From: Catenuloplanes atrovinosus
Lineage (GTDB): Bacteria > Actinomycetota > Actinomycetes > Mycobacteriales > Micromonosporaceae
Assembly (NCBI RefSeq): GCF_031458235.1
Contig: NZ_JAVDYB010000001.1
Span: 4,299,001 to 4,363,000 of the forward strand
DNA: 64,000 nucleotides
Direction: 5' to 3'
Position numbers and translations under genes: made by a program. This document shows, in pieces, positions 1 to 64,000 of the stretch; within the stretch, counting starts at the first letter, position 1, and each line of letters opens with the position of its first letter. The notes under the pieces were generated by a model that did not search any database, was not told the origin of the DNA, and worked only from the letters and a program-made list of their open reading frames with translations.

Positions 1-553
1 GCAGCCCGATCGGCGGCCAGATCGTCATCAGCGTGCCCGCGAACCCGGCGACCGCCACGGTCTGCCGCAGCACCTCCAGGCCGAACATGACGACCTCGTT
101 CGGGGTGATGTCCGCGGCCTGCGACGCCAGCCGCAGCCGGTCCTGGTGCGCCGGCTCCTCGAAGTAGCGCAGCCCGATCAGCCGGTTGACCCGCAGGCTC
201 AGCCCGGACTGCACCCGCAGCGTGACCGCGCGCTGCACCCGGGCGCCCAGGTACATGGACACCTCGCCGATGACCAGCACGGCGCCGCCGGTGAGGGCGG
301 CGCCGAGCGCGAGCAGCAGCACCGGTACGGCACCGGGCGTACCGGCGGCGAGCCGGTCGATGAGCAGCTTCATCAGCCAGGCGGCGACCGGCGCGGCGCC
401 GCCGGCCAGCAGCGCGAGCGCGGCCAGCGCCGCGTACCCGCCGGGTGCCGCGCGGAGCCCGATCAGCAGCGATTGCCGGGCGATCCGCCAGCGCTGCCGC
501 GCCGGGAGGGACGCCGAATCCCCGGTGTCACCGGCCGCGATGACGACGGTCAC
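1..553 (-). CDS. ABC exporter, membrane-domain part (cut by window edge)
   Basis: The first 184 codons of an ABC-type exporter are visible; the ATP-binding domain would lie beyond the left edge. The protein begins with a short hydrophilic stretch and goes straight into the transmembrane domain, with long Ala/Leu/Val-rich segments separated by a loop. There is no N-terminal C39 peptidase domain, so this exporter cannot itself cleave a leader. The GTG start at 553 overlaps the TGA of the thioredoxin-like gene (GTGA), so the two are translationally coupled. As last visible gene of an operon headed by a Cys-rich peptide, it is the likely exporter of that peptide (inference). Confident as an ABC exporter membrane domain; the substrate is unproven. 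Confidence 0.75.
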   Translation of the reverse strand, partial: MTVVIAAGDTGDSASLPARQRWRIARQSLLIGLRAAPGGYAALAALALLAGGAAPVAAWLMKLLIDRLAAGTPGAVPVLLLALGAALTGGAVLVIGEVSMYLGARVQRAVTLRVQSGLSLRVNRLIGLRYFEEPAHQDRLRLASQAADITPNEVVMFGLEVLRQTVAVAGFAGTLMTIWPPIGL

Positions 554-1065
554 GCGTGCGCCCCGGCGAGCTGGTCGAGCGCCAGACCGGACCGGGTGAT
601 GACCGCGTCGGCGACGGTGAACACGCGCGGGTAGCCGTCGACGCCGCCGAACGCGTCGCCGATCGGGCCGCCCAGATCGGCGCGGCTGACCAGCGCCCAC
701 GGCACCCGGGCCGCGACCTCCGCGGTCGCCCGGTCGTCCCCGGCCACGAACAGGACCAGCCGCTCGCCGGGCACGGGTGCGCCGGACGCCAGCTCGTCGA
801 TCGTCACCTCGCACGGCGGGCAGCCGGCGGAGACGAACGCCACCAGGCTGCGGCCGTCCGCGAGGTCCCGGTCGGTGAGCGGCGCGCCGGTCGTGGTGCG
901 GGCCGTGAACGCGCCGATCCGGCGGCCGGGCGGCGTCAGCGACAGCGACGGGCCCGGGGTGGCCGGCCGGTCCCGCAGGTGCCGGATCACGGCCGCGGTG
1001 AGGCTCAGGTTGAGCAGCGTCAGGGTCAGGGTGACGATCAGTCCGGCGAGCATCAACCACGTCAT
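550..1065 (-). CDS. MauD/TlpA-like thioredoxin-fold protein, membrane-anchored
   Basis: This 171-residue protein has an N-terminal membrane anchor (about residues 3-28) followed by a thioredoxin-like domain on the outer face. The redox motif is GCPPC within FVSAGCPPCEV (about residues 79-89), as in MauD/TlpA proteins that reduce or isomerise disulfides of exported proteins. The start ATG overlaps the stop of the MauE-like gene (ATGA), and its stop overlaps the ABC exporter start. MauD and MauE are together needed to build the disulfide-rich methylamine dehydrogenase light chain. Here the likely client is the ten-cysteine peptide at the head of the operon (inference). Confidence 0.8.
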   Translation of the reverse strand: MTWLMLAGLIVTLTLTLLNLSLTAAVIRHLRDRPATPGPSLSLTPPGRRIGAFTARTTTGAPLTDRDLADGRSLVAFVSAGCPPCEVTIDELASGAPVPGERLVLFVAGDDRATAEVAARVPWALVSRADLGGPIGDAFGGVDGYPRVFTVADAVITRSGLALDQLAGAHA

Positions 1066-1604
1066 GGCAGGTCCCGTCTCGGGTGGGTGAGGGCGAACCG
1101 CAGCTCGCGCGGGAAGGACAGCGCCGCGGCGGCCAGGGCGGCGCAGGAGAGCAGCAGGCCACCGGCGACCGGGCCGGGCGTGGCCGCGGCGGCGGTGGAC
1201 GCGGTGGCGCCGAGCGCGCAGATCAGCACCAGGATCGCGTTGCGGATCAGCTCGGCCCGGCCGATCGGACCTGCGTCACCGCCGAAGCAGTTGCAGCGCA
1301 CCTCGTGACCGGCCCGGCGCGCGGCCAGCACGGCCAGCGAGATCCCGGTCAGCAGCAGGCCGCCCAGGGCCAGGCCGGCGACCGCGGTGGCCGGCACCGC
1401 CACCAGGACCAGCACCGCGGCCTCGGCGGCGACGACGAGCGCGGCGACCGCGGTCCGGGCCTGATACGGCAACCAGGTGAACCCGGCCAGCGAGGCGCGG
1501 AACTCCCGCCACCGCTCGTGCCCGCTCACCTTGCCGATGATCGCCAGCGCCATCACGAAGCCGATCACGCCACGGCAGACGAGTTCTACTGAGGACATCG
1601 ACAC
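1062..1604 (-). CDS. MauE/DoxX-like redox-associated membrane protein
   Basis: A 180-residue membrane protein with about four hydrophobic helices and the CNCFGGD motif (about residues 103-109) typical of actinobacterial MauE-like proteins, whose Cys pair is thought to take part in transmembrane dithiol transfer. It lies second in the operon, about 56 bp after the Cys-rich peptide gene, and overlaps the thioredoxin-like gene by 4 bp. In methylamine-using bacteria MauE works with MauD during maturation of a six-disulfide subunit. No methylamine dehydrogenase heavy chain or tryptophylquinone maturation gene is visible in this window, so a role in peptide disulfide formation is more likely. The family call is secure and the role is inferred. 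Confidence 0.8.
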   Translation of the reverse strand: MSMSSVELVCRGVIGFVMALAIIGKVSGHERWREFRASLAGFTWLPYQARTAVAALVVAAEAAVLVLVAVPATAVAGLALGGLLLTGISLAVLAARRAGHEVRCNCFGGDAGPIGRAELIRNAILVLICALGATASTAAAATPGPVAGGLLLSCAALAAAALSFPRELRFALTHPRRDLP

Positions 1605-1660
1605 CTCCCGGGGGCCGGCCGGTGCGGGTGCACCGGCCGGCCGTCACGCACTCCGTCGGG

Positions 1661-1885
1661 TCAGCAGCTTCCGACGGCGTAGAGATAGGTGCAGGAGCTG
1701 GGGATACAGCCACAGTCACAGCTGTAGACCCGCGAGCAGTTGGCGTACCAGAGGGTGCCGCCACTGCAGATGTAGTAGTACGCATTCCCACAGGGGCCGG
1801 GGCAGATCGTGCAGGCCCCCGCCTCCTCCTGCGGGAGGAGCCGGCCGAGCAGCCGGCTACCGAGGTTGGTCAGAACTGTGGACAT
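1661..1885 (-). CDS. Cys-rich exported peptide precursor with GA-type leader (candidate RiPP/bacteriocin)
   Basis: A 74-residue peptide. Residues 1-24 form a cysteine-free, amphipathic leader ending EEAGA, which resembles the GG/GA cleavage site of double-glycine leaders. Residues 25-74 contain ten cysteines (25, 28, 32, 40, 50, 56, 58, 60, 65, 74), enough for five disulfides, plus many Tyr, Ser and Gly. The leader has no hydrophobic core, so Sec export is unlikely. The ATG at 1885 is preceded by GAAGGGAG at good spacing; an upstream in-frame extension lacks such a site. It heads an operon with MauE-like, MauD-like and ABC exporter genes. I do not recognise the peptide family; the run CSGGTL..C faintly recalls methylamine dehydrogenase light chain but cannot be relied on. 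Confidence 0.7.
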   Translation of the reverse strand: MSTVLTNLGSRLLGRLLPQEEAGACTICPGPCGNAYYYICSGGTLWYANCSRVYSCDCGCIPSSCTYLYAVGSC

Positions 1886-2174
1886 CGAGCTCCCTTCACT
1901 CACGCGCCCCGGCGTCGCGGGGCGCGGCCCAGATCGGTCTCGCATCCGGAAGCTTGGGCCGAGCGTAAGAGGCTCGTAACAATGCACAAAATCGTTAACG
2001 CCGGACAGTTGGACACCGGTCCCGCCGGGTCGCGTACGGTCTGCTACCCGGCGGCCGGCACCTCCGCCGAGCCGGCGCGGAAGGCGTCCACCCCGCCACC
2101 GGAACGGGACGTGCTCGCCGAGATGCCGCGGCCGGAGCCGGCCGAGGCCGCGGGCACCGTCGGGAGCCGTGCGG
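1886..2174. other. Intergenic region upstream of the Cys-rich peptide operon
   Basis: About 290 bp between the peptide gene and the end of the DUF1501 gene. The part near 1960-2010 is locally AT-richer than its surroundings and is the natural place for the operon promoter, but I cannot assign -35/-10 boxes with confidence. No convincing gene is seen. Confidence 0.4.
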
Positions 2175-3401
2175 TCACGTCATGACGCCGTCCAGGCGCC
2201 CGGTCCATCCGTCCAGTGCAAGGCCGGGGTCGGTGGCCAGCACGCCGGCCAGCAGTGTCGCGTACACGTCGCGGAAGTCGACGGTGTGCTTGAGGTCGCC
2301 GTCGTCGAGGTCGGTCAGGCTGGGCTGCTCGCCGTGCAGGCCGCCGCGCACGCCGTCGCCCAGCAGGAAGACATCCGACGCGGTGCCGTGATCGGTGCCG
2401 TCGGAGGCGTTGGCCCGCACCCGCCGGCCGAACTCCGAGTAGACCGCGATCACGACGCCCCGGCCGGTCATCCGTTCCGCGAACGCGGCCAGCGGCCCGT
2501 CCAGCCGGGCCAGCTGCGCCCGCTGGGTGTCCTTGCTGTCGGCGTGCAGGTCGAACCCGCCCAGCGACACGGAGTAGACGCGGGTCGCCGCGCCCGCCTC
2601 GATGCACCGGGCCACCAGCGCGAGCTGCCGGTCCAGCGGGGGCGCGTCGCCGCCGGTCGCCGTGGCGGGCGCGTCGGGCTCGGTCTCGTCGCCGGCCGGC
2701 GCCCCGTCGTCGACCTGGGCCATCAGGTCCTGGACCCGCATCAGGTCGGCGAAGCAGGCCGCCGCGCGGGCCTGCGCCGCGGACTCGCCGGCCGCCGGGG
2801 TGCCGAACGCCGTCAGCACGCCGGGGCCGGCCGCCTTCGGCAGCGTCAACGTTCCGCCGGGCACGGTGGCGCCGGCGGAGGTGGCGCCGGCCAGCAGTGG
2901 AGGCAGCACCGGCTCGAACGACACCGCCAGGCGCGGATCGCCGCTCGTGGTGTCCAGCCAGCGGCCGAGCCACCCGGTGGTGCCCGGCCGGTCCGGCTGG
3001 GCGGTCTGCCAGATGTCCATCGACTGGAAGTGGCTGCGGTTCGGCCTCGGATAGCCGACCCCGCGGACGACCGCCAGCCGGCCGCTGCCGTACAGCCGGT
3101 GCAGGCCGGGCATTCCGGGGTTGAACGCGAGGCCGTCGCCCAGGTCGAGCAGTTCCTCCGCCGGGTACGTCATGCCGGGCCGGGCGGCCGCGTAGGCCGG
3201 ATCCGCGTACGGGATGACCGTGTTCAAGCCGTCGTTGCCGCCGTACAGGGTGACCAGGACCAGAGTCTTCGCCAGCGGATCGCGCGCGGGCGCGGTGGCC
3301 AGCACGTCCCGCAGGCCGACCGCGGTGGCGCCGGCCGCCAGGGCCGCGCCGCCGGTGATCCCGCCGGCGATGAGCAGCCGGCGCCGGGTGAGGGTGTTCA
3401 T
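2175..3401 (-). CDS. DUF1501 family secreted protein (Tat substrate)
   Basis: A 408-residue protein with an N-terminal twin-arginine signal (RRRLLIAGG at residues 6-14, then an Ala/Gly-rich hydrophobic stretch). The body has DUF1501 hallmarks: VLVTLYGGNDGLNTVIPY near residue 50, an NRSHFQSMD block, a YSEFGRR block and DHGTASDVFLLG, an alkaline-phosphatase/sulfatase-like fold. The family's reaction is not established. It lies 12 bp downstream of a DUF1800 gene; the two are a very common pair and probably act together outside the membrane. The ATG sits directly before the Tat motif. Confident at family level only. Confidence 0.9.
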   Translation of the reverse strand: MNTLTRRRLLIAGGITGGAALAAGATAVGLRDVLATAPARDPLAKTLVLVTLYGGNDGLNTVIPYADPAYAAARPGMTYPAEELLDLGDGLAFNPGMPGLHRLYGSGRLAVVRGVGYPRPNRSHFQSMDIWQTAQPDRPGTTGWLGRWLDTTSGDPRLAVSFEPVLPPLLAGATSAGATVPGGTLTLPKAAGPGVLTAFGTPAAGESAAQARAAACFADLMRVQDLMAQVDDGAPAGDETEPDAPATATGGDAPPLDRQLALVARCIEAGAATRVYSVSLGGFDLHADSKDTQRAQLARLDGPLAAFAERMTGRGVVIAVYSEFGRRVRANASDGTDHGTASDVFLLGDGVRGGLHGEQPSLTDLDDGDLKHTVDFRDVYATLLAGVLATDPGLALDGWTGRLDGVMT

Positions 3402-3413
3402 GTCGGACTCCTG

Positions 3414-4661
3414 TCAGTGAACGGCGTACTCCGGGCTGGCCAGGCCGAGCGCCAGCAGCCGGCGGGGGTCGTCGACGTCGCGCAGCCCGGCGTACGTACG
3501 GTCGGTCCAGGTGTCGACGGCCAGCAGCGTGGCCAGCTGTTCGGCGCCGTCCAGACCCTCCGCCGCGGCCGGGGCGAGCGCGGCGAGCTGCTGACCGGCC
3601 CGCAGCCGGGCCACGGTGCCGGACGTGGTGAGCCAGGCGGTCCCCTCCGGCCAGCCGCCGACCGACGGCGGCGCGAACGGCACCTGACCCAGCGTCCGCA
3701 GCACCGCGGGCAGCCGCGCGCCGGTCCGCTCATCGACCGGAATCCCGAGCTGGCGGACCGCCCCGATGAGCCACTCCACCGGCTGTTTCACCAGCGTGCC
3801 CGCGGTCGCCGCGAACTCCGGCGCGCGGCACATCGCCCGGATCAGCGCGGTGGTGTCCCGGCCGGCCGCCAACACCGGCGACGGTACGGGCGACGTGGTC
3901 CCGGCGTAGCGGGCCCAGAGCCGGCCGGCCAGGAAGGGCACGTGCGCCTCGTGCCGGACGAGCAGGTCGGCGAAGGAGTCGACGTCGAAGGTGCCGGTCC
4001 GGCCGAGCAGCGTGACCGCGCCGTCGTCGTGCCGCTGCGGCACCAGGCGGGCGGTGCCGGAGCGGTGGTCCACCTGCCAGCCGGTGAGCACCCGCGCCGC
4101 CGCCTTGACGTCCGCCTCCGAGTAGGCGCCCAGCCCCAGGGTGAACAGCTCCATGACCTCGCGGGCCAGGTTCTCGTTCGGCGCCTTCCGGGTGTTCCGC
4201 TGCCCGTCCAGCCAGATGATCAGGGCGGGGTCGCGCAGCATCGCGCGGATGAGCGGGCCGGTGTCGCCGGCGCCGTACCGCCGGAAGGTCTGCTGCTGGG
4301 CCAGCATCAGGTGGGCGGAACGCACCTTGCGCGCGCTGGTCGCCCAGTGCCCGTGCCAGAAGAACGTCAGCTTCTCGGCCGATCCGCCGCCGGCCATCCG
4401 CGCCAGCCACCAGCGTGTCGCCGTCGCGACCTGCGCCCGCTGCTCCTGCCGGGCGCGCTGCCGCTGCTCCCGGGCGGCGCCGGCGTCGAGCATCGCGTAC
4501 GGGTCGACGTCCAGCTCCGGCGGGCGCACCTCGGCGGCGGGCCGCAGCAGGCCGTCGAGTGTGGCCTCGTAGCCGGCCGCCGTGGCGGCGTCGATCTCGG
4601 CGGCGGTCGGCCCGAACGTAAGACGGCGGAGCAGATGGGAGATCGCACGACGGTCGGCCAT
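3414..4661 (-). CDS. DUF1800 family protein
   Basis: A 415-residue protein opening with AISHLLRRLTFGPTAAEI, the typical DUF1800 start, and containing FFWHGHWATS (about residue 99) and NENLAREVMELFTLG (about residue 162), which are conserved family blocks. No clear signal peptide is seen, so it may be carried out by its partner or act inside. It is the upstream gene of a two-gene unit with the DUF1501 protein. The function of the pair is unknown; in other bacteria it often accompanies cell-surface or polymer-related genes. Family assignment is secure. Confidence 0.9.
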   Translation of the reverse strand: MADRRAISHLLRRLTFGPTAAEIDAATAAGYEATLDGLLRPAAEVRPPELDVDPYAMLDAGAAREQRQRARQEQRAQVATATRWWLARMAGGGSAEKLTFFWHGHWATSARKVRSAHLMLAQQQTFRRYGAGDTGPLIRAMLRDPALIIWLDGQRNTRKAPNENLAREVMELFTLGLGAYSEADVKAAARVLTGWQVDHRSGTARLVPQRHDDGAVTLLGRTGTFDVDSFADLLVRHEAHVPFLAGRLWARYAGTTSPVPSPVLAAGRDTTALIRAMCRAPEFAATAGTLVKQPVEWLIGAVRQLGIPVDERTGARLPAVLRTLGQVPFAPPSVGGWPEGTAWLTTSGTVARLRAGQQLAALAPAAAEGLDGAEQLATLLAVDTWTDRTYAGLRDVDDPRRLLALGLASPEYAVH

Positions 4662-4701
4662 GGCCGCACGCTAGGCCGCCGGTGTAAGGATCAGGTAAGC
4701 C

Positions 4702-6042
4702 TCACGTTCGGCCGGGGTACGGCAGCGTCATCGTGAACCTGGCACCGCCCTCGGGCGCATGGCCCGCCTCGATGGCGCCGTCCAGCCGGGCCACCAGGCG
4801 CGCGGCCAGGGCCAGGCCCAGCCCGCTGCCGGTCTTGCGCTCGTGCCGGTACCGCTGTTGCAGCGCACCGCGCTGGAACGCCACGGTGAGATCCTCGTCC
4901 GTGAAGCCGGGGCCGCCGTCGCGGACCTCCACCACGCCACCGGCCCCGCCGGCACGGACGGCGAGGATCAGCGGCGCACCGGCCGGCAGCACCCGCAGCG
5001 CGTTCTCGCACAGGCCGTCGATCACCTGCCGGAGCCGAGCCGGATCGGTCTCCACCGTGACCGGGCCGGCCGGTAGCTCCACGGAGAGCAGCGGGCCGTC
5101 CGGGCCGCAGCGCGGCGCCCACGCCTGCCCGGCCTGGGCGACGAGCTCGATCAGATCGACCGGCTGCGGGTGCACCGGCAGGTCCGCCGCCTCCAGCCGG
5201 GAAAGCACCAGCAGGTCCGAGATCAGCCGGTCCAGGCGGTCGGCCTCGGACCGCATGAGCGCACCGGCCGCGGGTACGCCGTCGGCCGCCAGCACACCGT
5301 CGGCCAGCGCCTCCGCGTACCCGCGGATGGTCGCCAGCGGGGTGCGCAGCTCGTGCGAGACGGACAGCAGGAACTCGCGCTCCCGGCCCTCGCTGATGTG
5401 CAGCGCGGCACCGAGCTGGTTGAGCGCCGTCGCCAGCTCCGCGGCCTCGGCCGGCGGCCGGACCGCCAGCCGCACCGAGCGATCTCCGGCCGACAGACGT
5501 GCCGCCGCCAGCGCCGCCTGCCGCAGCGGTCGGGCCACCACGTACGCCAGCAGCGCGCCCGCGCCGGCACCGCCGGCCAGACCGGCGAGCAGGGCGATCC
5601 ACACCCCGCCCAGCACCCGCGCGTCGGCTCCGCGCACGGCCGCGCGGGTCAGCACCACGCCGCTGTCGTTGCCGCTGAGCGGGCGCCCGGAGATCAGCAC
5701 CGGCTCGCCCGCGACGACGTCCCGCGTGTCCACCGCCTCGCCGGCCGCGATCCGCGCGATCACCCGCTCGGGCAGCCCCGGCCGGTCCGCGGCACCGCGC
5801 CGGACGAGGTAGACGGCGATACCCTGCTCGCGCAGCCGGGCGACGATCCGTTGCCGGGCCACCGGCCGCTCGGTGGCCAGCAACTCGACCGCCAGCGCGG
5901 ACTTCTCCGCCAGATCGACGCGGGCCGCCTCGTCGGCGGAGCGCACGGCGAGGGGCAGCGCCACCAGCGCGGTGACGAGCACGCAGACCACCGCGGTGGC
6001 CGCGGTGACCAGGATGGCGCGGCCGACGAAGGTCCTAGGCAT
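4702..6042 (-). CDS. Sensor histidine kinase (OmpR-system partner)
   Basis: A 446-residue membrane kinase. One TM helix near residues 9-32 and another near 143-168 flank an extracytoplasmic sensor of about 110 residues. A HAMP linker is followed by the dimerisation/phosphoacceptor box SVSHELRTPLATIRGYAEAL (about residues 230-250, His in SHELRTP). The HATPase domain has NALRV as a degenerate N box, DGGPGF (G1) and GSGLGLALA (G2). It overlaps the upstream response regulator by 8 bp, so the two are co-translated. The ligand is unknown. Confidence 0.92.
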   Translation of the reverse strand: MPRTFVGRAILVTAATAVVCVLVTALVALPLAVRSADEAARVDLAEKSALAVELLATERPVARQRIVARLREQGIAVYLVRRGAADRPGLPERVIARIAAGEAVDTRDVVAGEPVLISGRPLSGNDSGVVLTRAAVRGADARVLGGVWIALLAGLAGGAGAGALLAYVVARPLRQAALAAARLSAGDRSVRLAVRPPAEAAELATALNQLGAALHISEGREREFLLSVSHELRTPLATIRGYAEALADGVLAADGVPAAGALMRSEADRLDRLISDLLVLSRLEAADLPVHPQPVDLIELVAQAGQAWAPRCGPDGPLLSVELPAGPVTVETDPARLRQVIDGLCENALRVLPAGAPLILAVRAGGAGGVVEVRDGGPGFTDEDLTVAFQRGALQQRYRHERKTGSGLGLALAARLVARLDGAIEAGHAPEGGARFTMTLPYPGRT

Positions 6043-6715
6043 CGGCGGTGTAGCCGACGCCGCGGACCGTCCGGATCACGCCGGCCGCGTCGCCGAGCTT
6101 CGCGCGGACCTGGGCGACGTGCACGTCGACCGTGCGGGTGCCGTCGGGCGAGGCGTAGCCCCAGACCCCGGCCAGCAGTTCCTCGCGGGTGAACACCCGG
6201 CCGGGCCGGCGCAGCAGGTGACCGAGCAGGTCGAACTCGGTCTGCGTCAGCGACAGCGGGCGGCCGGCCACGGTCACCAGACGCCGCTGCGGGTCCAGCG
6301 CCACCGGCCCCAGCGTGCGGACCGCCGCGCCGTCGCCGGGCCCGGCCGCGCGCCGCACCAGCGCGCGCACCCGTGCGACCAGCTCGCGCGGGCTGAACGG
6401 CTTGGTCACGTAGTCGTCGCCGCCGAGTTCGAGCCCGAGGATTCGGTCGACCTCGTCGTTGCGGGCGGTCAGGAACACCACCGGCGTCCAGTCACCGTCC
6501 GCGCGCAGCCGCCGGCAGATGTCGGTGCCGTCCATCCCGGGCAGCGCGATGTCCAGCACGCAGGCCACCGGCCGCAGCCTCCGGGCGGCCGCCAGGCCGG
6601 CCGGGCCGTCCCGCTCCACGTGCACCCCGAAGCCGTCGCGGCTCAGGTAGAGCCGGACGAGGTCGGCGATCGGCCGCTCGTCCTCCACGACGAGGACCAG
6701 TCCCTTCCCGCTCAC
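6035..6715 (-). CDS. OmpR/PhoB-family response regulator
   Basis: A 226-residue regulator with an N-terminal receiver (acidic pair near residues 11-12, phospho-acceptor Asp in VACVLDIALPGMDG near residue 55, switch residues T and K in TARND and TKPFSPREL) and a C-terminal winged-helix domain (TQTEFDLLGHLLRRPGRVF..VWGY). It precedes the histidine kinase at 4702-6042 with an 8-bp overlap and is its cognate regulator. Targets are not evident; the neighbouring DUF1800/DUF1501 unit downstream is one possibility. Confidence 0.93.
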   Translation of the reverse strand: MSGKGLVLVVEDERPIADLVRLYLSRDGFGVHVERDGPAGLAAARRLRPVACVLDIALPGMDGTDICRRLRADGDWTPVVFLTARNDEVDRILGLELGGDDYVTKPFSPRELVARVRALVRRAAGPGDGAAVRTLGPVALDPQRRLVTVAGRPLSLTQTEFDLLGHLLRRPGRVFTREELLAGVWGYASPDGTRTVDVHVAQVRAKLGDAAGVIRTVRGVGYTADA

Positions 6716-6791
6716 CGCCCCATTGTGCCGTCACGGACGCCGGCCGGACAGCCGGGCAACGACGGCACCCCGGCCGAGTGGCGGGTCGCGG

Positions 6792-7034
6792 ATGGAGTGC
6801 GCCGCGCACGTGGCCGTGCACCTGCTCGCGGCCGGCCGGCGGACGCTCGCCCGGACGTTCGCCACCCGCGGCATCGACCGTTTCGCGGCGCCGGCCACCT
6901 GGCACACCGGCCCGCACGGTGTGCCACTGCTCGACCGCACGCTGGTCCGGCCGGCGTGCCGCGTCATCCGCCGCATCCCGGCCGGCGACCACGCCATCGT
7001 GCTGGCCACCCCGCTCACCGGCGCGACCCGGATC
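6792..7034 (+). pseudogene. Flavin reductase domain relic (both ends missing)
   Basis: Translating this plus-strand frame gives residues that follow the second half of the HpaC/ActVB-type flavin reductase domain: HVAVHLLAAG, LARTFATRGIDRFA, VPLLDRTLV, CRVIRRIPAGDHAIVLATPL. In intact proteins these blocks read roughly FAVNVL..LA..FA..G.DRF...PLLDGAL..CRV....AGDH.IVLG. About 80 N-terminal residues with the flavin-binding part are missing and the frame loses similarity after 7034. I therefore read it as a decayed gene. The match is from memory of the family, so moderate confidence. Confidence 0.55.
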
Positions 7035-7200
7035 GCCGGGAACCGAACGGGTTCGCGGTACGACTACCCACGCGGAGACCGGCACGTGACGCGGGTCTCC
7101 GCCGACGCCACGGTGGTCGTGGGGAATCCGGGCGGGTCGGCTGCCCCCGCCCGGAGGCCGGCGCCACCGCGCCGGCGACACCCAAGACGAGGAAACGCCG

Positions 7201-8625
7201 ATGTCCGTCACCCCCGAGGTCACCGCGCCCGCTCCGGCCTCGACCCCCGTCCCCCGCCGCGCCGGCGGCGGCTCCGCGTTCGGTGCGCTGCTGCTGCGAC
7301 TGCACTTCTACGCCGGCATCATGATCGCGCCGTTCCTGGTGGTCGCGGCCGTCACCGGCCTGCTGTTCGTCTCCACGCCCACGCTCGACCGGATCGTCTA
7401 CGCCGACGAACTGCTGGTCGACGAGGCCGGCGGTGACACCGTCCCGGTGTCGCAGCAGCTCGCCGCCGCACGGGCGGCACACCCCGAGGGCACCATCACC
7501 GGGGTACGGGTGAAGGGCGGCGAGTGGACGACCCACGTCGACTTCGCGATGCCGGAGCTGGCCGCGGCCGAGAAGGTGCACACCGTCTACGTGGACCCGT
7601 ACACCGGGGCGGTGACCGGGCAGTTGACCACCCAGTTCGGCTGGACGCCGCTGCAGGCCTGGCTGGACGTGCTGCACCGCGACCTGCACCTCGGCACGGT
7701 CGGCAACCTCTACTCGGAGCTGGCCGCGAGCTGGCTGTGGGTGATCGCGCTGGGCGGCATCGTGCTCTGGTGGCGCCGCCGCCGTACCGTGCGGAAGCTC
7801 TTCGCTCCTGAACTGTCCGCCCGGAAGGGCGTGCGCCGGACCCGGGGCTGGCACGGCGCGGTCGGCGCGTGGCTGCTCGTCGGCCTGCTCGGCCTGTCCG
7901 CCACCGGGCTGACCTGGTCGAACTACGCCGGCGCGAACTTCGGCCTGCTGATCGACCAGATCAAGGGCGGCACACCGTACGTCTCGACCGCGCTCACCGG
8001 TGCCCCGCCCGGCGAGGCCGGCGGCCACCACGGCGGCGGCGCCGCACCGGCCACCGGCGCCGACCCGGACGGCATCGACACCGCGCTCGCGGTCGCCCGG
8101 GACAACGGCCTGGACGGGCCGGTCTCGATCATCCCGCCGGCCGACGCCGCCACGGCGTGGCAGGTCACGCAGATCGACACGCAGTTCCCGGAGCGGTTGG
8201 ACAGCGTCGCGGTCGACCCCACCACGAGCACGGTCACCGACCGGGTCGACTTCGCCGACTGGCCGGTCACCGCCAAGCTCACCAACTGGGGCATCAACGC
8301 CCACATGGGACTGCTGTTCGGGTTGGCCAACCAGATCCTGCTGGCCGCGCTCGCGATCGGCCTGCTCTGCGTCATCCTCTGGGGCTACCGCATGTGGTGG
8401 CAGCGCCGGCCCACCCGCGACGGCCGTCGCGCGCTGGTCGGCACCGCCCCGGCCCGGGTGGACTGGCGAGCGGTCCCGGCCTGGGCGATCGTGGCCGGCA
8501 TCCTGGTGGTGTTCGCGATCGGCTGGGCGCTGCCGCTGTTCGGCATCCCGCTCGCCGCGTTCATCGTCGTCGACGCGATCGTGACCACGGTCCGCGAGCG
8601 TCGCGGCGGCCCGGTGGGTGGCTGA
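7201..8625 (+). CDS. PepSY-associated TM helix protein
   Basis: A 474-residue membrane protein. The first TM helix (LLRLHFYAGIMIAPFLVVAAVTG split around residues 33-58) starts with the RLHFYAG motif of PepSY_TM proteins. Further helices are at LWVIALGGIVLWWRRRR (about 179-195), GAWLLVGLLGLSATGLTWS, an ILLAALAIGLL helix and a C-terminal pair. Two PepSY-like external segments precede and follow, and a His/Gly-rich loop (GGHHGGG near residue 277) might bind metal. The conserved WLDVLHRDLHLG motif (about 158-169) is present. Members occur near iron/copper uptake and ferric-reductase genes, but the exact role is undefined. GAGGAA lies before the ATG. Confidence 0.85.
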   Translation: MSVTPEVTAPAPASTPVPRRAGGGSAFGALLLRLHFYAGIMIAPFLVVAAVTGLLFVSTPTLDRIVYADELLVDEAGGDTVPVSQQLAAARAAHPEGTITGVRVKGGEWTTHVDFAMPELAAAEKVHTVYVDPYTGAVTGQLTTQFGWTPLQAWLDVLHRDLHLGTVGNLYSELAASWLWVIALGGIVLWWRRRRTVRKLFAPELSARKGVRRTRGWHGAVGAWLLVGLLGLSATGLTWSNYAGANFGLLIDQIKGGTPYVSTALTGAPPGEAGGHHGGGAAPATGADPDGIDTALAVARDNGLDGPVSIIPPADAATAWQVTQIDTQFPERLDSVAVDPTTSTVTDRVDFADWPVTAKLTNWGINAHMGLLFGLANQILLAALAIGLLCVILWGYRMWWQRRPTRDGRRALVGTAPARVDWRAVPAWAIVAGILVVFAIGWALPLFGIPLAAFIVVDAIVTTVRERRGGPVGG

Positions 8626-8633
8626 GCCGCCTC

Positions 8634-8939
8634 CTACCAGGACGCCTTGCGTACCCCCGGAAGCTCGCCGCGCAGAGCCAGCTCGCGGAACCGGACCCGG
8701 GACAGCCCGAAACGGCTGAGCACGCCGCGCGGCCGGCCGTCGATCTGGTCGCGGTCGCGCCGCCGGCTCGGGCTGGAGTCGCGCGGCAACGACGCGAGGG
8801 TACGCACGGCGGCCGCGCGCACGCCCGGGTCGGTGTCCGGCGCGGAGATCGCCCGCTTCAGCGCGGCGCGCCGCTCCGCGTAGCGCGCGACCAGCGCGGC
8901 CCGGCGCCTCTCCCGCTCGATGAGACCGCGGCGGGCCAT
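8634..8939 (-). CDS. rpsN: 30S ribosomal protein S14, zinc-free (C-) paralogue
   Basis: A 101-residue S14 of the long, zinc-independent type: no CxxC motifs, with the typical [17 protein letters not shown] block followed by [17 protein letters not shown] and the terminal KASW. Such copies replace the zinc-ribbon S14 on the ribosome when zinc is scarce, freeing zinc. It is the last gene of an L28-L33-S14 operon; its ATG touches the TGA of the L33 gene. The divergent COG0523 GTPase and the Zur-like box point to zinc control. Confidence 0.95.
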
Positions 8940-9106
8940 CAGCGCTCCTCGCGGAAGTCGACGTGCCGGCGCGCCATCGGGTCGTACTTGCGCAGGACCA
9001 GCCGGTCCGGGTCGTTACGCCGGTTCTTGCGGGTCACGTACGTGTAGCCGGTCCCCGCGGTGCTGCGCAGTTTGATCACGGGGCGGACCTCATTGCTCCT
9101 GGCCAT
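8939..9106 (-). CDS. rpmG: 50S ribosomal protein L33, zinc-free paralogue
   Basis: A 55-residue L33: [20 protein letters not shown], then [16 protein letters not shown] and [10 protein letters not shown], ending FREER. The zinc-binding cysteines of the C+ form are absent, so this is the stand-by version made under zinc limitation. The ATG at 9104-9106 overlaps the L28 stop (ATGA) and its TGA overlaps the S14 start, giving a tightly coupled three-gene operon. Translated by eye from the sequence. Confidence 0.95.
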
Positions 9107-9339
9107 CAGAGCCGCACTCCCCTGGCGCGCAACCGGGCGACGACCGAGTCGATGCCGTCCCGGTCGATGATCTTCAGCCCGGTGGTGCTGACGGTCAGGC
9201 GGACGGTGGTGCCGTCCGCGAGCCGGAAGCGGCGGCGCTGCACGTTGGGAATCCAGCGGCGCCGGGTGCGGCGGTGGGAGTGCGACACGGCGTTGCCGAA
9301 GCTCGGCTTCGCGCCGGTCACGTCACAGATGGAGGACAC
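9106..9339 (-). CDS. rpmB: 50S ribosomal protein L28, stand-by paralogue
   Basis: A 77-residue L28 beginning [16 protein letters not shown] with the downstream [18 protein letters not shown] block. A single Cys remains, so the four-Cys zinc site is lost. It is first of the L28-L33-S14 operon, whose promoter must lie in the 9340-9397 interval that also holds the Zur-like box. In other actinobacteria the same set often includes S18 as well; no S18 is present here. Confidence 0.95.
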
Positions 9340-9352
9340 GACCCGACTCTAA

Positions 9353-9374
9353 ACGAAAATCGTTGTCATTATCA
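9353..9374. promoter_or_regulatory. Fur/Zur-type operator between ribosomal operon and COG0523 gene
   Basis: The 19-mer GAAAATCGTTGTCATTATC (9355-9373) matches 14 of 19 positions of the classical Fur-family box GATAATGATAATCATTATC and is the most AT-rich stretch nearby. It lies between the divergent L28 operon and the COG0523 GTPase, exactly where Zur acts in mycobacteria and streptomycetes. Zur identity is inferred from the genes controlled; the zur gene itself is not in the window. Confidence 0.75.
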
Positions 9375-9397
9375 ACTCGATGCGCCAGGATGGCCGG

Positions 9398-10654
9398 ATG
9401 AGTGCCGATCCGATCACCTCCGTCGCCTCCCCGGCCGTGGACCACCGGCCCGCCGTCACCGTGCTGTCCGGCTTCTCCGCCGGGGCCGTCCAGGCCGCGA
9501 CCCGCGCCCTGCTCGTCGCGGACGACAGCCTCGTCGCGATCCGCCATGACCTCACCGGGCTGCGGCACGGGCTGGTCGGCCGTACGGTCGAGACCGCCGC
9601 CGCGGTCCTCGAGCACACCGCGGTCGACCTGGCGCACGGCTGCGTGTCCTGCACGCTGCGCGAGGACGTGCTGCCCACGCTGGTCCGGCTGGCCCGCGAG
9701 CGCCCCGGCCGCGATCTGCTGCTGGCCCTCCCGCCCGCGGTCGAGCCCGAGACCGTCGCGTCGGCCTGCGCGCACACCCTGGTCGACGGCGCGCCGGTGA
9801 CCGGCAGCGTGCGGTTCGACAGCTACGTCGCCGTCGTGGACGCGGACCGCTTCCTGGACGACCTGGCCAGCCCGGACGACCTGCGCGACCGCGGCCTGCA
9901 CGCGGCCGACGACGACCATCGGGCGGTCGCCGAGGTGGTCGCGCACCAGGTCGAGTTCAGCGACACCGTCATCCTCTGGAGCCGCCCCGGCACCGACGCG
10001 CTGGAACTCGACCGGCTCGACGCGCTCGTGCACCGCCTCGCCCCGTGGGCGGTCCGCGTCCCCACCGGCACCGCACCGAGCCTGGACTGCACCGGGCTGG
10101 CCGCGCGCGTCCGCCGCACCGGGCGCCACGACCCGCGGCGCCCCGGCGTACTCGGGCTCGCGCTCGAGGGCCGTCCGATCGCCGTGCACGACCCCGACGG
10201 CGGCCACGGCGTCACGTCCATCGCCTTCGATGCCCGCCGGCCGTTCCACCCGAGGCGGCTGCACGACGCGCTGGAGGAGCTGACCGAGCATGCGCTGCGC
10301 GGGCGCGGCCAGCTCTGGATCGCCAGCCAGCCCGACGTGGCGGTGGCGTTCGAGTTCGCCGGCGGCGGCGTCAGCCTGGGCAGCCTCGGCTACTGGCTGG
10401 CCGCCCTGCCCGCCGGCCGGTGGACCGAGACCAGCGACGACCGGCGCCTCGCCGCCGACCTCGACTGGGACCCGTACTACGGCGACCGGCGCACCGCGCT
10501 CGCGCTGATCGGCCTGCACCTCGACCACGACGCCGTCACCGCGCTGCTGCACCGCTGCCTGCTCACCGACGCGGAACTGGCCGACGGATTCGACACCTGG
10601 CACGACCTGGACGACCCGTTCGCCGACTGCTTCCCGTTGACCGGCGACGATTGA
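9398..10654 (+). CDS. COG0523 (CobW/MRF-like) GTPase, zinc-limitation associated
   Basis: A 418-residue G3E-family protein. It begins PAVTVLSGFSAGAVQAATRA where intact G3E GTPases have a GxxGxGK P-loop, so the Walker A is degenerate. The zinc-ligand motif GCVSCTLRED (CxxC type of the C[IVTL]xC motif) is intact near residue 85. The C-terminal half has the CobW-C-like WIASQPDVAVAFEFAGG block. In mycobacteria the orthologous MRF recruits a hibernation factor to zinc-free ribosomes, and the arrangement here (divergent from L28-L33-S14) is the same. Start at 9398 has AGGA upstream; an ATG at 9380 is also possible. Confidence 0.85.
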   Translation: MSADPITSVASPAVDHRPAVTVLSGFSAGAVQAATRALLVADDSLVAIRHDLTGLRHGLVGRTVETAAAVLEHTAVDLAHGCVSCTLREDVLPTLVRLARERPGRDLLLALPPAVEPETVASACAHTLVDGAPVTGSVRFDSYVAVVDADRFLDDLASPDDLRDRGLHAADDDHRAVAEVVAHQVEFSDTVILWSRPGTDALELDRLDALVHRLAPWAVRVPTGTAPSLDCTGLAARVRRTGRHDPRRPGVLGLALEGRPIAVHDPDGGHGVTSIAFDARRPFHPRRLHDALEELTEHALRGRGQLWIASQPDVAVAFEFAGGGVSLGSLGYWLAALPAGRWTETSDDRRLAADLDWDPYYGDRRTALALIGLHLDHDAVTALLHRCLLTDAELADGFDTWHDLDDPFADCFPLTGDD

Positions 10655-10740
10655 GCCTTGACTCCTCGACCGCTGCGCCGGGTGCCGACCTGGGCGGCGG
10701 GCGCTCGGCGCCGGCGACCGCACCCGGTTCGTCGTCGTCG

Positions 10741-10772
10741 CCTACCGGAGCGGCTTCGCCCGCCCCGGTAGG
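10741..10772. terminator. Hairpin terminator between convergent genes
   Basis: The arms CCTACCGG and CCGGTAGG enclose a second short stem (GCGG/CCCGC) with a CTTCG loop. The hairpin lies between the converging COG0523 and trypsin genes and could stop transcription from both sides. It has no T-run, as is usual in high-GC actinobacteria. Confidence 0.6.
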
Positions 10773-10784
10773 TGGCCGCCGGCG

Positions 10785-11477
10785 TCACACGCCCGCCGTC
10801 GACCGGATCCAGTCGCGGTGGGCGGCGATGCTCGAGTAGACGGTGATTCCGCGGGGGTCGTCGCCGTCGTGGTCGAGCATCGACGCGACGCCGACCTGTT
10901 CGCCCTCGTGGAACTGGGGGCCGCCGGAGTCGCCCGGCATGGCGGCGCCGGTCCGGCCCTGGTTAACGAGGGCTCTGCCGCCGAACATGTCCGTACGGCC
11001 GTCCGCCGGCATCACCGTCACCTCGGCGACCTTCAGCCGCGGCGCGGGCGGTCCACCCGGGGTCTCCCGTCCCCAGCCGTAGATTCTGTCGATCTCACCC
11101 GGGTCCGGGTCGGTGCCGGCGAGCCTCGCGTACCCGGTGCGCACCGGGCGGGACAGGTGGAGCAGGGCTACGTCGGAGTCGATCAAGGGGTGCTTCTCGT
11201 CGACGCGGACATCCGTACCGGCTCCGAATTCGTTGTTTCCGATCTTGACCCGCATCTCGTCGTCCGGGTCGACGCAGTGCCGGGCGGTGAGCACCCATCG
11301 GGGCGCGATGACGGTGCCGCCGCAGACGAAGCCGTCCGCCACGCGGCCCGGCTCCTCCGTGTAGACCTGCGCGGCCCAGGGGGCCCGGGCGGAGACGACG
11401 CCGCCCACGATGGCCTGAGCCTCCGCGGGGGCCAGGACGACCGCTGTCAGGACGCATGTCACGGCCAGAACGCGCAT
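10785..11477 (-). CDS. Secreted trypsin-like serine protease (S1 family)
   Basis: A 230-residue protein with an N-terminal signal peptide (MRVLAVTCVLTAVVLAPAEA) followed at once by AIVGGVVSA, the usual IVGG start of an activated trypsin. The catalytic triad is visible: His in LTARHC, Asp in IDSDVALLHL, Ser in PGDSGGP. The propeptide is almost absent, so signal cleavage nearly yields the mature N-terminus. The start at 11477 is preceded by GGAAGGG; an upstream in-frame extension is rejected. A single-gene unit ending at a shared hairpin. Confidence 0.93.
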   Translation of the reverse strand: MRVLAVTCVLTAVVLAPAEAQAIVGGVVSARAPWAAQVYTEEPGRVADGFVCGGTVIAPRWVLTARHCVDPDDEMRVKIGNNEFGAGTDVRVDEKHPLIDSDVALLHLSRPVRTGYARLAGTDPDPGEIDRIYGWGRETPGGPPAPRLKVAEVTVMPADGRTDMFGGRALVNQGRTGAAMPGDSGGPQFHEGEQVGVASMLDHDGDDPRGITVYSSIAAHRDWIRSTAGV

Positions 11478-11578
11478 GGGGAATCCCTTCCGGTGACGAG
11501 GATGTCCCACTCAACCTGCCCGGCCGATGTCCCGGTGCGGTCCGGCCCGGGTCCCGGTCCCGTCGCAGGAAGCGCGCG

Positions 11579-12130
11579 TCAGCTCGACCAGGCGCTCGGG
11601 GCCGGCTCGCGGGTGGAGGGCAGTCCGGTGTGGGCCGCCCACTCCCGCATCCACTGCGGCAGCACCCGATCCTCCGGGGCCGGGTCCGCCCAGGTGAGGA
11701 CCTCCTCCATGGGTACGACCCCGGCGCCGCGCCGGATGAAGCGCATCCGGACGGCCGCCTCCGCGTAGATCTCCCCGTCGACCGTGAAGCGCTGCTCGAA
11801 GTAGACCGCCCGCTCGTCCACGCCGGCGATCCGCGTCTCGACCGTGAAGGTGTCGCCGAGGTTCAGCGACTTGCGGTACGTGATCGTCTGATTCGCCACC
11901 ACCGCCTGGACCCGCTCCCGCCGGGACCGGTCCCAGATGCCGGACCGGATCACCAGGTCCATCCGGCCCAGGTCGAGGAACGACAGGTAGGCGCTGTTGG
12001 TCATGTGCAGGTAGATGTCGAGATCGCGCGGGCGCACCGTGTAGGTCCGGCGGCTCACGTGCCAGGCGCTGAGCCGGCCCCGCCGCTTCGCCGTCGCCAG
12101 CAGCCAGAAGAGACGCACGAACATGTTCAT
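11579..12130 (-). CDS. 4HBT-family acyl-CoA thioesterase-like protein
   Basis: A 183-residue hot-dog fold protein of the 4HBT_2 type: TVRPRDLDIYLHMTNSAYLSF-like block (about residues 31-50) with the catalytic-type Asp and HMTN motif, followed by VVANQTITYRKSLNLGDTF and FEQRF. Such proteins hydrolyse or bind acyl thioesters; the substrate is unknown. It is divergent from a TetR regulator, and two palindromic operators sit between them, so it is very probably repressed by that TetR protein. Confidence 0.85.
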   Translation of the reverse strand: MNMFVRLFWLLATAKRRGRLSAWHVSRRTYTVRPRDLDIYLHMTNSAYLSFLDLGRMDLVIRSGIWDRSRRERVQAVVANQTITYRKSLNLGDTFTVETRIAGVDERAVYFEQRFTVDGEIYAEAAVRMRFIRRGAGVVPMEEVLTWADPAPEDRVLPQWMREWAAHTGLPSTREPAPSAWSS

Positions 12131-12154
12131 TACAAGCCTCGCTTCGACGGACCT

Positions 12155-12175
12155 CTCCTTGACACTGTCAAGGAG
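12155..12175. promoter_or_regulatory. Perfect 21-bp palindromic operator (site 1)
   Basis: Arms CTCCTTGACA and TGTCAAGGAG around a central C form a perfect dyad 25 bp upstream of the thioesterase start. The TTGACA within it could double as a -35 box. It shares the TTGACA-N-TGTCAA core with a second site 38 bp away centre to centre. The TetR protein encoded next door is the likely binder. Confidence 0.8.
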
Positions 12176-12196
12176 GGCCAGTATCCGATCATCACG

Positions 12197-12209
12197 TTGA
12201 CAGTGTCAA
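12197..12209. promoter_or_regulatory. Palindromic operator (site 2)
   Basis: TTGACAGTGTCAA, a perfect 13-bp dyad with the same core as site 1, located 22 bp before the TetR GTG start. Two matching sites in one divergent promoter region suggest autoregulation of the TetR gene and control of the thioesterase. Confidence 0.8.
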
Positions 12210-12231
12210 GGGCGGGACGCGACACTCAGAC

Positions 12232-12870
12232 GTGGCATCTACCGAGGATTCGGCGGCCGAACCGCGTACCGACGGCCGTGCGGCTCTGATGAAGGCGGCC
12301 TGGCAGGAACTCGCCGAACACGGCACCGCCGGGCTCAGCCTGCGCGCCGTGGCGCGTCGCGCCGGGGTGTCCCACGCCGCCCCCAAGCACCACTTCGCCG
12401 ACCGGGCCGGCCTGCTGACCGCGCTCGCGGTCGAGGGGTACGCCGCCCTGGTCGAACGATTCCGCACGGTGCTCGACCCGCTCAGCGACCCGGTAGAGAT
12501 CATCGAGGCCCTCGGCCGCACCTACCTCGACTTCGGCCTGACCCGGCCCGACATGTTCGAGGTCATGTACGGCACCGAGCCGCTGCGCGCCGACGACCCC
12601 GAGTTGGCGGCGGCCCGGGCATACGTCATGAGTCTGCTCAGCGGCGCCGTCGCCGGTGTGCGCGCCGACCGTTCCGCCGACGGCGGCCGGCCGATCACCG
12701 ACCCGTCGCTGATGACCTGGGCATTCATCCACGGCCTGACCCAGATCGCCCGCGACGGCTCGCTGCGGCGCGTCACCGGCAGCCCCGGCCCGGCCGAGAC
12801 CGCCGCCCGCGCCCACCACCTCATCGCCACCTTCATCGCCTGGCTGCGCCTGGCGGAACACCGCGCCTGA
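12232..12870 (+). CDS. TetR-family transcriptional regulator
   Basis: A 212-residue regulator: N-terminal HTH (AAWQELAEHGTAGLSLRAVA, then RRAGVSHAAPKHHFADRAGL, residues about 22-63) and a ligand domain of the TetR_C WHG type (LDFGLTRPDMFEVMYG near 100). The GTG start at 12232 sits just after operator site 2. Divergent from the thioesterase gene at 11579-12130, its likely target. Ligand unknown, possibly an acyl compound. Confidence 0.92.
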   Translation: MASTEDSAAEPRTDGRAALMKAAWQELAEHGTAGLSLRAVARRAGVSHAAPKHHFADRAGLLTALAVEGYAALVERFRTVLDPLSDPVEIIEALGRTYLDFGLTRPDMFEVMYGTEPLRADDPELAAARAYVMSLLSGAVAGVRADRSADGGRPITDPSLMTWAFIHGLTQIARDGSLRRVTGSPGPAETAARAHHLIATFIAWLRLAEHRA

Positions 12871-13008
12871 CCTGCGGCCCGGTCCGGCCGGCGCCGGTGC
12901 GTCCGGTGGGTCGGAAGCGATGAAGCACGGGCAGTGACCTCCACGCGTCGGAGCGAGGTCGTGTTGCCCAGATATTGACGGGCCGCTTCATCGAGGTAAC
13001 AATCCCTC

Positions 13009-13022
13009 AGAGAGCGCTCTCT
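13009..13022. promoter_or_regulatory. LacI-type operator AGAGAGCGCTCTCT
   Basis: A perfect 14-bp palindrome with the central GCGC typical of actinobacterial LacI-family operators controlling sugar-degradation genes. It lies about 70 bp before the large discoidin/beta-helix exoprotein, so that gene is probably induced by a carbohydrate. The regulator is not encoded nearby. Confidence 0.7.
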
Positions 13023-13092
13023 CGTCCGTACCCCCCGGTCCCGCCGTACGTCTGTCTCACGGACACGCGGCAACCCGTCGACAGGCAGGAAT

Positions 13093-15336
13093 ATGACTCC
13101 TCCGACAGTGACTTCGCCACCGCCGCACAAGCGCCGACGCCGTGGGCTGGTGGTGCTCAGCGCCGCCCTGTCCGCGGTCGTCGGCATCAGCGTCGCCTCG
13201 GTCACCCTGAACGCCAACGCCGCGGAGACCCCGCTGTCGCAGGGTAAGCCGGCCACCTCCTCGTCCGTCGAGGCCGGTTTCAACGCGTCCGCCGCGGTCG
13301 ACGGTGACACCGGTACCCGCTGGTCCAGCGCGTTCGCCGACCCGCAGTGGCTTCAGGTCGACCTGGGCAGCACCCAGACGATCAGCCGCGTCGTGCTGAA
13401 CTGGGAGGCCGCGTACGCCTCCGCGTTCACCATCCAGACCTCGCCGAACGGCACCACCTGGACCGACATCACCCCGGTCACCGCGGGCCAGGCCGGCGTA
13501 CAGACCCTGACCGTGACCGGCAGCGGCCGGTACGTACGGATGAACGGCACCACGCGGGCCACCCCGTACGGCTACTCGCTCTGGGAGTTCCAGGTGTTCG
13601 GCGCCGGCGCGAACCCGACGACGCCGCCGCCCACCACGAGCCTGCCCACCTCCGACACCCCGGACTTCGGCCCGAACGTGCGGATCTTCGACCAGTCCAC
13701 GTCCGCGGCGACCATCCAGTCCGCGGTGGACCAGGCGTTCAACGCGCAGCTGCGCAGCCCGACCGCGCAGTTCGGGCCCCAGCGGCACGTGTTCCTCTTC
13801 AAGCCCGGTACGTACGGGCGGGTCTGGGCCAACGTCGGGTTCTACACCACGGTCGCCGGTCTGGGCCTCAACCCCGACGACGTGACGATCAACGGCGCGG
13901 TCAACGTCGACTCCGGCTGGAACTACGGAGACGAGTCCAACGCGACCCAGAACTTCTGGCGCAGCGTGGAGAACCTGTCCATCGTGCCCGAGGGCGGCAC
14001 CAACCGGTGGGCCGTCTCCCAGGCCGCCCCGATGCGCCGCGTGCACATCAAGGGCAACCTGACCCTCGCGCCGTCCAACCAGGACGTCGGGCAGGGCTAC
14101 TCCAGCGGCGGCTACCTGGCCGACTCCGTCGTCGACGGCGTCGTCTCCTCCGGCTCCCAGCAGCAGTGGTACACCCGCGACAGCCGGATCTCCCGCTGGG
14201 ACGGCGGCGTGTGGAACATGGTCTACTCCGGCGTCCAGGGCGCCCCGGCCAACGCGTTCCCGAACCCGCCGCACACCACGCTGGCGACCACGCCGGTCAC
14301 CCGGGAGAAGCCGTACCTCTACGTCGACAACGCCGGGCTCTACCGCGTGTTCGTCCCCGCCCTGCGGCGCAACTCCGCCGGCGCGACCTGGCCGAACACG
14401 CCCGGCACCTCGATCCCGATGCGCGAGTTCTACGTCGCCAAGCCCGGTGACAGCGCCGCGCGGATCAACGCCGCCCTGGCGCAGGGCCTGAACCTGTTCT
14501 TCACGCCCGGCACGTACACCATCGACCAGACCCTCCGGGTCACCCGGCCGAACACCGTGGTGACCGGCATCGGCTACCCGACGCTGATCCCGAGCAACGG
14601 GGTCGAGGCGCTCAACGTCGCGGACGTCGACGGCGTGAAGGTCAGCGGCCTGACGTTCGACGCCGGCACCACGAACAGCCCGACGCTGATGAGCGTCGGA
14701 CAGCCCGGCGTCCACACCGACCACGCGGCGAACCCGATCAGCGTGCAGGACGTCTTCTTCCGCATCGGCAGCAGCGTCCAGGGCAAGGCGACCACCACGC
14801 TCGCCGTGCACAGCGACGACACGATCATCGACCACATCTGGGCGTGGCGGGCCGACCACGGCGGCGCACCGACCGGCTGGACGGTCAACACCGGTGACAC
14901 CGGCCTGATCGTCAACGGCGACGACGTGCTCGCCACCGGCCTGTTCGTCGAGCACTACCAGAAGTACGAGGTGATCTGGAACGGCAACCGGGGGAAGACG
15001 ATCTTCTTCCAGAACGAGAAGCCGTACGACGTGCCGAACCAGGCCGCGTGGATCGGCCCGCGGGGCAACGGCTACGCCGCCTACAAGGTCGCCGACAACG
15101 TCACCGACCACCAGCTCTGGGGCGGCGGCTCGTACGCCTACTTCAACGTCAACCCCAGCGTCCGGGTGGACCGCGCCTTCGAGGTGCCCAACCGGCCCGG
15201 CGTCCAGCTGCGCAGCATCCTGACCGTCTCGCTCGGCGACGTCGGCACCATCGCCAACGTCGTCAACGACACCGGCGGCGCCGTCCCCAACCCGGCCGGC
15301 AACACCACGCCCCGCCAGGTCGTGGCCTACCCCTGA
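13093..15336 (+). CDS. Secreted protein with F5/8 type C (CBM32-like) domain and right-handed beta-helix
   Basis: A 747-residue exoprotein. Residues 1-45 form a signal peptide with a KRRRRG n-region. Residues about 48-175 are a discoidin/CBM32 domain (GKPATSSS, AVDGDTGTRWSSAF, WLQVDLGSTQTI, RYVRMNGTTRA, YGYSLWEFQVFG). After a Pro/Thr linker the rest has repeated Asn/Asp/Gly-rich turns and two pectate-lyase-like parts (FLFKPGTYGRVWANVGFYT near 235; LFFTPGTYTID near 470), as in GH55-like glucanases and related beta-helix carbohydrate enzymes. Catalytic residues cannot be assigned. A LacI-type operator precedes it and a strong hairpin follows, so it is a single-gene unit. Polysaccharide binding or cleavage is inferred. 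Confidence 0.85.
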   Translation: MTPPTVTSPPPHKRRRRGLVVLSAALSAVVGISVASVTLNANAAETPLSQGKPATSSSVEAGFNASAAVDGDTGTRWSSAFADPQWLQVDLGSTQTISRVVLNWEAAYASAFTIQTSPNGTTWTDITPVTAGQAGVQTLTVTGSGRYVRMNGTTRATPYGYSLWEFQVFGAGANPTTPPPTTSLPTSDTPDFGPNVRIFDQSTSAATIQSAVDQAFNAQLRSPTAQFGPQRHVFLFKPGTYGRVWANVGFYTTVAGLGLNPDDVTINGAVNVDSGWNYGDESNATQNFWRSVENLSIVPEGGTNRWAVSQAAPMRRVHIKGNLTLAPSNQDVGQGYSSGGYLADSVVDGVVSSGSQQQWYTRDSRISRWDGGVWNMVYSGVQGAPANAFPNPPHTTLATTPVTREKPYLYVDNAGLYRVFVPALRRNSAGATWPNTPGTSIPMREFYVAKPGDSAARINAALAQGLNLFFTPGTYTIDQTLRVTRPNTVVTGIGYPTLIPSNGVEALNVADVDGVKVSGLTFDAGTTNSPTLMSVGQPGVHTDHAANPISVQDVFFRIGSSVQGKATTTLAVHSDDTIIDHIWAWRADHGGAPTGWTVNTGDTGLIVNGDDVLATGLFVEHYQKYEVIWNGNRGKTIFFQNEKPYDVPNQAAWIGPRGNGYAAYKVADNVTDHQLWGGGSYAYFNVNPSVRVDRAFEVPNRPGVQLRSILTVSLGDVGTIANVVNDTGGAVPNPAGNTTPRQVVAYP

Positions 15337-15365
15337 TCCGCGTAGTACCGAGCTGAACCCGGCGG

Positions 15366-15391
15366 CCACCGGTGCGATCCCGCACCGGTGG
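15366..15391. terminator. Strong hairpin terminator after the beta-helix exoprotein
   Basis: An 11-bp perfect stem (CCACCGGTGCG / CGCACCGGTGG) with a 4-nt ATCC loop, 30 bp after the stop codon. Confidence 0.8.
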
Positions 15392-15507
15392 TCGCTTCCG
15401 TCACACCGGTCGGTGGACCGGGTCGAGGCGGGGCTCGACGACCGCGCGGCCACGGCCGCGGACTTCCTGCTTCGGCGCCGGCCCACCGGGCTGGCTATGG
15501 TGCTCGC

Positions 15508-15990
15508 ATGGTGATCAGACCGTCCGCCGCCGTGGCCGCCGCCTTTCTCGCCGACGGGCCGGCCGACGACGTCGACCTCGGCCTGTTCGGACAGTTCGCC
15601 GGGTCCTGGGTCCTGGACTGCACGGAGTACGAACTCGACGGCTCGACGAGCGTCCGCCGGGGCGAGTGGCACTTCGGGTACGCGCTGGGCGGGCGGGCGA
15701 CCACCGATGTCTGGATTCTGCCCGGGGTCGAACACGGTGTCAGCGTGCGGTTCCCCGATCCCGCGGCCGGCCCGGGCGTGTGGCGCTCGACCTGGGTCGG
15801 ACCGGGCCGGCGCCGGGCGCACACGTTCCTGGCCGCTCGCGCCGGGGACGAGATCGTGCTCGACGGCGGCGATCTGCGCTGGACCTTCTCCGACATCGAA
15901 ACCGGCACGTTCCGCTGGCGGAACGAGGCGCGGCGGCCCGACGGCACCTGGCGGCTGCAGCAGACGTTCGAGGTCTGGCGGCAGGCCTGA
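15508..15990 (+). CDS. DUF1579-like lipocalin-type hypothetical protein
   Basis: A 160-residue soluble protein without signal peptide. The pattern LFGQFAGSWVLDCTEYELDG (residues about 24-43), GEWHFGYALGGRATTDVWI and the closing FRWRNEARRPDG..WRLQQTFEVWR is that of a single beta-barrel family in which GSW opens the barrel. The function of such proteins is not known. The chosen ATG at 15508 fits the family N-terminus; a longer frame is open upstream. Monocistronic by context. Confidence 0.75.
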   Translation: MVIRPSAAVAAAFLADGPADDVDLGLFGQFAGSWVLDCTEYELDGSTSVRRGEWHFGYALGGRATTDVWILPGVEHGVSVRFPDPAAGPGVWRSTWVGPGRRRAHTFLAARAGDEIVLDGGDLRWTFSDIETGTFRWRNEARRPDGTWRLQQTFEVWRQA

Positions 15991-16185
15991 CCGGCGGGCG
16001 CCGCTACGGCTCCGGCGCCGCGCCGTGGGCTGAGAGCCGATCGCCGTGGGGCGCCGGGCCGCCGAGCCCCTGGGCCGGCGCCGGGCATCGCCGGCCGCCG
16101 CATTCGCGGGCCGGCGGCAACGTCGCCAGCGGCCTGACCGAAGCCCTCACCCCCCGCTGACCTCGCGCCCCGCCGCCGGCCGCGG

Positions 16186-17604
16186 CTATCGTGATCGGCC
16201 GCCCCGGCGGGTGGCGCCGACTCGGCTCCCCGCGGAGAAGGCGGCGGCACCGGACGGCTTCTGCGCGGCCGGCGGGGCCTCGCTCGCGCTGCCCGTCGCC
16301 CGGGAACGGGCCTTGCGGCGCGGGCCGGCCGCCGCGGCGGCGGACGATCGGGAGCGGGTCCGGCCGGCCGCCCTGGCGGGCTCGGCGGCGGCCTCGGCCG
16401 GCGGGGCGACCAGCGTCCGGGGGCCGGGGACGAGCTGATGGAGGAACGGGTCGCCGGGCCGCAGGCGCGTGGTCGTGGCGGTGATGCCGGCCTTACGGGC
16501 GAGGTGGCGGACGTCGTCGACCTGGTCGTCGGTCATGAGCGTGACGACCATGCCGGTCGCGCCCGCCCGGGCGGTCCGGCCGGAACGGTGCAGATATGCC
16601 TTGTACTCGGCCGGCGGGTCGGCGTGGATGACCAGCGCGACGTCGTCGACGTGGATGCCACGCGCCGCGATGTCGGTCGCCACCAGCGTGCTGGCGGTGC
16701 CGGCGGCGAACGCGGTGAGGTTGCGGCTGCGCGCGTTCTGCCCCAGGTTGCCGTGCAGCTCTATGGCGGACACGCCCGCCTGGACGAGCTGGCGGGTGAG
16801 CGTCTTCGCCCGCCGCTTGGTCCGGGCGAAGACCAGCGTACGGCCCGGGGCCGCGGCCAGGTCGACCAGCACGGTCAGCATGTCCCGCTGGCCGATGTGC
16901 AGCATGTGGTGCGGCACGGCGACCGGCGCCGCCACGACGTCGACGCTGTGCGTGACCGGGTCGGTGAGGTATCGCCGGACCAGGACGTCGACGCCGGCGT
17001 CCAGCGTGGCCGAGAAGAGCAGCCGCTGAGCACGACGCGGGGTCTGGTCGAGCAACCGCCGGACGGCCGGCAGGAAGCCGAGGTCGGCCATGTGGTCCGC
17101 CTCGTCGAGCACGGTGATCTCCACCGCGTCGAGGTTGACGTGCCCGCCGTCGACCAGGTCGAGCAGCCGGCCCGGGCAGGCGACGAGGACGTCGACGCCG
17201 GCCCGGAGCCCGGCGATCTGACGGCTCGCGCTCACGCCACCGAACACGGTGAGTGTGCGCAGCGACACGGCCGCCGCCAGGGGCGCGATCGACGCCTCGA
17301 TCTGTGCGGCGAGCTCGCGGGTCGGCGCCAGGATCAGGGCCCGGGGCCGTCCCTGGCGACGCGGCGCGGGCCGCGCGATCAGGCGGGCCAGCAGCGGCAC
17401 CGAGAAGGCATAGGTCTTGCCCGACCCGGTGCGCCCGCGGCCGAGGACGTCACGTCCGGCCAGCGCGTCCGGCAGCGTCGCGGCCTGGATCGGGAACGGG
17501 GTGGTGACGCCGTTCGCGGCCAGCGCCGCGACGATCGGGGCGGGCACACCGAGCCCGCTGAACGTGGTGGGGGAAGCGGTTGATCGAGGGCGGCGTGCCG
17601 CCAT
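16186..17604 (-). CDS. DEAD-box ATP-dependent RNA helicase
   Basis: A 472-residue helicase with all motifs: Q motif (TTPFPIQAATLPDAL), motif I GRGRTGSGKT, Ia PTRELA, II VLDEADHM, III FSATLD, IV VFARTK, V ATDIAARGIHV and VI HRSGRTARAG. The C-terminal 85 residues are Arg/Ala/Ser-rich and probably bind RNA. It likely remodels RNA during ribosome assembly or cold stress. I place the start at the ATG at 17604, before MAARRPRS, preceded by CGGAGA; a longer frame to 17751 lacks family similarity. Confidence 0.93.
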   Translation of the reverse strand: MAARRPRSTASPTTFSGLGVPAPIVAALAANGVTTPFPIQAATLPDALAGRDVLGRGRTGSGKTYAFSVPLLARLIARPAPRRQGRPRALILAPTRELAAQIEASIAPLAAAVSLRTLTVFGGVSASRQIAGLRAGVDVLVACPGRLLDLVDGGHVNLDAVEITVLDEADHMADLGFLPAVRRLLDQTPRRAQRLLFSATLDAGVDVLVRRYLTDPVTHSVDVVAAPVAVPHHMLHIGQRDMLTVLVDLAAAPGRTLVFARTKRRAKTLTRQLVQAGVSAIELHGNLGQNARSRNLTAFAAGTASTLVATDIAARGIHVDDVALVIHADPPAEYKAYLHRSGRTARAGATGMVVTLMTDDQVDDVRHLARKAGITATTTRLRPGDPFLHQLVPGPRTLVAPPAEAAAEPARAAGRTRSRSSAAAAAGPRRKARSRATGSASEAPPAAQKPSGAAAFSAGSRVGATRRGGRSR

Positions 17605-18068
17605 GCAGTCTCCGAACGTGGAAGGGCGCGCTGCCCGGCACCGGCCGGCGGCCGGGTGCGCAGGAGCCGCGGTCGAGCGCGGCGGGGCAGAACAGTGAAA
17701 CCGTACGCCCCAATGTACCCGAGCAGTGCCGGGGCACCTCGCGCTCGCCACGTATCAGCGGCTCATGAGCGAGCCGCGGGCCGGCCTGGCCACCGTCCAC
17801 GCCGCGGCCGCCGCCGGCGAGCCGCACGGCAAGACCGTCGTCGTCGCCCGGCACCCCGAACTCCGCACCCCTGAGCCGGTCCCCGGTCCGCGCACCGGCG
17901 CGGCATTGTGCCGGGGAGCGGATATGCCGTTCGGCGACTACAACTTTCGACAGATGCGGATTTGGGCGAATTTCGGCACGGTGAGATCGGCCTGACCGGG
18001 GCAGCTCGACGCGGGGGAACCGGAGCGATGCTCCGACCGGTCGGAAAACTCCACGAGAAAGGCACGAC
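17605..18068. other. Intergenic region between helicase and amidase
   Basis: About 460 bp with no convincing gene. A short frame from 17766 reads a plausible GLATVH..GEPHGKTVVVA stretch that may be a scrap of an oxidoreductase, but it is too short to claim. The last 150 bp contain an AT-richer patch (17938-17970) and a small hairpin GGAGCGATGCTCC (18022-18034), probably the promoter and leader of the amidase gene. Confidence 0.4.
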
Positions 18069-19199
18069 ATGCTGTCACGACGACACCTGCTCGCGGGCGC
18101 GACGGGGGCGGGCGCGCTCGCCCTGGCCGCCGCCGCGGGCGCGAACGCCTTCGCCGGCGAGACCACGGGCGCGGGCAAGGGCGGTGCGCGGCGCCTGCCG
18201 ACCACGCTCGCCAACCGGCGGACGCGGATCGAGAGCCGGTCGCGGACCGACGTCGCCGACTTCACCCTCACCCACCTGTCGGTCGTCTCGTCGGCGGCCA
18301 CGGGGGTCCGGCTGCGTACCGGCTCGGGGTGGGGAGAATGGATCGACCTCGCGGCGGCCTCCTGCGGGCGCACCCGGGACGACAAGGCCGGGTCCGGCCG
18401 CCGTCGCTCACTGGTGCTGGCCCGCGACGTCACCGGCTACGAGGTGCAGACCGGTGACGGCAGCGCCGTCGCGGTCACCGAGCTGAACACCGTCGACGGT
18501 CCCGCCGGTCCGGTCGCCGGCACGAAGACGCGGCAGCTGCGTACCCGCGGCGGCCAGTGCGACGTGCCGGCGTATCTGTCCCGGGCGGCGTGGGGCGCGG
18601 ACGAGTCGCTGCGCTTCAGCGCCGACGGCACCGAGTCGTGGCCGGCGGAGTTCGCCCCGGTCCAGACGCTGACGGTCCACCACACCGGGGTCTACGAGCA
18701 CAACGACGACCCGGATCCGGCCGCCACCGTGCGCGCCGTCTACTACGACGACTGCGTGATCGACGACTTCGGCGACGTCGGATACCAGCTCCTCATCGAC
18801 CGCGACGGCGCCGTCTACGAGGGCCGCGTCTCCGGCGACGACGGCTTCCCGGTCTACAACCGCGAGCTGAACATGGTTACCGCTGGGCACACCCGCGCAT
18901 GCAACATCGGCAACATCGGCGTGGTGCTGCTCGGTCGCTTCACCTCCGCCCAGCCCACCGCCGCGGCCCGCGAGTCCCTGGTCAAGGTGCTCGCGCTGCT
19001 GTCGAAGGTCTCCGGCCTCGACCCGGCCGGCACGACCACCTACGTGAACACGGTCAGCGGCGTCACCGGCCAGGTGCCCGTGATCCAGGGACACCGCGAC
19101 TGGGCGCCGTTTCACCCGGATAACAACACCGAGTGCCCCGGCGACGCGTTCGGTCCCACGCTGGAGTCGATCCGCCGGGACGTCGCGGCTCTGGCCTGA
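18069..19199 (+). CDS. Secreted PGRP/N-acetylmuramoyl-L-alanine amidase (Amidase_2 type)
   Basis: A 376-residue protein with a Tat-like signal (SRRHLLAGATGAGALALAAA, residues 3-22). Residues 1-145 include a poorly conserved beta-rich part; the PGRP/amidase domain begins at LSRAAWGADESLR (about residue 172). Likely Zn ligands are the His of TVHHTG (about 202), a His in GHRDWAPFH (about 343) and the Cys of TECPGDAF (about 360). VGYQLLIDRDGAVYEGR and NIGNIGVVLLG are family blocks. It should cleave the amide bond between muramic acid and the stem peptide outside the cell. Followed by a 16-bp-stem terminator. Confidence 0.9.
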   Translation: MLSRRHLLAGATGAGALALAAAAGANAFAGETTGAGKGGARRLPTTLANRRTRIESRSRTDVADFTLTHLSVVSSAATGVRLRTGSGWGEWIDLAAASCGRTRDDKAGSGRRRSLVLARDVTGYEVQTGDGSAVAVTELNTVDGPAGPVAGTKTRQLRTRGGQCDVPAYLSRAAWGADESLRFSADGTESWPAEFAPVQTLTVHHTGVYEHNDDPDPAATVRAVYYDDCVIDDFGDVGYQLLIDRDGAVYEGRVSGDDGFPVYNRELNMVTAGHTRACNIGNIGVVLLGRFTSAQPTAAARESLVKVLALLSKVSGLDPAGTTTYVNTVSGVTGQVPVIQGHRDWAPFHPDNNTECPGDAFGPTLESIRRDVAALA

Positions 19200-19206
19200 C
19201 CGGCAC

Positions 19207-19241
19207 GGGACGGTGACCGGAGGTTCTCCGGTCACCGTCCC
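19207..19241. terminator. Very strong hairpin terminator
   Basis: Two 16-nt perfectly complementary arms (19207-19222 starting GGGACGGTG, 19226-19241 ending CACCGTCCC) with a 3-nt GTT loop, 7 bp after the amidase stop codon. Confidence 0.9.
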
Positions 19242-19323
19242 ACGCCGGCCGGAGAACGTCCCTTCCCCCGGATGGCGCACGTACCAGGGGGCGAAGGACT
19301 TCGATGCGGGACATACTCGGGGG

Positions 19324-20169
19324 ATGTCCGAGCGACCGTTCCGATTCGGTGTGGCGCTGACCGGCGTCGTGTCGCGTACCGCATGGCTGGAGAAGGTGCG
19401 GCGTGCGGCAGATCTCGGTTATGACGTGCTGCAGATCCCCGATCATCTCGGGTTCACCGCGCCGTTCCCGGCCCTGGTGGCCGCCGCGGAGGCGACCGGC
19501 ACGATGCGGCTGGGCACCTTCGTGCTCAACGCCGCGCTCTACCGCCCGTGGGTGCTGGCCCGGGACGTGGCCGACACGTGGCGGCTCACCGGCGGGCGCT
19601 TCGAGCTGGGCCTGGGCACCGGCTACATGGAGCACGAGTTCGCCGCGGCCGGGCTGCCGTTCGGCTCCGGCGCCGAGCGGCTGGCCTACCTGGCCCACAC
19701 GCTCCGGGAGGTACGCGGGCGGCTGGCCGCCGAGCCGGACCGGCCGGACCCGCCGGTGATGCTGGCCGGTGCCGGGCGGCGGCTGCTGCAGTTGGCCGGC
19801 CGGGAGGCGGACATCGTCGGCTTCTCCGTCCAGGCGGCGGTGACCCCGGGCGTGGAGCCGGAGCGCGCCCTCGCCGACCGGATCGCCGTGGTCCGCGCCG
19901 CCGCCGGCGATCGCTTCGCCGGCCTGGAGCTGAACATGATCGTCGGCGCGGTCGGGCGTAGCACCGCGGAGTCGGACCTGACCATCGCCCGGGCCGCGAC
20001 CGGCCTGCCCGACGAGGAACTGCTCGGACTGCCGAGCGTGCTGTGCGGCCCGGAACAGGTGATCGCCGACCGGCTGCGGCGCTACCGGGACGAGTTCGGC
20101 ATCTCCTACTACGGCGTGCTGGAGCCGCACATGACCGCGTTCGCCCGGGTCATCCCGCTGCTGCGCTGA
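19324..20169 (+). CDS. LLM-class F420-dependent oxidoreductase
   Basis: A 281-residue luciferase-like TIM-barrel protein starting FRFGVALTGVVSRTAWLEKV, with DLGYDVLQIPDHLGFTAPFP (about 33-52), MRLGTFVLNAALYRPWVLA and LTGGRFELGLGTGYMEHEF. These blocks match the TIGR03621-type F420-dependent group. It probably transfers hydride using F420 (or FMN) on an unknown substrate. The start at 19324 avoids an upstream extension. Its last 20 bp overlap the convergent XRE regulator gene, whose product may be unrelated. Confidence 0.85.
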   Translation: MSERPFRFGVALTGVVSRTAWLEKVRRAADLGYDVLQIPDHLGFTAPFPALVAAAEATGTMRLGTFVLNAALYRPWVLARDVADTWRLTGGRFELGLGTGYMEHEFAAAGLPFGSGAERLAYLAHTLREVRGRLAAEPDRPDPPVMLAGAGRRLLQLAGREADIVGFSVQAAVTPGVEPERALADRIAVVRAAAGDRFAGLELNMIVGAVGRSTAESDLTIARAATGLPDEELLGLPSVLCGPEQVIADRLRRYRDEFGISYYGVLEPHMTAFARVIPLLR

Positions 20170-20962
20170 CCGGTGCGTACGTGCTGCTGTAGACGACGAC
20201 GCGCAGATCACCCGGGTTGAGGGTCATCACGTCCAGGTCCAGGTCGAGGTGGCCGTGCACCCGGCTCGGCACGCGGATCCGGTCCGCGTGCCCGCCCGGG
20301 GCGGGCGGCGCGTCCCAGAGCTGGACGAAGTCCCCGCTCAGCCGGCGCAGGTCGGTGATCATCGACGACAGCTCGGCGTCGGCCGGGTAACGGCGGGCCG
20401 CCTCGCGCAGTTCGGCCACGACGGTGGCGCGGAACCCCGCCAGCCGATCGGGCACCTGGAACACCGAGGGTCCCGCCTCGGTGAACGCGCGCCACACCAC
20501 GTTCCGGCCGCGGCCCGGCGTCTCCGGAACGGTGCACACGTCCGAGTGCCACAGCTCGTTGGCGGCCAGCACCGTCCAGCTCGCGTCGCAGACGCAGACC
20601 GCGACCTCGGTCAGCCGTGCCAGCATCCGATGCGCCGGCTCGGTGATCTCGCGCGGGACCATGCCGTCCGGCTCCGGCGGCGCCGCGAATCCGGCGAGTG
20701 CCCGCAGCCGGTCGTGCTCCCCCGGGGCCAGCCGCAGCGCCCGCGCGATCGCGTCGACCACGCCCGGTGACGGCCGACGACGCCCCTGCTCCAGCCGCTT
20801 CACATGCTCCTCGGACACGCCCACGACGCCGGCGAGCTCGTCCCGGCGCAGCCCGGGCACGCGCCGGACGGCGGGCAACGAGGCCGGCACCCCGACCTCA
20901 CCCGGCGAGAACCGCTGCCGCAGGGTTCGCAGCGCGGTCCCGAAGTCGTCCTGCCCCTGCAT
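20150..20962 (-). CDS. XRE-family regulator with MmyB-like ligand domain
   Basis: A 270-residue regulator. The N-terminal HTH reads VPGLRRDELAGVVGVSEEHV and KRLEQGRRRPSPGVVDAIAR (residues about 35-75); the C-terminal PAS-like MmyB domain has VCVCDASWTVLAANELWHS, NVVWRAFTE and RVHGHLDLDLDVMTLNPGDL. MmyB domains may bind fatty acids or similar ligands. A close paralogue is at 40915-41751. It converges with the LLM oxidoreductase gene with 20 bp overlap. Neighbouring target not obvious. Confidence 0.9.
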   Translation of the reverse strand: MQGQDDFGTALRTLRQRFSPGEVGVPASLPAVRRVPGLRRDELAGVVGVSEEHVKRLEQGRRRPSPGVVDAIARALRLAPGEHDRLRALAGFAAPPEPDGMVPREITEPAHRMLARLTEVAVCVCDASWTVLAANELWHSDVCTVPETPGRGRNVVWRAFTEAGPSVFQVPDRLAGFRATVVAELREAARRYPADAELSSMITDLRRLSGDFVQLWDAPPAPGGHADRIRVPSRVHGHLDLDLDVMTLNPGDLRVVVYSSTYAPVSAAAG

Positions 20963-21093
20963 GAGCCCATTCTGTCAGCCGCACACGAGCTCAACCCCGA
21001 TGGCATGGGTACGCCTGCGCGCTCCGCCGCAGGTGACGCTCGCCGGTGCTGTTGCTGCTGGTGCCGTGTGTGCCGTTCGGGAACCGCGCGCGG

Positions 21094-21927
21094 TCAGAGG
21101 CGGGCGCGGGTCTCCGCCGGGAGGCCGAGCAGGAAGTCGGCGAAGGAGCGCGGCGGCGTACCCGTGATGTCCTGGACCGTCGTGGTGGTGCGGTCCTCGG
21201 CGCCGCCGGCGATCGCCTCGTCCAGGGCGGCGAGCAGGTCGGCGAACGGCGCCGGGATGCCGCGCCGCCGGTGACGCGCGGACAGTTCGGCCGGGCTGAC
21301 CCGCCGGTGCCGGATCCGGCGGCCGGTCACGCCGCTGAGCATGGCCGCGACGTCGTCGAAGCTCAGCGGCGCCGGGCCGGTCAGCACCACGTCCCGCCCG
21401 GCCGGGACCGCGCCGGTGAGGAAGCGGGCGGCGACCGCGGCGATGTCGTCCGGGTCGATGAACGGGACGCGACCGTCACCGGTCGCGCTGACGATCTCGT
21501 CGTGGCGGCGTACCGAGTCGGCGTGCAGGTGGTCGAGGACGAAGTTGCTGGCGAACCAGCTCGGCCGCAGCACCGCCCACTCCGGCACGTGCGCCGCCAG
21601 ACTCGCGCCGGCCGCACCGAGACCCGGACCACCCAGCGGTACGGCCGAGGAGCCCAGCAGCACCATCCGCCGCACCCGGCACCGGCGCGCCTCCGCGAGG
21701 AACGGCGCGACCACCGGCATCGGGTCCGCGACGCCGGGCGGCAGCACGAGATAGACGCCGTCCACGTCGGTCAGTGCCGGGCGGTGGGTCGCCGGATCGG
21801 CCCAGTCGAACCGCACGTCCGCCCGCGCGGACCGGCCCGCCCGGCGAACCGGGGTGCCGTGCGCCTCCAGCCGGCGGGCGAGGCGGCTGCCGGTGGTGCC
21901 GGAGGCGGCCGTGACCAGCACGGTCAT
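21094..21927 (-). CDS. NmrA-like NAD(P)-binding protein
   Basis: A 277-residue Rossmann protein: MTVLVTAASGTTGSRLARRL holds the atypical glycine-rich NAD(P) loop; the rest follows the ergot-alkaloid/NmrA group (VDGVYLVLPPG, RRMVLLGSSAV, VLRPSWFASNFV, GDGRVPFIDPDDIAAVAARFL). It may be a reductase or a redox sensor. The ATG at 21927 overlaps the stop of the SnoaL-like gene (ATGA), so they form one unit, probably repressed by the divergent TetR protein at 22400. Confidence 0.9.
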   Translation of the reverse strand: MTVLVTAASGTTGSRLARRLEAHGTPVRRAGRSARADVRFDWADPATHRPALTDVDGVYLVLPPGVADPMPVVAPFLAEARRCRVRRMVLLGSSAVPLGGPGLGAAGASLAAHVPEWAVLRPSWFASNFVLDHLHADSVRRHDEIVSATGDGRVPFIDPDDIAAVAARFLTGAVPAGRDVVLTGPAPLSFDDVAAMLSGVTGRRIRHRRVSPAELSARHRRRGIPAPFADLLAALDEAIAGGAEDRTTTTVQDITGTPPRSFADFLLGLPAETRARL

Positions 21928-22322
21928 GCGGACAGCTCCGCCATCAGCATCGGGTTCCAGTAGTCGCGGTAGTGCCGGATGCGGCCGTCGACAATGGTGA
22001 GCACCGCGACGTACCGGGCGGTGTAGGGAGCGCCGGTGGCGACGACCCGGCCGCTGGCGGCCAACTCGGCGACGATCACCCGCGGGTCCGCGGTCTCGTG
22101 CACCACGACGTCGTGGATGCGCTGGATGTCGAGCCAGTCGGTGTAGCCGTCCAGGTACGCCTCGACGGCGGCCCGGCCGTCGAGCCGCTGCGGGCGGCCG
22201 GGCGGCGCGAACGGGAACTCCATCACCGCGTCGTCGGCGTAGAGCGCGGTGAACGCGGCCATGTCGTGGGCGAGCAGCGCGTCGGTGGCACGCCGGAAGA
22301 CGGCCACGGGGGTGTCGGTCAC
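21924..22322 (-). CDS. SnoaL-like (NTF2-fold) protein
   Basis: A 132-residue NTF2-fold protein: FRRATDALLAHDMAAFTALY, DDAVMEFPFAPPGRPQRLDG, VAYLTIVDGRI-like end (VAVLTIVDGRIRHYRDYWNP). SnoaL-like proteins are small hydratases, isomerases or steroid-isomerase-like enzymes; the reaction cannot be told. I use the GTG at 22322 with GGAGG upstream; an ATG 39 bp earlier falls inside the operator. First gene of the two-gene unit with the NmrA-like protein. Confidence 0.85.
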   Translation of the reverse strand: MTDTPVAVFRRATDALLAHDMAAFTALYADDAVMEFPFAPPGRPQRLDGRAAVEAYLDGYTDWLDIQRIHDVVVHETADPRVIVAELAASGRVVATGAPYTARYVAVLTIVDGRIRHYRDYWNPMLMAELSA

Positions 22323-22340
22323 GAGTCCTCCACTAGACTG

Positions 22341-22384
22341 CGGACTGTCGGTCCGTTTCACCGTAGCGGACTATCGGTCCGTTT
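22341..22384. promoter_or_regulatory. Tandem operator: two 18-bp direct repeats
   Basis: CGGACTGTCGGTCCGTTT (22341-22358) and CGGACTATCGGTCCGTTT (22367-22384) differ at one base and are spaced 26 bp start to start. Each repeat is itself a partial dyad (CGGAC..GTCCG). They lie in the divergent promoter between the SnoaL-like gene and a TetR gene and are the obvious binding sites of that TetR protein. Confidence 0.8.
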
Positions 22385-22399
22385 GGGAAGGCGGGTGTC

Positions 22400-22972
22400 G
22401 TGCGAGCGGACAAGGCACGCAACCGGGAGGCCGTGCTGGCCGCCGCGGAACAGCTCTTCGCGCGGGCCACCGACCCGGACGAGGTCTCCATGGACGCCGT
22501 CGCGGCGGCCGCCGGCGTCGGCAAGGGCACCATCTTCCGCGGCTTCGGCGATCGCCGCGGACTGATCCAGGCCCTCTACGACGAGCAGGTCGCCCGCGAA
22601 CTGGCCGCCGACCCGGCGGAGTCGGCCGCCGAGCTGCTGACCCGGGTGTGGACGTTCAAGCACCGCCACCGCGGCCTTACGCTCGCCCTGGAACGGGAGG
22701 GACACGGCAGCCCGTACGCCAACGCCGCCTACGCCCGCCTGCACGCCGAGCTGACCGCCCACGTCACCCGGGCACGCGGCCCGGCGGACGCGCCCTTCCT
22801 CGCGCACGCACTGCTCGCCGCCGTCCGCAGCGACCTGGTGGAACACCTCCGCACCCACCCGGACGTCGACCCGATCGCCGGTCTGCACGCCCTGACCCAC
22901 CACATCCTCGGCACCGCCCCGGACCACCCGAGATCCGAGGCCGGCCGAACGTCCCGGCCCGTGTCGCACTGA
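22400..22972 (+). CDS. TetR-family transcriptional regulator
   Basis: A 190-residue regulator with an N-terminal HTH (NREAVLAAAEQLFARATDPD, VSMDAVAAAAGVGKGTIFRG, FGDRRGLI; residues about 8-58) and a variable ligand domain. The GTG at 22400 starts 15 bp after the second operator repeat. Divergent from the SnoaL/NmrA pair, which it most likely represses along with itself. Ligand unknown. Confidence 0.92.
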   Translation: MRADKARNREAVLAAAEQLFARATDPDEVSMDAVAAAAGVGKGTIFRGFGDRRGLIQALYDEQVARELAADPAESAAELLTRVWTFKHRHRGLTLALEREGHGSPYANAAYARLHAELTAHVTRARGPADAPFLAHALLAAVRSDLVEHLRTHPDVDPIAGLHALTHHILGTAPDHPRSEAGRTSRPVSH

Positions 22973-23014
22973 TCACCGGCGATATCTCCTACGAAGCAGA
23001 GGACGGGTACGCGA

Positions 23015-23536
23015 GTGAGCCGCAGACGTCTGATAGCCGCGGCGGTCGCCATGGCGGCCATCGGTGGGGTCTGGGCCGCATGGCGAGCCGCGCCGTTCGC
23101 CCCGTCGATGGAAGCCGAGCGCGTCTATCGCCGATGCCCCGAGCCGCCGGCGACCTCCGGGACCGGACCCATGCCCGAGCCGTCGGCCACCTCCGGGACC
23201 GGGCCCATGGTCGCGGAGGCCTCGTACCGCGAACTGCAACTGTGCGCGCTGGGACGGACGCCCGCCGAACGAAGCGAGTCGCCGCGTCTGCGCCCGGAGG
23301 ACGCGCGCGACCTCCTCACTCGCCTGAACGCGCTGCCCACCGAGCCGCCGGGGCCGGGCTGTGACGGCGTCCCGGCGTCTCCCACGCACCTGCTGGTCCT
23401 CAGGGACGGCGCGCGGTCCGTCGTCGTCTCCCTCGACACCGGCCCGTGCGACACGGTCCTGCACTCAACCGGCGTCCGATACGGTGCCGGCGAGATCCAT
23501 CGCCTCGCCGAGGAGCTGATCGCCGAATATCGGTGA
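23015..23536 (+). CDS. Exported or membrane-anchored hypothetical protein with 12-residue repeat
   Basis: A 173-residue protein with an N-terminal hydrophobic anchor or signal (SRRRLIAAAVAMAAIGGVW, residues 2-20). Residues about 42-65 are a tandem duplication, PEPPATSGTGPM followed by PEPSATSGTGPM, nearly identical at the DNA level (36-bp units). The remainder has four Cys and no recognised family. It ends 8 bp before the convergent histidine kinase gene. Function unknown. Confidence 0.6.
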   Translation: MSRRRLIAAAVAMAAIGGVWAAWRAAPFAPSMEAERVYRRCPEPPATSGTGPMPEPSATSGTGPMVAEASYRELQLCALGRTPAERSESPRLRPEDARDLLTRLNALPTEPPGPGCDGVPASPTHLLVLRDGARSVVVSLDTGPCDTVLHSTGVRYGAGEIHRLAEELIAEYR

Positions 23537-23544
23537 CGCGCCGG

Positions 23545-24756
23545 CTAACGATGGGCCGTCACCCGGTCGGCGAGGGGGAGGCGGACGGTGAAGAGGGCGC
23601 CGGTGCCGGGGTTGGCGGCGGCGGTGATGGTGCCGCCGTGTTTCTCCACCACGTCGCGGACCAGGGCGAGGCCGAGGCCGAAGCCGGTGGTCGTGCCGCC
23701 GTGGTGGAAGCGGTGGAAGATGCGCTCGGTGTCGGCCGGGTCGAGGCCGATGCCGGTGTCGGCGACCGTGAGCTCGGCCGTGTCGGTGGCGGTGCGGGTG
23801 GTCACGGTGATCGTGCCGCCCGGCGGGGTGTGCGCGAGGGCGTTGCCGATGAGTTCGCCGATGACGCGGCGCAGCGCGGAGGCGATGCCGGGCACGATCA
23901 GCGGGCCGGGGTCGCCGGCGGCGGTGAGCGTGATGCCGCGGGCGGCGGCACGGTCGGTGTCCAGGGTGACCGTGTCGCGGGCGATGGCGGCGAGGTCGAC
24001 GTCGTCCGGCAGGCGGGTGCCGAGCTGCGCGGAGAGCAGCAGGTCGTCGACGATCTCGCCGAGCAGCCGGGTATTGCCGATCAGGCGGTCCAGGTCGGTA
24101 CGGTGCTCCGGCGGGATCGACGCGCGGCGGGCCAGCAGCTGGGCGCGGGTGTGCACGCGGGCGATCGGGGTGCGCAGTTCGTGGCTGGCGTCGGCGACGA
24201 AGCGGCGCTGGCGGCTGAGCGCGTCGGCCAGCGGGGCGACCGCGCGACCGCCGACGAACAGGCCGGCCAGGACCGCGACGACCAGGCCGAGCGCGGCGGC
24301 GAAACCGATCGCCTCGAGCAGCAGCAGCCGGTCGGCGCGCTGGTAGCGGGTGTCGAAGACCGCCTGCACGGCGTCCGTGCCGCGCCGCTGGGTGAGCACC
24401 TCGTAGACGGTGCCGTTGCGCGCCACGGTCGCCGACCGGGTGCCGCCGGACGCGGCCACCTCCTCGAGCTGCTCCACGAGCGGGAAGCCGGGCGGTGGCG
24501 GAATCCCGGCGCCCGCGGTGGAGGAGCCGCCGGAGAACACGATCAGCCAGGTGCAGCCGGGCGGGCCGCTCGGGTCGCCGTACTGCATGGTCCAGGCCAG
24601 CTCCCGGTCGATCTGCGTGCGCTGCCCGCCGACCAGGACCGCGTAGGAGACGCCGCCGACCAGTGCGACCAGCCCCACCACGATCAGGCCGACGATCAGC
24701 CCGATCTGGCGGCGGGCGCGGGCCACGGCGGCGCGGTCGGCCGGTTCCCAGTTCAC
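23545..24756 (-). CDS. Sensor histidine kinase
   Basis: A 403-residue kinase: TM1 about residues 18-42, an external sensor of about 100 residues with a Pro-rich loop, TM2 about 147-168. The phosphoacceptor is in FVADASHELRTPIARVHTRA (His about 193). HATPase features are the N box ELIGNALAHTPP, G1 VADTGIGL and G2 GFGLGLALVRD. The TTGFGLG loop replaces the usual SGLGL. It overlaps the response regulator gene by 4 bp and follows it. Stimulus unknown. Confidence 0.92.
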   Translation of the reverse strand: MNWEPADRAAVARARRQIGLIVGLIVVGLVALVGGVSYAVLVGGQRTQIDRELAWTMQYGDPSGPPGCTWLIVFSGGSSTAGAGIPPPPGFPLVEQLEEVAASGGTRSATVARNGTVYEVLTQRRGTDAVQAVFDTRYQRADRLLLLEAIGFAAALGLVVAVLAGLFVGGRAVAPLADALSRQRRFVADASHELRTPIARVHTRAQLLARRASIPPEHRTDLDRLIGNTRLLGEIVDDLLLSAQLGTRLPDDVDLAAIARDTVTLDTDRAAARGITLTAAGDPGPLIVPGIASALRRVIGELIGNALAHTPPGGTITVTTRTATDTAELTVADTGIGLDPADTERIFHRFHHGGTTTGFGLGLALVRDVVEKHGGTITAAANPGTGALFTVRLPLADRVTAHR

Positions 24757-25418
24757 AGCTCCCCCAGCCGGTAGCCGAGCCCGTGCACGGTCCGCACCGC
24801 GGCGCGCCCGAGCTTGCGCCGCAGGTAGTAGACGTAGGTGTCCACGATGGACGCGGCGTGCGCCTCGTCGAAGACCCGGCGGCGCAGCTCCGCGCGGGAG
24901 TGCACGGCCGACGGCCGCGCGGCCAGGATTCGCAGCAGCTCGAACTCGCGGGCGGAGAGCGGCACCCGGTCACCGGTCGGCAGCACCGCGTCGCGCAGCG
25001 TCAGGTCGAGCAGCCCGGCGCCGATCCGCAGCGCCTCGGTGGCGTCGGTGGCGCGCCGGCACAGCGCGCGCAGCCGGGCGCTCAGCTCGTCCAGGTCGAA
25101 CGGCTTGACCAGGTAGTCGTCGGCGCCCGCGTCGAGGCCGGCCACCCGGTCGTCGACCGAGCCGAGCGCGGTGAGCATCAGCGCCCGGGCCGGGACCGCC
25201 CGTTTTCGCAGCCGGGTCAGCAGGTCGAGCCCGTCCAGTGCGGGCAGGCGACGATCGATGACCATCACGTCGTACGGACGGCTGAGCCCCAGGTGCAGGC
25301 CGCGCTGACCGTCCGGGGCATGGTCGACGAGGTAGCCCTCGCCGGCCAGCGCCTCGGTCAGCGTCTCGGAGAGATCGGCGTCGTCCTCGACGAGGAGAAG
25401 AGTTCCGCTCCTACGCAT
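24753..25418 (-). CDS. OmpR-family response regulator
   Basis: A 221-residue regulator: receiver with LLVEDDADLSETL, Asp in VMVIDRRLPALDGLDLL, Lys in LVKPFDLDELSARL; winged helix with LSAREFELLRILAARPSAVH and VDTYVYYLRRKLG. The start at 25418 puts the receiver's first strand at the N-terminus; a frame nine codons longer exists. Precedes and overlaps the kinase gene. Possibly regulates the adjacent antiporter/P450 operon, but no binding site was found. Confidence 0.92.
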   Translation of the reverse strand: MRRSGTLLLVEDDADLSETLTEALAGEGYLVDHAPDGQRGLHLGLSRPYDVMVIDRRLPALDGLDLLTRLRKRAVPARALMLTALGSVDDRVAGLDAGADDYLVKPFDLDELSARLRALCRRATDATEALRIGAGLLDLTLRDAVLPTGDRVPLSAREFELLRILAARPSAVHSRAELRRRVFDEAHAASIVDTYVYYLRRKLGRAAVRTVHGLGYRLGEL

Positions 25419-25473
25419 TCGCCGAGAATCCCACAGGTTGAACACTCAACGACAGTGGTAAATGTCTCTAGGT

Positions 25474-26736
25474 TCAATGGGAACCAACAACGGCCGCCGG
25501 TGAAACCGGAATGCGACTCGCCTCCCGGCGCTCCAGCCAGGACAGCACCGGCGTGGTCATCAGCGTGGTGACCAGCGCGACCAGCACCAGCGCGGTGAAC
25601 ATGGCCGGTCCGACGATGCCCGCCTCCAAACCCACGTTCAGCGCGATCAGCTGCATCAGTCCGCGCGCGTTCATCAGCGCGCCGACCCGCAGCGCGACCG
25701 GTTGCGTCTCCCCGCGCATCCGGGCCGCGGCCCAGCACCCGCCGAATTTACCGGCCACCGCGAGCGCCACGCAGACCAGCGCGAACAGCAGCACGGCCGG
25801 ATCGGACAGCAGCGCGAACTCGGTACGCAGGCCGGAGAAGGTGAAGAACAGCGGCAGGAACACGATCTGGCAGATCGGGTTGAGCGTGTTCACCACCGAC
25901 TCGGTGCGGGCCATGCGGGGCATGACCGCGCCCACCGCGAACGCGCCGAAGACCGCGTACAGGCCGATCTCGTCGGTGTACCAGGCGATCAGGAACAGCA
26001 GCGCCACCGTGCCGAGCAGCCGCGTGGCGTCGCTCATCCGGTCGCTGCCCATGAGCCTGGCGGACAGCGGCCGCACCACGTACCAGATCAGGACCGCGAA
26101 GATCACCGCGCCGCCGATCGTGGTCAGCGCGGGCACGATCGCCCCGGACGCGACCGCCAGCACGCAGGCGAGCAGGATCCAGGCGACCGCGTCGTCGATG
26201 GCGCCCGCGGCCAGCGACACCGCGCCGTGCCGGGTCCCGGCGTGCCCCTTCTCCGTGATGATCCGGGCCATCATCGGGAACGCGGTGATCGCCAGCGCCA
26301 CGCCCACGAACGCGGCGGAGACGCCGATCGGCACGCCGGGCTTGAGCACCGGCACCCGGTCGCCGGTGCCCAGCACCAGCAGCACGCCGAGCGCGAGCGG
26401 GACGACCACGCCCGCGGCCGAGACCGCCCCGGCGGTGCCGAACAGGCCGTGGATGCGGTGCGAGCGGAACGCGTACCCGGCCTGGAACATGAAGATGACC
26501 AGGCCGACCTGGCCGACCACGTAGAGGATCGGGTACAGCTCGCGCGGGAAGAGCGCGGCCTGTACGCCCGGCAGCAGCAGGCCGAGCAGCGACGGGCCGA
26601 GCAGCACCCCGGCCAGCATCTCGCTGACCACGGCGGGCTGGCCGACCTTGCCGAGCAGCCAGGCGACCAGCCGGCAGACGAGCAGGATAGCGGCGACCGC
26701 GATGAAGAACCGCGGCGCGAGTTCGACGGGACTCAC
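25474..26736 (-). CDS. Cation/proton antiporter (CPA2, KefB/NapA-like)
   Basis: A 420-residue protein with about 12 hydrophobic helices. Family blocks include GQPAVVSEMLAGVLLGPSLL (about 33-52), ITAFPMMARIITE and AAGAIDDAVAWILLA with the DD pair expected for ion binding, plus GKFGGCWAAARM and LMNARGLMQLIALNVGL. The GTG at 26736 is preceded by GGGGGAGG and overlaps the P450 stop (GTGA). Such antiporters occur in several antibiotic clusters as efflux or pH-control proteins. It is the last gene of the operon starting at 30867. Substrate (K+, Na+ or product) unknown. Confidence 0.9.
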   Translation of the reverse strand: MSPVELAPRFFIAVAAILLVCRLVAWLLGKVGQPAVVSEMLAGVLLGPSLLGLLLPGVQAALFPRELYPILYVVGQVGLVIFMFQAGYAFRSHRIHGLFGTAGAVSAAGVVVPLALGVLLVLGTGDRVPVLKPGVPIGVSAAFVGVALAITAFPMMARIITEKGHAGTRHGAVSLAAGAIDDAVAWILLACVLAVASGAIVPALTTIGGAVIFAVLIWYVVRPLSARLMGSDRMSDATRLLGTVALLFLIAWYTDEIGLYAVFGAFAVGAVMPRMARTESVVNTLNPICQIVFLPLFFTFSGLRTEFALLSDPAVLLFALVCVALAVAGKFGGCWAAARMRGETQPVALRVGALMNARGLMQLIALNVGLEAGIVGPAMFTALVLVALVTTLMTTPVLSWLERREASRIPVSPAAVVGSH

Positions 26737-28061
26737 AGGCCTCCCCCTTGGAAGTAGGTGGTGCACAACCGCTGCCGGCGGGCGTCGATGACCATCCAGC
26801 TGCCGAGCACGAGTTGAGTGACGGCGCGGCCCACGTCCGCCCACCGGTCGCGCAGGCGCATCGCGGCCAGCCGCGCCCGGCCCGGCGGCCGGGCCCCGGG
26901 CGGCGTCAGGTAGCAGGGGCCACGCGACGGCAGCGACCGGCTGTGGGCCACGGACGAGGCGAGCGTGCACCGGCGCAGCACCTCGCGGACGGCCGCGCGC
27001 AGCATCACCGGTGCGGCGCCACGGGCCGGGCAGGCACGGTTCGCGGTCACGCCGAACGGGATGAAATGCGCGTCGCGCCGCCTCAGACTGAGCCACCGGT
27101 CAGGATCGAACGTATCGTCCGCGGCCGGGCCGGTGCGCTGGTACGCCAGATAGTTGAACAGCAGCACCGACCCGGCCGGCAGCGTCACCGCGGGCGTGAC
27201 CTCGATCGGCGCCGACGTGATCCGATGCGCCACGCCGAACAGCGGGAACACCCGCAGCGTCTCGTCGATGACCCGGTCCAACTCGTCGTCGCCGGCCGCG
27301 CCGGCCACGCCCGGGTGCTGCGCGATCGCCAGCAGCACGTGCGCGGACGCCTCGGACATCTGCACCACCGCGGTGTTGAAGAACGCACCCTGCAGGTACC
27401 AGGCCGTCTCCTCGGCGGTGAACGGCGCCGGCAGCACGACCGGGCAGGTCCCGTCCTCGACGCGCCGCCGCAGGTAGCGGGTCAGCCGATCGCGCCGGTC
27501 CAGGTGCCGCAGCCCGCAGCACTTCAGCGCGGTCACCACGTCGTCGGCGTTCGCCACGATCATCGCCCGGGCGTCCGGCGGGCACGGCTCGCCGAAGACC
27601 AGCTCGTAGTAGACCTCGGCCCAGACCGGCATCATCGCGTCGCGCAGCCGCACGTGGGCGGTCCGGCCAGGTGGGAGCCGGTCGAGTGCGCGCCGGGTCG
27701 CGTCCGTGGCCAGCCGCTCCGAGCGGGCGTGCGGGACGGCCAGCACCCGCCGGCTGACCCGGGCGACGGCCGCGTACCGCTCCCCCGGTTCCAGATGCTC
27801 CTGGTGCATCTGCGGCCCGGGCGCCAGCCAGTACCAGAACAGGTCGGACAGGCCGGCGCCACGGCTGCGCCCGTCCGCGGCCGGATGCTCGTAGACGCGC
27901 GCGAAGTGCTCCGCGCCCACCAGCGGGCCGGGCACCGGAATCCCCTCCGTGCCGTTCACCCGCGTGAAGATCCACTCACGCAGCCGGACCACCGCCGGCG
28001 GCAGCAGCCGCGGCAGAAACCAGAGCACCACCAGCAACGGAGGTACGACCAGGGCGCTCAT
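26733..28061 (-). CDS. Cytochrome P450 with N-terminal membrane anchor
   Basis: A 442-residue P450. The heme loop is FGVTANRACPARGAAP (Cys about residue 340), a degenerate form of FGxGxRxCxG. The ExxR motif is DETLRVFP (about 268-275) and the I-helix region is near FFNTAVVQMSEASAHVLL, without the usual AGxxT acid-alcohol pair. Residues 3-25 are strongly hydrophobic, suggesting membrane anchoring, uncommon in bacterial P450s. The ATG at 28061 overlaps the stop of the last 25-codon mini-ORF; the stop overlaps the antiporter start. Probably oxidises an intermediate of the cluster (inference). Confidence 0.85.
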   Translation of the reverse strand: MSALVVPPLLVVLWFLPRLLPPAVVRLREWIFTRVNGTEGIPVPGPLVGAEHFARVYEHPAADGRSRGAGLSDLFWYWLAPGPQMHQEHLEPGERYAAVARVSRRVLAVPHARSERLATDATRRALDRLPPGRTAHVRLRDAMMPVWAEVYYELVFGEPCPPDARAMIVANADDVVTALKCCGLRHLDRRDRLTRYLRRRVEDGTCPVVLPAPFTAEETAWYLQGAFFNTAVVQMSEASAHVLLAIAQHPGVAGAAGDDELDRVIDETLRVFPLFGVAHRITSAPIEVTPAVTLPAGSVLLFNYLAYQRTGPAADDTFDPDRWLSLRRRDAHFIPFGVTANRACPARGAAPVMLRAAVREVLRRCTLASSVAHSRSLPSRGPCYLTPPGARPPGRARLAAMRLRDRWADVGRAVTQLVLGSWMVIDARRQRLCTTYFQGGGL

Positions 28062-28135
28062 GCCGCGCTCCCCACCACGCCGCGGTATCCGTGTGGCCGG
28101 CGCTGAGCCGATGATTCGCTCGCAAGCTCGCTCAT
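28058..28135 (-). CDS. 25-residue mini-ORF, copy 3
   Basis: Begins MSELASESSA and ends GVVGSAA; the protein is identical to copies 1 and 2. Its TGA overlaps the P450 ATG (ATGA), so translation could be handed to the P450. Relative to copy 1 it differs in the Leu codon (CTT for CTG) and one Gly codon (GGC for GGT), both silent. It may be a genuine leader peptide or only a by-product of a repeated element. Confidence 0.5.
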   Translation of the reverse strand: MSELASESSAQRRPHGYRGVVGSAA

Positions 28136-28280
28136 GCCGCGCTCCCCACCACACCGCGGTATCCGTGTGGTCGACGCTGAGCCGATGATTCGCTCGCAAG
28201 CTCGCTCATGCCGCGCTCCCCACCACACCGCGGTATCCGTGTGGCCGGCGCTGAGCCGATGATTCGCTCGCCAGCTCGCT
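28059..28280 (-). repeat. Three tandem 74-bp repeats in an operon junction
   Basis: Units begin at 28059, 28133 and 28207 (plus-strand CATGCCGCGCTCCCCACCAC) and are nearly identical. On the coding strand each starts ATGAGCGAGCT and carries inverted CCACAC...GTGTGG arms around GGATACCGCG. The unit length is 3 x 25 - 1 = 74, so each copy's stop overlaps the next copy's start. They separate two genes that would otherwise be coupled by a single ATGA overlap. Confidence 0.95.
28132..28209 (-). CDS. 25-residue mini-ORF, copy 2
   Basis: Encodes the same peptide as copies 1 and 3 (MSELASESSA ... GVVGSAA). Compared with copy 1 it has CTT for CTG (Leu) and CGT CGA for CGC CGG (Arg Arg), all silent. 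Start and stop overlap the neighbouring copies by ATGA. Confidence 0.5.
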   Translation of the reverse strand: MSELASESSAQRRPHGYRGVVGSAA

Positions 28281-28283
28281 CAT
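28206..28283 (-). CDS. 25-residue mini-ORF, copy 1
   Basis: Its ATG overlaps the TGA of the alpha-hydroxy acid oxidase gene. The peptide starts MSELASESSA, has QRRPHGYR in the middle and ends GVVGSAA; it is hydrophilic, Ser/Glu-rich first and basic later, without signal peptide or Cys. No promoter or separate ribosome site is seen; translation would depend on coupling. Confidence 0.5.
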   Translation of the reverse strand: MSELASESSAQRRPHGYRGVVGSAA

Positions 28284-29314
28284 GCCGCCAGCAGATCCCG
28301 CGTCAGGTCCGCCACGGTGGCCGCTCCGCAGAGCGCCATCGCGCCGGTCAGTTCCTCGTGCAGCAGGCTCAGCACCTGCCGTACGCCGGCCTCCCCGTCG
28401 TGCGCCAGGCCCCAGATCACCGGCCGGCCGACGAGCACCGCGCTCGCGCCCAGCGCCAGCGCGGTCAGCACGTCCGTGCCGCGCCGGACGCCGCCGTCCA
28501 GCAGCACCGGAATCCGGCCGTCCACCGCCCCCACCACGGCCGGGAGCGCGTCGATCGCGGCGACCGCGTTGTCCAGCTGCCGGCCGCCGTGGTTGGAGAC
28601 GATGATCCCGTCCACGCCGCGCGCGACCGCCTCGCGCGCGTCGGCCGGATGCAGCACCCCCTTGAGCAGCACCGGCAGGCCGGTGCCCGCGCGCAGCCGG
28701 TCGATGTCGTCCCAGCCGAGCGACGGGTCCATGACGATGTCCCGGACCTTGCCGGTCACCGGGTCGCGCAGGTTCTCGCAGGCCAGCCCGGGCGGCAGGT
28801 CCAGGAAGCCGTTGCGCAGGTCGCGGGCGCGGCGGCCGAGGACCGGCGAGTCCACGCTGACCACCAGCGCCGTGCACGCCCGCTCGGCCCTCTTCACCAG
28901 GCTCGCGGTGAAGTCCCGGTCCGGCTGCGGGTAGAGCTGGAACCACAGCCGCGCGCCGGTCGCCGCGATCTGCTCCAGCGGCCGGGTGGCCGCCATGCTG
29001 ACCGTCATCACCGTCCCGGCGGCCCGGGCCGCGCGCGCCGTGGCCACCTCGCCGTCCGGGTGCGCCAGCCGGTGGAACGCGGTCGGCGCGATCAGCACCG
29101 GCCCGCTCAGCTCCGTGCCGAACAGCTCCACCCGCGGGTCCGGGACCCCGGCCGCCCGCAGCACCCGGGGCCGCAGCCGCCACCGGTCGAACGCGGCCCG
29201 GTTGTCCCGGAGCGTGCGTTCCTCGCCCGCGCCCCCGGCGAAGAAGTCGTAGTGCGCCGGTACGAGCCGGCGGCGGGCGCTGACCGCCACGTCCCGCAGG
29301 CTGACGAGCGTCAT
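28280..29314 (-). CDS. FMN-dependent alpha-hydroxy acid oxidase/dehydrogenase
   Basis: A 344-residue TIM-barrel flavoenzyme like lactate oxidase, glycolate oxidase and 4-hydroxymandelate oxidase. Visible residues: Tyr in HYDFFAGGAGEERTLRDN (about 21-38), Tyr in WFQLYP (about 125), Lys in VLLKGVLHP (about 220), the catalytic His with FMN contacts in SNHGGRQLDN (about 243) and Arg in DGGVRRGTDVLTAL. It converts a 2-hydroxy acid to a 2-keto acid. The ATG overlaps the stop of the FOXRED2-like gene, and its stop overlaps the first mini-ORF. In this locus it might act on an aryl 2-hydroxy acid (inference). Confidence 0.93.
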   Translation of the reverse strand: MTLVSLRDVAVSARRRLVPAHYDFFAGGAGEERTLRDNRAAFDRWRLRPRVLRAAGVPDPRVELFGTELSGPVLIAPTAFHRLAHPDGEVATARAARAAGTVMTVSMAATRPLEQIAATGARLWFQLYPQPDRDFTASLVKRAERACTALVVSVDSPVLGRRARDLRNGFLDLPPGLACENLRDPVTGKVRDIVMDPSLGWDDIDRLRAGTGLPVLLKGVLHPADAREAVARGVDGIIVSNHGGRQLDNAVAAIDALPAVVGAVDGRIPVLLDGGVRRGTDVLTALALGASAVLVGRPVIWGLAHDGEAGVRQVLSLLHEELTGAMALCGAATVADLTRDLLAA

Positions 29315-30867
29315 GCCGCGAGCCGGGCGGCGACGAAGGCGCGCAGCGGCGCCACGTGGACGTCCGGCCGGTCCCAGCGGTTCTCCAGGTTCTCCGCCAG
29401 GTGGTGGGTGCCGGTCAGCGTCCCGTCCCGGTAGTGCCGGACGACCGGATGCAGGTAGGCCGCGTCGTGTGCCTGCCCCGGCGTGTCCTGGCTGATGCGG
29501 GCGACCTCGATGTCGAACGGGTCGACCGCGTCGTGCTCCGGCCCGTACTCCAGCGTCACCACGAACGCGTCCCGGTGCGCGCCCAGTCCACCGTGGGCGT
29601 GGTACGCGACCGGCACCTCCTCGTGGTAGCCGGCGCGGTCGCCGTCGGCGGTGACCACGTCGGCGAGCACGCCGAACTGCTGCCACAGGCCGGAGCTGCG
29701 GTTGACCCGGGCCACGACGGCGTCGGCGATCGCGGCGGGGTCGACGGCGAGCGGGGCCGCCGGCCAGCCCTCGCCGGCGTACCGCTGCCGGAGGATCTTG
29801 TGGAGCGCGCGGACCGCGTAGCGGAAGCCGTGGATGAACCCGTTGGTGGACTTCTTGAAGTCTCGCTCCTGGCTGAGCGTGCCGGCGACGTAGAGGCCCG
29901 GCACGCTGACCGACTCGAACGCCGGGGTCTGCGCCGGGAAGCGGTCCCGGATGGTCAGCGCGGGCCGGGCGCCCTCGCCGAAGACGCCGGCGTCGAACGC
30001 GAACCCGGTGCAGGCGATCACCCGGTCGTAGCGCAGCTCCTTGGTCACCTCGTTCACCCGGGAGAAGGCGAACGTCACCCGGAAGCCGTCCGCGTCCTTC
30101 TCGATGGCCCGGACCGTGCCGTCCAGCACCGCGTTCGCGGACTTCAGCTGGTACGTGTCGAGGAAGTTGTTGTTCACCGCGCGCAGGTGCCCGACGTAGT
30201 GCGTGCGCCAGGCGAACCGGACCGGGCTGGGGCCGGCCACGTGAATCACCGCGGTCGTCTCCATCAGCGCGTCCGCGGTCTCGAACGCGGAGTTGCCCTT
30301 GCCGATGATCAGCACCCGCTGGTCCCAGTAGTCCTTCGGGTCGGTGGAGATGCCCGCGTAGTTCTCCGCCAGCTCGATGCCGGGGATCGGCGCGGTGTAC
30401 GGCTTCGACACCCCGGTCGCGACGATGAGCCGGCGGCCGCGGAAGGTCCTGCCTGACTGATCGGTCAGCGTGAAGACGCCGTCGTCGGCGCGCTCCACCC
30501 GTACCACGTCGGTGTTGTAGTGGATCCGGTCCTTGAGCGGCTCGGCGAAGTCGGCCAGGTAGCGGACCAGGTCCTCGGCGTCCGGGAAGTAGCGCTCGCT
30601 GTAGCGGGTGAAGCGCAGCGACGGATCGCCGGACAGCAGCGAGTTCCAGTCCATCCGCAGGTTCAGCTCCGGATCGTCCGAACCGGTCCGCGGCTTGTTG
30701 ATCGAGATCAGCGTCCGGTGCCGCGGATAGCGGGTGAAGAACGCCCCGGGCACCGGCGCCCGCTCCAGCACCAGGAAGTCGTCGCCGGCGGCCTTCATGA
30801 GGGCGGCCAGTTGCAGACCCGCCGGGCCGGCGCCGAGGATGAGGTAGTCGCGCGTCGATTCGTCCAC
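29311..30867 (-). CDS. FOXRED2/ERFAD-like FAD-dependent oxidoreductase (copy 1)
   Basis: A 518-residue flavoprotein with an FAD loop GAGPAGLQ (residues 12-19) and an NAD(P) loop GKGNSAFETAD (about 189). Several blocks match vertebrate FOXRED2 as I remember it: FFTRYPRHRTLISINK, LRMDWNSLLSGDPSLRF, THYVGHLRAVNNNFLDTYQL, NGFIHGFRYAVRALHKIL and SGLWQQFGVLADV. FOXRED2 acts in ER-associated degradation; a bacterial role is unknown. It may hydroxylate a small molecule like a class B monooxygenase. The GTG at 30867 lies 7 bp after a TAGCGT -10 box, suggesting a leaderless message. Paralogue at 32457-34004. Confidence 0.85.
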   Translation of the reverse strand: MDESTRDYLILGAGPAGLQLAALMKAAGDDFLVLERAPVPGAFFTRYPRHRTLISINKPRTGSDDPELNLRMDWNSLLSGDPSLRFTRYSERYFPDAEDLVRYLADFAEPLKDRIHYNTDVVRVERADDGVFTLTDQSGRTFRGRRLIVATGVSKPYTAPIPGIELAENYAGISTDPKDYWDQRVLIIGKGNSAFETADALMETTAVIHVAGPSPVRFAWRTHYVGHLRAVNNNFLDTYQLKSANAVLDGTVRAIEKDADGFRVTFAFSRVNEVTKELRYDRVIACTGFAFDAGVFGEGARPALTIRDRFPAQTPAFESVSVPGLYVAGTLSQERDFKKSTNGFIHGFRYAVRALHKILRQRYAGEGWPAAPLAVDPAAIADAVVARVNRSSGLWQQFGVLADVVTADGDRAGYHEEVPVAYHAHGGLGAHRDAFVVTLEYGPEHDAVDPFDIEVARISQDTPGQAHDAAYLHPVVRHYRDGTLTGTHHLAENLENRWDRPDVHVAPLRAFVAARLAA

Positions 30868-30874
30868 CTCGGCG

Positions 30875-30907
30875 ACGCTAGGGACGCGGTTTCAGAGAAA
30901 ACTCAAC
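30875..30907 (-). promoter_or_regulatory. Promoter with 11-bp-spaced repeats for FOXRED2-like copy 1
   Basis: Minus strand: GTTGA (30907-30903), then TCTGA (30896-30892) 11 bp on, then 11 bp, then TAGCGT (30880-30875), with the GTG start 7 bp later. It lies over the 3' end of the ammonia-lyase gene; the TAG of the -10 is that gene's stop codon. Same layout as two other promoters in this locus. Confidence 0.65.
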
Positions 30908-32365
30908 GGCCGCGTCCTCGCACAGGCCGGCCGCCAGGCGCACGTCCGCGTCGAGCGGACGGTCCGGGTCGACCGGCGCGATCGCGGCCTCCAGGCGGGC
31001 GAGCACGGCGGCGCAGGCGGGCGCGGTCGGCCGCCGGGCGCCGACGTGCACCGCCTGGCGCAGCCCGAGCGCCAGCGAGCCGCAGAGCAGGTGCAGCAGC
31101 TCGGCCTGGTCGTAGGCGCGCAGCGCGGCCTGGGTGCCGAGCGGCACCACGTCCTGGTTGTGCAGGTTGGTCGGCAGGCTCTGCATGCCGGCCGGCGTCG
31201 CGTCCCGGCGGATGTGCGCGGCGAACGCGGTGGTGGCCAGCTGCACGCCCTGCAACCCGTGCTGCCGGCCCGGCCCGGCCGCGAGCATCGGCGGCAGGCC
31301 GGTGTTGCGGGCCGGGTCGACGAGCAGGTCCAGCTGCCGTTCGGCGAGGTTGGCGAGCTGCGCGACGACCACGGCGAGCAGATCGGCGGCGAACGCGGCC
31401 GGCTGGCCGAAGAAGTTCCCGCCGTGCAGGACCGCCTCGTCGCCGGGGAACAGCAGCGGGTTGTCGCTGACCGAGGCGAGGTCGGCGTCGAGCACGCCGT
31501 CGACATAGGACAGCGCGTCGTGGGCGGCGCCGAGCAGCTGCGGCGCGCAGCGGATGCTGTACGGCTCCTGCAACGGCCGCGTGCCCGAGGCGGACATGCC
31601 CGCGAGCGCCGCGCGCAGGTGATCGGCGACCACCGCGGCGCCCGGATGCGCGTAGGCCGCGATCAGCCGCGCGTCGAGGAACTGCGGGTCGCAGCCGAGC
31701 AGGTCGGTCAGCAGCGCCGTCAGCAGTTGCAGCGCCAGATGCGATCGCCGGGCGGCGCGCTGGGCCAGGCCGAGCGCGGCCGTGGTCACCGAGACGCCGT
31801 TGACCAGCGCGAGCGCGTCCCGGCCGTCCAGCACCAGCGGCGTCAGGCCGGCCTTCGCCAGCGCGTCCGCGGCCGGCATGCGCCGCCCGTCGAGGTAGGC
31901 GTCGCCCCGGCCGCGCAACGCCTGCGCCGCGTACGCGAGCGGGATCAGGTCGCCGGACGCGCCGACCGACCCGAAGCGCGGCACCGCCGGGGCGAAACCC
32001 GTGCCGAGCGCCGCGGTCAGCGCGGTGATCACGTGCGGGGAGACGCCGGACAGCCCGCGGGCCAGCGACCCGGCGCGGACCAGCAACGCGGCGCGCACGA
32101 CCGGCGGCGGCAGGTCCGGGCCCTGGCCGGCGCCGAGGTGGGCGAGGGTGTTGTCGGCCTGGTCCGCGGCGGTGTCCCGGCCGGCGTAGCCGACCAGCGC
32201 GCCGAATCCGGTGGTGGCGCCGTAGATCGGGCCCCGGGCCGCGGCGAGGAAGTCGCGGCCGGCGGCCACCGCCTGCGACACCGGCTCGGGGAACTCGACG
32301 ATGATCGGGAGTGCGGCCGCGTGCAGGTCGTCGACGCGCAGCGGTCCGGGCAGGGCGATCGGCAT
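30878..32365 (-). CDS. MIO-type aromatic amino acid ammonia-lyase, tyrosine-type
   Basis: A 495-residue HAL/PAL/TAL-family enzyme. The MIO prosthetic group forms from Ala136-Ser137-Gly138 in VGASGDLIPLA; the active-site Tyr is Y48 in IYGATTGFG; other family blocks are YSIRCAPQLLG, DNPLLF and NLHNQDVVPLG. The selectivity pair, aligned with LSHAAGIG of histidine lyase and HHLASGVG of tyrosine lyase, is His76-Leu77 (LAHLGAGQG), predicting tyrosine as substrate. Product would be 4-coumarate plus ammonia, or beta-tyrosine if it is an aminomutase. It has its own promoter facing the second FOXRED2-like gene and ends 10 bp before copy 1. Confidence 0.9.
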   Translation of the reverse strand: MPIALPGPLRVDDLHAAALPIIVEFPEPVSQAVAAGRDFLAAARGPIYGATTGFGALVGYAGRDTAADQADNTLAHLGAGQGPDLPPPVVRAALLVRAGSLARGLSGVSPHVITALTAALGTGFAPAVPRFGSVGASGDLIPLAYAAQALRGRGDAYLDGRRMPAADALAKAGLTPLVLDGRDALALVNGVSVTTAALGLAQRAARRSHLALQLLTALLTDLLGCDPQFLDARLIAAYAHPGAAVVADHLRAALAGMSASGTRPLQEPYSIRCAPQLLGAAHDALSYVDGVLDADLASVSDNPLLFPGDEAVLHGGNFFGQPAAFAADLLAVVVAQLANLAERQLDLLVDPARNTGLPPMLAAGPGRQHGLQGVQLATTAFAAHIRRDATPAGMQSLPTNLHNQDVVPLGTQAALRAYDQAELLHLLCGSLALGLRQAVHVGARRPTAPACAAVLARLEAAIAPVDPDRPLDADVRLAAGLCEDAAVEFSLKPRP

Positions 32366-32372
32366 CCCGGCG

Positions 32373-32405
32373 AGGCTAGGCGCGGATTATCAGAGCGGTC
32401 TCAGC
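32373..32405 (-). promoter_or_regulatory. Ammonia-lyase promoter with 11-bp-spaced repeats
   Basis: Minus strand: GCTGA (32405-32401), TCTGA (32394-32390), 11 bp, TAGCCT (32378-32373), then ATG 7 bp later at 32365. Nearly the mirror image of the promoter on the other strand at 32416-32448. Confidence 0.65.
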
Positions 32406-32415
32406 GAGCCCCGGG

Positions 32416-32448
32416 TCTGAATTCGCTCTGAGAACCGTTGCCTAGCGT
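32416..32448 (+). promoter_or_regulatory. Promoter of FOXRED2-like copy 2 with 11-bp-spaced repeats
   Basis: TCTGA (32416-32420), TCTGA (32427-32431), 11 bp, TAGCGT (32443-32448), then ATG 8 bp later at 32457. The repeat spacing and distance to the -10 follow the SARP/AfsR promoter rule. Confidence 0.65.
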
Positions 32449-32456
32449 CGCCGGGC

Positions 32457-34004
32457 ATGACGCGCGACTATCTGATCATCGGTGCCGGACCCGCTGGTTT
32501 GCAGCTCGCCGCGCTGCTGGAGCGGGACGGCCGCGACTTCGCCGTGCTGGAGGCCGGGCCGGGGCCGGGCACGTTTTTCCGGACGTACCCGCGGCACCGG
32601 CAGCTGATCTCCATCAACAAGGTCTACACCGGACAGTCCGATCCGGAGCGGGCGATGCGGATGGACTGGAACTCGCTGCTGAGCGACGATCCGGCGCTGC
32701 GCTTCGCGCGGTACAGCCGCCGCTACTTCCCCGCGGCCGACGATCTGCTGCGCTACCTCGCCGACTTCGCCGCGCCGCTGGCGCACCGGATTCACTACGA
32801 CACCGCCGTCACCGGCGTGCGGCGCGCCGCCGACGGCACCTTCGAGCTGACCGATCAGTCAGGTGAGGTGCACCGGGGCCGCCGGCTCGTCGTCGCCACC
32901 GGCGTGTCGCGGCTGTACGTGCCGGAGATCCCGGGCGCGGAACTGGCCGAGCGCTATGACACGGTCAGCGTGGACCCGGAGGACTTCGTCGACCAGCGGG
33001 TGCTCATCATCGGCAAGGGCAACTCCGCGTTCGAGACCGCGGACGCGCTGATGGAGACCACCGCGGTCGTGCACGTGGCCGGCCCGCACTCGATCCGGTT
33101 CGCCTGGCAGACCCACTACGTCGGGCACCTGCGCGCGGTGAACAACAACTTCCTCGACACGTACCAGCTGAAGTCCGGCAACGCGGTGCTGGACGGCACG
33201 GTCGAGCGGATCGAACGGGTGCCGGCGGGCGGGTTCCGGGTCGAATTCCGCTACGCGCGCACGGTCGAGGCGGTCCGGGTGCTGCACTACGACCGGATCA
33301 TCCTCTGCACCGGGTTCCGGTTCGACGCCTCGATCTTCGACGGCACCGCCCGGCCGGAGCTGGCCATCAACGACCGGTTCCCGGCGCAGACCCCGGCGTT
33401 CGAGTCGGTCAGCGTGCCGGGCCTCTACGTCGCGGGCACGCTCACCCAGCAGCGCGACTTCAAGCGGTCCACCAACGGTTTCATCCACGGCTTCCGCTAC
33501 GCGACCCGGGCCCTGCACAAGATCCTGATGCAACGGTACGAGGACACGCCGTGGCCGGCCGCGACGCTGGACCCGGCCGGGGTCGCCGATGCGATCATCA
33601 CCCGGGTCAACCGCTCCTCCGGCCTGTGGCAGCAGTTCGGCGTGCTCGGCGACGTGGTCACGGTCGACGGTGAGACCGCGGCCTACCACGAGGAGGTGCC
33701 GGTCGCGTACCACCGCGAGGGCGGGCTCGGCGAGCACCGGCACGCGTTCGTGGTCACCCTGGAGTACGGCCCGGACCACGACGCCGTCGACCCGTTCGAC
33801 GTGTCCGTGCCGCGCATCCCGGAGAACGACCCGCTCGCCGCGCACGACGCCTCCTACCTGCACCCGGTGGTGCGCCACTACCGGGACGGCCTGCCGGACG
33901 GGGAGCACCACCTGGCCGAGAACCTGGAGAACCACTGGGACCTGCCGGCCGTGCACCGGATGCCGCTGGAGGTCTTCGTCAAGCAGTGCATCGGCGATGA
34001 CTGA
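32457..34004 (+). CDS. FOXRED2/ERFAD-like FAD-dependent oxidoreductase (copy 2)
   Basis: A 515-residue paralogue of the protein at 29311-30867, colinear over its full length: FAD loop GAGPAGLQ (residues 9-16), RTYPRHRQLISINKVYTG, DWNSLLSDDPALRF, NAD(P) loop GKGNSAFETAD, THYVGHLRAVNNNFLDTYQL, NGFIHGFRYATRALHKIL, LEYGPDHDAVDPFDV. The two copies probably catalyse related or successive oxidations, or act as a pair. Transcribed opposite to the ammonia-lyase from a shared symmetrical promoter region. Its stop overlaps the adenylating enzyme gene by 8 bp. Confidence 0.85.
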   Translation: MTRDYLIIGAGPAGLQLAALLERDGRDFAVLEAGPGPGTFFRTYPRHRQLISINKVYTGQSDPERAMRMDWNSLLSDDPALRFARYSRRYFPAADDLLRYLADFAAPLAHRIHYDTAVTGVRRAADGTFELTDQSGEVHRGRRLVVATGVSRLYVPEIPGAELAERYDTVSVDPEDFVDQRVLIIGKGNSAFETADALMETTAVVHVAGPHSIRFAWQTHYVGHLRAVNNNFLDTYQLKSGNAVLDGTVERIERVPAGGFRVEFRYARTVEAVRVLHYDRIILCTGFRFDASIFDGTARPELAINDRFPAQTPAFESVSVPGLYVAGTLTQQRDFKRSTNGFIHGFRYATRALHKILMQRYEDTPWPAATLDPAGVADAIITRVNRSSGLWQQFGVLGDVVTVDGETAAYHEEVPVAYHREGGLGEHRHAFVVTLEYGPDHDAVDPFDVSVPRIPENDPLAAHDASYLHPVVRHYRDGLPDGEHHLAENLENHWDLPAVHRMPLEVFVKQCIGDD

Positions 34005-35460
34005 CCGGCCGTACCCCCAGGTGATCCTGGACGTGCTCCGCGCGGCCGGCGACCGGACCGTGTTCGAGGACGGCGACCGGCACACCAGCGGCGCGCAGCT
34101 GCTCGACCTCGTGGGCCGGGTGCGCGGCGGCCTCGATCGGGCCGGCATCAAGCCGGGCGACGGCGTCGCGCTCGCGGTCGGCGTCACCGCGGAGGCGTTC
34201 GCGGCGATCGTCGCGGCGCACACGGCCGGCGCCCGCGTCACCGGCGTCCGCCCCGGCCTGCCCGGCGCGCACCTGGCCCACGTGATCGGGGACGCCACCG
34301 TGGTCGCCGACGCCACGCGCGCGGCGGACCTGCCCGGCGTGGACCCGCTGCCGCTCGGCGCGCTGCTGGACGGGCCGGCCGTGGACCCGGTGCCGGCCGC
34401 CCGGCCCGGCGACATCGCCCGGATCATGCACACCAGCGGCAGCACCGGGCTGCCCAAGGGCTGCCTGCAGACGTACGCGGCGATGGCGGCCGGCTGGGCC
34501 GCGCACCCCGGCCGATGGCCGCTCGCGCTGCGCCGGCTCGGGCCGCGGCTGCGCCGGCACCTGGTCTTCGGCACCCTGGCGAGCCAGGTGATGTTCGAGT
34601 ACGGCGTGATGGCGATCGCCGCCGGCGGCACCCTGGTCGCCGCCCGCCCGGACCTGCCCGGCGCGATCATCCGCCACCGCGCCACCTCCACCGTGATCAC
34701 CGTGGCGAAGCTGCGCGCCGTGGTCGAGGCCGCCCGCGCCGACCGGTCCGGGCTGGAGTCGCTGCGCGCGCTGATGGTCTCCGGCTCGCCGCTCGACCCG
34801 TCACTGCTGGCCGACGCGCTCGACGTGCTCGGCCCGGTCGTCTTCCACGGGTACGGCCAGACCGAGACCGGGATGATCGCCATGGTGTCGCCGGAGGAGA
34901 TGGGCGAGGCGCGGGTACGGGCGTCGGTGGGCAGGCCGCCGCCGGAGAACGCGGTCGAGATCCGCGACGCGGACGGGCGCCCGGTGCCCGCGGGCGAGGT
35001 CGGTGAGGTGTTCGTGCGTACCCCCGCGCAGGCCTGCGGCTATCTGGACGATCCGGTGGAGAGCGCGGCCGTGTTCGCGGGCGGCTGGGTGCGCACCCGC
35101 GACCTCGGCTTCCTCGACCCGGACGGCTACCTGCACCTGGCCGGCCGCGCCCGGGACGTGATCATCGTGAACGCGACCATCGTGTACGCGGTGCCGGTCG
35201 AGCGGGTCCTCGCGGCGCACCCGTCGGTGGCGGAGGCGCACGTGGTCGGCGCGCCGTCCGAGGCCACCGGCGAGGCGGTGCACGCGTTCGTCGTACCGGC
35301 CGGCGGGGTCGTCGATCCCGCGCCGCTGAGGGAGGCGGTGCGCGCGGAACTCGGCGAGGCGGCGGTGCCCGCGACCGTCACGGTGATCGACCGGACGCCG
35401 TTGACGGCCGCGGGCAAGCCGGACAAGCGGGCGTTGCGGCGCCCTATCGCGGGTCGGTGA
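33997..35460 (+). CDS. Acyl-adenylating enzyme (ANL superfamily acid-CoA ligase-like)
   Basis: A 487-residue adenylating enzyme with the phosphate-binding loop MHTSGSTGLPKG (about 140-151), GYGQTETGM (A5), VGRPPPENAVEI, RTRDLGFLDPDGYLHLAGRARDVI (A7-A8, partly) and the late Lys in TAAGKPDKRALRR (A10). It should activate a carboxylic acid with ATP and usually pass it to CoA. As second gene after FOXRED2-like copy 2, with a tyrosine-type lyase next door, a coumarate-like or amino acid substrate is a reasonable guess. No carrier protein domain is attached. Ends 17 bp inside the convergent SIMPL gene. Confidence 0.88.
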   Translation: MTDRPYPQVILDVLRAAGDRTVFEDGDRHTSGAQLLDLVGRVRGGLDRAGIKPGDGVALAVGVTAEAFAAIVAAHTAGARVTGVRPGLPGAHLAHVIGDATVVADATRAADLPGVDPLPLGALLDGPAVDPVPAARPGDIARIMHTSGSTGLPKGCLQTYAAMAAGWAAHPGRWPLALRRLGPRLRRHLVFGTLASQVMFEYGVMAIAAGGTLVAARPDLPGAIIRHRATSTVITVAKLRAVVEAARADRSGLESLRALMVSGSPLDPSLLADALDVLGPVVFHGYGQTETGMIAMVSPEEMGEARVRASVGRPPPENAVEIRDADGRPVPAGEVGEVFVRTPAQACGYLDDPVESAAVFAGGWVRTRDLGFLDPDGYLHLAGRARDVIIVNATIVYAVPVERVLAAHPSVAEAHVVGAPSEATGEAVHAFVVPAGGVVDPAPLREAVRAELGEAAVPATVTVIDRTPLTAAGKPDKRALRRPIAGR

Positions 35461-36163
35461 ACGACCACTCGACGGTGACCGTCGCCGTCAGCGCCTGCGT
35501 GCCCGGCTCGATCGGCACCGCGGCGTCCGCCGCGCCCGCGCCCAGGGCGTAGGACTGCTTGTCCGCTCCCGAGTGACCGGGGGCGTCCTCGGTCACCCTG
35601 ACCACCCGGTCCAGCGCGCGGCCGGCCTGGTGGGCGTACAGCTCGGCCTTGGCGCGGGCGTCGGCGAACGCCCGCTGCCGCGCCTTGGCCAGCACCGCGG
35701 CCGAGTCCTCGATCACGAACGACACGCCGTCCAGCCGGGCGGCGTCACCGCCGGCCGCGATCGCCGCGGACATGATCGCGCCGGCCTTCGGCAGATCCCG
35801 CACGGTGGCGTCGAGCTCGTACCGCGCGCTGTACCCGGTGACCTTCTGCTCGTCGTCGACGGTGGAGTCGACGGTGACGTCCGACGTGCGCAGGTCGGCC
35901 CGGGCCACCCCGGCCCGCAGCAGGGCGTCCCGCATCCGGACCGCCGCCGCGCTCGCGTCGTCCATGGCCTTCGCGACGGTCGGCGCGCTGGTCTCCACCG
36001 CGAGGCTGACGGCGGCCGTGTCCGGCTCACCGTAGGCCTCGCCGGTGCCGGTGACGACCACGCCCTCGACGGGCGGAGCGGTGGTGGAGGCGTGCGCCGG
36101 GGCGGCGGGCAGCCACGCCGCGGCCAGGAGAAGGGTCGCCAGGGCAACGCGCATATCGTTCAT
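35444..36163 (-). CDS. SIMPL-domain (DUF541) periplasmic/secreted protein
   Basis: A 239-residue protein with a signal peptide (MRVALATLLLAAAWLPAAPAHA after a short start) and a SIMPL domain: VVVTGTGEAYGEPDTAAVSL (about residues 37-56), YSARYELDATVRDL, ARQRAFADARAKAELYAHQAG. Family members are oxidative-stress or envelope proteins of undefined activity. I use the ATG at 36163 with GAGGG five bases upstream. Convergent, with 17 bp overlap, to the adenylating enzyme. Confidence 0.88.
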   Translation of the reverse strand: MNDMRVALATLLLAAAWLPAAPAHASTTAPPVEGVVVTGTGEAYGEPDTAAVSLAVETSAPTVAKAMDDASAAAVRMRDALLRAGVARADLRTSDVTVDSTVDDEQKVTGYSARYELDATVRDLPKAGAIMSAAIAAGGDAARLDGVSFVIEDSAAVLAKARQRAFADARAKAELYAHQAGRALDRVVRVTEDAPGHSGADKQSYALGAGAADAAVPIEPGTQALTATVTVEWSFTDPR

Positions 36164-36264
36164 TTCCACCCTCTAGTGTCGATTTACCCCCATTTAACGC
36201 CGTGGACGGCGACTTCATCGGCTTTTCGGCCACCGCCGTGCCGCCGCCGTCCCGGGACAACCGG

Positions 36265-37827
36265 TCAGGCGGGCTTCTTGCCGGCGGGCTTGCCGGGCTT
36301 CTTGTCCGTGGGCTTCTTACCGGCCGGCTCCGGCTTGGCGGCGGGCTCCGGCACGGCGGCGGGCCCCGGCTCAGCGGCGGGGGCGGGGGCGGGGGCCTGC
36401 GGTTCCGTGCCGGTCGCGGCCGGTGGCGCGGACGACGGGGCCGACGTGGGTGGGGCCTGGACCGACATCTCGGCGCCGCAGACCACGTCGTTGACGGTGA
36501 AGGACGCCGGGAGCATCACCGTGGTGCGGTAGGAGGCGTCGAACGAGGCGCTGGTGGCGGCGCCGGGGGCGAGCGCGGCGCCGGAGGCCTCGACGAGGTC
36601 GCCGGTCTGCCGCCAGGTGACGTCGGAGCCGCGCAGCAGCTTCTGCTCCCCCGGCAGCCGGAACGACAGCGTCCACCCGTCGACGGCGCCGGAGCCGGTG
36701 TTGGCGACCGTCACCGCGGTCTCCGCCTCCCCGGCGGAGGTGATCTGCGTGGTGTAGGTGACCCGGCAGGTCAGCGCCGGCGCGGCGGCGGCCGGCTCCG
36801 GCCTCGGCCCACCGGGCCAGTAGATGACGGCGGTCGTGGCCGCGGCGGCGAGCAGGGCGCCGCCCACGGCTATCCGGTGGCGTACCGGCAGGTGTGGAAT
36901 CTTCCGGGCGCGGACGGTCGGCGGCCCGGTCACGGGCGCGGTGGCCTCCCGCTCCTCCAGCCCGGTGCGCAGCGTCGACGGCGGCAGCCCGGTGATCAGC
37001 GTGGACGGCGGCAGCCCGGCGGCCCGGCGGAGCACGCGGACCGCGGCGATCGCGGCGGGGCGCTGCGCGGGCGCCTTGTCCAGGCAGTGGCGCACCAGGT
37101 CGACGACCTCGTCCGGAAGGCCGGCGATCTCGGGCAGCGGCGCCGGCTCGCGGTAGCGGTGGGCCTTGAGCATCTGCGTCGTCGTGGACGCGTTCCACGG
37201 CATCCGGCCGGCCAGCATCAGGTAGAGCAGCAGGCCGAGCGCGTACACGTCGGTGGCGGGCCGGACCATCCCGCCGGCCAGGCGCTCCGGGGCCAGGTAG
37301 GCGGGGGTGCCGAGGATCTGGCCGGAGTCCGCCTCGAGCTCGCCGACGGCGGCGGAGATGCCGAAGTCGACCAGCTTCACGCCGCCGGAGTGGACCATGA
37401 CGTTGGCCGGCTTGACGTCGCGGTGCACCACGCCCCGGTCGTGCGCGGCCGCCAGCGCCGCCGCCACCTGGGCGCCGATCACGACGGCGACCTGCCAGGA
37501 CAGCGCGCCGGCGCGCAGCAGGGCGCTCAACGGACGGCCGCCGACGAGCTCCATCACCACGTACGGCATGGGCACGCCGTCGATCTCGGTCTCGCCGTAG
37601 TCGTACACCTCGACCACGTTGTCGTGGCGCAGACTGGCGGCGGCGCGCGCCTCCGCGTACATCCGGCCCAGCGCCTCGGGATCGGCGGACACGTCGGCGG
37701 AGAGAACCTTGACCGCCACCTCACGCCCGAGGACGGTGTCCTCGGCCCGCCACACGACGGACATGCCGCCATCACCCAGCGGCTCACGCAGCAGGTAGCG
37801 CCCGCCGACCTGTCGTCCATCCCACAC
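36265..37827 (-). CDS. Ser/Thr protein kinase with CBM2-like extracellular domain
   Basis: A 520-residue transmembrane kinase. Kinase domain residues about 8-265: Gly loop LGDGGMSVV, Lys in VAVKVL, VVHRDVKPANV, LVDFGIS, GTPAYLAPERL. A single TM helix follows (AVGGALLAAAATTAVIYWP, about 325). The outer part starts CRVTYTTQI and runs VTVANTGSGAVDGWTLSFRL, ending SFTVNDVVC: the two Cys and the NTGS..GWTL block are those of the family 2 carbohydrate-binding module. A Pro/Ala tail with Lys-rich repeats (GKKPTDKKPGK) ends the protein. GTG at 37827 chosen; TTG upstream possible. A cell-wall sugar sensor is a fair inference. Confidence 0.88.
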   Translation of the reverse strand: MWDGRQVGGRYLLREPLGDGGMSVVWRAEDTVLGREVAVKVLSADVSADPEALGRMYAEARAAASLRHDNVVEVYDYGETEIDGVPMPYVVMELVGGRPLSALLRAGALSWQVAVVIGAQVAAALAAAHDRGVVHRDVKPANVMVHSGGVKLVDFGISAAVGELEADSGQILGTPAYLAPERLAGGMVRPATDVYALGLLLYLMLAGRMPWNASTTTQMLKAHRYREPAPLPEIAGLPDEVVDLVRHCLDKAPAQRPAAIAAVRVLRRAAGLPPSTLITGLPPSTLRTGLEEREATAPVTGPPTVRARKIPHLPVRHRIAVGGALLAAAATTAVIYWPGGPRPEPAAAAPALTCRVTYTTQITSAGEAETAVTVANTGSGAVDGWTLSFRLPGEQKLLRGSDVTWRQTGDLVEASGAALAPGAATSASFDASYRTTVMLPASFTVNDVVCGAEMSVQAPPTSAPSSAPPAATGTEPQAPAPAPAAEPGPAAVPEPAAKPEPAGKKPTDKKPGKPAGKKPA

Positions 37828-37944
37828 CGCGCTGCTATGCCCCCGCCGCGGTGCGGGCAAACGCGCCCACGTTTGCCGCCCGGAAAGCGTGGTAACCGAC
37901 GGCTCCTGACCAGTGATTTCTCCACTCAGCGAAGAGGTGACGGC

Positions 37945-39054
37945 ATGAACCTCGACAACCTGCGGCCACTACTGCTCCGCCCCGGCACCTGGGCATCCGT
38001 CTACCTGGACGCCACCCGGGCCGGCGAGAACGCCGGCCACGAGATCGAGCTGCGCTGGCGCGCCCTCCGGGAACGGCTGGCGGAGCAGGGCGCCGACGCG
38101 GCCACGCTCGACGCGGTGAGCACGGCCATCTCCGACCATCCCTACCAGCCCGGCCGGTACGGACTCGCCGTGTTCGCCTGCGACGGCGAGGTGGCCATGG
38201 TGGAGACGCTGCCCGCTCCCCCGCCCGCCGACGAGGCCGAGCTGGCACCGCTGCCACACGTCATGCCGCTGCTCAGGCAGCGCCACGCCCAGGTGCCGTA
38301 CGTCCGGGTCCTCACCGACCGGACCGGCGCCGACCTCGAGGCCCTGTCCGCCGGCGGCGTACCCCGGCACCAGCAGGTCGAGGGCAGCGCCACGTTCCCG
38401 CTGCGGAAGGTGCACGCCGGCGGCTGGTCCCACCGGCACTACCTGCAGGCCGTCGAGGAATCCTGGAAGCGCAACGCCGGCGACGTGGCCGCGGCCGCGG
38501 CCGATCTCGCCGACGCCGTCGGCGCCGAGTTCATCGTGGTCGGCGGCGACGTCCGGGCCGTGCAGACCTTCACCGGCCGGCTGCCGAAGCGCTGGCAGGA
38601 CCGGGTCATCGCCACCGACGCCGGATCCCGGCACGCCGGCGCCGACGAGTCCGCCCTGGACGACGTGATCATCCAGGCCGTCGCCGACCGCTCCGACCAG
38701 CACACCCGCGAGATCCTCGACCGCTACCGGGCGCAGGAGGCCGACGGTACGGCCGGCAGCGGCCTGACCGACGTGGTCGCCCGCCTCCAGCGCCGCCAGG
38801 TCGACACGGTCCTGCTCGCCGACGACCCCTCCTCCACCGACACCCTGTGGATCACCCCCGACGACCCGGCCCTCATCTCGGTCGACGACCACGTCCTGCG
38901 CGAGGCCGGCGTCGAGAATCCCCGGAAGGTACGGGCGGACGCCGCGCTGACCCGCGCGATCGCCGCCTCCGGGGCCACCCTCGTCCTACTCGACCCGGAC
39001 GACACCCCACTGGACCACGGCATCGGCGCCGTCGTCCGCTACCCGGGCGGCTGA
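37945..39054 (+). CDS. baeRF-family (Vms1/eRF1-like) protein
   Basis: A 369-residue protein. The N-terminal segment LLRPGTWASVYLDATRAGEN and the centre VRVLTDRTGADLEALSAGG fit the baeRF2 group of bacterial/archaeal eRF1-like proteins; the third part has VVARLQRRQVDTVLLADDP and GVENPRKVRADAALTRAIAA, the L7Ae/eRF1 domain-3-like portion. Such proteins are thought to act on stalled ribosomes, but this is not proven for bacteria. RBS GAAGAGG precedes the ATG. Divergent from the kinase gene. Confidence 0.75.
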   Translation: MNLDNLRPLLLRPGTWASVYLDATRAGENAGHEIELRWRALRERLAEQGADAATLDAVSTAISDHPYQPGRYGLAVFACDGEVAMVETLPAPPPADEAELAPLPHVMPLLRQRHAQVPYVRVLTDRTGADLEALSAGGVPRHQQVEGSATFPLRKVHAGGWSHRHYLQAVEESWKRNAGDVAAAAADLADAVGAEFIVVGGDVRAVQTFTGRLPKRWQDRVIATDAGSRHAGADESALDDVIIQAVADRSDQHTREILDRYRAQEADGTAGSGLTDVVARLQRRQVDTVLLADDPSSTDTLWITPDDPALISVDDHVLREAGVENPRKVRADAALTRAIAASGATLVLLDPDDTPLDHGIGAVVRYPGG

Positions 39055-39097
39055 AGCCACCTACCCCGTTCCTCGGCCGCGCGGCGATACTCCCTGT

Positions 39098-39592
39098 GTG
39101 ATCGAATTGCCGCACGGCCCGTCCGGGCTCTCCCGGGCGACCTGGACGGATGCCGACTTCGCCACCATGGGCTGGCACGACTGCCGGATTCACGCGATCA
39201 GTATCGGCGAGTACGACGACGGCACGCTCCCACCCGCGAGGATGCTGCTGGACGTGGACTACATCGTGCGCTGGGTGCCACCGGCCCGCGGAGCGAAACA
39301 CTTCACGTTCTGGATCGCGCCGGCGACGCTGGTGTTCCACCAGGCGTGGGCCATCAGCGGCGACCTCGGCCCGCTGCACGAGGCGCTGGAGATCTCGGGC
39401 ATTCACCGGACCGACGCGACCGACGGCACCGTCGATCCGGTCTGGCACATCGAGGGCCACAATTTCGATCTACGGCTGCGTGCCGCCGGTTACACGCAGT
39501 TCATCAGGATGCCGCCCCGGCACGTCCCCCGGCAGGTTCTCACCTCGGCCGAGCGGTCCGGGATCAGTTTCGCCGAGCGGCCGTTCGCCTGA
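39098..39592 (+). CDS. Hypothetical protein
   Basis: A 164-residue protein starting at GTG 39098. Sequence is mixed and looks real (WTDADFATMGWHDCRIHAIS, LLDVDYIVRWVPPARGAKHF, FWIAPATLVFHQAW, WHIEGHNFDLRLRAAGYTQF), with several Trp and His but no signal peptide or TM helix. I do not recognise the family. It lies 43 bp after the baeRF gene and could be co-transcribed with it. Confidence 0.6.
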   Translation: MIELPHGPSGLSRATWTDADFATMGWHDCRIHAISIGEYDDGTLPPARMLLDVDYIVRWVPPARGAKHFTFWIAPATLVFHQAWAISGDLGPLHEALEISGIHRTDATDGTVDPVWHIEGHNFDLRLRAAGYTQFIRMPPRHVPRQVLTSAERSGISFAERPFA

Positions 39593-39742
39593 CCGCGCCG
39601 AACGGTTCGGTCCTACGCCGGCCAACCGGCGGATCAACGCGATCACTTCGGCGGCGCGGTCCCCGCGCCGCCGAAGTACGCGTTGCCGCCCCGCCGGTAG
39701 CGGAACGGGACCGGTTCCTCCCACCGCGAACGCCCGCGGAGG

Positions 39743-40882
39743 CTAGAGCGCGAGCGACACGGTGGGCTGCACGTCGAACGCGAGCCGGCCCTCGTCCTCG
39801 GCCAGGATGTACGGCGTGAAGAACGGATGCCGGGTGCCGACGGCGACGTCCCGCCAGAAACGCTGCAGCGGGTTGTCGTCCGCGAACCCGCTCGCCCCGT
39901 GCAGGTCGAGCAGCAGCTCCATCGCCTCGCGGCACTCCCGGGCGGCCGTCGACAGCTCGACGCGCAGCTCGACCCGCTCGGCGACCGGCAGCCGTCCGCC
40001 CACCGGCAACTCGTCGAGAACGTCGGCCACCCGGACCGTACGCCGCATCGCCGTATCGGTACGCCGCATCGCCTCGGTGAACCAGTACCGCCCGAGCGGG
40101 GAGTCCGCGACCCGGGCGTAGGTCGTCAAGTACGGTGCCCGGCCGCCGGCGACCGCCGCCGCGACCAGGTCCCGGGCTCCACGGGTCGCCCCGATCATCG
40201 GGGCGAGCGCCGCCAGTCCGCCGGTGAACATCGATTCCGGCGGAATCGACCGCGCCGGGCCGGCAGCACCCGGGACGTTCACGAACCCGTCCGGCACGAA
40301 AACGTCCTCGGCCACCAGAGTGTGGCTGCTCGTACCGGCGAGGCCGGCCGCCCGCCAGGTCCGCTCCACCGACAGGTCGGAGACCGGCACCAGGGCCATG
40401 GCCACGGCCGGCGTCTCGCCGTCCGGCAGCGGCACCCCGACCATGGCCAGGGACGCCAGTTCGGAACCGGACGCCATCGCCCATCGCCCGGAGACTCGCA
40501 GGCCACCGGGCACCCGTACCCCGCTGCTCTGCCGCGACATCACGTTGGAGGCGCAGCACACGGCGTCCGGGTCGGCCAGGACGGCGTCCTGTCCCTCGGC
40601 CGACAGCATCAGCCGGGCCACGCCCTTGTTCGAGGCGTTCAGGCCGACGACCCACGCGGTGGACGGGCAGCCGCGGCCGAGTGCGGCGAGCACCTCCACC
40701 AGCGTACGCAGATCGGCCTCCTGCCCGCCCGCCGCGCGCGGCACCGTGAGCGCGAACAGTCCGGCGGCCCGGACCGCCGCCACACTGTCCGGCGCCGGCA
40801 TCAACTCGCGTTCGGTACGCGCCGCGTTAGCCGCCAGCGTGGGCACCGTCTTGCGGGCGGCGTCCAGCAATGCTTCGTTCAT
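39743..40882 (-). CDS. Acyl-CoA dehydrogenase-like flavoprotein (possible flavin monooxygenase)
   Basis: A 379-residue acyl-CoA dehydrogenase-fold protein: AAGLFALTVPRAAGGQEADL (about 39-58), GCPSTAWVVGLNASNKG, LRVSGRWAMASGSELASLAM, LHGASGFADDNPLQRFWRDV (C-terminal helix bundle). The usual catalytic Glu region is not obvious and the last block resembles two-component flavin hydroxylases of the HsaA/DszC type, so it might be an oxygenase needing reduced FMN. Upstream and on the same strand is an MmyB-type regulator, with 32 bp between them; the two probably form one unit. Confidence 0.8.
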   Translation of the reverse strand: MNEALLDAARKTVPTLAANAARTERELMPAPDSVAAVRAAGLFALTVPRAAGGQEADLRTLVEVLAALGRGCPSTAWVVGLNASNKGVARLMLSAEGQDAVLADPDAVCCASNVMSRQSSGVRVPGGLRVSGRWAMASGSELASLAMVGVPLPDGETPAVAMALVPVSDLSVERTWRAAGLAGTSSHTLVAEDVFVPDGFVNVPGAAGPARSIPPESMFTGGLAALAPMIGATRGARDLVAAAVAGGRAPYLTTYARVADSPLGRYWFTEAMRRTDTAMRRTVRVADVLDELPVGGRLPVAERVELRVELSTAARECREAMELLLDLHGASGFADDNPLQRFWRDVAVGTRHPFFTPYILAEDEGRLAFDVQPTVSLAL

Positions 40883-40914
40883 GGCAGTCGTGTCTTCCTT
40901 CGTACGGGGGAACG

Positions 40915-41751
40915 TCAGCCCAGGCGGTTGTGCTGGGCCAGGGCGGTGGCCAGGCGTACGGCGTCGATCGAGCCGGGCTCCGCGGTGTACACGACCGCAC
41001 GGAGGTCACCCTCGTGGATCGTCATGATGTCGCAGTCCACCGTGAGCTCGCCGACGACCGGATGACGCGTGGTGAGCCGATGGGGCCGGTCCTCGTAGTC
41101 GACCCGTGACTCCCACATGGCGGCGAACGGCTCGCTCACCGCCCGCAGGTCGACGACCAGGTCCGTCAGCCAGTCATCGTGCGGATAACGCAGGGCGGTG
41201 GCCCGCAGGTCGGCGACGATCGCGTGCTGGAATCGCAGTTCCGTCGCGTCCCTCGCCTCGCTGGTGAAGGCGCGCCAGGCCAGGTTGCGCCGCCGGCCGT
41301 CGGCCAGCATCGAGTCGGCGCACAATGCCTCGCAGGCCGCGTTCCAGGCGAGCAGCGTCCAGGCGGCGTCCAAGACACAGATCGGTACGTCGCCGAGCCG
41401 GTCGAGCAGGTGCCGCGCGCTGGGCCCCACCTCGTACGGGACCCGGCCCGCGCGGGACGGCACGTGCCCGGCGAGCGAGCAGAGGTACTCGTACTCGGCG
41501 CTGGACAGGCGCAGGGCCCTGGCGAGCGCGTACAGCACCTGGGCGGACGGCCGCCCGTGCCCCTGTTCGAGCCGCTTGACGTACTCGGCGGACACGCCGG
41601 CCGCGGCGGCCAGTTCGTCCCGGCGCATTCCAGGCGTACGCCGGCGCGAGGCCGAGCCGAATCCACCCGGCGACGGGGTCGCGCGCTCACGCCAGCGCCG
41701 GAGCGCGGCGCCGAGATCGTTGCCTGGGATCACCCAAGAATGATCACCCAC
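40915..41751 (-). CDS. XRE-family regulator with MmyB-like domain
   Basis: A 278-residue paralogue of the regulator at 20150-20962. HTH: TPGMRRDELAAAAGVSAEYV, KRLEQGHGRPSAQVLYALAR (about 39-80). MmyB domain: VPICVLDAAWTLLAWNAACE, NLAWRAFTSE, HPVVGELTVDCDIMTIHEGD. It is followed by the acyl-CoA dehydrogenase-like gene, which it may regulate. The GTG at 41751 is used; GTG at 41733 is an alternative. Confidence 0.88.
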   Translation of the reverse strand: MGDHSWVIPGNDLGAALRRWRERATPSPGGFGSASRRRTPGMRRDELAAAAGVSAEYVKRLEQGHGRPSAQVLYALARALRLSSAEYEYLCSLAGHVPSRAGRVPYEVGPSARHLLDRLGDVPICVLDAAWTLLAWNAACEALCADSMLADGRRRNLAWRAFTSEARDATELRFQHAIVADLRATALRYPHDDWLTDLVVDLRAVSEPFAAMWESRVDYEDRPHRLTTRHPVVGELTVDCDIMTIHEGDLRAVVYTAEPGSIDAVRLATALAQHNRLG

Positions 41752-41916
41752 CGCCGCCGCCCCAGCCTGGCCCGGAAACTACCAGCCTGCCCCGACGTCA
41801 CCGGCGAACCGACTCGGCCCTGGATTGGTGCTGATCGGCCGGCCCGAGCTAAGCGCGATCGGCGGGGGAACTTCCGCCCTCCGCCGATCGTCTCGCCGAA
41901 CGAGTATCGTTTTTAC

Positions 41917-43029
41917 ATGTTCCGGCGCCGGAAGGTTGTGCAGGACGAGACCGTGGCACGCTACATGCGGTCGTTCTTCCGCAACGGCGTCATCCTCGGC
42001 TGGCCCACGCCCGAGGCGGTCGCCACAAGCTACGGCGAGTTCATCTGGCACCGACTGCAGGACGGCGCCGACGGGCGCGGCCCCCGCGCGCCGCACCGGT
42101 CACGATTCAGCGTGAACCTGTCCGCCCCGGGAGACAGCGCGCTGACCTTCACGCAGCTGACCAAGCGCGTCTCGCTCGTGTCGGACACCCTGCTGCTCAC
42201 CCACGACAAGGCGGGCCCGTTCCGTCAGCTCGGCTTCCTGGGCGGCGACAGTACGACGGCGGTGGCCACGCCGCTCGGGACGCAGTTTCCCGCGTCGACG
42301 TACGACCCCGACGGCCCGTCGACGAGATACGGCATGTACTGCCCGGACCTCGCCGCCCTGGGACAGTGGATCCTGGACTTCAAGCCGCTGCTCAAGGCGG
42401 GCCTGGCCTGGTACGTCCCGACCTACTCGATCCTGCGCACCGGCGGCGTCCTGAAGGGCGCGACGCACACCGAGGACCGGGACTTCCGGGCGGCGGTCGA
42501 CTTCCTCGTCGCGGACGGCCGCGCGGTGGACGGCTCCGGCGCCGACCCGATCAAGAGCCAGTTCGTGCGGCCGATTCTGGAGATCGACCTGCCCTTCATC
42601 GAGGGCGTCGACGCCCGGACCTTCAGCAAGGTCACGATCGGCGAGTTCGGCGCGTACTCGGCCTTCCGCGACTACCTGCGCCGCAGCCTGCTGGAGATGG
42701 ACGACTCGCTCAACGCGGTCCAGTCCGAGCGGGAGATGATCAAGCTCGGGCTGGAGATCAAGGACCAGATCCGGGCGGTACGCGCCGACATGCGCGCCAC
42801 CCGCCGCAAACGCGTCCTCGACGCCAGCGGCGCGGTGGTGGGATCGTCCGGTGCGATGCTCGTCGCGGTCTACGGCCCGGCCCTCGCGGCCGTCGTCACC
42901 GCCATCGGCGCCGGCAGCGTGTGGACCATGCTGCACGCCGCCGCACAGTCCAGCCCGCGCGTCCTCGGCGAAGACGCCTGGTACTACGTCTGGGTGCTGG
43001 CGAAGAGGAGCAACACCCACACCATCTGA
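41917..43029 (+). CDS. Hypothetical protein with coiled coil and C-terminal hydrophobic segment
   Basis: A 370-residue protein starting MFRRRKVVQDETVARYMRSF. The middle contains YGMYCPDLAALGQWILDFKP and VRPILEIDLPFIEGVDARTF; residues about 265-310 are a likely coiled coil (LNAVQSEREMIKLGLEIKDQ, IRAVRADMRATRRKR) and about 315-345 a hydrophobic Ala/Val stretch that could insert in the membrane. No family recognised. The ATG at 41917 lies in a locally AT-rich patch that probably holds the promoter. Stand-alone gene. Confidence 0.6.
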   Translation: MFRRRKVVQDETVARYMRSFFRNGVILGWPTPEAVATSYGEFIWHRLQDGADGRGPRAPHRSRFSVNLSAPGDSALTFTQLTKRVSLVSDTLLLTHDKAGPFRQLGFLGGDSTTAVATPLGTQFPASTYDPDGPSTRYGMYCPDLAALGQWILDFKPLLKAGLAWYVPTYSILRTGGVLKGATHTEDRDFRAAVDFLVADGRAVDGSGADPIKSQFVRPILEIDLPFIEGVDARTFSKVTIGEFGAYSAFRDYLRRSLLEMDDSLNAVQSEREMIKLGLEIKDQIRAVRADMRATRRKRVLDASGAVVGSSGAMLVAVYGPALAAVVTAIGAGSVWTMLHAAAQSSPRVLGEDAWYYVWVLAKRSNTHTI

Positions 43030-43161
43030 TCCGGCGCCACGACGGTGACGCTCGACCCGGACGTTGTAGTGATCGAGGGCCGGCCGGTGCACGACTCTGC
43101 CGCTGACAGCGCTTCCACCGCGACGCGGAATCGGCGACTCCACATCGGAAGCGGCTTCGCT

Positions 43162-43824
43162 CTATCCGGTCTTCTGCATCGGTGCGGCCTTCGTATCCCG
43201 GCGCGGCCTGGGGACCATGCGCTCCACCATGTGCGAGACCGCAGCACCAACGATGAGCGATCCTATGAGCACCACCAGATCGAGCCACCCGAAGTCGGGA
43301 CGCGACAGACGGATTTCGGCCAGTTCCGGACAGCGGTTGACGGGAACGTCAATCACGGTGACGCCCGGCGGCAAGTCGCTGGATTCCGGAAGGCAGACGC
43401 GTTGCGGCAACAGACTGACGGCCTCGATTTCTATACCATGAACCTTCACCCTATGGCCCGCCACGATGCACAATGTACTGCCACGAACCTCGACTCGCAG
43501 AACGTCACGGCCGGTAGTTCCGTCGCTCCTTTCCCTGTATGCGTCCAGCGGTCGTATTTCCCCGCACTCTCGTTCAACATCCGCCGATTTGCTGTTGACT
43601 CGAAAGCTTCCGGTCGCCTTTACGCTTACGGACCCGTACGAGTCCGCCTGCGACGTCTTATCGCTTGAGGGCACGACGATTACTGCGGTCGACGAGTCGG
43701 ATGCCTTATCTCTGTTGACGATCACGGCAATCGCAAGTGCAGAAAGAAGAATGACGGTGACTGAAATCAAACCCCGATTCGCCACGAGCCACCGTTTCAC
43801 GCTGCTGGTGGACGTCTCACCCAT
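43162..43824 (-). CDS. Hypothetical two-TM membrane protein, lower GC
   Basis: A 220-residue protein with TM helices near residues 19-36 (LISVTVILLSALAIAVIV) and 183-203 (LDLVVLIGSLIVGAAVSHMV). The loop of about 145 residues between them has four Cys and should be outside. Base composition is clearly less GC-rich than the neighbours and codon use is looser. I place the start at 43824 with GGAG upstream; a GTG at 43857 is possible. No family recognised; perhaps horizontally acquired. Confidence 0.6.
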   Translation of the reverse strand: MGETSTSSVKRWLVANRGLISVTVILLSALAIAVIVNRDKASDSSTAVIVVPSSDKTSQADSYGSVSVKATGSFRVNSKSADVERECGEIRPLDAYRERSDGTTGRDVLRVEVRGSTLCIVAGHRVKVHGIEIEAVSLLPQRVCLPESSDLPPGVTVIDVPVNRCPELAEIRLSRPDFGWLDLVVLIGSLIVGAAVSHMVERMVPRPRRDTKAAPMQKTG

Positions 43825-43980
43825 GCACGCTCCGCTCACGAAACTATCGATCGTCACAGCCGACCGCGGCGAAGATACTTTCTCCGCCGCGCTGATTCCC
43901 GCAGGAGCGTATGGCGCGACGTACAGGTATCGGCCGGTTCTTGCACATCACTCGCAGGCCGGCAAGAAAGCCCGCGGAGG

Positions 43981-45612
43981 TCAGCGGTCCGTGCTGTCCA
44001 GCACGTGGCGCGGTTTCCTCAACCACCACGCCGCCGCAACCCGAACGGCGGGCTCACCCGCGGGATCGGAGCTGAGTCGCCGCAGCATCGCGGTGTCGCG
44101 GCTGACGCCGAGTCCGTACACCAGACCCCGCGTGGCCGACCGCGCGAGCAGCGACGGGCCGGCCGGGCGAATCGTGATCTGTCGCGCGAGTGCCGCAGCC
44201 CAGAAGGCGGCCGGACTCTTTCCGCGGAGGTGTCCGAGGGACCACGCTGCCGCCTCGGTCACCGCGGGCGGTACACCGGTGTCGAGAACAAGGCGCTCCA
44301 CCAACGGCCGAGCATCAGGGTCACCAAGCGTGCTCAGCGCCTGAAGGATGGAACAGACCAGACCGACGGATGACGAAGCGATCCGATTGCGCAGTTCGGC
44401 GATCAACGCGGCGGCAACCGGCGTGCGATACGGCGTGGCCTCGATGAACTGCGCGGCAAGGAGCCGCCGGGAGATCTGCGGATGGAAGAGCATCTCCTCG
44501 AGCAAGACCTGAAGCACCGGGTCCTCGGCGAACCCGTCCCGCGGCAACCGGCTGATCGCATGGGAGGCGAGGCGGTCGGTCACGATCGTCGCCGTCTCGG
44601 CGGCCGCCATCTGACCACGGCGCAACACGTGCCGCGTCACGTCGTCATCGGCGGCAGCCGTCCGCAGCACTCGAGCGATCCCGGGCGCGACAGGCGCATG
44701 GGCCTGCCGCAACAAGTCCGCCGCGGCAACCCGACAAGCGGGGTGCGTCGTCTCACCGGTCAACAGCTCGGCGGCCTGACGACTCAGCCGGCTCAACTCG
44801 GCAGGGCTGAAATGACCCCGCCGGATCTTCTCAGCGGCCGAGCACCAGGCCCCGCGCAGAGCGTGCTCGTTCGTCGGATTGACGATCTGGCGCAGAAGGT
44901 GCCTGGTGGCGTCGGGGTGGGAGACCGATTCCAACAGAGTCAGCGGGTCGACGAAGATCTGGTTGGTGCCGTCCCCGATCAGGTCACCGACGGCGCGGAT
45001 CACCGCCGGCTTACCGTTGGGGTGCACGAGCAGGCGGTGCAGCGCCTCGATGCGCTGCAGATAGCCGGTGCTCTCCGCGATGATCATCTCGCCGAGCAAT
45101 CGCTCCGCGAGCCGCGCCCAGGCGTCTCGCGGAAACAACACGATCTGCGGCATAGCGAGCAGGCTGTCGGCCAGATCGGCCCATTCGCTGCCGTCCATGA
45201 CCTCGCCGCCCACCGCCCGGTACAGCAACTCCTCGGTGCGTCGCGGCACTGCCACACCGCCCTGACCCGCGGCGCGCCGTGGCGCAGGCCCTCCATCCAA
45301 GGATTGCGCGGCGTCCGCGACCGCTACCAATAGACGGTCGGGCAGCCCAAGGAGGTGTTCATAGGCGCGGAGCACCAACTGGTCAGCCGGGCGGCGGCCC
45401 GCCTCCCAATGCGCGATCGTCGGCCCGTCCACCGGACGCCCGAGGCACGTGGCGCCGAAACGCCGCCCGAAGCCTGCCGCGACCGCGGCACTCTCGTCCC
45501 GCCCGAACAGGCGGTTGATCCGCAGCAGCCACCCGATCCGCGGGCGATAGCCGCCGGAGACCGGAGGCGGCGGTTTAGGCGGTCGGCCACGGCGGGCTTG
45601 CGAGGACGCCAT
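43981..45612 (-). CDS. HTH regulator fused to HEAT-like repeats
   Basis: A 543-residue protein. The N-terminus is basic/Pro-rich with an AT-hook-like GRPPKPP (residues about 9-15). Residues about 25-95 look like an XRE-type HTH (IGWLLRINRLFGRDESAAVA, RPVDGPTIAHWEAGRRPADQ, LVLRAYEHLLGL). The rest is a series of Ala/Leu-rich helical pairs (for example LVERLVLDTGVPPAVTEAAA, WSLGHLRGKSPAAFWAAALA) consistent with HEAT repeats. The role is probably transcriptional, with the repeats binding a partner. Divergent from the small secreted protein at 46147 about 530 bp away. Confidence 0.7.
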   Translation of the reverse strand: MASSQARRGRPPKPPPPVSGGYRPRIGWLLRINRLFGRDESAAVAAGFGRRFGATCLGRPVDGPTIAHWEAGRRPADQLVLRAYEHLLGLPDRLLVAVADAAQSLDGGPAPRRAAGQGGVAVPRRTEELLYRAVGGEVMDGSEWADLADSLLAMPQIVLFPRDAWARLAERLLGEMIIAESTGYLQRIEALHRLLVHPNGKPAVIRAVGDLIGDGTNQIFVDPLTLLESVSHPDATRHLLRQIVNPTNEHALRGAWCSAAEKIRRGHFSPAELSRLSRQAAELLTGETTHPACRVAAADLLRQAHAPVAPGIARVLRTAAADDDVTRHVLRRGQMAAAETATIVTDRLASHAISRLPRDGFAEDPVLQVLLEEMLFHPQISRRLLAAQFIEATPYRTPVAAALIAELRNRIASSSVGLVCSILQALSTLGDPDARPLVERLVLDTGVPPAVTEAAAWSLGHLRGKSPAAFWAAALARQITIRPAGPSLLARSATRGLVYGLGVSRDTAMLRRLSSDPAGEPAVRVAAAWWLRKPRHVLDSTDR

Positions 45613-46146
45613 GACCACATCGTATCGAGCATCGAAGATACGCAGGTGTCAGCTCGCGCCCGGCGGTCGTCGTCACCTCGCGTGCCTCCACGGCAGCGGA
45701 TATGGCGTCGCCACTGCGCCTCGAATGCACGGTGGTCCCCCTCCAGGCGGCCGGGCCCACACCGCGCCAGGGCCAGACCCACCGCTGCCCGGTACATCGA
45801 TCGAACACGCTCGGCTTTCATCGAACCTCCGCCACTTCGGCGAGTGGCCGTCCGCCAGTAGGCCGAGTCTGTCTGACTTCCGACAGTTAGCATGTTCGCC
45901 CACCTCTGCATTGCGCGGGTGAGATCTTTGGTCGTATCGGGCTGACCGGAAAGCCGCCAGCACAGACTCCGCTTTGACCGTTCACCGCGTCGCTGGTGAG
46001 GTGAATAATGCGTATCTTTGCACGGCATCATGGCCGCAGCGATCCTTCGCGGCCCTTTCCAGGGCGTCACCGCCTCTTCTCCTTTCGCGGCACACCCTTA
46101 CCTAGCTCGGTAAACGACCTGCCCATTGCCTAACAGAGGTGCAATC
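45613..46146. other. Intergenic region, no convincing gene
   Basis: About 530 bp between the HTH-HEAT gene and the secreted-protein gene. A minus-strand frame around 45690-45820 reads AAVGLALARCGPGRLEG and HRAFEAQWRRHI, which looks protein-like, but it loses sense on both sides. The right part (46000-46146) is AT-richer and should contain the promoter of the secreted protein; AGAGGTG precedes its ATG. Confidence 0.4.
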
Positions 46147-46563
46147 ATGGCGAACCGCAAGAATCTCACGTTGTTCCTGGTTTCAGCTCGACGGTCGGCC
46201 GTTGTGGCGGCCGCGTGGCTGACCGTGCTGGTTTCGGCGCCCGCGGTCGCCGCACCAGGTGACCGCTCCTCACCGGAGGCGGAAGGGCGGGCCGCGGTGT
46301 CCGCAAAGACGGCATACTCGTCGTGCACTGGAGGTCAGTGGACCCAGGTGCATTGGTATGTGACACCATTTTGGACGGCGAGCTATCAATATCGCGTAGC
46401 AAGTGGCGTGTCCGTACGGTGGCGGTGGTTCTCAGCCGGTGTTCCGCCGTACTGGGAGGGAAGCTTCACCGGCGTGGCGACGATCTGGACCCCGCCGAGC
46501 GGGTACACCAGCCTCGAGTTTCTCTGCAGTCAAAGCTCGACTGTGGCAATCACGCCAGCCTGA
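46147..46563 (+). CDS. Small secreted hypothetical protein
   Basis: A 138-residue protein with a signal peptide (about residues 1-36: basic start MANRKNLTLFLVSARR, hydrophobic AVVAAAWLTVLVSAPAVAA). The mature part is rich in Trp, Tyr and Ser (WTQVHWYVTPFWTASYQYRV, VRWRWFSAGVPPYWEG) with two Cys, suggesting a compact beta fold with one disulfide. Unknown family; aromatic-rich small secreted proteins can bind carbohydrate or act as toxins. RBS AGAGGTG supports the start at 46147. Confidence 0.65.
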   Translation: MANRKNLTLFLVSARRSAVVAAAWLTVLVSAPAVAAPGDRSSPEAEGRAAVSAKTAYSSCTGGQWTQVHWYVTPFWTASYQYRVASGVSVRWRWFSAGVPPYWEGSFTGVATIWTPPSGYTSLEFLCSQSSTVAITPA

Positions 46564-46771
46564 CGTAAGCCACGGAACCGCGACACCGGCCCGTTGAGGC
46601 GCGACGTGCTTCCTGAAAGGCGAAGTCGCCTGTTGGCCGCTTCCGCTTTCGACTCGCATCAGTCAATCGTGACTGTCTTGAAACCTGTGCACTCTTCTGG
46701 CCACGGTCCGGGCGGCCACGCCGGTCCGCCGCCGCCAGCGCGAGGCGGCGGATCGTGTCTACGGTGGGGGG

Positions 46772-47359
46772 ATGACGAGCACTCCGACCGGCGTCGCATG
46801 GCGCCTCTACCTACGCACTCTCGCCGAGGCCGGGCTTGACGTTGCGTCCGTCGGCGCCTGGATCGCCGCCGGCGAATTGCGCCCGGCCCGCCGGCGCCTC
46901 GCCCGCGGGGCGTTGGTGGCGGTCACCGTCGCCGCGGCGATCCCGGGGGTCCGTGCCATCCGTGCCGATCTCCAGGGCGCCGCCGAGCCGGTGATTCCGG
47001 GCGCCCACTCCGGACTGCCGTTCGTGGACGCCGGTATCAGGGTCCCCGCCGGTGAGCCGGCCGCGGGGAAAGCATCAGCGCGGCGGCAGGTCGTCCTGAC
47101 CGGCGCCGCCGGACTCACCACCGCCGTGGCCATCTCCGCCGGCGCGGCCATGGCCGTCCGCCGGCTGGAGCGACGCTGGTTGGAGCGGCTCACCCGACAG
47201 GGCCACCCACACCCGCACCGGGCGCTGGGCGTGCGGATGGCCGCGTTGTACTCGGTAGTCGTCGTGCCCAGCCGGCTGCTCGCAGCCCGGAAAGCCGCGG
47301 AAGCCGACCGCCGAGAGAACGCGGCGGGCGGCAGACACACCACCACCGGCACCGAATGA
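46772..47359 (+). CDS. Hypothetical membrane-associated protein
   Basis: A 195-residue protein with a hydrophobic segment at about residues 47-60 (ALVAVTVAAAIPGV) and another at about 107-130 (VVLTGAAGLTTAVAISAGAA), and an Arg-rich C-terminus (MAVRRLERRWLERLTRQGHP). No recognised family. GGGGGG before the ATG gives an acceptable ribosome site. Role unknown. Confidence 0.55.
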   Translation: MTSTPTGVAWRLYLRTLAEAGLDVASVGAWIAAGELRPARRRLARGALVAVTVAAAIPGVRAIRADLQGAAEPVIPGAHSGLPFVDAGIRVPAGEPAAGKASARRQVVLTGAAGLTTAVAISAGAAMAVRRLERRWLERLTRQGHPHPHRALGVRMAALYSVVVVPSRLLAARKAAEADRRENAAGGRHTTTGTE

Positions 47360-47470
47360 CCTGCTGCGGGTGACGTGAGCCGCCGGGACCGTTGCCGATA
47401 CGAGTGGGCCCGTCCGGCCGTGCCCCGAGAGGAGACAGCCGGGTTTGCCGCGACCGCGCGAGTTCCTCGC

Positions 47471-47715
47471 GTCGACGTGATGCACGTTCACGTGGATCTC
47501 GACGTGCACGATCCCTCGATAGCGCCGGCGAACAGCTGCGCCGCCCCGCACGGGTGACGGCCGACGAGGTACAGCCGGTGGTACGGCAGTTCGCCGTCCG
47601 GCTCCCGGTCGCCTCGGCATCACTGGCCTCCTACGACCCGCACGGCCGGATGGCACATGCCGCCTTGGATCTGCTGGCGCTGCTCGCCTGCCTTGCCCAC
47701 GAGCCAACAGTCTGA
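47471..47715 (+). pseudogene. Arginase/agmatinase-family relic with frameshift
   Basis: One frame (47471-47554) reads VDVMHVHVDLDVHDPSIAP, containing the metal-binding DxDxxDP motif of ureohydrolases. At about 47554 the similarity moves to another frame: VTADEVQPVVRQFAVRLPVA, SLASYDPHGRMAHAALDLLA, which is the usual C-terminal end of the family. The N-terminal two thirds are absent. A TGA interrupts the first frame at 47555. Clear decayed gene fragment. Confidence 0.65.
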
Positions 47716-47731
47716 GCTGGTCTCGCTGTCC

Positions 47732-48163
47732 TCAGCGGATCTGGATCGTGGTCGGCGGTACGGCGCCGTGCTGGAGGCCGCCGGGTCCCTCGACGTAGCC
47801 GGAGGCACTCCACGTCGCCGTCGCCCGGCGGAAGGCGCTGCCGTCGACGGTGGTCACGCCGGCCGCGAACCATTGCGGGGTACCGTCGCACACGGTGGGG
47901 GTGAGGTATCCGGTGCCGCGGCGGATCGCGCCGTTGACGCGCTGGTCGACGCTCAGGTCGATGACGCCGCGGTCCGGGACGCCGCCCGGATACGGGCCGC
48001 AGGTGTACTTTCCGACCAGGGCCACCGTGGCGGGATCGTCGCTGAGCAGGGCCCACTGGCCGCTGACCGTGAGGTCGGCGTCGGGGACGGCGGTAGCGGC
48101 CGGTGCAAGGGTGAGGACGAGGGAGAGGGACAGCATGAGGGTGGTCGCGATCCGGCGCATCAC
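47732..48163 (-). CDS. Small secreted protein (DUF6299-like)
   Basis: A 143-residue protein with signal peptide (RRIATTLMLSLSLVLTLAPA, residues 3-22, cleavage near ATA-V). The mature domain (DLTVSGQWALLSDDPATVAL, GKYTCGPYPG, GYLTPTVCDGTPQWFAAGVT) has one Cys pair and an Ig-like beta pattern as in DUF6299 proteins. Function unknown. Stand-alone gene. Confidence 0.65.
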   Translation of the reverse strand: MMRRIATTLMLSLSLVLTLAPAATAVPDADLTVSGQWALLSDDPATVALVGKYTCGPYPGGVPDRGVIDLSVDQRVNGAIRRGTGYLTPTVCDGTPQWFAAGVTTVDGSAFRRATATWSASGYVEGPGGLQHGAVPPTTIQIR

Positions 48164-48498
48164 ACCCCTCCTATCTGGTCTCGACGGCTGAGGTTCATCA
48201 GGTTCGGCACCGAAGCATCAGGCGGCCACGCGATGACACCGGCGTCGCCGTCGACCTGCGTGCCGACGAAAACGCACGACGGTGCCACCTTTCGACGTCG
48301 TGGTGGTCGGACTTCGATCGACGCCTTCAGGCGATCGCCCAGCGCTGGCAGTTTATCCACAGTCGTGGATTGTTCGGGTCGGCCGTTCGGCTCGCATCCG
48401 TGAGGAACGGTCGTGCTGGCCGCGCTTGATCGCACATCCGCTCATGCCGCGACCCGCGCATCGGCGGGCGATGCGGGTGCTTCCCGAGGCCGTTAGGT
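48164..48498. other. Intergenic region, no convincing gene
   Basis: About 335 bp. Short open frames on both strands have no protein-like character. It should contain the promoter for the secreted protein at 47732-48163. Nothing else seen. Confidence 0.4.
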
Positions 48499-48900
48499 TT
48501 ATCGGGCGCCCTGTCCACCCGTCAACTGCACCACGTATCCGGCGAACCTGAGGTCACCGCGGTCGGGTATCCAGCCGTCCGCCGACCGAACGGTGTCGAC
48601 AACACCGGATCCGGCCACCGGAACAAGCCGAGTCCCCGCTTCGTCGGATAGCGGGGCATAGCGGCAATGCACGGCATGGATCGCGACAACGGTCCCCACG
48701 GTGGGCACAGCGTCCTCGCTCACGCCTCCATGATGTTCCTCTGCTCCGCCGATGCCGCCGGCCACGTCCTTGTCGAGCACCGCTTCCAGCCAGGCGGTGT
48801 CCGGTTCTCGTAACGTCCACGACACCTCGTCGCCTACGGAAAACGGCGCGCCGCAGCACTGCATCTGCCAGTCGTCGACCCAGACCTTCAGATCCACCAC
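48499..48900 (-). CDS. DUF6578-like protein
   Basis: A protein of about 133 residues, starting near LKVWVDDWQMQCCGAPFSVG and continuing DEVSWTLREPDTAWLEAVL, which is the conserved opening of DUF6578 proteins as I remember them. Further on are TVVAIHAVHCRYAPLSDEAG and the end GDLRFAGYVVQL. The CC pair is notable. Function unknown. The real start is uncertain: GTG 48900 fits the family, while an in-frame ATG at 48933 gives 11 more residues. Confidence 0.65.
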   Translation of the reverse strand: MVDLKVWVDDWQMQCCGAPFSVGDEVSWTLREPDTAWLEAVLDKDVAGGIGGAEEHHGGVSEDAVPTVGTVVAIHAVHCRYAPLSDEAGTRLVPVAGSGVVDTVRSADGWIPDRGDLRFAGYVVQLTGGQGAR

Positions 48901-48976
48901 GCCATTCTGGCACTCGACAGGTCGCACCCCCATCTAATAGGACAGCCCAGACTCGCGATCATCCACATCAGGGGGT

Positions 48977-49023
48977 CTCGCTGGTGCCGGAACTCAGCAA
49001 CGTCCGGTGCCGGCACCAGCGAG
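48977..49023 (-). terminator. Long hairpin downstream of DUF1330 gene
   Basis: Arms CTCGCTGGTGCCGG (48977-48990) and CCGGCACCAGCGAG (49010-49023) give a 14-bp perfect stem with a 19-nt loop, 9 bp beyond the DUF1330 stop codon. A likely terminator. Confidence 0.7.
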
Positions 49024-49032
49024 CGACACCGG

Positions 49033-49320
49033 TCAGTCGTTCTCGCCGACGACCACCCGTACCCGTGAGTGCCGGCGGCGGATGTCCTTCAGCGGCTGGT
49101 ACTCCGGCGAGTCCCAGAAACGCTGGACGGCGGCCCGGTCCGGGAACTCGTGGATCACCAAGGTGGACGGCCGCCAGTCGCCCTCCAGCACGAGGGTGTC
49201 GGGCTCGGTCAGCACGTTGCGGCCACCGGCCCGCTCCATCAGCGGGACGACGCCGTCGAGATATTCCTGGAAGCCCTCGGGGTTGTCCACGTCGAGATCG
49301 ATGACGACGTACGCGGTCAT
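49033..49320 (-). CDS. DUF1330 family protein
   Basis: A 95-residue ferredoxin-like alpha-beta barrel protein: TAYVVIDLDVDNPEGFQEYL, GGRNVLTEPDTLVLEGDWRP, VIHEFPDRAAVQRFWDSPEYQPL. The last block (FPDRAAVQRFWDSPEYQ) is diagnostic for DUF1330. Reaction unknown. GAGAAGGA precedes the ATG. Divergent from an AraC regulator gene, which may control it. Confidence 0.92.
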   Translation of the reverse strand: MTAYVVIDLDVDNPEGFQEYLDGVVPLMERAGGRNVLTEPDTLVLEGDWRPSTLVIHEFPDRAAVQRFWDSPEYQPLKDIRRRHSRVRVVVGEND

Positions 49321-49434
49321 GTCCTTCTCTCCTTGCCGTATCGTCCGGTGATCTCCACGCTAAGCCGCCCCGGCGGGCGTTCCCATGCGTCAGACGCGAG
49401 CAAACATACGCGATCGTCCCGCTATCCTGGACGC

Positions 49435-50397
49435 GTGGATGTGCTCAGTGACGTCATAGCGTCGATGCGGACCGGGCGTGCCAAGTTCGCCCGCACCCGG
49501 CACCTGGGGCGGTGGGGCAACCGCTTCGGGCCGTACCCGGGAGCCGGTTTCCACGTCGTGCTCGCCGGGTCCTGCTGGCTGCTGCCGCCCACGGGCGAGC
49601 CGGCCCGCCTCACCGCCGGTGACGTCGTGTTCCTGCCGCACGGCGCCGTGCACGGGCTCAGCGACACACCCACGCGGGCCCTCGACCGGCTCGCACCGCA
49701 GCTCCCCGACGGCCCCGACCTCGGTGACGGCGACCCGGACGCCGGTGACGCCCTGTTGCTGTGCGGCGCCTACCGGCTGGACCACGGCAACACGCACCCG
49801 TTCCTGCGCCAGCTGCCGGAGGTGATCCACCTGCCCGCGCAGCTCGGCCGGCACCCGGCGCTGCGGGCCGCCGTCGACCTGCTCGGCGCCGACCTCACCG
49901 CGTCCCGGCCCGGCGCCGACGCCGCCCTGCCGGCACTGCTGGACCTGTTGCTGATCTACGTGTTGCGGGCCTGGCTGGACGAGCAGACCGGCAACGGCGC
50001 CACCGAGGGCTGGTCGGCGGCGCTGGCCGATCACGCCGTGGCCACCGCCCTGCACCACATGCATCGGGACCCGGCGCGGCCGTGGACCGTGCAGCAGCTC
50101 GGCGCGCTGACCGGGCTGTCCCGGACCGCGTTCGCACGCCGGTTCACCGCCACCATGGGCCAGGCACCGCTGGCGTACCTGACCTGGTGGCGGCTGAACA
50201 CGGCGGCTCGGCTGCTCAGCCGCGACGACGCCGCGCTGGCCACGATCGCGCGCAGGGTCGGTTACTCGTCGGAGTTCGCGTTCGCCGCGGCGTTCAAACG
50301 GCAGTACGGCGTGTCCCCCGGCCGGTACGGCCGCGAGCACCGGGCGCATCCGACACGGTCCGATCAGGAGCTGGACGACGCGAGTGTGCTGTCGTAA
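49435..50397 (+). CDS. AraC-family regulator with cupin sensor domain
   Basis: A 320-residue regulator. N-terminal cupin_6-type domain (residues about 1-150: GRWGNRFGPYPGAGFHVVLA, LTAGDVVFLPHGAVHGLSD, ALLLCGAYRLDHGNTHPFL). C-terminal double HTH (PWTVQQLGALTGLSRTAFAR, RFTATMGQAPLAYLTWWRL, LATIARRVGYSSEFAFAAAF, KRQYGVSPGRY). Starts at GTG 49435, divergent from the DUF1330 gene 114 bp away. Ends only 3 bp from the convergent PD40-repeat gene. Confidence 0.92.
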   Translation: MDVLSDVIASMRTGRAKFARTRHLGRWGNRFGPYPGAGFHVVLAGSCWLLPPTGEPARLTAGDVVFLPHGAVHGLSDTPTRALDRLAPQLPDGPDLGDGDPDAGDALLLCGAYRLDHGNTHPFLRQLPEVIHLPAQLGRHPALRAAVDLLGADLTASRPGADAALPALLDLLLIYVLRAWLDEQTGNGATEGWSAALADHAVATALHHMHRDPARPWTVQQLGALTGLSRTAFARRFTATMGQAPLAYLTWWRLNTAARLLSRDDAALATIARRVGYSSEFAFAAAFKRQYGVSPGRYGREHRAHPTRSDQELDDASVLS

Positions 50398-50400
50398 ACC

Positions 50401-51687
50401 CTACCGGCAGCCCGGATCCATGGCGTAGACGTCGTAGTCGCCGTTCGTGTCGTCGGCGGTCAGCGCGGCGGCGGTCTCGAAGACGACCGTGGCACCGTCC
50501 GGCGTGAGCCGCGGGCTGTATCCGTAGCCACCGTAACCGTTGCCGGTCAGCCGCGTGGTGGTGCCGGCGACGCGGTCCCGGACGAAGATGTCGTAGCTGG
50601 CGTTGGTGTCGCCGGGGACGAGCGTGGTGGCGCCGGACGCCCAGACGACGCACCTGCCGCTGAGACCGACCGACGGATCGCGGCTCTCCGCGTCGCCCTG
50701 CGTGCCGTCGTCCGCGACGCTGATCAGCTCCGTGACACCGGTCCGCAGGTCCCGGAAGAAGACGTCGGGCACGCCGTTGACGTCGCCGGGCACCACGCCG
50801 GACGCGTCCGTCTCGAACGTGAGGTAGCGGGTGTCCGGGGAGATCGTGTACTCGAAGATGCCCACCGCCGGGCTGCCGGTCGAGGTCCGCGCCGCACGCG
50901 TGGTGATCCCGGACGACATGTCGCGGATGAAGACGCCGTACCCGTACGTGGCGTCGCCGACCAGGTCACGCGAGGACGAGATGAACGTGATGTACCGGCC
51001 GTCCGCGCTGACCTGCGGATTGAGGTGGGTGCCGGTGCCGCCGAGCCCGTTCGGGTCCAGGCTGACCTGGGTGGTGGTGCCGAGCAGCAGGTCGCGCACG
51101 ACCACGTCCGGCAGGCGGGTGCCGTTGCGGTGGCTGGTGAGCAGGTTGGACGCGTGGGTGGAGAAGGCCACGTAGCGGCCGTCCGCGCTCAGCGACGGCG
51201 TGTAGCTGTTCCGGTTCGCCTGCGCGCCGCCGCTGGTCAGGCTGGCCAGCACGGTCGTACCGGTGAGCCGGTCGTAGACGAAGACGTCCGCCTCGCCGTT
51301 GACGTCGCCGGGCACCAGATTCTCCGCGTACGAGTCGAACGCCACGAACCGCCCGTCGCCGCTGATCGCCGGGCTGCTCGCCCCGTCCGGATTGTCGCTG
51401 CCGTCCCAGGCTGCGCTGACCAGCACCGTCGTGCCGAGCACGCGATCGCGGAGGAACACGTCCCGCACCCCGTTGGTGTCCCCCGGGACCAGATCGCCCG
51501 CGGCCGACTCGAACGCGACGAACCGCCCGTCAGCGCTGATCGACGGCTCCACGCTGCTCCCGGCCGCGCCACCACCCCCGTCCACCACGCTGATCAGCTC
51601 AGGAACACCCGGCGCGGCGACCGCGACCCCCGGCGCCACCACCAGCAGGACCGCCGTCGCACCGGCCACCCACAAGCTCGCCCGCAT
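50401..51687 (-). CDS. Secreted TolB-like beta-propeller (PD40 repeats)
   Basis: A 428-residue exported protein with a signal peptide (RASLWVAGATAVLLVVAPGV AVAA split, residues 2-25). At least seven repeats of the form SADGRFVAFES..NLVPGDTNG..DVF.RDR..G.T (for example PSISADGRFVAFESAAGDLV, PAISGDGRFVAFDSYAENLV, PSLSADGRYVAFSTHASNLL) build a beta-propeller. Probably a scaffold or ligand-binding protein; no catalytic site evident. The start at 51687 has CGAGGGGAG upstream. Downstream of the NarL-type system by 130 bp on the same strand. Confidence 0.85.
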   Translation of the reverse strand: MRASLWVAGATAVLLVVAPGVAVAAPGVPELISVVDGGGGAAGSSVEPSISADGRFVAFESAAGDLVPGDTNGVRDVFLRDRVLGTTVLVSAAWDGSDNPDGASSPAISGDGRFVAFDSYAENLVPGDVNGEADVFVYDRLTGTTVLASLTSGGAQANRNSYTPSLSADGRYVAFSTHASNLLTSHRNGTRLPDVVVRDLLLGTTTQVSLDPNGLGGTGTHLNPQVSADGRYITFISSSRDLVGDATYGYGVFIRDMSSGITTRAARTSTGSPAVGIFEYTISPDTRYLTFETDASGVVPGDVNGVPDVFFRDLRTGVTELISVADDGTQGDAESRDPSVGLSGRCVVWASGATTLVPGDTNASYDIFVRDRVAGTTTRLTGNGYGGYGYSPRLTPDGATVVFETAAALTADDTNGDYDVYAMDPGCR

Positions 51688-51817
51688 AACGACTCCCCTC
51701 GATCGGCCAGTCCACAGTAGGCAGGTTCGCCGACGGCCGTTGTCACCTTGCCGACGGTCATCACCAGCCATGGGTACGCCGTGACTGCGGACGGCCGGCC
51801 GCGGATAGCGTGGTGGG

Positions 51818-52471
51818 TCAGGTGATGCGGTGGGTGCGGTAGGCCCAGATGGCGAGTTCGACGCGGTTTCGGGTGGCCAGCTTGGTCATCAGGCCGGCCA
51901 GGTGGAATTTGACCGTGCTCATGCTGATGTGCAGATCGCGCGCGATCTCGGCGTTCGTCGCGCCTCGGGCGACGCGGCTCAGGACGTCCTCCTCCCGGTC
52001 GGTCAGCGGCACGACGGGTTGCGCGGGCGGGACGGCGGGGTCGGTGGCGGCGAACGTGGCCAGCAGCCGGCCGGTGACGGCCGGGTCGATGAGCGCGTCG
52101 CCGTGCACGGCGGCGCGGATCGCCCGCACCAGTTGATCCGGGTCGGCGCCCTTGAGCAGGAAGCCGCGGGCGCCGGCCCGGAGGGCGCCGTAGATGTGCT
52201 CGTCCGTGTCGAACGTGGTGATCACGACGACGGCGAGCGGATCGGCGACGTCCGGTCCGGCGAGCAGCCGGGTGGCCTCGATGCCATCCAGGACCGGCAT
52301 CCGGATGTCGAACAGGCACACGTCCGGCCGCAGGCGGCGGGCGAGCGCGACGGCCGCGCGCCCGTCGGCGGCCTGGCCGACGACCTCGATGCCCGGCTGT
52401 CCGTCGAGGATCGTCGACAGCCCGGCGCGGACGATGTCCTGGTCGTCGGCGATCACGACGCGGATGCTCAT
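51818..52471 (-). CDS. NarL/LuxR-family response regulator
   Basis: A 217-residue regulator: receiver (VVIADDQDIVRAGLSTIL, Asp in VCLFDIRMPVLDG about residue 54, Lys in FLLKGADPDQLV) and LuxR HTH (LTDREEDVLSRVARGATNAE, IARDLHISMSTVKFHLAGLM). Translated after the kinase gene with 4 bp overlap. Typical of small-signal two-component systems in actinobacteria. Confidence 0.95.
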   Translation of the reverse strand: MSIRVVIADDQDIVRAGLSTILDGQPGIEVVGQAADGRAAVALARRLRPDVCLFDIRMPVLDGIEATRLLAGPDVADPLAVVVITTFDTDEHIYGALRAGARGFLLKGADPDQLVRAIRAAVHGDALIDPAVTGRLLATFAATDPAVPPAQPVVPLTDREEDVLSRVARGATNAEIARDLHISMSTVKFHLAGLMTKLATRNRVELAIWAYRTHRIT

Positions 52472-53592
52472 GCCTCGGCGCCCCGGCGGGGAAGAACGGC
52501 CCGGACGCTCCAGCCACGATCCGGATTCGGCCCGGCGGAGAGCGTACCGCCGAGGAGCGCGACCCGTTCGGTCATGCCGATCAGCCCGAAGCCGGACCGG
52601 ACGGCGGCGGGCACGACCCGTGCGCCGTCGTCGGTGACGGTCAGCCGGACGTCGGTGGCGCTGCCGATCACGTCGACCTCGACCCGGGTGGCCAGCCGGG
52701 CGTGGCGCTGCGCGTTGGTTATCGACTCCTGCGTCACGCGGTAGAGCGCGCCCTCGACGGCCGGCGGCAGGTTCGCCAGGTCACCGCGGAGTGCCACGTC
52801 GATCCGCAGCGCGTCGGTGCCGCCGGCGGCGAGGTCCGCGAGATCGGCGATCCGGCGCCGCACCGCCTCGGCCGGCTCCCGCTCGCGGTCACGCAGCGCG
52901 CTGACCATCGTGCGCATCTCCGCGAGGGTCCTGGCCGCCTCACGGTCGATGATCTCCAGGGCGTCGGTGGCCCCGCTCAGCGACGACGACCGCGCCAGGA
53001 AGAGGCCCGCCTGCGCCTGTATCGCGATCGCCGACACATGGTGGGCGACGGTGTCGTGCAGCTCCCGGGCGAGCTGCTCGCGTTCCTGGAGCTTGGCCTG
53101 CACGATGAGCTGCGCGCGGGCGGCGTTCCGGTACCGCACCGACGCACCGAGGGCGACCACCATCAGCACCAGCGCGACCCCGGCGACGGCCTCGGCGATC
53201 CCGGGGAAATCCACGCTCACGATCACGGCCACTCCCGCGATCAGCACCGCGACCCCGACGGCCACATCGTGGCCGACGCCCCACCGCCCCAGCGAGTACG
53301 CCAGCAGGAGCACGACCCACCCGCCGGACAGCTCCACCGGCTCGCTGCCCACGGCGAACGCGACGAGTTCGAGCACCGCGAACCCGCCGAAGGCGAACAC
53401 CACCGCCCCCAGCGGATGGGTACGCCGGACGAGCGCCGCCAGCGCCAGCCCGCAGCCGAAGAGGACCGCCACCGGCGGCCACACCAGCTCCCGGAAGGCC
53501 ACATCGAGCACGAGCGCGGCCAGCACCAGCGCGGCGAAGCCCCAGTCTCCCCGGGTGTACGGCGAGGTTGTGGCGTTCGGCACGAGTGCCAC
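52468..53592 (-). CDS. NarL-system sensor histidine kinase (HisKA_3)
   Basis: A 374-residue kinase. The N-terminal half has five to six TM helices (for example FAALVLAALVLDVAFRELVW; VVLLLAYSLGRWGVG; GVALVLMVVALGASV). The HisKA_3 box is QLARELHDTVAHHVSAIAIQ (phospho-His in ELHDTVAHH). The HATPase end has ESITNAQRHA, TVTDDGARV and GFGLIGMTERVALLGG. GTG at 53592 gives the usual short N-terminus; GTG at 53583 is possible. Overlaps the response regulator gene by 4 bp. Divergent from a four-TM protein. Confidence 0.92.
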   Translation of the reverse strand: MALVPNATTSPYTRGDWGFAALVLAALVLDVAFRELVWPPVAVLFGCGLALAALVRRTHPLGAVVFAFGGFAVLELVAFAVGSEPVELSGGWVVLLLAYSLGRWGVGHDVAVGVAVLIAGVAVIVSVDFPGIAEAVAGVALVLMVVALGASVRYRNAARAQLIVQAKLQEREQLARELHDTVAHHVSAIAIQAQAGLFLARSSSLSGATDALEIIDREAARTLAEMRTMVSALRDREREPAEAVRRRIADLADLAAGGTDALRIDVALRGDLANLPPAVEGALYRVTQESITNAQRHARLATRVEVDVIGSATDVRLTVTDDGARVVPAAVRSGFGLIGMTERVALLGGTLSAGPNPDRGWSVRAVLPRRGAEA

Positions 53593-53744
53593 GGTACCGA
53601 TCGCGGGCACGCGATCCACCGGCCGCGCGACCAGTCTCCGACCTGGCCGATGAGCCAGGACAACGCCGTCCGGAGGGCCCGGGCGCCCCGCGCCGGTACG
53701 GCCGAGACTGGGACGGCCCGCCCCTACCACGAGGAGAGCACCTC

Positions 53745-54167
53745 ATGAACGGCCAGCTCCAGGACAGCAGGATCGACGTCAAGGTCGTGCTCTGCGGCTT
53801 GTGGGTCACCACGCTGCTCGTCTTCGCCTACGTCGACATCTTCGGCTTCTACCGCGCGGACCTGATCAACGGCGTACTCGCCGGAAGGGTCGCCGGCCTC
53901 ACGATCGACCAGGTCTTCCTCGTGCTCACCACGCTCTACATCGCGGCCGCGGCGCTGATGGTCACCGTCTCGCTGCTCGCACCGGCCCGCATCAACCGAA
54001 TCACCAACATCGCCGTGAGCCTGTTCTACGTGGCGACCGCGGGAGCCTCGCTCATCGGCGAGACCTGGGCGTACTACATCATCGGCATCCTGATCCAGAT
54101 CTCACTCCTGCTGGTCATCACCCGGGTCGCCTGGACCTGGCCCCGCCACACCCCGGCGAATCCGTGA
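53745..54167 (+). CDS. Four-TM small membrane protein (DUF6326-like)
   Basis: A 140-residue protein with four hydrophobic helices: VVLCGLWVTTLLVFAYVDIF (about 14-33), VFLVLTTLYIAAAALMVTVS, NIAVSLFYVATAGASLI, YYIIGILIQISLLLVITRVA. Matches the DUF6326 layout as remembered. GAGGAGAG precedes the ATG. Divergent from the NarL-type kinase gene and may be regulated by it or sense with it. Function unknown. Confidence 0.8.
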   Translation: MNGQLQDSRIDVKVVLCGLWVTTLLVFAYVDIFGFYRADLINGVLAGRVAGLTIDQVFLVLTTLYIAAAALMVTVSLLAPARINRITNIAVSLFYVATAGASLIGETWAYYIIGILIQISLLLVITRVAWTWPRHTPANP

Positions 54168-54234
54168 CCCGGCACCGCCGGCGAGCCTCTCGCCGCCCCA
54201 TCACCATGCTGGTATGGACGGCAGGGCGGCGGCG

Positions 54235-54577
54235 CCAGCCTTCTCACGAGATCCGGCGACGGCGCGGCGTCGATGCCGAGCGCGGGGTGGGCCAGGCGCA
54301 CCTCGGCGTCGTCGTCGAGCGGCGCGGGGGCGTCGCCGGCGTCCGCGAGCGTGCGGTCCTCCGCGATCCGGAACGCGGTCCCGTCCGCGGTGACCCACAG
54401 CAGGTGGCGGCCGATCGGCGAACAGCAGCGGTGGGCGGCGAGCACACGCAGCTCCGCGCCGGTCCACCGGCGCTGCTCGGCCAGCGCGGCCTCCAGGCGC
54501 TGGACCGTGTCGGCCGCCGCGCCGGGCACATCGGGCATCCGGAGCACGGCGCGCTCGCGTACCGTGCGGGTCTTCAT
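54235..54577 (-). pseudogene. DUF4132-like gene fragment
   Basis: Minus-strand frame with RRWTGAELRVLAAHRCCSPI, GRHLLWVTADGTAFRIAEDR, TLADAGDAPAPLDDDAEVRL and AHPAL, which follows an internal segment of DUF4132 proteins (WTGAEF..L..HP....L.RRLVW...FRVAED.T.AD....L...VRI.HP). Only about 115 of an expected several hundred residues are present, and downstream the frame runs into unrelated sequence over the neighbouring gene end. Probably a relic. Confidence 0.45.
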
Positions 54578-54659
54578 GGTTGTCGCGATCTCGGCCGGTC
54601 GTGGTCAGCGCGGTCAGCGGCGGCTCGCCCGGGGCCAGGAACGATGCGACCACCCGGTG

Positions 54660-55472
54660 CTACACGCCGGCCGTCCCGCGCCGCCCTCCGGCACTTTCCT
54701 TGTCGCGCTCGCGCAGGTGCGCGCGCAGCCCGGTCACGCCCGGCGCGATCTCCGGGCGCAGCACGAAGCGCTCGTCGTAGTCGCCGCCGGTCTGCGTGCG
54801 GTACGGGAGCGGCTCCGTCACCGGCATCGTGCGCAGGCGCTCGCGCAGCTCCTCGGCCGCGGTCTCGGCGTTGGCGGCGGTGAACCGGTCGGTGCCGTGG
54901 ACCAGCACCGGCGGAAGCACGGTCGCGCCCGCGTAGAACAGCAGGCCGTGCTGCAACGGGAACAGCAGGTCGTCGACGGCGCCGTGAATCCCGCGCTCGC
55001 CGTAGAACCACGGCGGCCCGCCCATCGTCACCACGGCCAGTGCGCGCTTGCCCGCCAGGAAACCGTCCCCGTAGCCGATCCATTCGCCCCGCGGGCCGCG
55101 ATGACCGTACGCGTAGCCCTTGTGCCAGACCCGGTCGAACCAGCCCTTGAGGATGGCCGGCATCCCGAACCACCACATCGGGAACTGCACGACGATGGTG
55201 TCCGCCCGGTCGATCTTCCGCTGCTCGGCGCGGATGTCCTCGCTGACCGTGCCGCGGGTGTGGGCACGGCCGGCGGCGTGGGCGACCTGGAAGCGCCCGG
55301 CCGGGTCGTGGCCGTAGTCGGCGGCGTCGACGACCGGGTTCCAGCGCATGGCGTAGAGGTCCGACACCTCGACCCGATGGCCATCGGTACGCAGTGCGCG
55401 CCGGCCCGCCGCGGCCAGGAAACCGTTGAGGGAGCGGGGCTCGGGGTGGGCCTGAATCCAGAGAACGTCCAT
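54660..55472 (-). CDS. NAD(P)H:quinone oxidoreductase-like flavodoxin-fold protein
   Basis: A 270-residue NQO1/MdaB-type flavoprotein: VLWIQAHPEPRSLNGFL (residues 3-19), RADTIVVQFPMWWFGMPAIL, KGWFDRVWHKGYAYG, ALAVVTMGGPPWFYGERGIH. It should reduce quinones or similar compounds by two electrons using FMN/FAD. The ATG at 55472 is 71 bp from a divergent GlxA-type regulator, which probably controls it. Confidence 0.92.
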   Translation of the reverse strand: MDVLWIQAHPEPRSLNGFLAAAGRRALRTDGHRVEVSDLYAMRWNPVVDAADYGHDPAGRFQVAHAAGRAHTRGTVSEDIRAEQRKIDRADTIVVQFPMWWFGMPAILKGWFDRVWHKGYAYGHRGPRGEWIGYGDGFLAGKRALAVVTMGGPPWFYGERGIHGAVDDLLFPLQHGLLFYAGATVLPPVLVHGTDRFTAANAETAAEELRERLRTMPVTEPLPYRTQTGGDYDERFVLRPEIAPGVTGLRAHLRERDKESAGGRRGTAGV

Positions 55473-55543
55473 GGCTTCGATCGTCGTGCCTGTGGATCGC
55501 CGCCACGACTGGCCTGATGGCCAACATGTGCGAACATCGGGCC

Positions 55544-56617
55544 ATGGTTGTTGCCGCCGGCGAAGAGGTGCACCGGGTGGCCGTCCTGGCCCGCCACGGG
55601 GTGCTGCCCTTCGAGCTCAGCATCGTCCACCGGCTGTTCGGCCAGGCCCGCTCGGCCGCCGGCGCCGCGCTGTACGAGGTGGTGACGTGCGCGCTCGAGC
55701 CGGGCGCCGTCCGTACCGACTCGGATTTCGCGATCTTCGTCAGCCACGGCCCGGAGGCGCTCGCCGAGGCCGGCACCGTCGTCATCCCCGCGTCCGACGC
55801 CGACTACGAGCCGCCGGACGGGCCCCTGGAACCGGCGCTCGCCGCGGCGCTGGCCCGCATCCGGCCCGGCACCCGGATCGCCTCCATCTGCGCCGGCTCG
55901 TTCGTGCTGGCCGCGGCCGGGTTGCTGAACGGCCGGCGGGCGACCACGCATTGGCGCTCCTCCGCGCGGGCCCGCGCGCGTTTCCCGGACGTCACGTTCG
56001 ACCTCGGGGTCCTCTACACCGAGGACGACGGCGTGTTCACCTCGGCCGGCGCGGCGGCGGGCATCGACCTGTGCCTGCACATGATCCGCAGCGATCACGG
56101 CGCCGCGGTCGCCAACGAGGTGGCCCGCGGCACCATCGTCCCGCCGCACCGCGACGGCGGCCAGGCGCAGTACCTCAACCGGCCGATACCCGAGCCGCGC
56201 GTCTCCTCGACCCGCCGGGCGCGCGCATGGGCGCTGGAGAACCTGCACCGGCCCGTCACCCTGCGGGAACTCGCCGCTCAGGAGGCGACCAGCATCCGGA
56301 CGTTCACCCGCCGCTTCCGCGACGAGATGGGCACCTCACCCGGACACTGGCTGCTCCAGCGGCGGGTGGAGCGCGCCTGCGCCCTGCTGGAGCGCAGCGA
56401 CCTGCCCGTCGACGACGTCGCCGCCGCCACCGGGTTCGGCACCGCCGGGTCGATGCGGCTGCACTTCCAGGCCCACCTGGGCGTCTCGCCCAGCGCCTAC
56501 CGCATCACGTTCCGCGGACGTAGCCGTGATCGGCACCGGGGTCATGGTCAGCGGCCAGGGGAAGTCCGGCGCGACCCGCCTGCCCCACGCGTACAGCTGC
56601 TCGAACATCGGTTGTGA
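55544..56617 (+). CDS. GlxA-family AraC regulator with DJ-1/PfpI domain
   Basis: A 357-residue regulator. DJ-1/PfpI-like domain residues about 10-180 (VAVLARHGVLPFELSIVHRL, GTRIASICAGSFVLAAAGLL, NGRRATTHWRSS) with the Cys of ICAGSF; C-terminal AraC HTH (RPVTLRELAAQEATSIRTFT, RRFRDEMGTSPGHWLLQRRV, VDDVAAATGFGTAGSMRLHF, GVSPSAYRITF). The last 35 residues after the HTH overlap the HxlR gene on the other strand. Start ATG 55544; an in-frame ATG at 55517 gives nine more residues. Divergent from the quinone reductase. Confidence 0.92.
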   Translation: MVVAAGEEVHRVAVLARHGVLPFELSIVHRLFGQARSAAGAALYEVVTCALEPGAVRTDSDFAIFVSHGPEALAEAGTVVIPASDADYEPPDGPLEPALAAALARIRPGTRIASICAGSFVLAAAGLLNGRRATTHWRSSARARARFPDVTFDLGVLYTEDDGVFTSAGAAAGIDLCLHMIRSDHGAAVANEVARGTIVPPHRDGGQAQYLNRPIPEPRVSSTRRARAWALENLHRPVTLRELAAQEATSIRTFTRRFRDEMGTSPGHWLLQRRVERACALLERSDLPVDDVAAATGFGTAGSMRLHFQAHLGVSPSAYRITFRGRSRDRHRGHGQRPGEVRRDPPAPRVQLLEHRL

Positions 56618-57145
56618 TGCGACGCCCACCTCGGTCAGGGCGTATCCGCCGGTCGGCAGCCGCTCGATCAGGCCCAGGTCCGCCAGCTCGCGCAGCTCCC
56701 GTGCCAGCGACGGGTTGCCGATCGGCGCCAGGAGCCGCCGGATCTCGGTGAACCGCCGTGGGCCGCCGGTCAGCGTGTGTACCACCCACACCTTCCACCG
56801 GCCGCCCAGACTGACCAGCCAGTCCGTGTCGGCGCGGGCGCCGAACCACTCGCCCCAGGCGTGCAGGTGACGCAGGATGGGCTCCTGCTGCCGTCCCGCC
56901 GGCGTCAACGAGTACTCCACGCGGATTCGGCGCTCAGGGAAGACCACGCGCCGGACCACGCCCGCCCGCTCCAGCGCGCGCAGCTGAGCGACGAGCAGCT
57001 GCCGGCCCGCGCCCGGGATGCGCCGTTGCAGGTCGGACAACCGCTTCGGGCCGTCGAGCAGGTGGAACATGCTCCAGAACATCCATTTGCCGCCCACGCC
57101 CGAGCCGCCGTAGGGGCACACCAGCAGCTTGCTCACCCGTCCCAT
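56336..57145 (-). CDS. Tandem HxlR-type winged-helix regulator
   Basis: A 269-residue protein with two HxlR (DUF24) domains. Domain 1 (about 5-110): GGKWMFWSMFHLLDGPKRLS, DLQRRIPGAGRQLLVAQLRA, VVRRVVFPERRIRVEYSLTP. Domain 2 (about 115-200): GGRWKVWVVHTLTGGPRRFT, EIRRLLAPIGNPSLARELRE, LIERLPTGGYALTEVG. The last 60 or so residues are low-complexity and antisense to the AraC HTH, so the functional protein probably ends near 56525. HxlR proteins often sense reactive carbonyls or quinones, fitting the quinone reductase nearby. Divergent from the alpha/beta hydrolase. Confidence 0.88.
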   Translation of the reverse strand: MGRVSKLLVCPYGGSGVGGKWMFWSMFHLLDGPKRLSDLQRRIPGAGRQLLVAQLRALERAGVVRRVVFPERRIRVEYSLTPAGRQQEPILRHLHAWGEWFGARADTDWLVSLGGRWKVWVVHTLTGGPRRFTEIRRLLAPIGNPSLARELRELADLGLIERLPTGGYALTEVGVASQPMFEQLYAWGRRVAPDFPWPLTMTPVPITATSAERDAVGAGRDAQVGLEVQPHRPGGAEPGGGGDVVDGQVAALQQGAGALHPPLEQPVSG

Positions 57146-57217
57146 CACGCGCCTCCGCAAGGTCGCATAGATTTGCCTTATTCTGCGCCGCCGTTTCCCG
57201 CAATACCGTCTGACCGT

Positions 57218-58195
57218 ATGCGGAAGCGAGCAATGCGGAAACCGATCGGAATCGCGGCGGTGGTGGTGGTGCTGCTGTTGGCCACGGCGCTGATTCTCTG
57301 GGAGCCCGGCTCGGTTCCCGAGTTCGGCCGGGCGGAAACGGCGCGCGGGCCGATAGCCTATGACCTCGACGGTACGGACGGTCCGGTGGTCCTTTCCGTC
57401 CACGCCGGTCTTGGCGGCGCCGACCAGGGGCGGCTGTTCGCCCGGTTTCTCCGCCGGGAGGGCTTCCGCGTGCTCAGCCCGTCGCGGCCCGGCTATCCCG
57501 GGACGCCGTTGAGCAGCGGCCGCACCGTCGAGGAGCAGGCCGATCTGCTCGCCGCGCTGCTGGACACCCTGCGCATCGCCCGGGTCGGGGTCTTCACCGC
57601 CTCGGCGGGCGCGCCCGTCGCGTACACCTTCGCCGCGCGCCACCCGGACCGGGTCTGGGCGGTCGTCGCGGTCGCGGGCGTCAGCACGGCGAATCCGGAC
57701 TGGGCCCCGTCCAACCCCGTTCGGCGCTTCTTCGTCGACAAGGTCGTCCAGAAGATCGCATATCTCACCGGCGCGGTCTCGCTCGACACGATCGTGACCG
57801 GCACGCTCGACGCCACCAGCCTCTTCACTGCGGACGAGAAGGCCCGGCGGCAGGATCACATCGTCAACGACCCCGGCGCCAGAGAATTCTTCACGGCAAT
57901 GGTCGAGACCACCTTCCCGTACGAGAAGAGGATGCCGGGTACCCGGAATGACGCCCTTCAGCGGGCGAGCCTGGCGCTTCCGCTGCGCGGGATGACGACT
58001 CCCACGCTCGTCATGCACGGCAGCGCGGACGGCGACGTCCCGTTCCACGATGGCCAGAACGCCGCCGCCCTGATCCCCGGCGCGCGGCACCACTGGATGC
58101 CGGGCGAGGACCACCTCGGCTTCTGGCTGAGCCCGCACGCCACCGACCACCAGCGCGTCGCCGCGGATTTTCTGACCGCTCACGCGCCCCGGTAG
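57218..58195 (+). CDS. Alpha/beta hydrolase, membrane-anchored or exported
   Basis: A 325-residue hydrolase. Residues 8-28 are hydrophobic (IGIAAVVVVLLLATALILWE), a signal anchor. Core: HAGLGGADQGRLFARFLRRE (oxyanion region, HAGLGG for the usual HGGPG), nucleophile in GVFTASAGAPVAYTFA (Ser about 130), acid in VMHGSADGDVPF (Asp about 275), His in GEDHLGF (about 303). The serine elbow reads TASAG rather than GxSxG. Substrate unknown. Divergent from the tandem HxlR regulator; 14 bp from the convergent aminotransferase gene end. Confidence 0.88.
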   Translation: MRKRAMRKPIGIAAVVVVLLLATALILWEPGSVPEFGRAETARGPIAYDLDGTDGPVVLSVHAGLGGADQGRLFARFLRREGFRVLSPSRPGYPGTPLSSGRTVEEQADLLAALLDTLRIARVGVFTASAGAPVAYTFAARHPDRVWAVVAVAGVSTANPDWAPSNPVRRFFVDKVVQKIAYLTGAVSLDTIVTGTLDATSLFTADEKARRQDHIVNDPGAREFFTAMVETTFPYEKRMPGTRNDALQRASLALPLRGMTTPTLVMHGSADGDVPFHDGQNAAALIPGARHHWMPGEDHLGFWLSPHATDHQRVAADFLTAHAPR

Positions 58196-58208
58196 CGGCA
58201 ACGCCGGC

Positions 58209-59918
58209 TCACCCGGTCGCCGGCAGGGGAAACCAGCGCAGCTTCTCGACGTCGGCGGGCAGCGCCGACGGGCCGAGTGCGATGCCGGGGTCGGCATGCC
58301 GGGCGATGATCCGGCGGGCGTCGTCGAGGTATCCGGCCAGCGCCTCTTCCCCGACGACCGGTCGCGGCGGTGGGAACGTCACCATGCCGTCCGCGCCGAG
58401 GGACATCCCGGGAAGGTCCGGTGGCGTGGTGCCCCGATGTCGCCACAGGCCGGTGCGCGGGTCGAACCGGTAGTCCTCCAGCAGCCGGCGCGCGCCGTCG
58501 ACGAGGATCGCGACCGCCTCGGCGAGGTAGTCGGCGACGGTGTCGGAGATGAAGTAGTTGACGTTGATCCGGATCCAGCCCGGCTTGATGCCCTCGTAGC
58601 CGCGAGCGATCTGCGCGGCGTACGCCCGCGAGACGGCCTCGTCGATGCCCAGCAGGCGGTGACCGTAGGGGCCGGCGCACGAGCACCCACCCCGGGCCTG
58701 GATGCCGAACAGGTCGTTGAGCAGGGCGGTCACCAGGTTGTGGTGCAGCCAGCCGTCGCCGTGGCGCAGCCGGAACGAGATGATCGACAGCCGGTCCACG
58801 GCGGGATTGCCGAGCACCTCGATACGGCCGTCCGACGCCCATCGGCTCATGACGCGCTGCCACAGGCGGCGTTCGCGGGCGACGATCAGGTTGGTGCCGA
58901 CCGCCTGTTTGAGCCGGAACACCAGCCCGGCGCGGACGGATTCCACGATCGCCGGGGTACCGCCTTCCTCCCGGGCGACCGGGTCGTCCAGATAACGGTG
59001 GCCGGCCGGTCCGACGTACGACACCGTGCCGCCTCCGGGGCTGCTGGGCGCCCGGGCGGCGATCAGGTCGCGGCGCACCACGAGCACCCCGGGCGTCTGC
59101 GGACCGCCGACGAACTTGTGCGGTGACAGGAACACCGCGTCCTTGCCGTCCCCGGCCCCCGGCGAGGTCTCGGTCATGCGGATCGGCACGTACGGGCCCG
59201 CCGCCGCGTAGTCCCACAGCGACAGCGCGCCGTGGCGGTGCAGGAGCGCGGCGACCGCCGTGGTGTCGGTGAGCACGCCGGTGACGTTCGAGGCGGCGGA
59301 GAAGCTGCCGATGCGCAGTGGACGGTCGGCGTACCGTTCCAGTTGCCGGGCGAGGTCGGCGAGGTCGACGTGGCCGTCGGTGTCGCAACCGATGGTCACC
59401 ACGTCGGCGATGCTCTCGCGCCACGGCAACTCGTTGGAGTGATGCTCGTAGGGGCCGACGAAGACGACGGGCCGGCGCTCGGGCGGGATGCGCTCGGCCA
59501 GCCGGTACCGCCGGTCCAGTGTGTCCGGCAGGCGCAGTCCCAGGATGGCGACCAGCCTGTTGATCGCCGCCGTGGCGCCCGAGCCGCAGAAGATCACCGC
59601 GTGCTCGTCCCCGGCGCCCACCGCGTCCGCGATGACGGCCCGCGCCTGCTCGCGGAGGCGGCCGGTGTGCAGCCCGGTGCCGGACGACTCGGTGTGGGTG
59701 TTGGCGTACCGGGTCAGCACGTGCGTGCGGATGAAGTCCTCGATGAAATCCAGCGACCGGCCGGAGGCGGTGTAGTCGGCGTAGGTGATCCGGCGCGGAC
59801 CGTACGGACCGTCCAGCAACTCACCCTCACCGATGATGCCCGATCGGATCCGGTGCAGCAGGGATGACGGCGTCTCCGTGCCCGCGGTGCTTCCACCGTC
59901 GGCGATGCGGCATGTCAT
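58209..59918 (-). CDS. PLP-dependent class V aminotransferase / cysteine desulfurase-like protein
   Basis: A 569-residue protein, longer than typical NifS/SufS (about 400). Class V features: [20 protein letters not shown] (about 48-67), [47 protein letters not shown] Lys in [19 protein letters not shown] (about 268). [12 protein letters not shown] loop (about 413) is where cysteine desulfurases carry the catalytic Cys. The C-terminal 150 residues are an extra domain of unknown role. GGGAGG precedes the ATG at 59918; a longer frame to 60134 is rejected. Converges on the hydrolase gene. Confidence 0.85.
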
Positions 59919-60762
59919 GGTCGGCCTCCCGTCGGTCGATCGTGCCCCGGCGCGCGTTGCCGCCTCCCGGGCATCCAGCGGAACCGCGCCGGATCCGATC
60001 GGCGCGACGGTCACCCGGTGCGGCGGCTGTTCCCACGCGTTCCTCCTCGCCGATGCCGTCGGGTCGTCGACGGTGGCCACGAAGACCTGGTACTCCGGGG
60101 GTCTCCGGCCAGCGTAACGCGACCGAGTCTCCACTCAGGATTTCCAATCGGCCGATGTGGACGGTCTCCGATAATCCGGCGCACGACCGATTTTCCGGCG
60201 TGAGGGGCGCGGGCCTTCGATCGCCACGTCGATCGCGGCGGCGGCCGGTCGGTGCCGGCACGGGCGAGCAGGGCCGTGCCCTCGGGCCCCACGAGCAGCA
60301 GCCGGGCCCGCGCCTCGGGGGCGGACGCGCTGGCCACCTCGCCGCAGCGCTGCGCGTCGCGACGCCCGCCGGCCACCACATCCACGAATCGGCGGAACGC
60401 CTCGCGGACGATCGTGGACGCTCCTCCGCCGGCGCCGTCCTCGCCGCCGGCGGAGGCCGCACCGCCATCTGACGCACGCCACCATCGCGGTCCGGCTCGT
60501 CCGCTCGCACGGGGCCTATGCGCCGACGCCGACGGGAGCGGACAACCCAATACGTTGATTCACGCGAACCGTGACAACCCGGCCGTTTACCATATTCATC
60601 ACGGGCCGGAAGGACCCAGTGCGGGGGTACGGCGTTGATGAGCGACCGGGGCGGCAACGCCGGACCACACGCCCGCACGAGCGGCCCGCCCGCCCCGCGG
60701 CCTCACCCGGCCCGCGACGTTCCGCCGGACCACCTGCCGTCTCCCGCACGCACGGGCCTGAC
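59919..60762. other. Long gap (about 840 bp) without an assignable gene
   Basis: Both strands are open in several frames because of high GC, but no known family appears. A minus-strand stretch at about 60236-60421 (STIVREAFRRFVDVVAGGRR, ARLLLVGPEGTALLARAGTD) has a protein-like composition and could be a small gene or a relic; its ends are unclear. The AT-richer part around 60140-60200 and 60550-60605 may contain promoters for the flanking genes. Confidence 0.35.
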
Positions 60763-61140
60763 ATGGCGCACGTGATCGCGGCCGAGGACGAGCCGGAGAT
60801 CCAGCAGATCCTGCGCATGATCCTCGAACGTGCCGGGCACACCGTCACCGTCGTCGGCGACGGCGCCGACGTCGTCGACGCGGTCGGTGAGCACCGCCCC
60901 GACCTCGTCCTGCTCGACCTCGGCCTGCCGCACGTCGGGGGTCTGGACATCTGCCGCGCTCTGCGCGAGGACCCGGCGACCAGCACGCTTCCGGTCGGCG
61001 TCGTCAGCGGGCAGATCACCCCGCCGTTCACCGCGGCGTTCGCCGCCGGTGCCACGGCCGTGCTGGCCAAGCCGTTCACCAGGGCCCAACTCCTGGAACT
61101 CGTCGACACGTTGCTGACCGCGCCGTCCGCACCGCCGTAG
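60763..61140 (+). CDS. Single-domain response regulator (CheY-like)
   Basis: A 125-residue receiver without output domain: HVIAAEDEPEIQQILRMILE with the acidic pair at residues 8-9, phospho-acceptor Asp in DLVLLDLGLPHVGGLDIC (about residue 53), Lys in VLAKPFTRAQLLELVDTLL (about 103). It converges with the large hybrid-type sensor kinase, its probable partner. Such lone receivers relay phosphate or act by protein contact. Start at ATG 60763. Confidence 0.9.
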   Translation: MAHVIAAEDEPEIQQILRMILERAGHTVTVVGDGADVVDAVGEHRPDLVLLDLGLPHVGGLDICRALREDPATSTLPVGVVSGQITPPFTAAFAAGATAVLAKPFTRAQLLELVDTLLTAPSAPP

Positions 61141-61207
61141 GCGGGACCGGCGCCCGGCCGGCGAGCGCGGTGCACCCGGACGGTCGCGGGGAGGACGCGC
61201 CGGCGCC

Positions 61208-64000
61208 CTACGGCGCGGCGGATCCGGTGATGACGTGTTCCGCGGCGATGCGCAGGCTGATGCCGCTGGCGGCCGCGTGCAGCCGCAGGCACACGTAGGC
61301 GTTCTCGGCGCTGGAGGAGCCACGGTGCATGATCACCTGGAGGGCGAGCTGGATGGTGGCGCGGATGGTCAGCGCCGCCGCGAGTCCCGACAGCAGTTCC
61401 TCGCCGCCGGCGTCCAGCACCCGCACCGCGAGTTCGCCGGGCTCGAGCCGGCCCGGGTCGTAGATGGTCCAGACGCCCTTGATCAGGGGCGCCATGGCGT
61501 CGCCGTCGCGGCCGTAGAGGTTGAGTGTGGCGATCGCGGTGCCGCTGCCGGCGAAGAGCGGGATCGACACCGAGCACTCCAGGCCGAGATCGACGGCCTT
61601 CTGACGGAAGCCGGGCCAGGCCATCGTCGTCGCGATGTGGGGCACGGTGACGGGGGTGTCGTCGTCGAGGGGCTGCAGACACGGTCCCTCCCCGTCGGCG
61701 TACTGCGCCTGGTCGACCGCGGCGGCGAGTTCGCTGCTGGTCGCGACCGTGGTGAAGGCGCCGTCGCGACGGCGGGTGACGGAGGCGTAGTCGACGGCGC
61801 CGACCTGTGCGGCGGCGAGGGCGACCAGGTTCTCGAGCTGTTCGTCGATTCCGGGTGCGTCGTCCGGGGTCTCGGCCAGCGTGATGAGCCCTTCGGTGAG
61901 CGGGCCCCGCGCCGGCGAGGCCGACGGCACCTCGTTGTCGGGTGCGTCGCCGACGGCGGATCGGACCGGCGGATACCCCGGTCCGCGCCGCATTCCGGCC
62001 GGCATCGGGTCGGGGCCGTGCGGTGCGCTCGCGTCGGTGTGCAGCGGAAGCCGGACGTGCATGGTGGTGCCCGGTGCCGTTCCCGGGTCGACCCGGATGA
62101 CGCCGCCGTGCAGGTCCACGATGGTCCGGGCGAGGCTGAGCCCGAGACCGGCGCCGGACCTGCCCTGATGGCGCACGTTGCCGGCCCGGTAGAAGCGGTC
62201 GAACAGCCGGTGGCGGTCCTCGTCGGGGACGCCGATTCCGCCGTCCGTGACGTGCAGTTCCGCGGCGGCGTGCCCGCGTGCGAGGCGCACGTGCACGCCG
62301 CCGCCCGGTGCGCTGTACCGGATGGCGTTGGTCAGCAGGACGTCGACGACCTGACGCAGCCGGGCGGCGTCGCCGTCCACGGCCAGGTGCGCGGGCAGGT
62401 CGGTGGTCAGCCGCAGACCGCCGTGCTCGGCCTCGGGGCCGGCGGCGCCCACCGCGCGGGCGACGATCTCGGCGAGGTCGACCTGCCGGACGGTCAGGGG
62501 AAGGTGGCCGCTTTCCAGCCCGGCGAGTTCGAGGAGGGTGTCCACCATGTCGCTGAGGTCGGTGCCGTTGCGGGCGATGGTGTCCAGCATCCGCCGATGC
62601 TCGTCGTCGAGGCCGGCGAGGTCTTCTCCGAGGATGCCGGCGTAGGCGACGATGGACGTCAGCGGGGTGCGCAGCTCATGACCGACCAGCGTGACGAAGT
62701 CCTCCTTGGCGTGGCTGAGCTGCCGGGCCAGTTCCTCGGCCCGGCGCCGCGCCAGGTAGGCGCCGATCTGTGCGGCCACCCCGTCGAGGAGCACGGTGAG
62801 CAGGTCCTCGTGATACTCCGGCGTCCCGGCGTAGCAGGTGAGCACGCCGAGCACGGTGCCCGCGTCCCGCACCGGCACCGACACCACCGTGCGCAGCCCC
62901 TGCCGGATGCACGCGTCCCGTCGCGCCTGTGACTGCGGCGTGCCGAGGTATCCGGTTCTCGTCAGGTCGGGCACCCACAGCGGTGTACCGGTGGCCCAGG
63001 TCCGCCCGGTGATCCCCGCGCCCTTGACCACGACGTAGTCCCGCAATTCGCCGAGTCGCAGCCCGGCCCGGTCGAAGGAGCCGGCCGGCCGTAGCGTGTC
63101 GGTGACCTCATCCAGGATCCACAGTTCCGCGTACGGCCATCCCAGGGTACGGACCACCGCCTCCAGCACGGCCGGCGCCGCGTCGGAGATCGTCTGCGCG
63201 GCGGCGAGCGCCTTCGAGACGTCGGTGTGGCAGGCCCGGAAACGCTCGGCGCGGCGCATCTCGGTGACCTCGTGAGCGGCGACGACCGCACCCCACCGGC
63301 GCCCGTCGGCACCGACGATCGGCCGGGCGTTGGAGGCGAACGTGCGGTCCGGCCGCCCCGGAGCCCGGACCACCACGTCGACGTCGTGCACGTCCTCGCC
63401 GTGGAAGGCGCGGTGCAGCGGAGCCTGTTCCCGCGTCATCGGCGTGCCGTCCGGATGGTGCAGCATGGCCAGTGCCGCCGCGGTGTGCGCGTCCCCGAGG
63501 TCCCCGGTGGCCGGCAGCAGTTGTGCCTCCCGCAGCGCCGCGTTGACCACCACCACCTTTCCCCGCGCGTCACAGGCGATCACGCCCACGGAGAGGCTGT
63601 CGAGCAACCCGGCCAGGAAGCTGAGCTGCCAGTCAGCGTCGTGCTCCGGGTCCGCCCGCCCGGACAGGTCGGTCAGGAACACGCAAGCCAGCGCGCCGCC
63701 CGCGCCCCGGATCACCGACATCGCCGCGCGGACGGGCAGCTGATGGCCGTCCCGGTGCCGGACCTGTAACCGCCGGAACAGCCGCCGCCCGGCCGGCGCG
63801 GTGAACAACCGCGCCACCTCGGCTCCGAGTTGGTCCGGCCGCAGGGTCTCATCCAGATGCCGGCCGCACACCTCCTGCGCGGTGTATCCGAGCAGCGCCT
63901 GCGCCGCCGGGTTCCAGCCGGCCACCACACCGTCCGCGTCGATCGCCAGGAACGCCTCCTGCACTCCGTCCAGCAGAGCGCCGCTGTCCAGCGACGCGGG
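61208..64000 (-). CDS. PAS-PAS-GAF histidine kinase fused to GAF-ANTAR (N-terminus beyond window)
   Basis: At least 930 residues, open to the right edge, soluble. Order: PAS (AFLAIDADGVVAGWNPAAQA), second PAS (VGVIACDARGKVVVVNAAL), GAF (about 300-440, VVSVPVRDAGTVLGVLTCY), HisKA (FVTLVGHELRTPLTSIVAYA), HATPase (LLTNAIRYSAP, VTDGGIGVPDED, GAGLGLSLARTI), then after a linker a second GAF (CLQPLDDDTPVTVPHIATTM, GSGTAIATLNLYG) and a terminal ANTAR domain (AALTIRATIQLALQVIMHRG, ENAYVCLRLHAAASGISLRI). ANTAR binds RNA to prevent termination, so this protein may couple phosphorylation to antitermination in one chain. GTG at 63964 could be a start, but the PAS similarity continues upstream. Confidence 0.85.
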   Translation of the reverse strand, partial: PASLDSGALLDGVQEAFLAIDADGVVAGWNPAAQALLGYTAQEVCGRHLDETLRPDQLGAEVARLFTAPAGRRLFRRLQVRHRDGHQLPVRAAMSVIRGAGGALACVFLTDLSGRADPEHDADWQLSFLAGLLDSLSVGVIACDARGKVVVVNAALREAQLLPATGDLGDAHTAAALAMLHHPDGTPMTREQAPLHRAFHGEDVHDVDVVVRAPGRPDRTFASNARPIVGADGRRWGAVVAAHEVTEMRRAERFRACHTDVSKALAAAQTISDAAPAVLEAVVRTLGWPYAELWILDEVTDTLRPAGSFDRAGLRLGELRDYVVVKGAGITGRTWATGTPLWVPDLTRTGYLGTPQSQARRDACIRQGLRTVVSVPVRDAGTVLGVLTCYAGTPEYHEDLLTVLLDGVAAQIGAYLARRRAEELARQLSHAKEDFVTLVGHELRTPLTSIVAYAGILGEDLAGLDDEHRRMLDTIARNGTDLSDMVDTLLELAGLESGHLPLTVRQVDLAEIVARAVGAAGPEAEHGGLRLTTDLPAHLAVDGDAARLRQVVDVLLTNAIRYSAPGGGVHVRLARGHAAAELHVTDGGIGVPDEDRHRLFDRFYRAGNVRHQGRSGAGLGLSLARTIVDLHGGVIRVDPGTAPGTTMHVRLPLHTDASAPHGPDPMPAGMRRGPGYPPVRSAVGDAPDNEVPSASPARGPLTEGLITLAETPDDAPGIDEQLENLVALAAAQVGAVDYASVTRRRDGAFTTVATSSELAAAVDQAQYADGEGPCLQPLDDDTPVTVPHIATTMAWPGFRQKAVDLGLECSVSIPLFAGSGTAIATLNLYGRDGDAMAPLIKGVWTIYDPGRLEPGELAVRVLDAGGEELLSGLAAALTIRATIQLALQVIMHRGSSSAENAYVCLRLHAAASGISLRIAAEHVITGSAAP

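Follow-up and report, generated by a model that had tools for sequence, protein, structure and literature searches.

Among the closest described systems are three mauE-containing candidate families of Streptomyces reported by decRiPPter (2020; PMC7794033), one of them also with mauD, whose precursors have at least eight cysteines. The decRiPPter filter required a transporter, a peptidase and a regulator; the sections of that paper on the mauE families deal with Streptomyces only and give no leader motif, protease type or product, and its main text uses neither the term 'signal peptidase' nor 'peptidase S26'. This paper is the only directly relevant one in the open-licence PMC literature; in PMC13192320, 'MauE' is an author name. 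A disulfide role for MauE on the Cys-rich subunit of methylamine dehydrogenase has been a matter of speculation. Actifensin, like laterosporulin a small exported Cys-rich peptide, is described in PMC6989792 as actinobacterial, with all six Cys oxidised, and as belonging to a variable family with several copies in some genomes.

At the left end of the window, i.e., the whole stretch of 64,000 nt of Catenuloplanes atrovinosus DNA that was analyzed, and reaching beyond it, lies an operon with the gene order peptide, MauE-like protein, thioredoxin-like protein, ABC exporter and S26 protease, all on the minus strand. Its features are as follows.

1661..1885, minus strand: precursor peptide gene, ATG start, 74 aa
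1814..1885, minus strand: leader, residues 1-24, MSTVLTNLGSRLLGRLLPQEEAGA, amphipathic, ending in an A-x-A site
1664..1813, minus strand: core, residues 25-74, 50 residues with ten Cys
1613..1642, minus strand: hairpin of 13 pairs between the peptide stop and the MauE start
1062..1604, minus strand: MauE-like membrane protein, 180 aa, Pfam MauE E=1.5e-20
550..1065, minus strand: membrane-anchored thioredoxin-fold protein, 171 aa, motif GCPPC
1..553 and on past the left edge as far as genome C1:4297652, minus strand: ABC exporter, Pfam ABC_tran
outside the window, minus strand, genome C1:4297236-4297652 (L009:14237-14653): gene for an S26 protein of 138 aa like signal peptidase I, seen by Pfam, NCBIfam and as an ORF

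A sequence-only reading of this DNA had described a four-gene operon with 4-bp overlaps and had predicted a separate protease beyond the left edge. The four genes that it named are all there, and the overlaps are those of the MauE and thioredoxin genes (1062-1065) and of the thioredoxin and ABC genes (550-553), but the number of genes is five when the S26 gene is included. This gene, found where the protease had been predicted, starts 1.35 kb outside the left edge, and 1 bp of it coincides with the stop of the ABC gene. Between the peptide and MauE genes there is a gap of 56 bp.

Translation of the peptide gene gives the precursor as it had been proposed: a leader of 24 residues with zero Cys, the C-terminal end of which is QEEAGA (EEAGA in the earlier description), and ten Cys in the last 50 residues, here with the spacing 2-3-7-9-5-1-1-4-8, as opposed to the six-Cys framework of defensins. 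An A-x-A precedes the predicted cleavage site, as in substrates of S26 peptidases, and cleavage after it would release a 50-residue core of net charge 0 with a predicted mass of 5310.130 Da in the reduced form and 5300.051 Da with five disulfides. The reading had named a conserved Sec signal peptide in place of the leader as contrary evidence, and by a simple hydropathy heuristic the leader is not Sec-like: the uncharged hydrophobic core of a Sec-type signal peptide is absent from the window leader (best 10-residue hydropathy 0.95), the longest uncharged run in the family leaders has a median of 6 and a maximum of 10 residues, and a 10-residue hydropathy of at least 2.0 is reached in only 4/128 leaders. 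The window peptide matches nothing in Pfam or NCBIfam at E≤1 and nothing in PHROGs at E≤0.1. For 26 peptides of the family, Pfam, NCBIfam and PHROGs give no convincing family, and no antimicrobial family at the thresholds used, so family-based annotation overlooks these peptides. Single-member matches to zf_Rg (0.26, Pfam) and OxalOxredbeta (0.18, NCBIfam) were treated as chance.

Active-site residues of the MauE-like, thioredoxin-like and S26 proteins are invariant in the members aligned. The CNCFGG motif ascribed to the MauE-like protein corresponds to C104-x-C106-F-G, and CxCFG is invariant in 21/21 aligned MauE-like proteins. The thioredoxin-like protein has a weak Pfam match (Redoxin, E=0.044), and its AlphaFold2 model (pLDDT 92.6) consists of an N-terminal helix (residues 2-32) followed by a thioredoxin fold, in keeping with the membrane thioredoxin-like protein with GCPPC of the reading; the active site is C82-P-P-C85, and the CxxC together with Pro146 is invariant in 29/29 aligned proteins. 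Judged by this model, with ResA and CcmG structures among its best structural matches, the protein is ResA/CcmG/TlpA-like and membrane-anchored. Since ResA and CcmG are reductants, the redox direction of the thioredoxin-fold protein is not fixed by these matches. The exporter is a permease-ATPase of 633 aa, and the whole protein gives no match to a C39 peptidase domain at E≤0.1, as had been noted for its visible part, which sets it apart from C39/double-glycine bacteriocin systems. The S26 protein matches Pfam Peptidase_S26 (E=1.3e-17) and NCBIfam sigpep_I_bact (63.3 bits compared with a cut-off of 47), and its Ser32 and Lys70 are invariant in 28/28 aligned S26 proteins.

The same genes are found together in many other genomes. 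We counted 96 peptide loci, the window locus included (97 were fetched and L140, which has no peptide ORF, was left out; a weak peptide with 3 Cys at L130 position 8110 was removed before the locus and family counts). The reading had proposed to look for homologous peptides beside such gene sets, and in 62/96 loci all four partners (MauE, thioredoxin, ABC and S26) do lie within 5 kb of the peptide. Taken singly, the ABC gene is found within this distance in 77 loci, S26 in 74, thioredoxin in 73 and MauE in 63, while only one MauE match, one thioredoxin match and two S26 matches in these loci are further than 5 kb away. None of the four is within 5 kb in 19/96 loci, ten of which belong to one genome with its machinery elsewhere. 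The association goes beyond chance, since related peptides have these genes as neighbours in one genome after another and very few of the genes are more than 5 kb away. For the relatives closest to the window the likeness extends to the details: the core spacing of the nearest (L041) is identical and its exporter is 76 percent identical over 581 residues, the next (L042) has two residues more in one loop, and within 10 kb the only genes common to the window and either locus are those of the cassette and generic ABC ATPases.

The association also holds across genomes. Among 397 genomes of the order, 45 have both the peptide and MauE, several of them by marginal peptide matches (e.g., G190, G320 and G568, E 0.004 to 0.007), 2 have only the peptide, 12 only MauE and 338 neither (Fisher p about 1e-45); the peptide matches in G458 and G599, which have no strong MauE, are marginal and do not cover the first 12 or 13 positions of the profile. 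Put differently, 12/57 genomes with a strong MauE-like match have no detected peptide, with 15 first-look candidates scored per genome. In the window's genus a strong MauE match is present in 3/5 genomes tested. In a Streptomyces-like genus MauE, thioredoxin and ABC genes occur together at 16 loci in 14/81 genomes, with a related peptide beside 15 of the 16 and all five genes in 12/12 of those loci that were fully fetched. A sample of 396 genomes of the phylum gave four peptide matches outside the window genome, all marginal (E 0.003 to 0.006), with a profile that missed the peptides of the Streptomyces-like genus, which were found only via MauE. Four further genomes (of 391) with a strong MauE-like match have no peptide within their short loci. 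In the samples searched, the cassette is found in a few actinobacterial families. The sole match of the contig profile scan, a Lachnospiraceae MAG (L040), is a 2100-aa ORF and was rejected as a precursor.

These observations bear on the explanation that the peptide is a chance small ORF and that the true substrate of the operon is a different one. GC-rich DNA can produce short Cys-rich ORFs at random, and no database family was matched. However, in many genomes homologues with the same leader have the same genes as neighbours, peptide and MauE co-occur, and purifying selection at the codon level is seen in close pairs, L059/L062 and L043/L045 among them. Together the homologues, the co-occurrence and the selection rule this explanation out.

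We are instead confident that the locus is a cassette with all that is needed to export and mature a disulfide-rich secreted peptide, one of a large actinobacterial family. A leader-directed pathway for exported disulfide-rich peptides with a dedicated signal peptidase is the most likely reading. The precursor would be synthesized in the cytoplasm with its 24-residue amphipathic leader, which the dedicated ABC exporter would recognize, moving the precursor out of the cell in its reduced form. There, disulfides would be formed or reshuffled by the membrane-anchored thioredoxin-fold protein (CxxC), which MauE (CxC) would hold in a working redox state. The signal peptidase-like protease would then cut after A-x-A, yielding a peptide of 50 residues and at most five disulfides. 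We infer the disulfides and the removal of the leader from the nature of the thioredoxin, MauE and S26 proteins and from the even Cys numbers of the family. Specifically, 123/132 peptides have an even Cys count and 9/132 an odd one, and by single-linkage clusters, the largest with 47 peptides, the count is even in 60/65 (binomial p 2e-13).

Compared with described systems, the locus shares with the decRiPPter candidates a precursor of eight or more Cys, here ten, next to a homologue of mauE, and the Streptomyces-like genus has the same kind of leader beside MauE. The shared leader, the S26 partner, the wide distribution and the scattered precursors set the present family apart from the mauE families as there described. 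The suggestion of a disulfide-rich RiPP or bacteriocin class that could not be recognized is supported as a reading, but the kind is already partly in print (PMC7794033). As in RiPPs, the precursor is encoded by a gene, its leader is conserved while its core varies, and it is genetically linked to its maturation genes. A Cys-rich exported polypeptide served by a membrane protein of the MauE family and a thioredoxin-fold membrane partner, MauD-like by analogy, recalls mauE/mauD, but here a small leader peptide takes the place of the substrate, and an ABC exporter and an S26 protease accompany it. Actifensin, as described, has one C6 framework, other ABC genes and a subtilisin-like protease, in contrast to the many frameworks and the MauE, thioredoxin and S26 proteins found here (PMC6989792). 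TMcin (PMC13252029, a preprint) likewise has an exported peptide, a dedicated protease, a CxxC oxidoreductase and an ABC transporter in one cluster, but is reported as staphylococcal, with one disulfide, a transmembrane precursor, an S2P-type metalloprotease and a DsbA-type oxidoreductase. An A-x-A-type leader end is also found in cinnamycin-type lanthipeptides, as a postulated type I signal peptidase site (PMC12837462), though these are described with lanthionine chemistry and a housekeeping peptidase, whereas here the signal peptidase-like gene is inside the cassette.

The leaders of the family follow the consensus DRLL..VP..AxA, and the conservation of the GA site that the reading had asked about is borne out: A22 and A24 are invariant in 26/26 aligned leaders, and by a strict rule AxA stands upstream of the first Cys in 128/132 peptides, a conservation that is partly by construction, as HMM searches favour AxA leaders. 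The cores are very diverse, with 131 distinct sequences and 98 Cys spacings among 132 peptides, lengths from 23 to 65 residues, mostly 6 to 10 Cys and a median net charge of +2. Conservation of the Cys spacing, also raised in the reading, therefore holds exactly for the closest relative and nearly so for the next, but not across the wider family. Several cores carry a CSGG motif, which we take to resemble MauA. This leads to a different view of the machinery, in which the MauE/thioredoxin pair would install or protect a cofactor or metal site, with no plain disulfides, and the peptide would be a small-scale relation of a quinohemoprotein small subunit or of the light chain of methylamine dehydrogenase. 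In the latter enzyme, MauE and MauD do have a subunit of this kind as their client (PMC7794033). However, when the PDB is searched with a profile of the 26 peptides, no chain of methylamine dehydrogenase comes up at E≤5, and the peptides do not match PF02975 at E≤1, leaving the kinship with MauA unsupported. The five-gene unit moreover has no MauG- or radical SAM-type gene, and the predominance of even Cys numbers argues in the same direction, so we regard this view as very improbable. A PF02975 search of the window genome gave no match, and neither did the control genomes. The reading had named neighbours coding for a full methylamine dehydrogenase as contrary evidence, and no dehydrogenase genes were noted among the neighbours in the gene lists.

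As for the function of the disulfide-rich secreted peptide, the very diverse cores, the patchy distribution and the BTAD-type regulator matches near about half of the loci (within 5 kb of 52/96; none in the 18 kb of L077, which covers the window locus) make a competitive or signalling role, of the specialized-metabolite type, most likely. A bacteriocin proper, whose oxidised form would kill rival bacteria or fungi or inhibit their growth in the manner of actifensin and the laterosporulins, is a serious possibility that just falls short of being probable. Small Cys-rich peptides of secreted type, diverse and with a positive median net charge, with BTAD-type matches nearby and multiple copies in some genomes, as also described for actifensin homologues (PMC6989792), all fit such a product. 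The zero net charge of the window core does not, and the profile of 26 peptides finds no defensin and no actifensin structure in the PDB at E≤5; the structures that did match, spider toxins (best E 0.066) among them, were treated as chance. An unsystematic look recognized no immunity gene, which speaks against a bacteriocin and for a developmental or signalling peptide of the producer itself, or a surface or spore component, with no use as a weapon. The same can be said of selection. Over 953 pairs the pooled dN/dS is 0.75 for the leader and 1.03 for the core, but most of these pairs come from one large single-linkage cluster and have high synonymous divergence, and among the close pairs listed the ratio is mostly below 1, i.e., purifying rather than diversifying, with exceptions. 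We therefore dropped positive selection on the cores, as in an arms race. The occurrence of the system, in the samples searched, in a few actinobacterial families, presumably filamentous ones, would also suit a role in the producer's own life. Nevertheless the patchiness within the window's genus and the diversity of the cores favour a dispensable accessory product, and we consider such a role in the producer itself rather unlikely.

Two genomes of one genus have 20 and 35 scattered peptide matches, of which 15 and 25 were read. Prochlorosin precursor genes are scattered in the genome too. As in that system, one maturation machine would serve many precursor genes per genome (PMC10783134), but prochlorosins are described as using the lanthionine enzyme ProcM, as against the redox, export and protease machine here. 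We lean towards the wider interpretation that the DRLL..VP..AxA leader and the MauE-thioredoxin-ABC-signal peptidase machine define a widespread new class of actinobacterial secreted peptides, and that in some species they form a hub, where one or a few machines mature some 14 to 35 very different disulfide-rich peptides from genes scattered in the chromosome. The leader would then act as a transferable tag, by which nearly any Cys-rich core could be folded by the one system. If so, the family is a store of cross-linked mini-proteins shaped by natural evolution, for the most part unexplored, that comes with its folding and export machines, it can be tested directly whether unrelated Cys-rich cores need no more than the leader for their oxidative folding, and MauE, a protein named after methylamine metabolism, has a wider role. 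It could also provide a bacterial production system for disulfide-rich peptides.

Finally, the 56-nt gap between the peptide and MauE genes folds with an energy of -39.6 kcal/mol (z -4.4). A z below -2 is seen in 42/55 gaps of the peptide-MauE type, compared with 1/31, 9/115 and 9/115 in the controls. A hairpin 3' of the peptide gene may raise the level of peptide mRNA above that of the machinery mRNA, and perhaps sets the ratio of peptide to machinery or shields the peptide mRNA.

The cassette runs on the minus strand from window position 1885 to 1, where the genes for the peptide, the MauE-like and the thioredoxin-like protein are followed by the start of an ABC exporter gene. As the host genome is a single 8.9-Mb contig, the left flank of the window could also be read. 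There an S26 gene adjoins the exporter with a 1-bp overlap, and beyond it lies the end of a convergent operon, judged by eye to be of the sugar-ABC type, so that the unit comprises five genes:

The five-gene operon of the window
Peptide gene, minus strand, 74 aa: Cys-free 24-residue leader ending QEEAGA, 50-residue core with 10 Cys
MauE-like gene, minus strand, 180 aa: Pfam MauE 1.5e-20
Thioredoxin-like gene, minus strand, 171 aa: weak Pfam Redoxin match (0.044)
ABC exporter gene, minus strand, 633 aa: ABC ATPase present, runs past the window's left edge
S26 gene, left of the window, 138 aa: directly after the exporter, 1-bp overlap, Pfam S26 1.3e-17

No C39 domain was found in the 633-aa exporter at E ≤ 0.1, and the 138-aa S26 protein carries the signature of signal peptidase I (NCBIfam sigpep_I_bact, 63.3 bits for a cut-off of 47). 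Among the members chosen for alignment, Ser32 and Lys70 are kept in all 28 S26 proteins, presumably as the dyad that signal peptidase I uses for catalysis. The members aligned in the same way for the other two proteins keep C-x-C-F-G (21/21 MauE-like) or CxxC and one Pro, presumably the cis-Pro of thioredoxins (29/29 thioredoxin-like). Pfam matches among these 29 are to AhpC-TSA (15) and Thioredoxin (11), and their profile matched 96 PDB sequences, including DsbF (3ios) and MPT53 (1lu4). The AlphaFold2 model of the window's thioredoxin-like protein (pLDDT 92.6) places a thioredoxin fold after an N-terminal helix, with a Geobacter thioredoxin, CcmG and ResA as its nearest structures. The MauE profile found no relative in the PDB (best E 0.31).

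Across an alignment of 26 peptides, A22, A24, C56 and C74 never vary, and M1, D10, L13, C25, C40 and C60 do so only rarely; the window peptide is an exception at position 10, where it has Ser. Under a strict rule, A-x-A precedes the first Cys in 128 of 132 peptides, and of the four exceptions three are starts called too far upstream in the ORF list and one is V-x-A. By hydropathy, the amphipathic leader does not resemble a Sec signal peptide: in this heuristic the longest uncharged run has a median of 6 and a maximum of 10, while the best 10-residue hydropathy has a median of 1.18 and is at least 2.0 in only 4/128. The same 132 peptides have 131 distinct cores and 98 Cys spacings. The number of Cys is even for 123 of them; with one representative per cluster, it is even for 60 of 65 (p 2e-13). 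Within the window's own subfamily, its closest relative, at locus L041, has a core of identical Cys spacing, yet shares just 15 of 40 non-Cys residues with it. Among the close pairs listed, selection is mostly purifying, for leader and core alike. Pfam, NCBIfam and PHROGs gave no convincing match for any of 26 peptides.

The closest printed precedent that we found is decRiPPter, which describes, for Streptomyces, three candidate families that include mauE, and proposes that these proteins modify the associated precursors, each with 8 Cys or more (PMC7794033). Candidate peptides linked to MauE are, as an idea, already published. The literature searched gave no prior account of a leader common to the family, a signal peptidase dedicated to the cassette, this distribution or the hub-type arsenals.

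With the peptide alone as query, 29 of 300 genomes from the window's family, its own among them, proved to contain relatives, and an order-wide peptide HMM search gave matches in 47 of 397. We fetched all 37 places of the former and 60 regions picked from the latter, each up to 20 kb, and obtained a peptide ORF in 96 of these 97 loci. Partner profile HMMs were grown from the window genes, with an S26 profile from locus L121 and a regulator profile from locus L043 added. Of these 96 loci, 63 have MauE, 73 thioredoxin, 77 ABC and 74 S26 within 5 kb of a peptide, and 52 have a BTAD-type regulator there, an assignment that Pfam bore out for the one member checked (BTAD 1.6e-29); all four partners are present in 62 and none in 19. 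These counts are not independent events, since some loci share the same or closely related genomes. Partner matches more than 5 kb from any peptide are few (MauE 1, thioredoxin 1, S26 2). In a sub-branch (L053, L071, L127, L149, L156-L158) the regulator match lies between the ABC and peptide genes on the same strand. At L073 (genome G222), two differing cassettes, at 4011-5900 and 6701-10142, are convergent with about 1 kb between them. L121 and L130, from genus g48, have three peptides around a thioredoxin-S26 pair, convergent with an ABC-thioredoxin-MauE set; two of these peptides have leader ends of the same WLVPxTTAAAC type.

Ten of the 19 partner-free loci belong to one genome, G004. The other nine (L056, L058, L063, L066, L069, L070, L076, L132, L163), two of them (L076 and L132) close to the end of a contig, stem from G083, G075, G007, G201, G220, G330 and G226, and in all of these except G007, where a MauE-like gene is the sole machinery gene found, machinery is present at another fetched locus (L217, L222, L062 and L075, L157, L130, L162). 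In G004 we read 15 peptide genes at 11 places with no MauE, thioredoxin or S26 gene adjoining; at one place, L113, ABC genes lie 2.8 kb off and may be unrelated. Its one complete MauE-thioredoxin-ABC-S26 set has no peptide within its 20 kb. Among five genomes of the genus of G004 (g5), a dedicated HMM (E ≤ 0.01) gave 20 matches in G004, 35 in G083 and 14 in G066, whereas G046 and G097 gave none.

Loci from the scattered-peptide genomes of genus g5
G083, G004 and G066: L110-L120, L215, L217, L260-L279

In G083, the 20 regions fetched contain 22 peptide ORFs, which with 3 at other loci account for 25 of the 35 matches, and for G066 2 of the 14 were read. Of the two machinery sets in G083, L217 is complete and L218 lacks ABC. 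G046 also lacks a strong MauE match; that of G097 lies in a variant locus with no ABC in view. Variant loci (L171/L218 and L244) have MauE, thioredoxin and S26, with a weakly matching 4-Cys peptide nearby whose leader contains LPKAxGKA. No ABC gene was found in the 20 kb of L218 or in the roughly 3.5 kb of L244, and these loci may form a second branch that uses another exporter.

In the window, a strong stem-loop of 13 pairs (z -4.4), without a terminator-type T-run, follows the peptide stop and precedes the next gene. Among 57 same-strand gaps from a peptide to the next machinery gene, 55 are at least 30 nt long, and z falls below -2 in 42 of these, compared with 1/31 machinery-machinery gaps, 9/115 stretches upstream of peptides and 9/115 random windows. 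A hairpin also lies 3′ of 12 of 22 orphan peptides. The hairpin may terminate transcription in part or protect the mRNA, which would yield more precursor than machinery.

In the order sample, taken as the same 397 genomes in both searches, 45 have peptide and a strong MauE-like match, 2 peptide only, 12 MauE only and 338 neither, at cut-offs of E ≤ 0.01 and E ≤ 1e-20 respectively. In this first look, only 15 candidates per genome were scored for the peptide and 8 for MauE, and related genomes were counted singly. The Fisher p of about 1e-45 is indicative only, because both profiles derive from loci of the system itself, few candidates were scored, genomes are related and the 45 include marginal peptide matches. 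Another genus with the cassette is probably Streptomyces: there the MauE profile matched 20 of 81 genomes at E ≤ 0.001, and MauE, thioredoxin and ABC occur together at 16 loci in 14 genomes, 15 of these loci with a related peptide and all 12 loci that were fetched in full with all five genes. In a phylum-wide sample, strong MauE-like matches were confined to 6 of 391 genomes, one of them that of the window.

The window exporter shares 76 percent identity with its counterpart at L041, a locus of another genus, but 49 percent with that at L165, from its own genus. By a simple custom gene caller, only the cassette genes and generic ABC ATPases within 10 kb are common to the window, L041 and L042, the locus of the next closest relative. 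Strong MauE matches occur in 3 of 5 genomes tested from the window's genus, and the two besides its own carry quite different peptides. These observations would fit horizontal or patchy inheritance of the cassette. Just upstream of the cassette, window 2175-4661 holds two minus-strand genes of 408 and 415 aa, which to us resemble a DUF1501/DUF1800 pair and were not found beside L041 or L042. At window 4702-8625, a sensor kinase and response regulator are divergent from a 474-aa membrane protein, which we take to be PepSY-like from its appearance.
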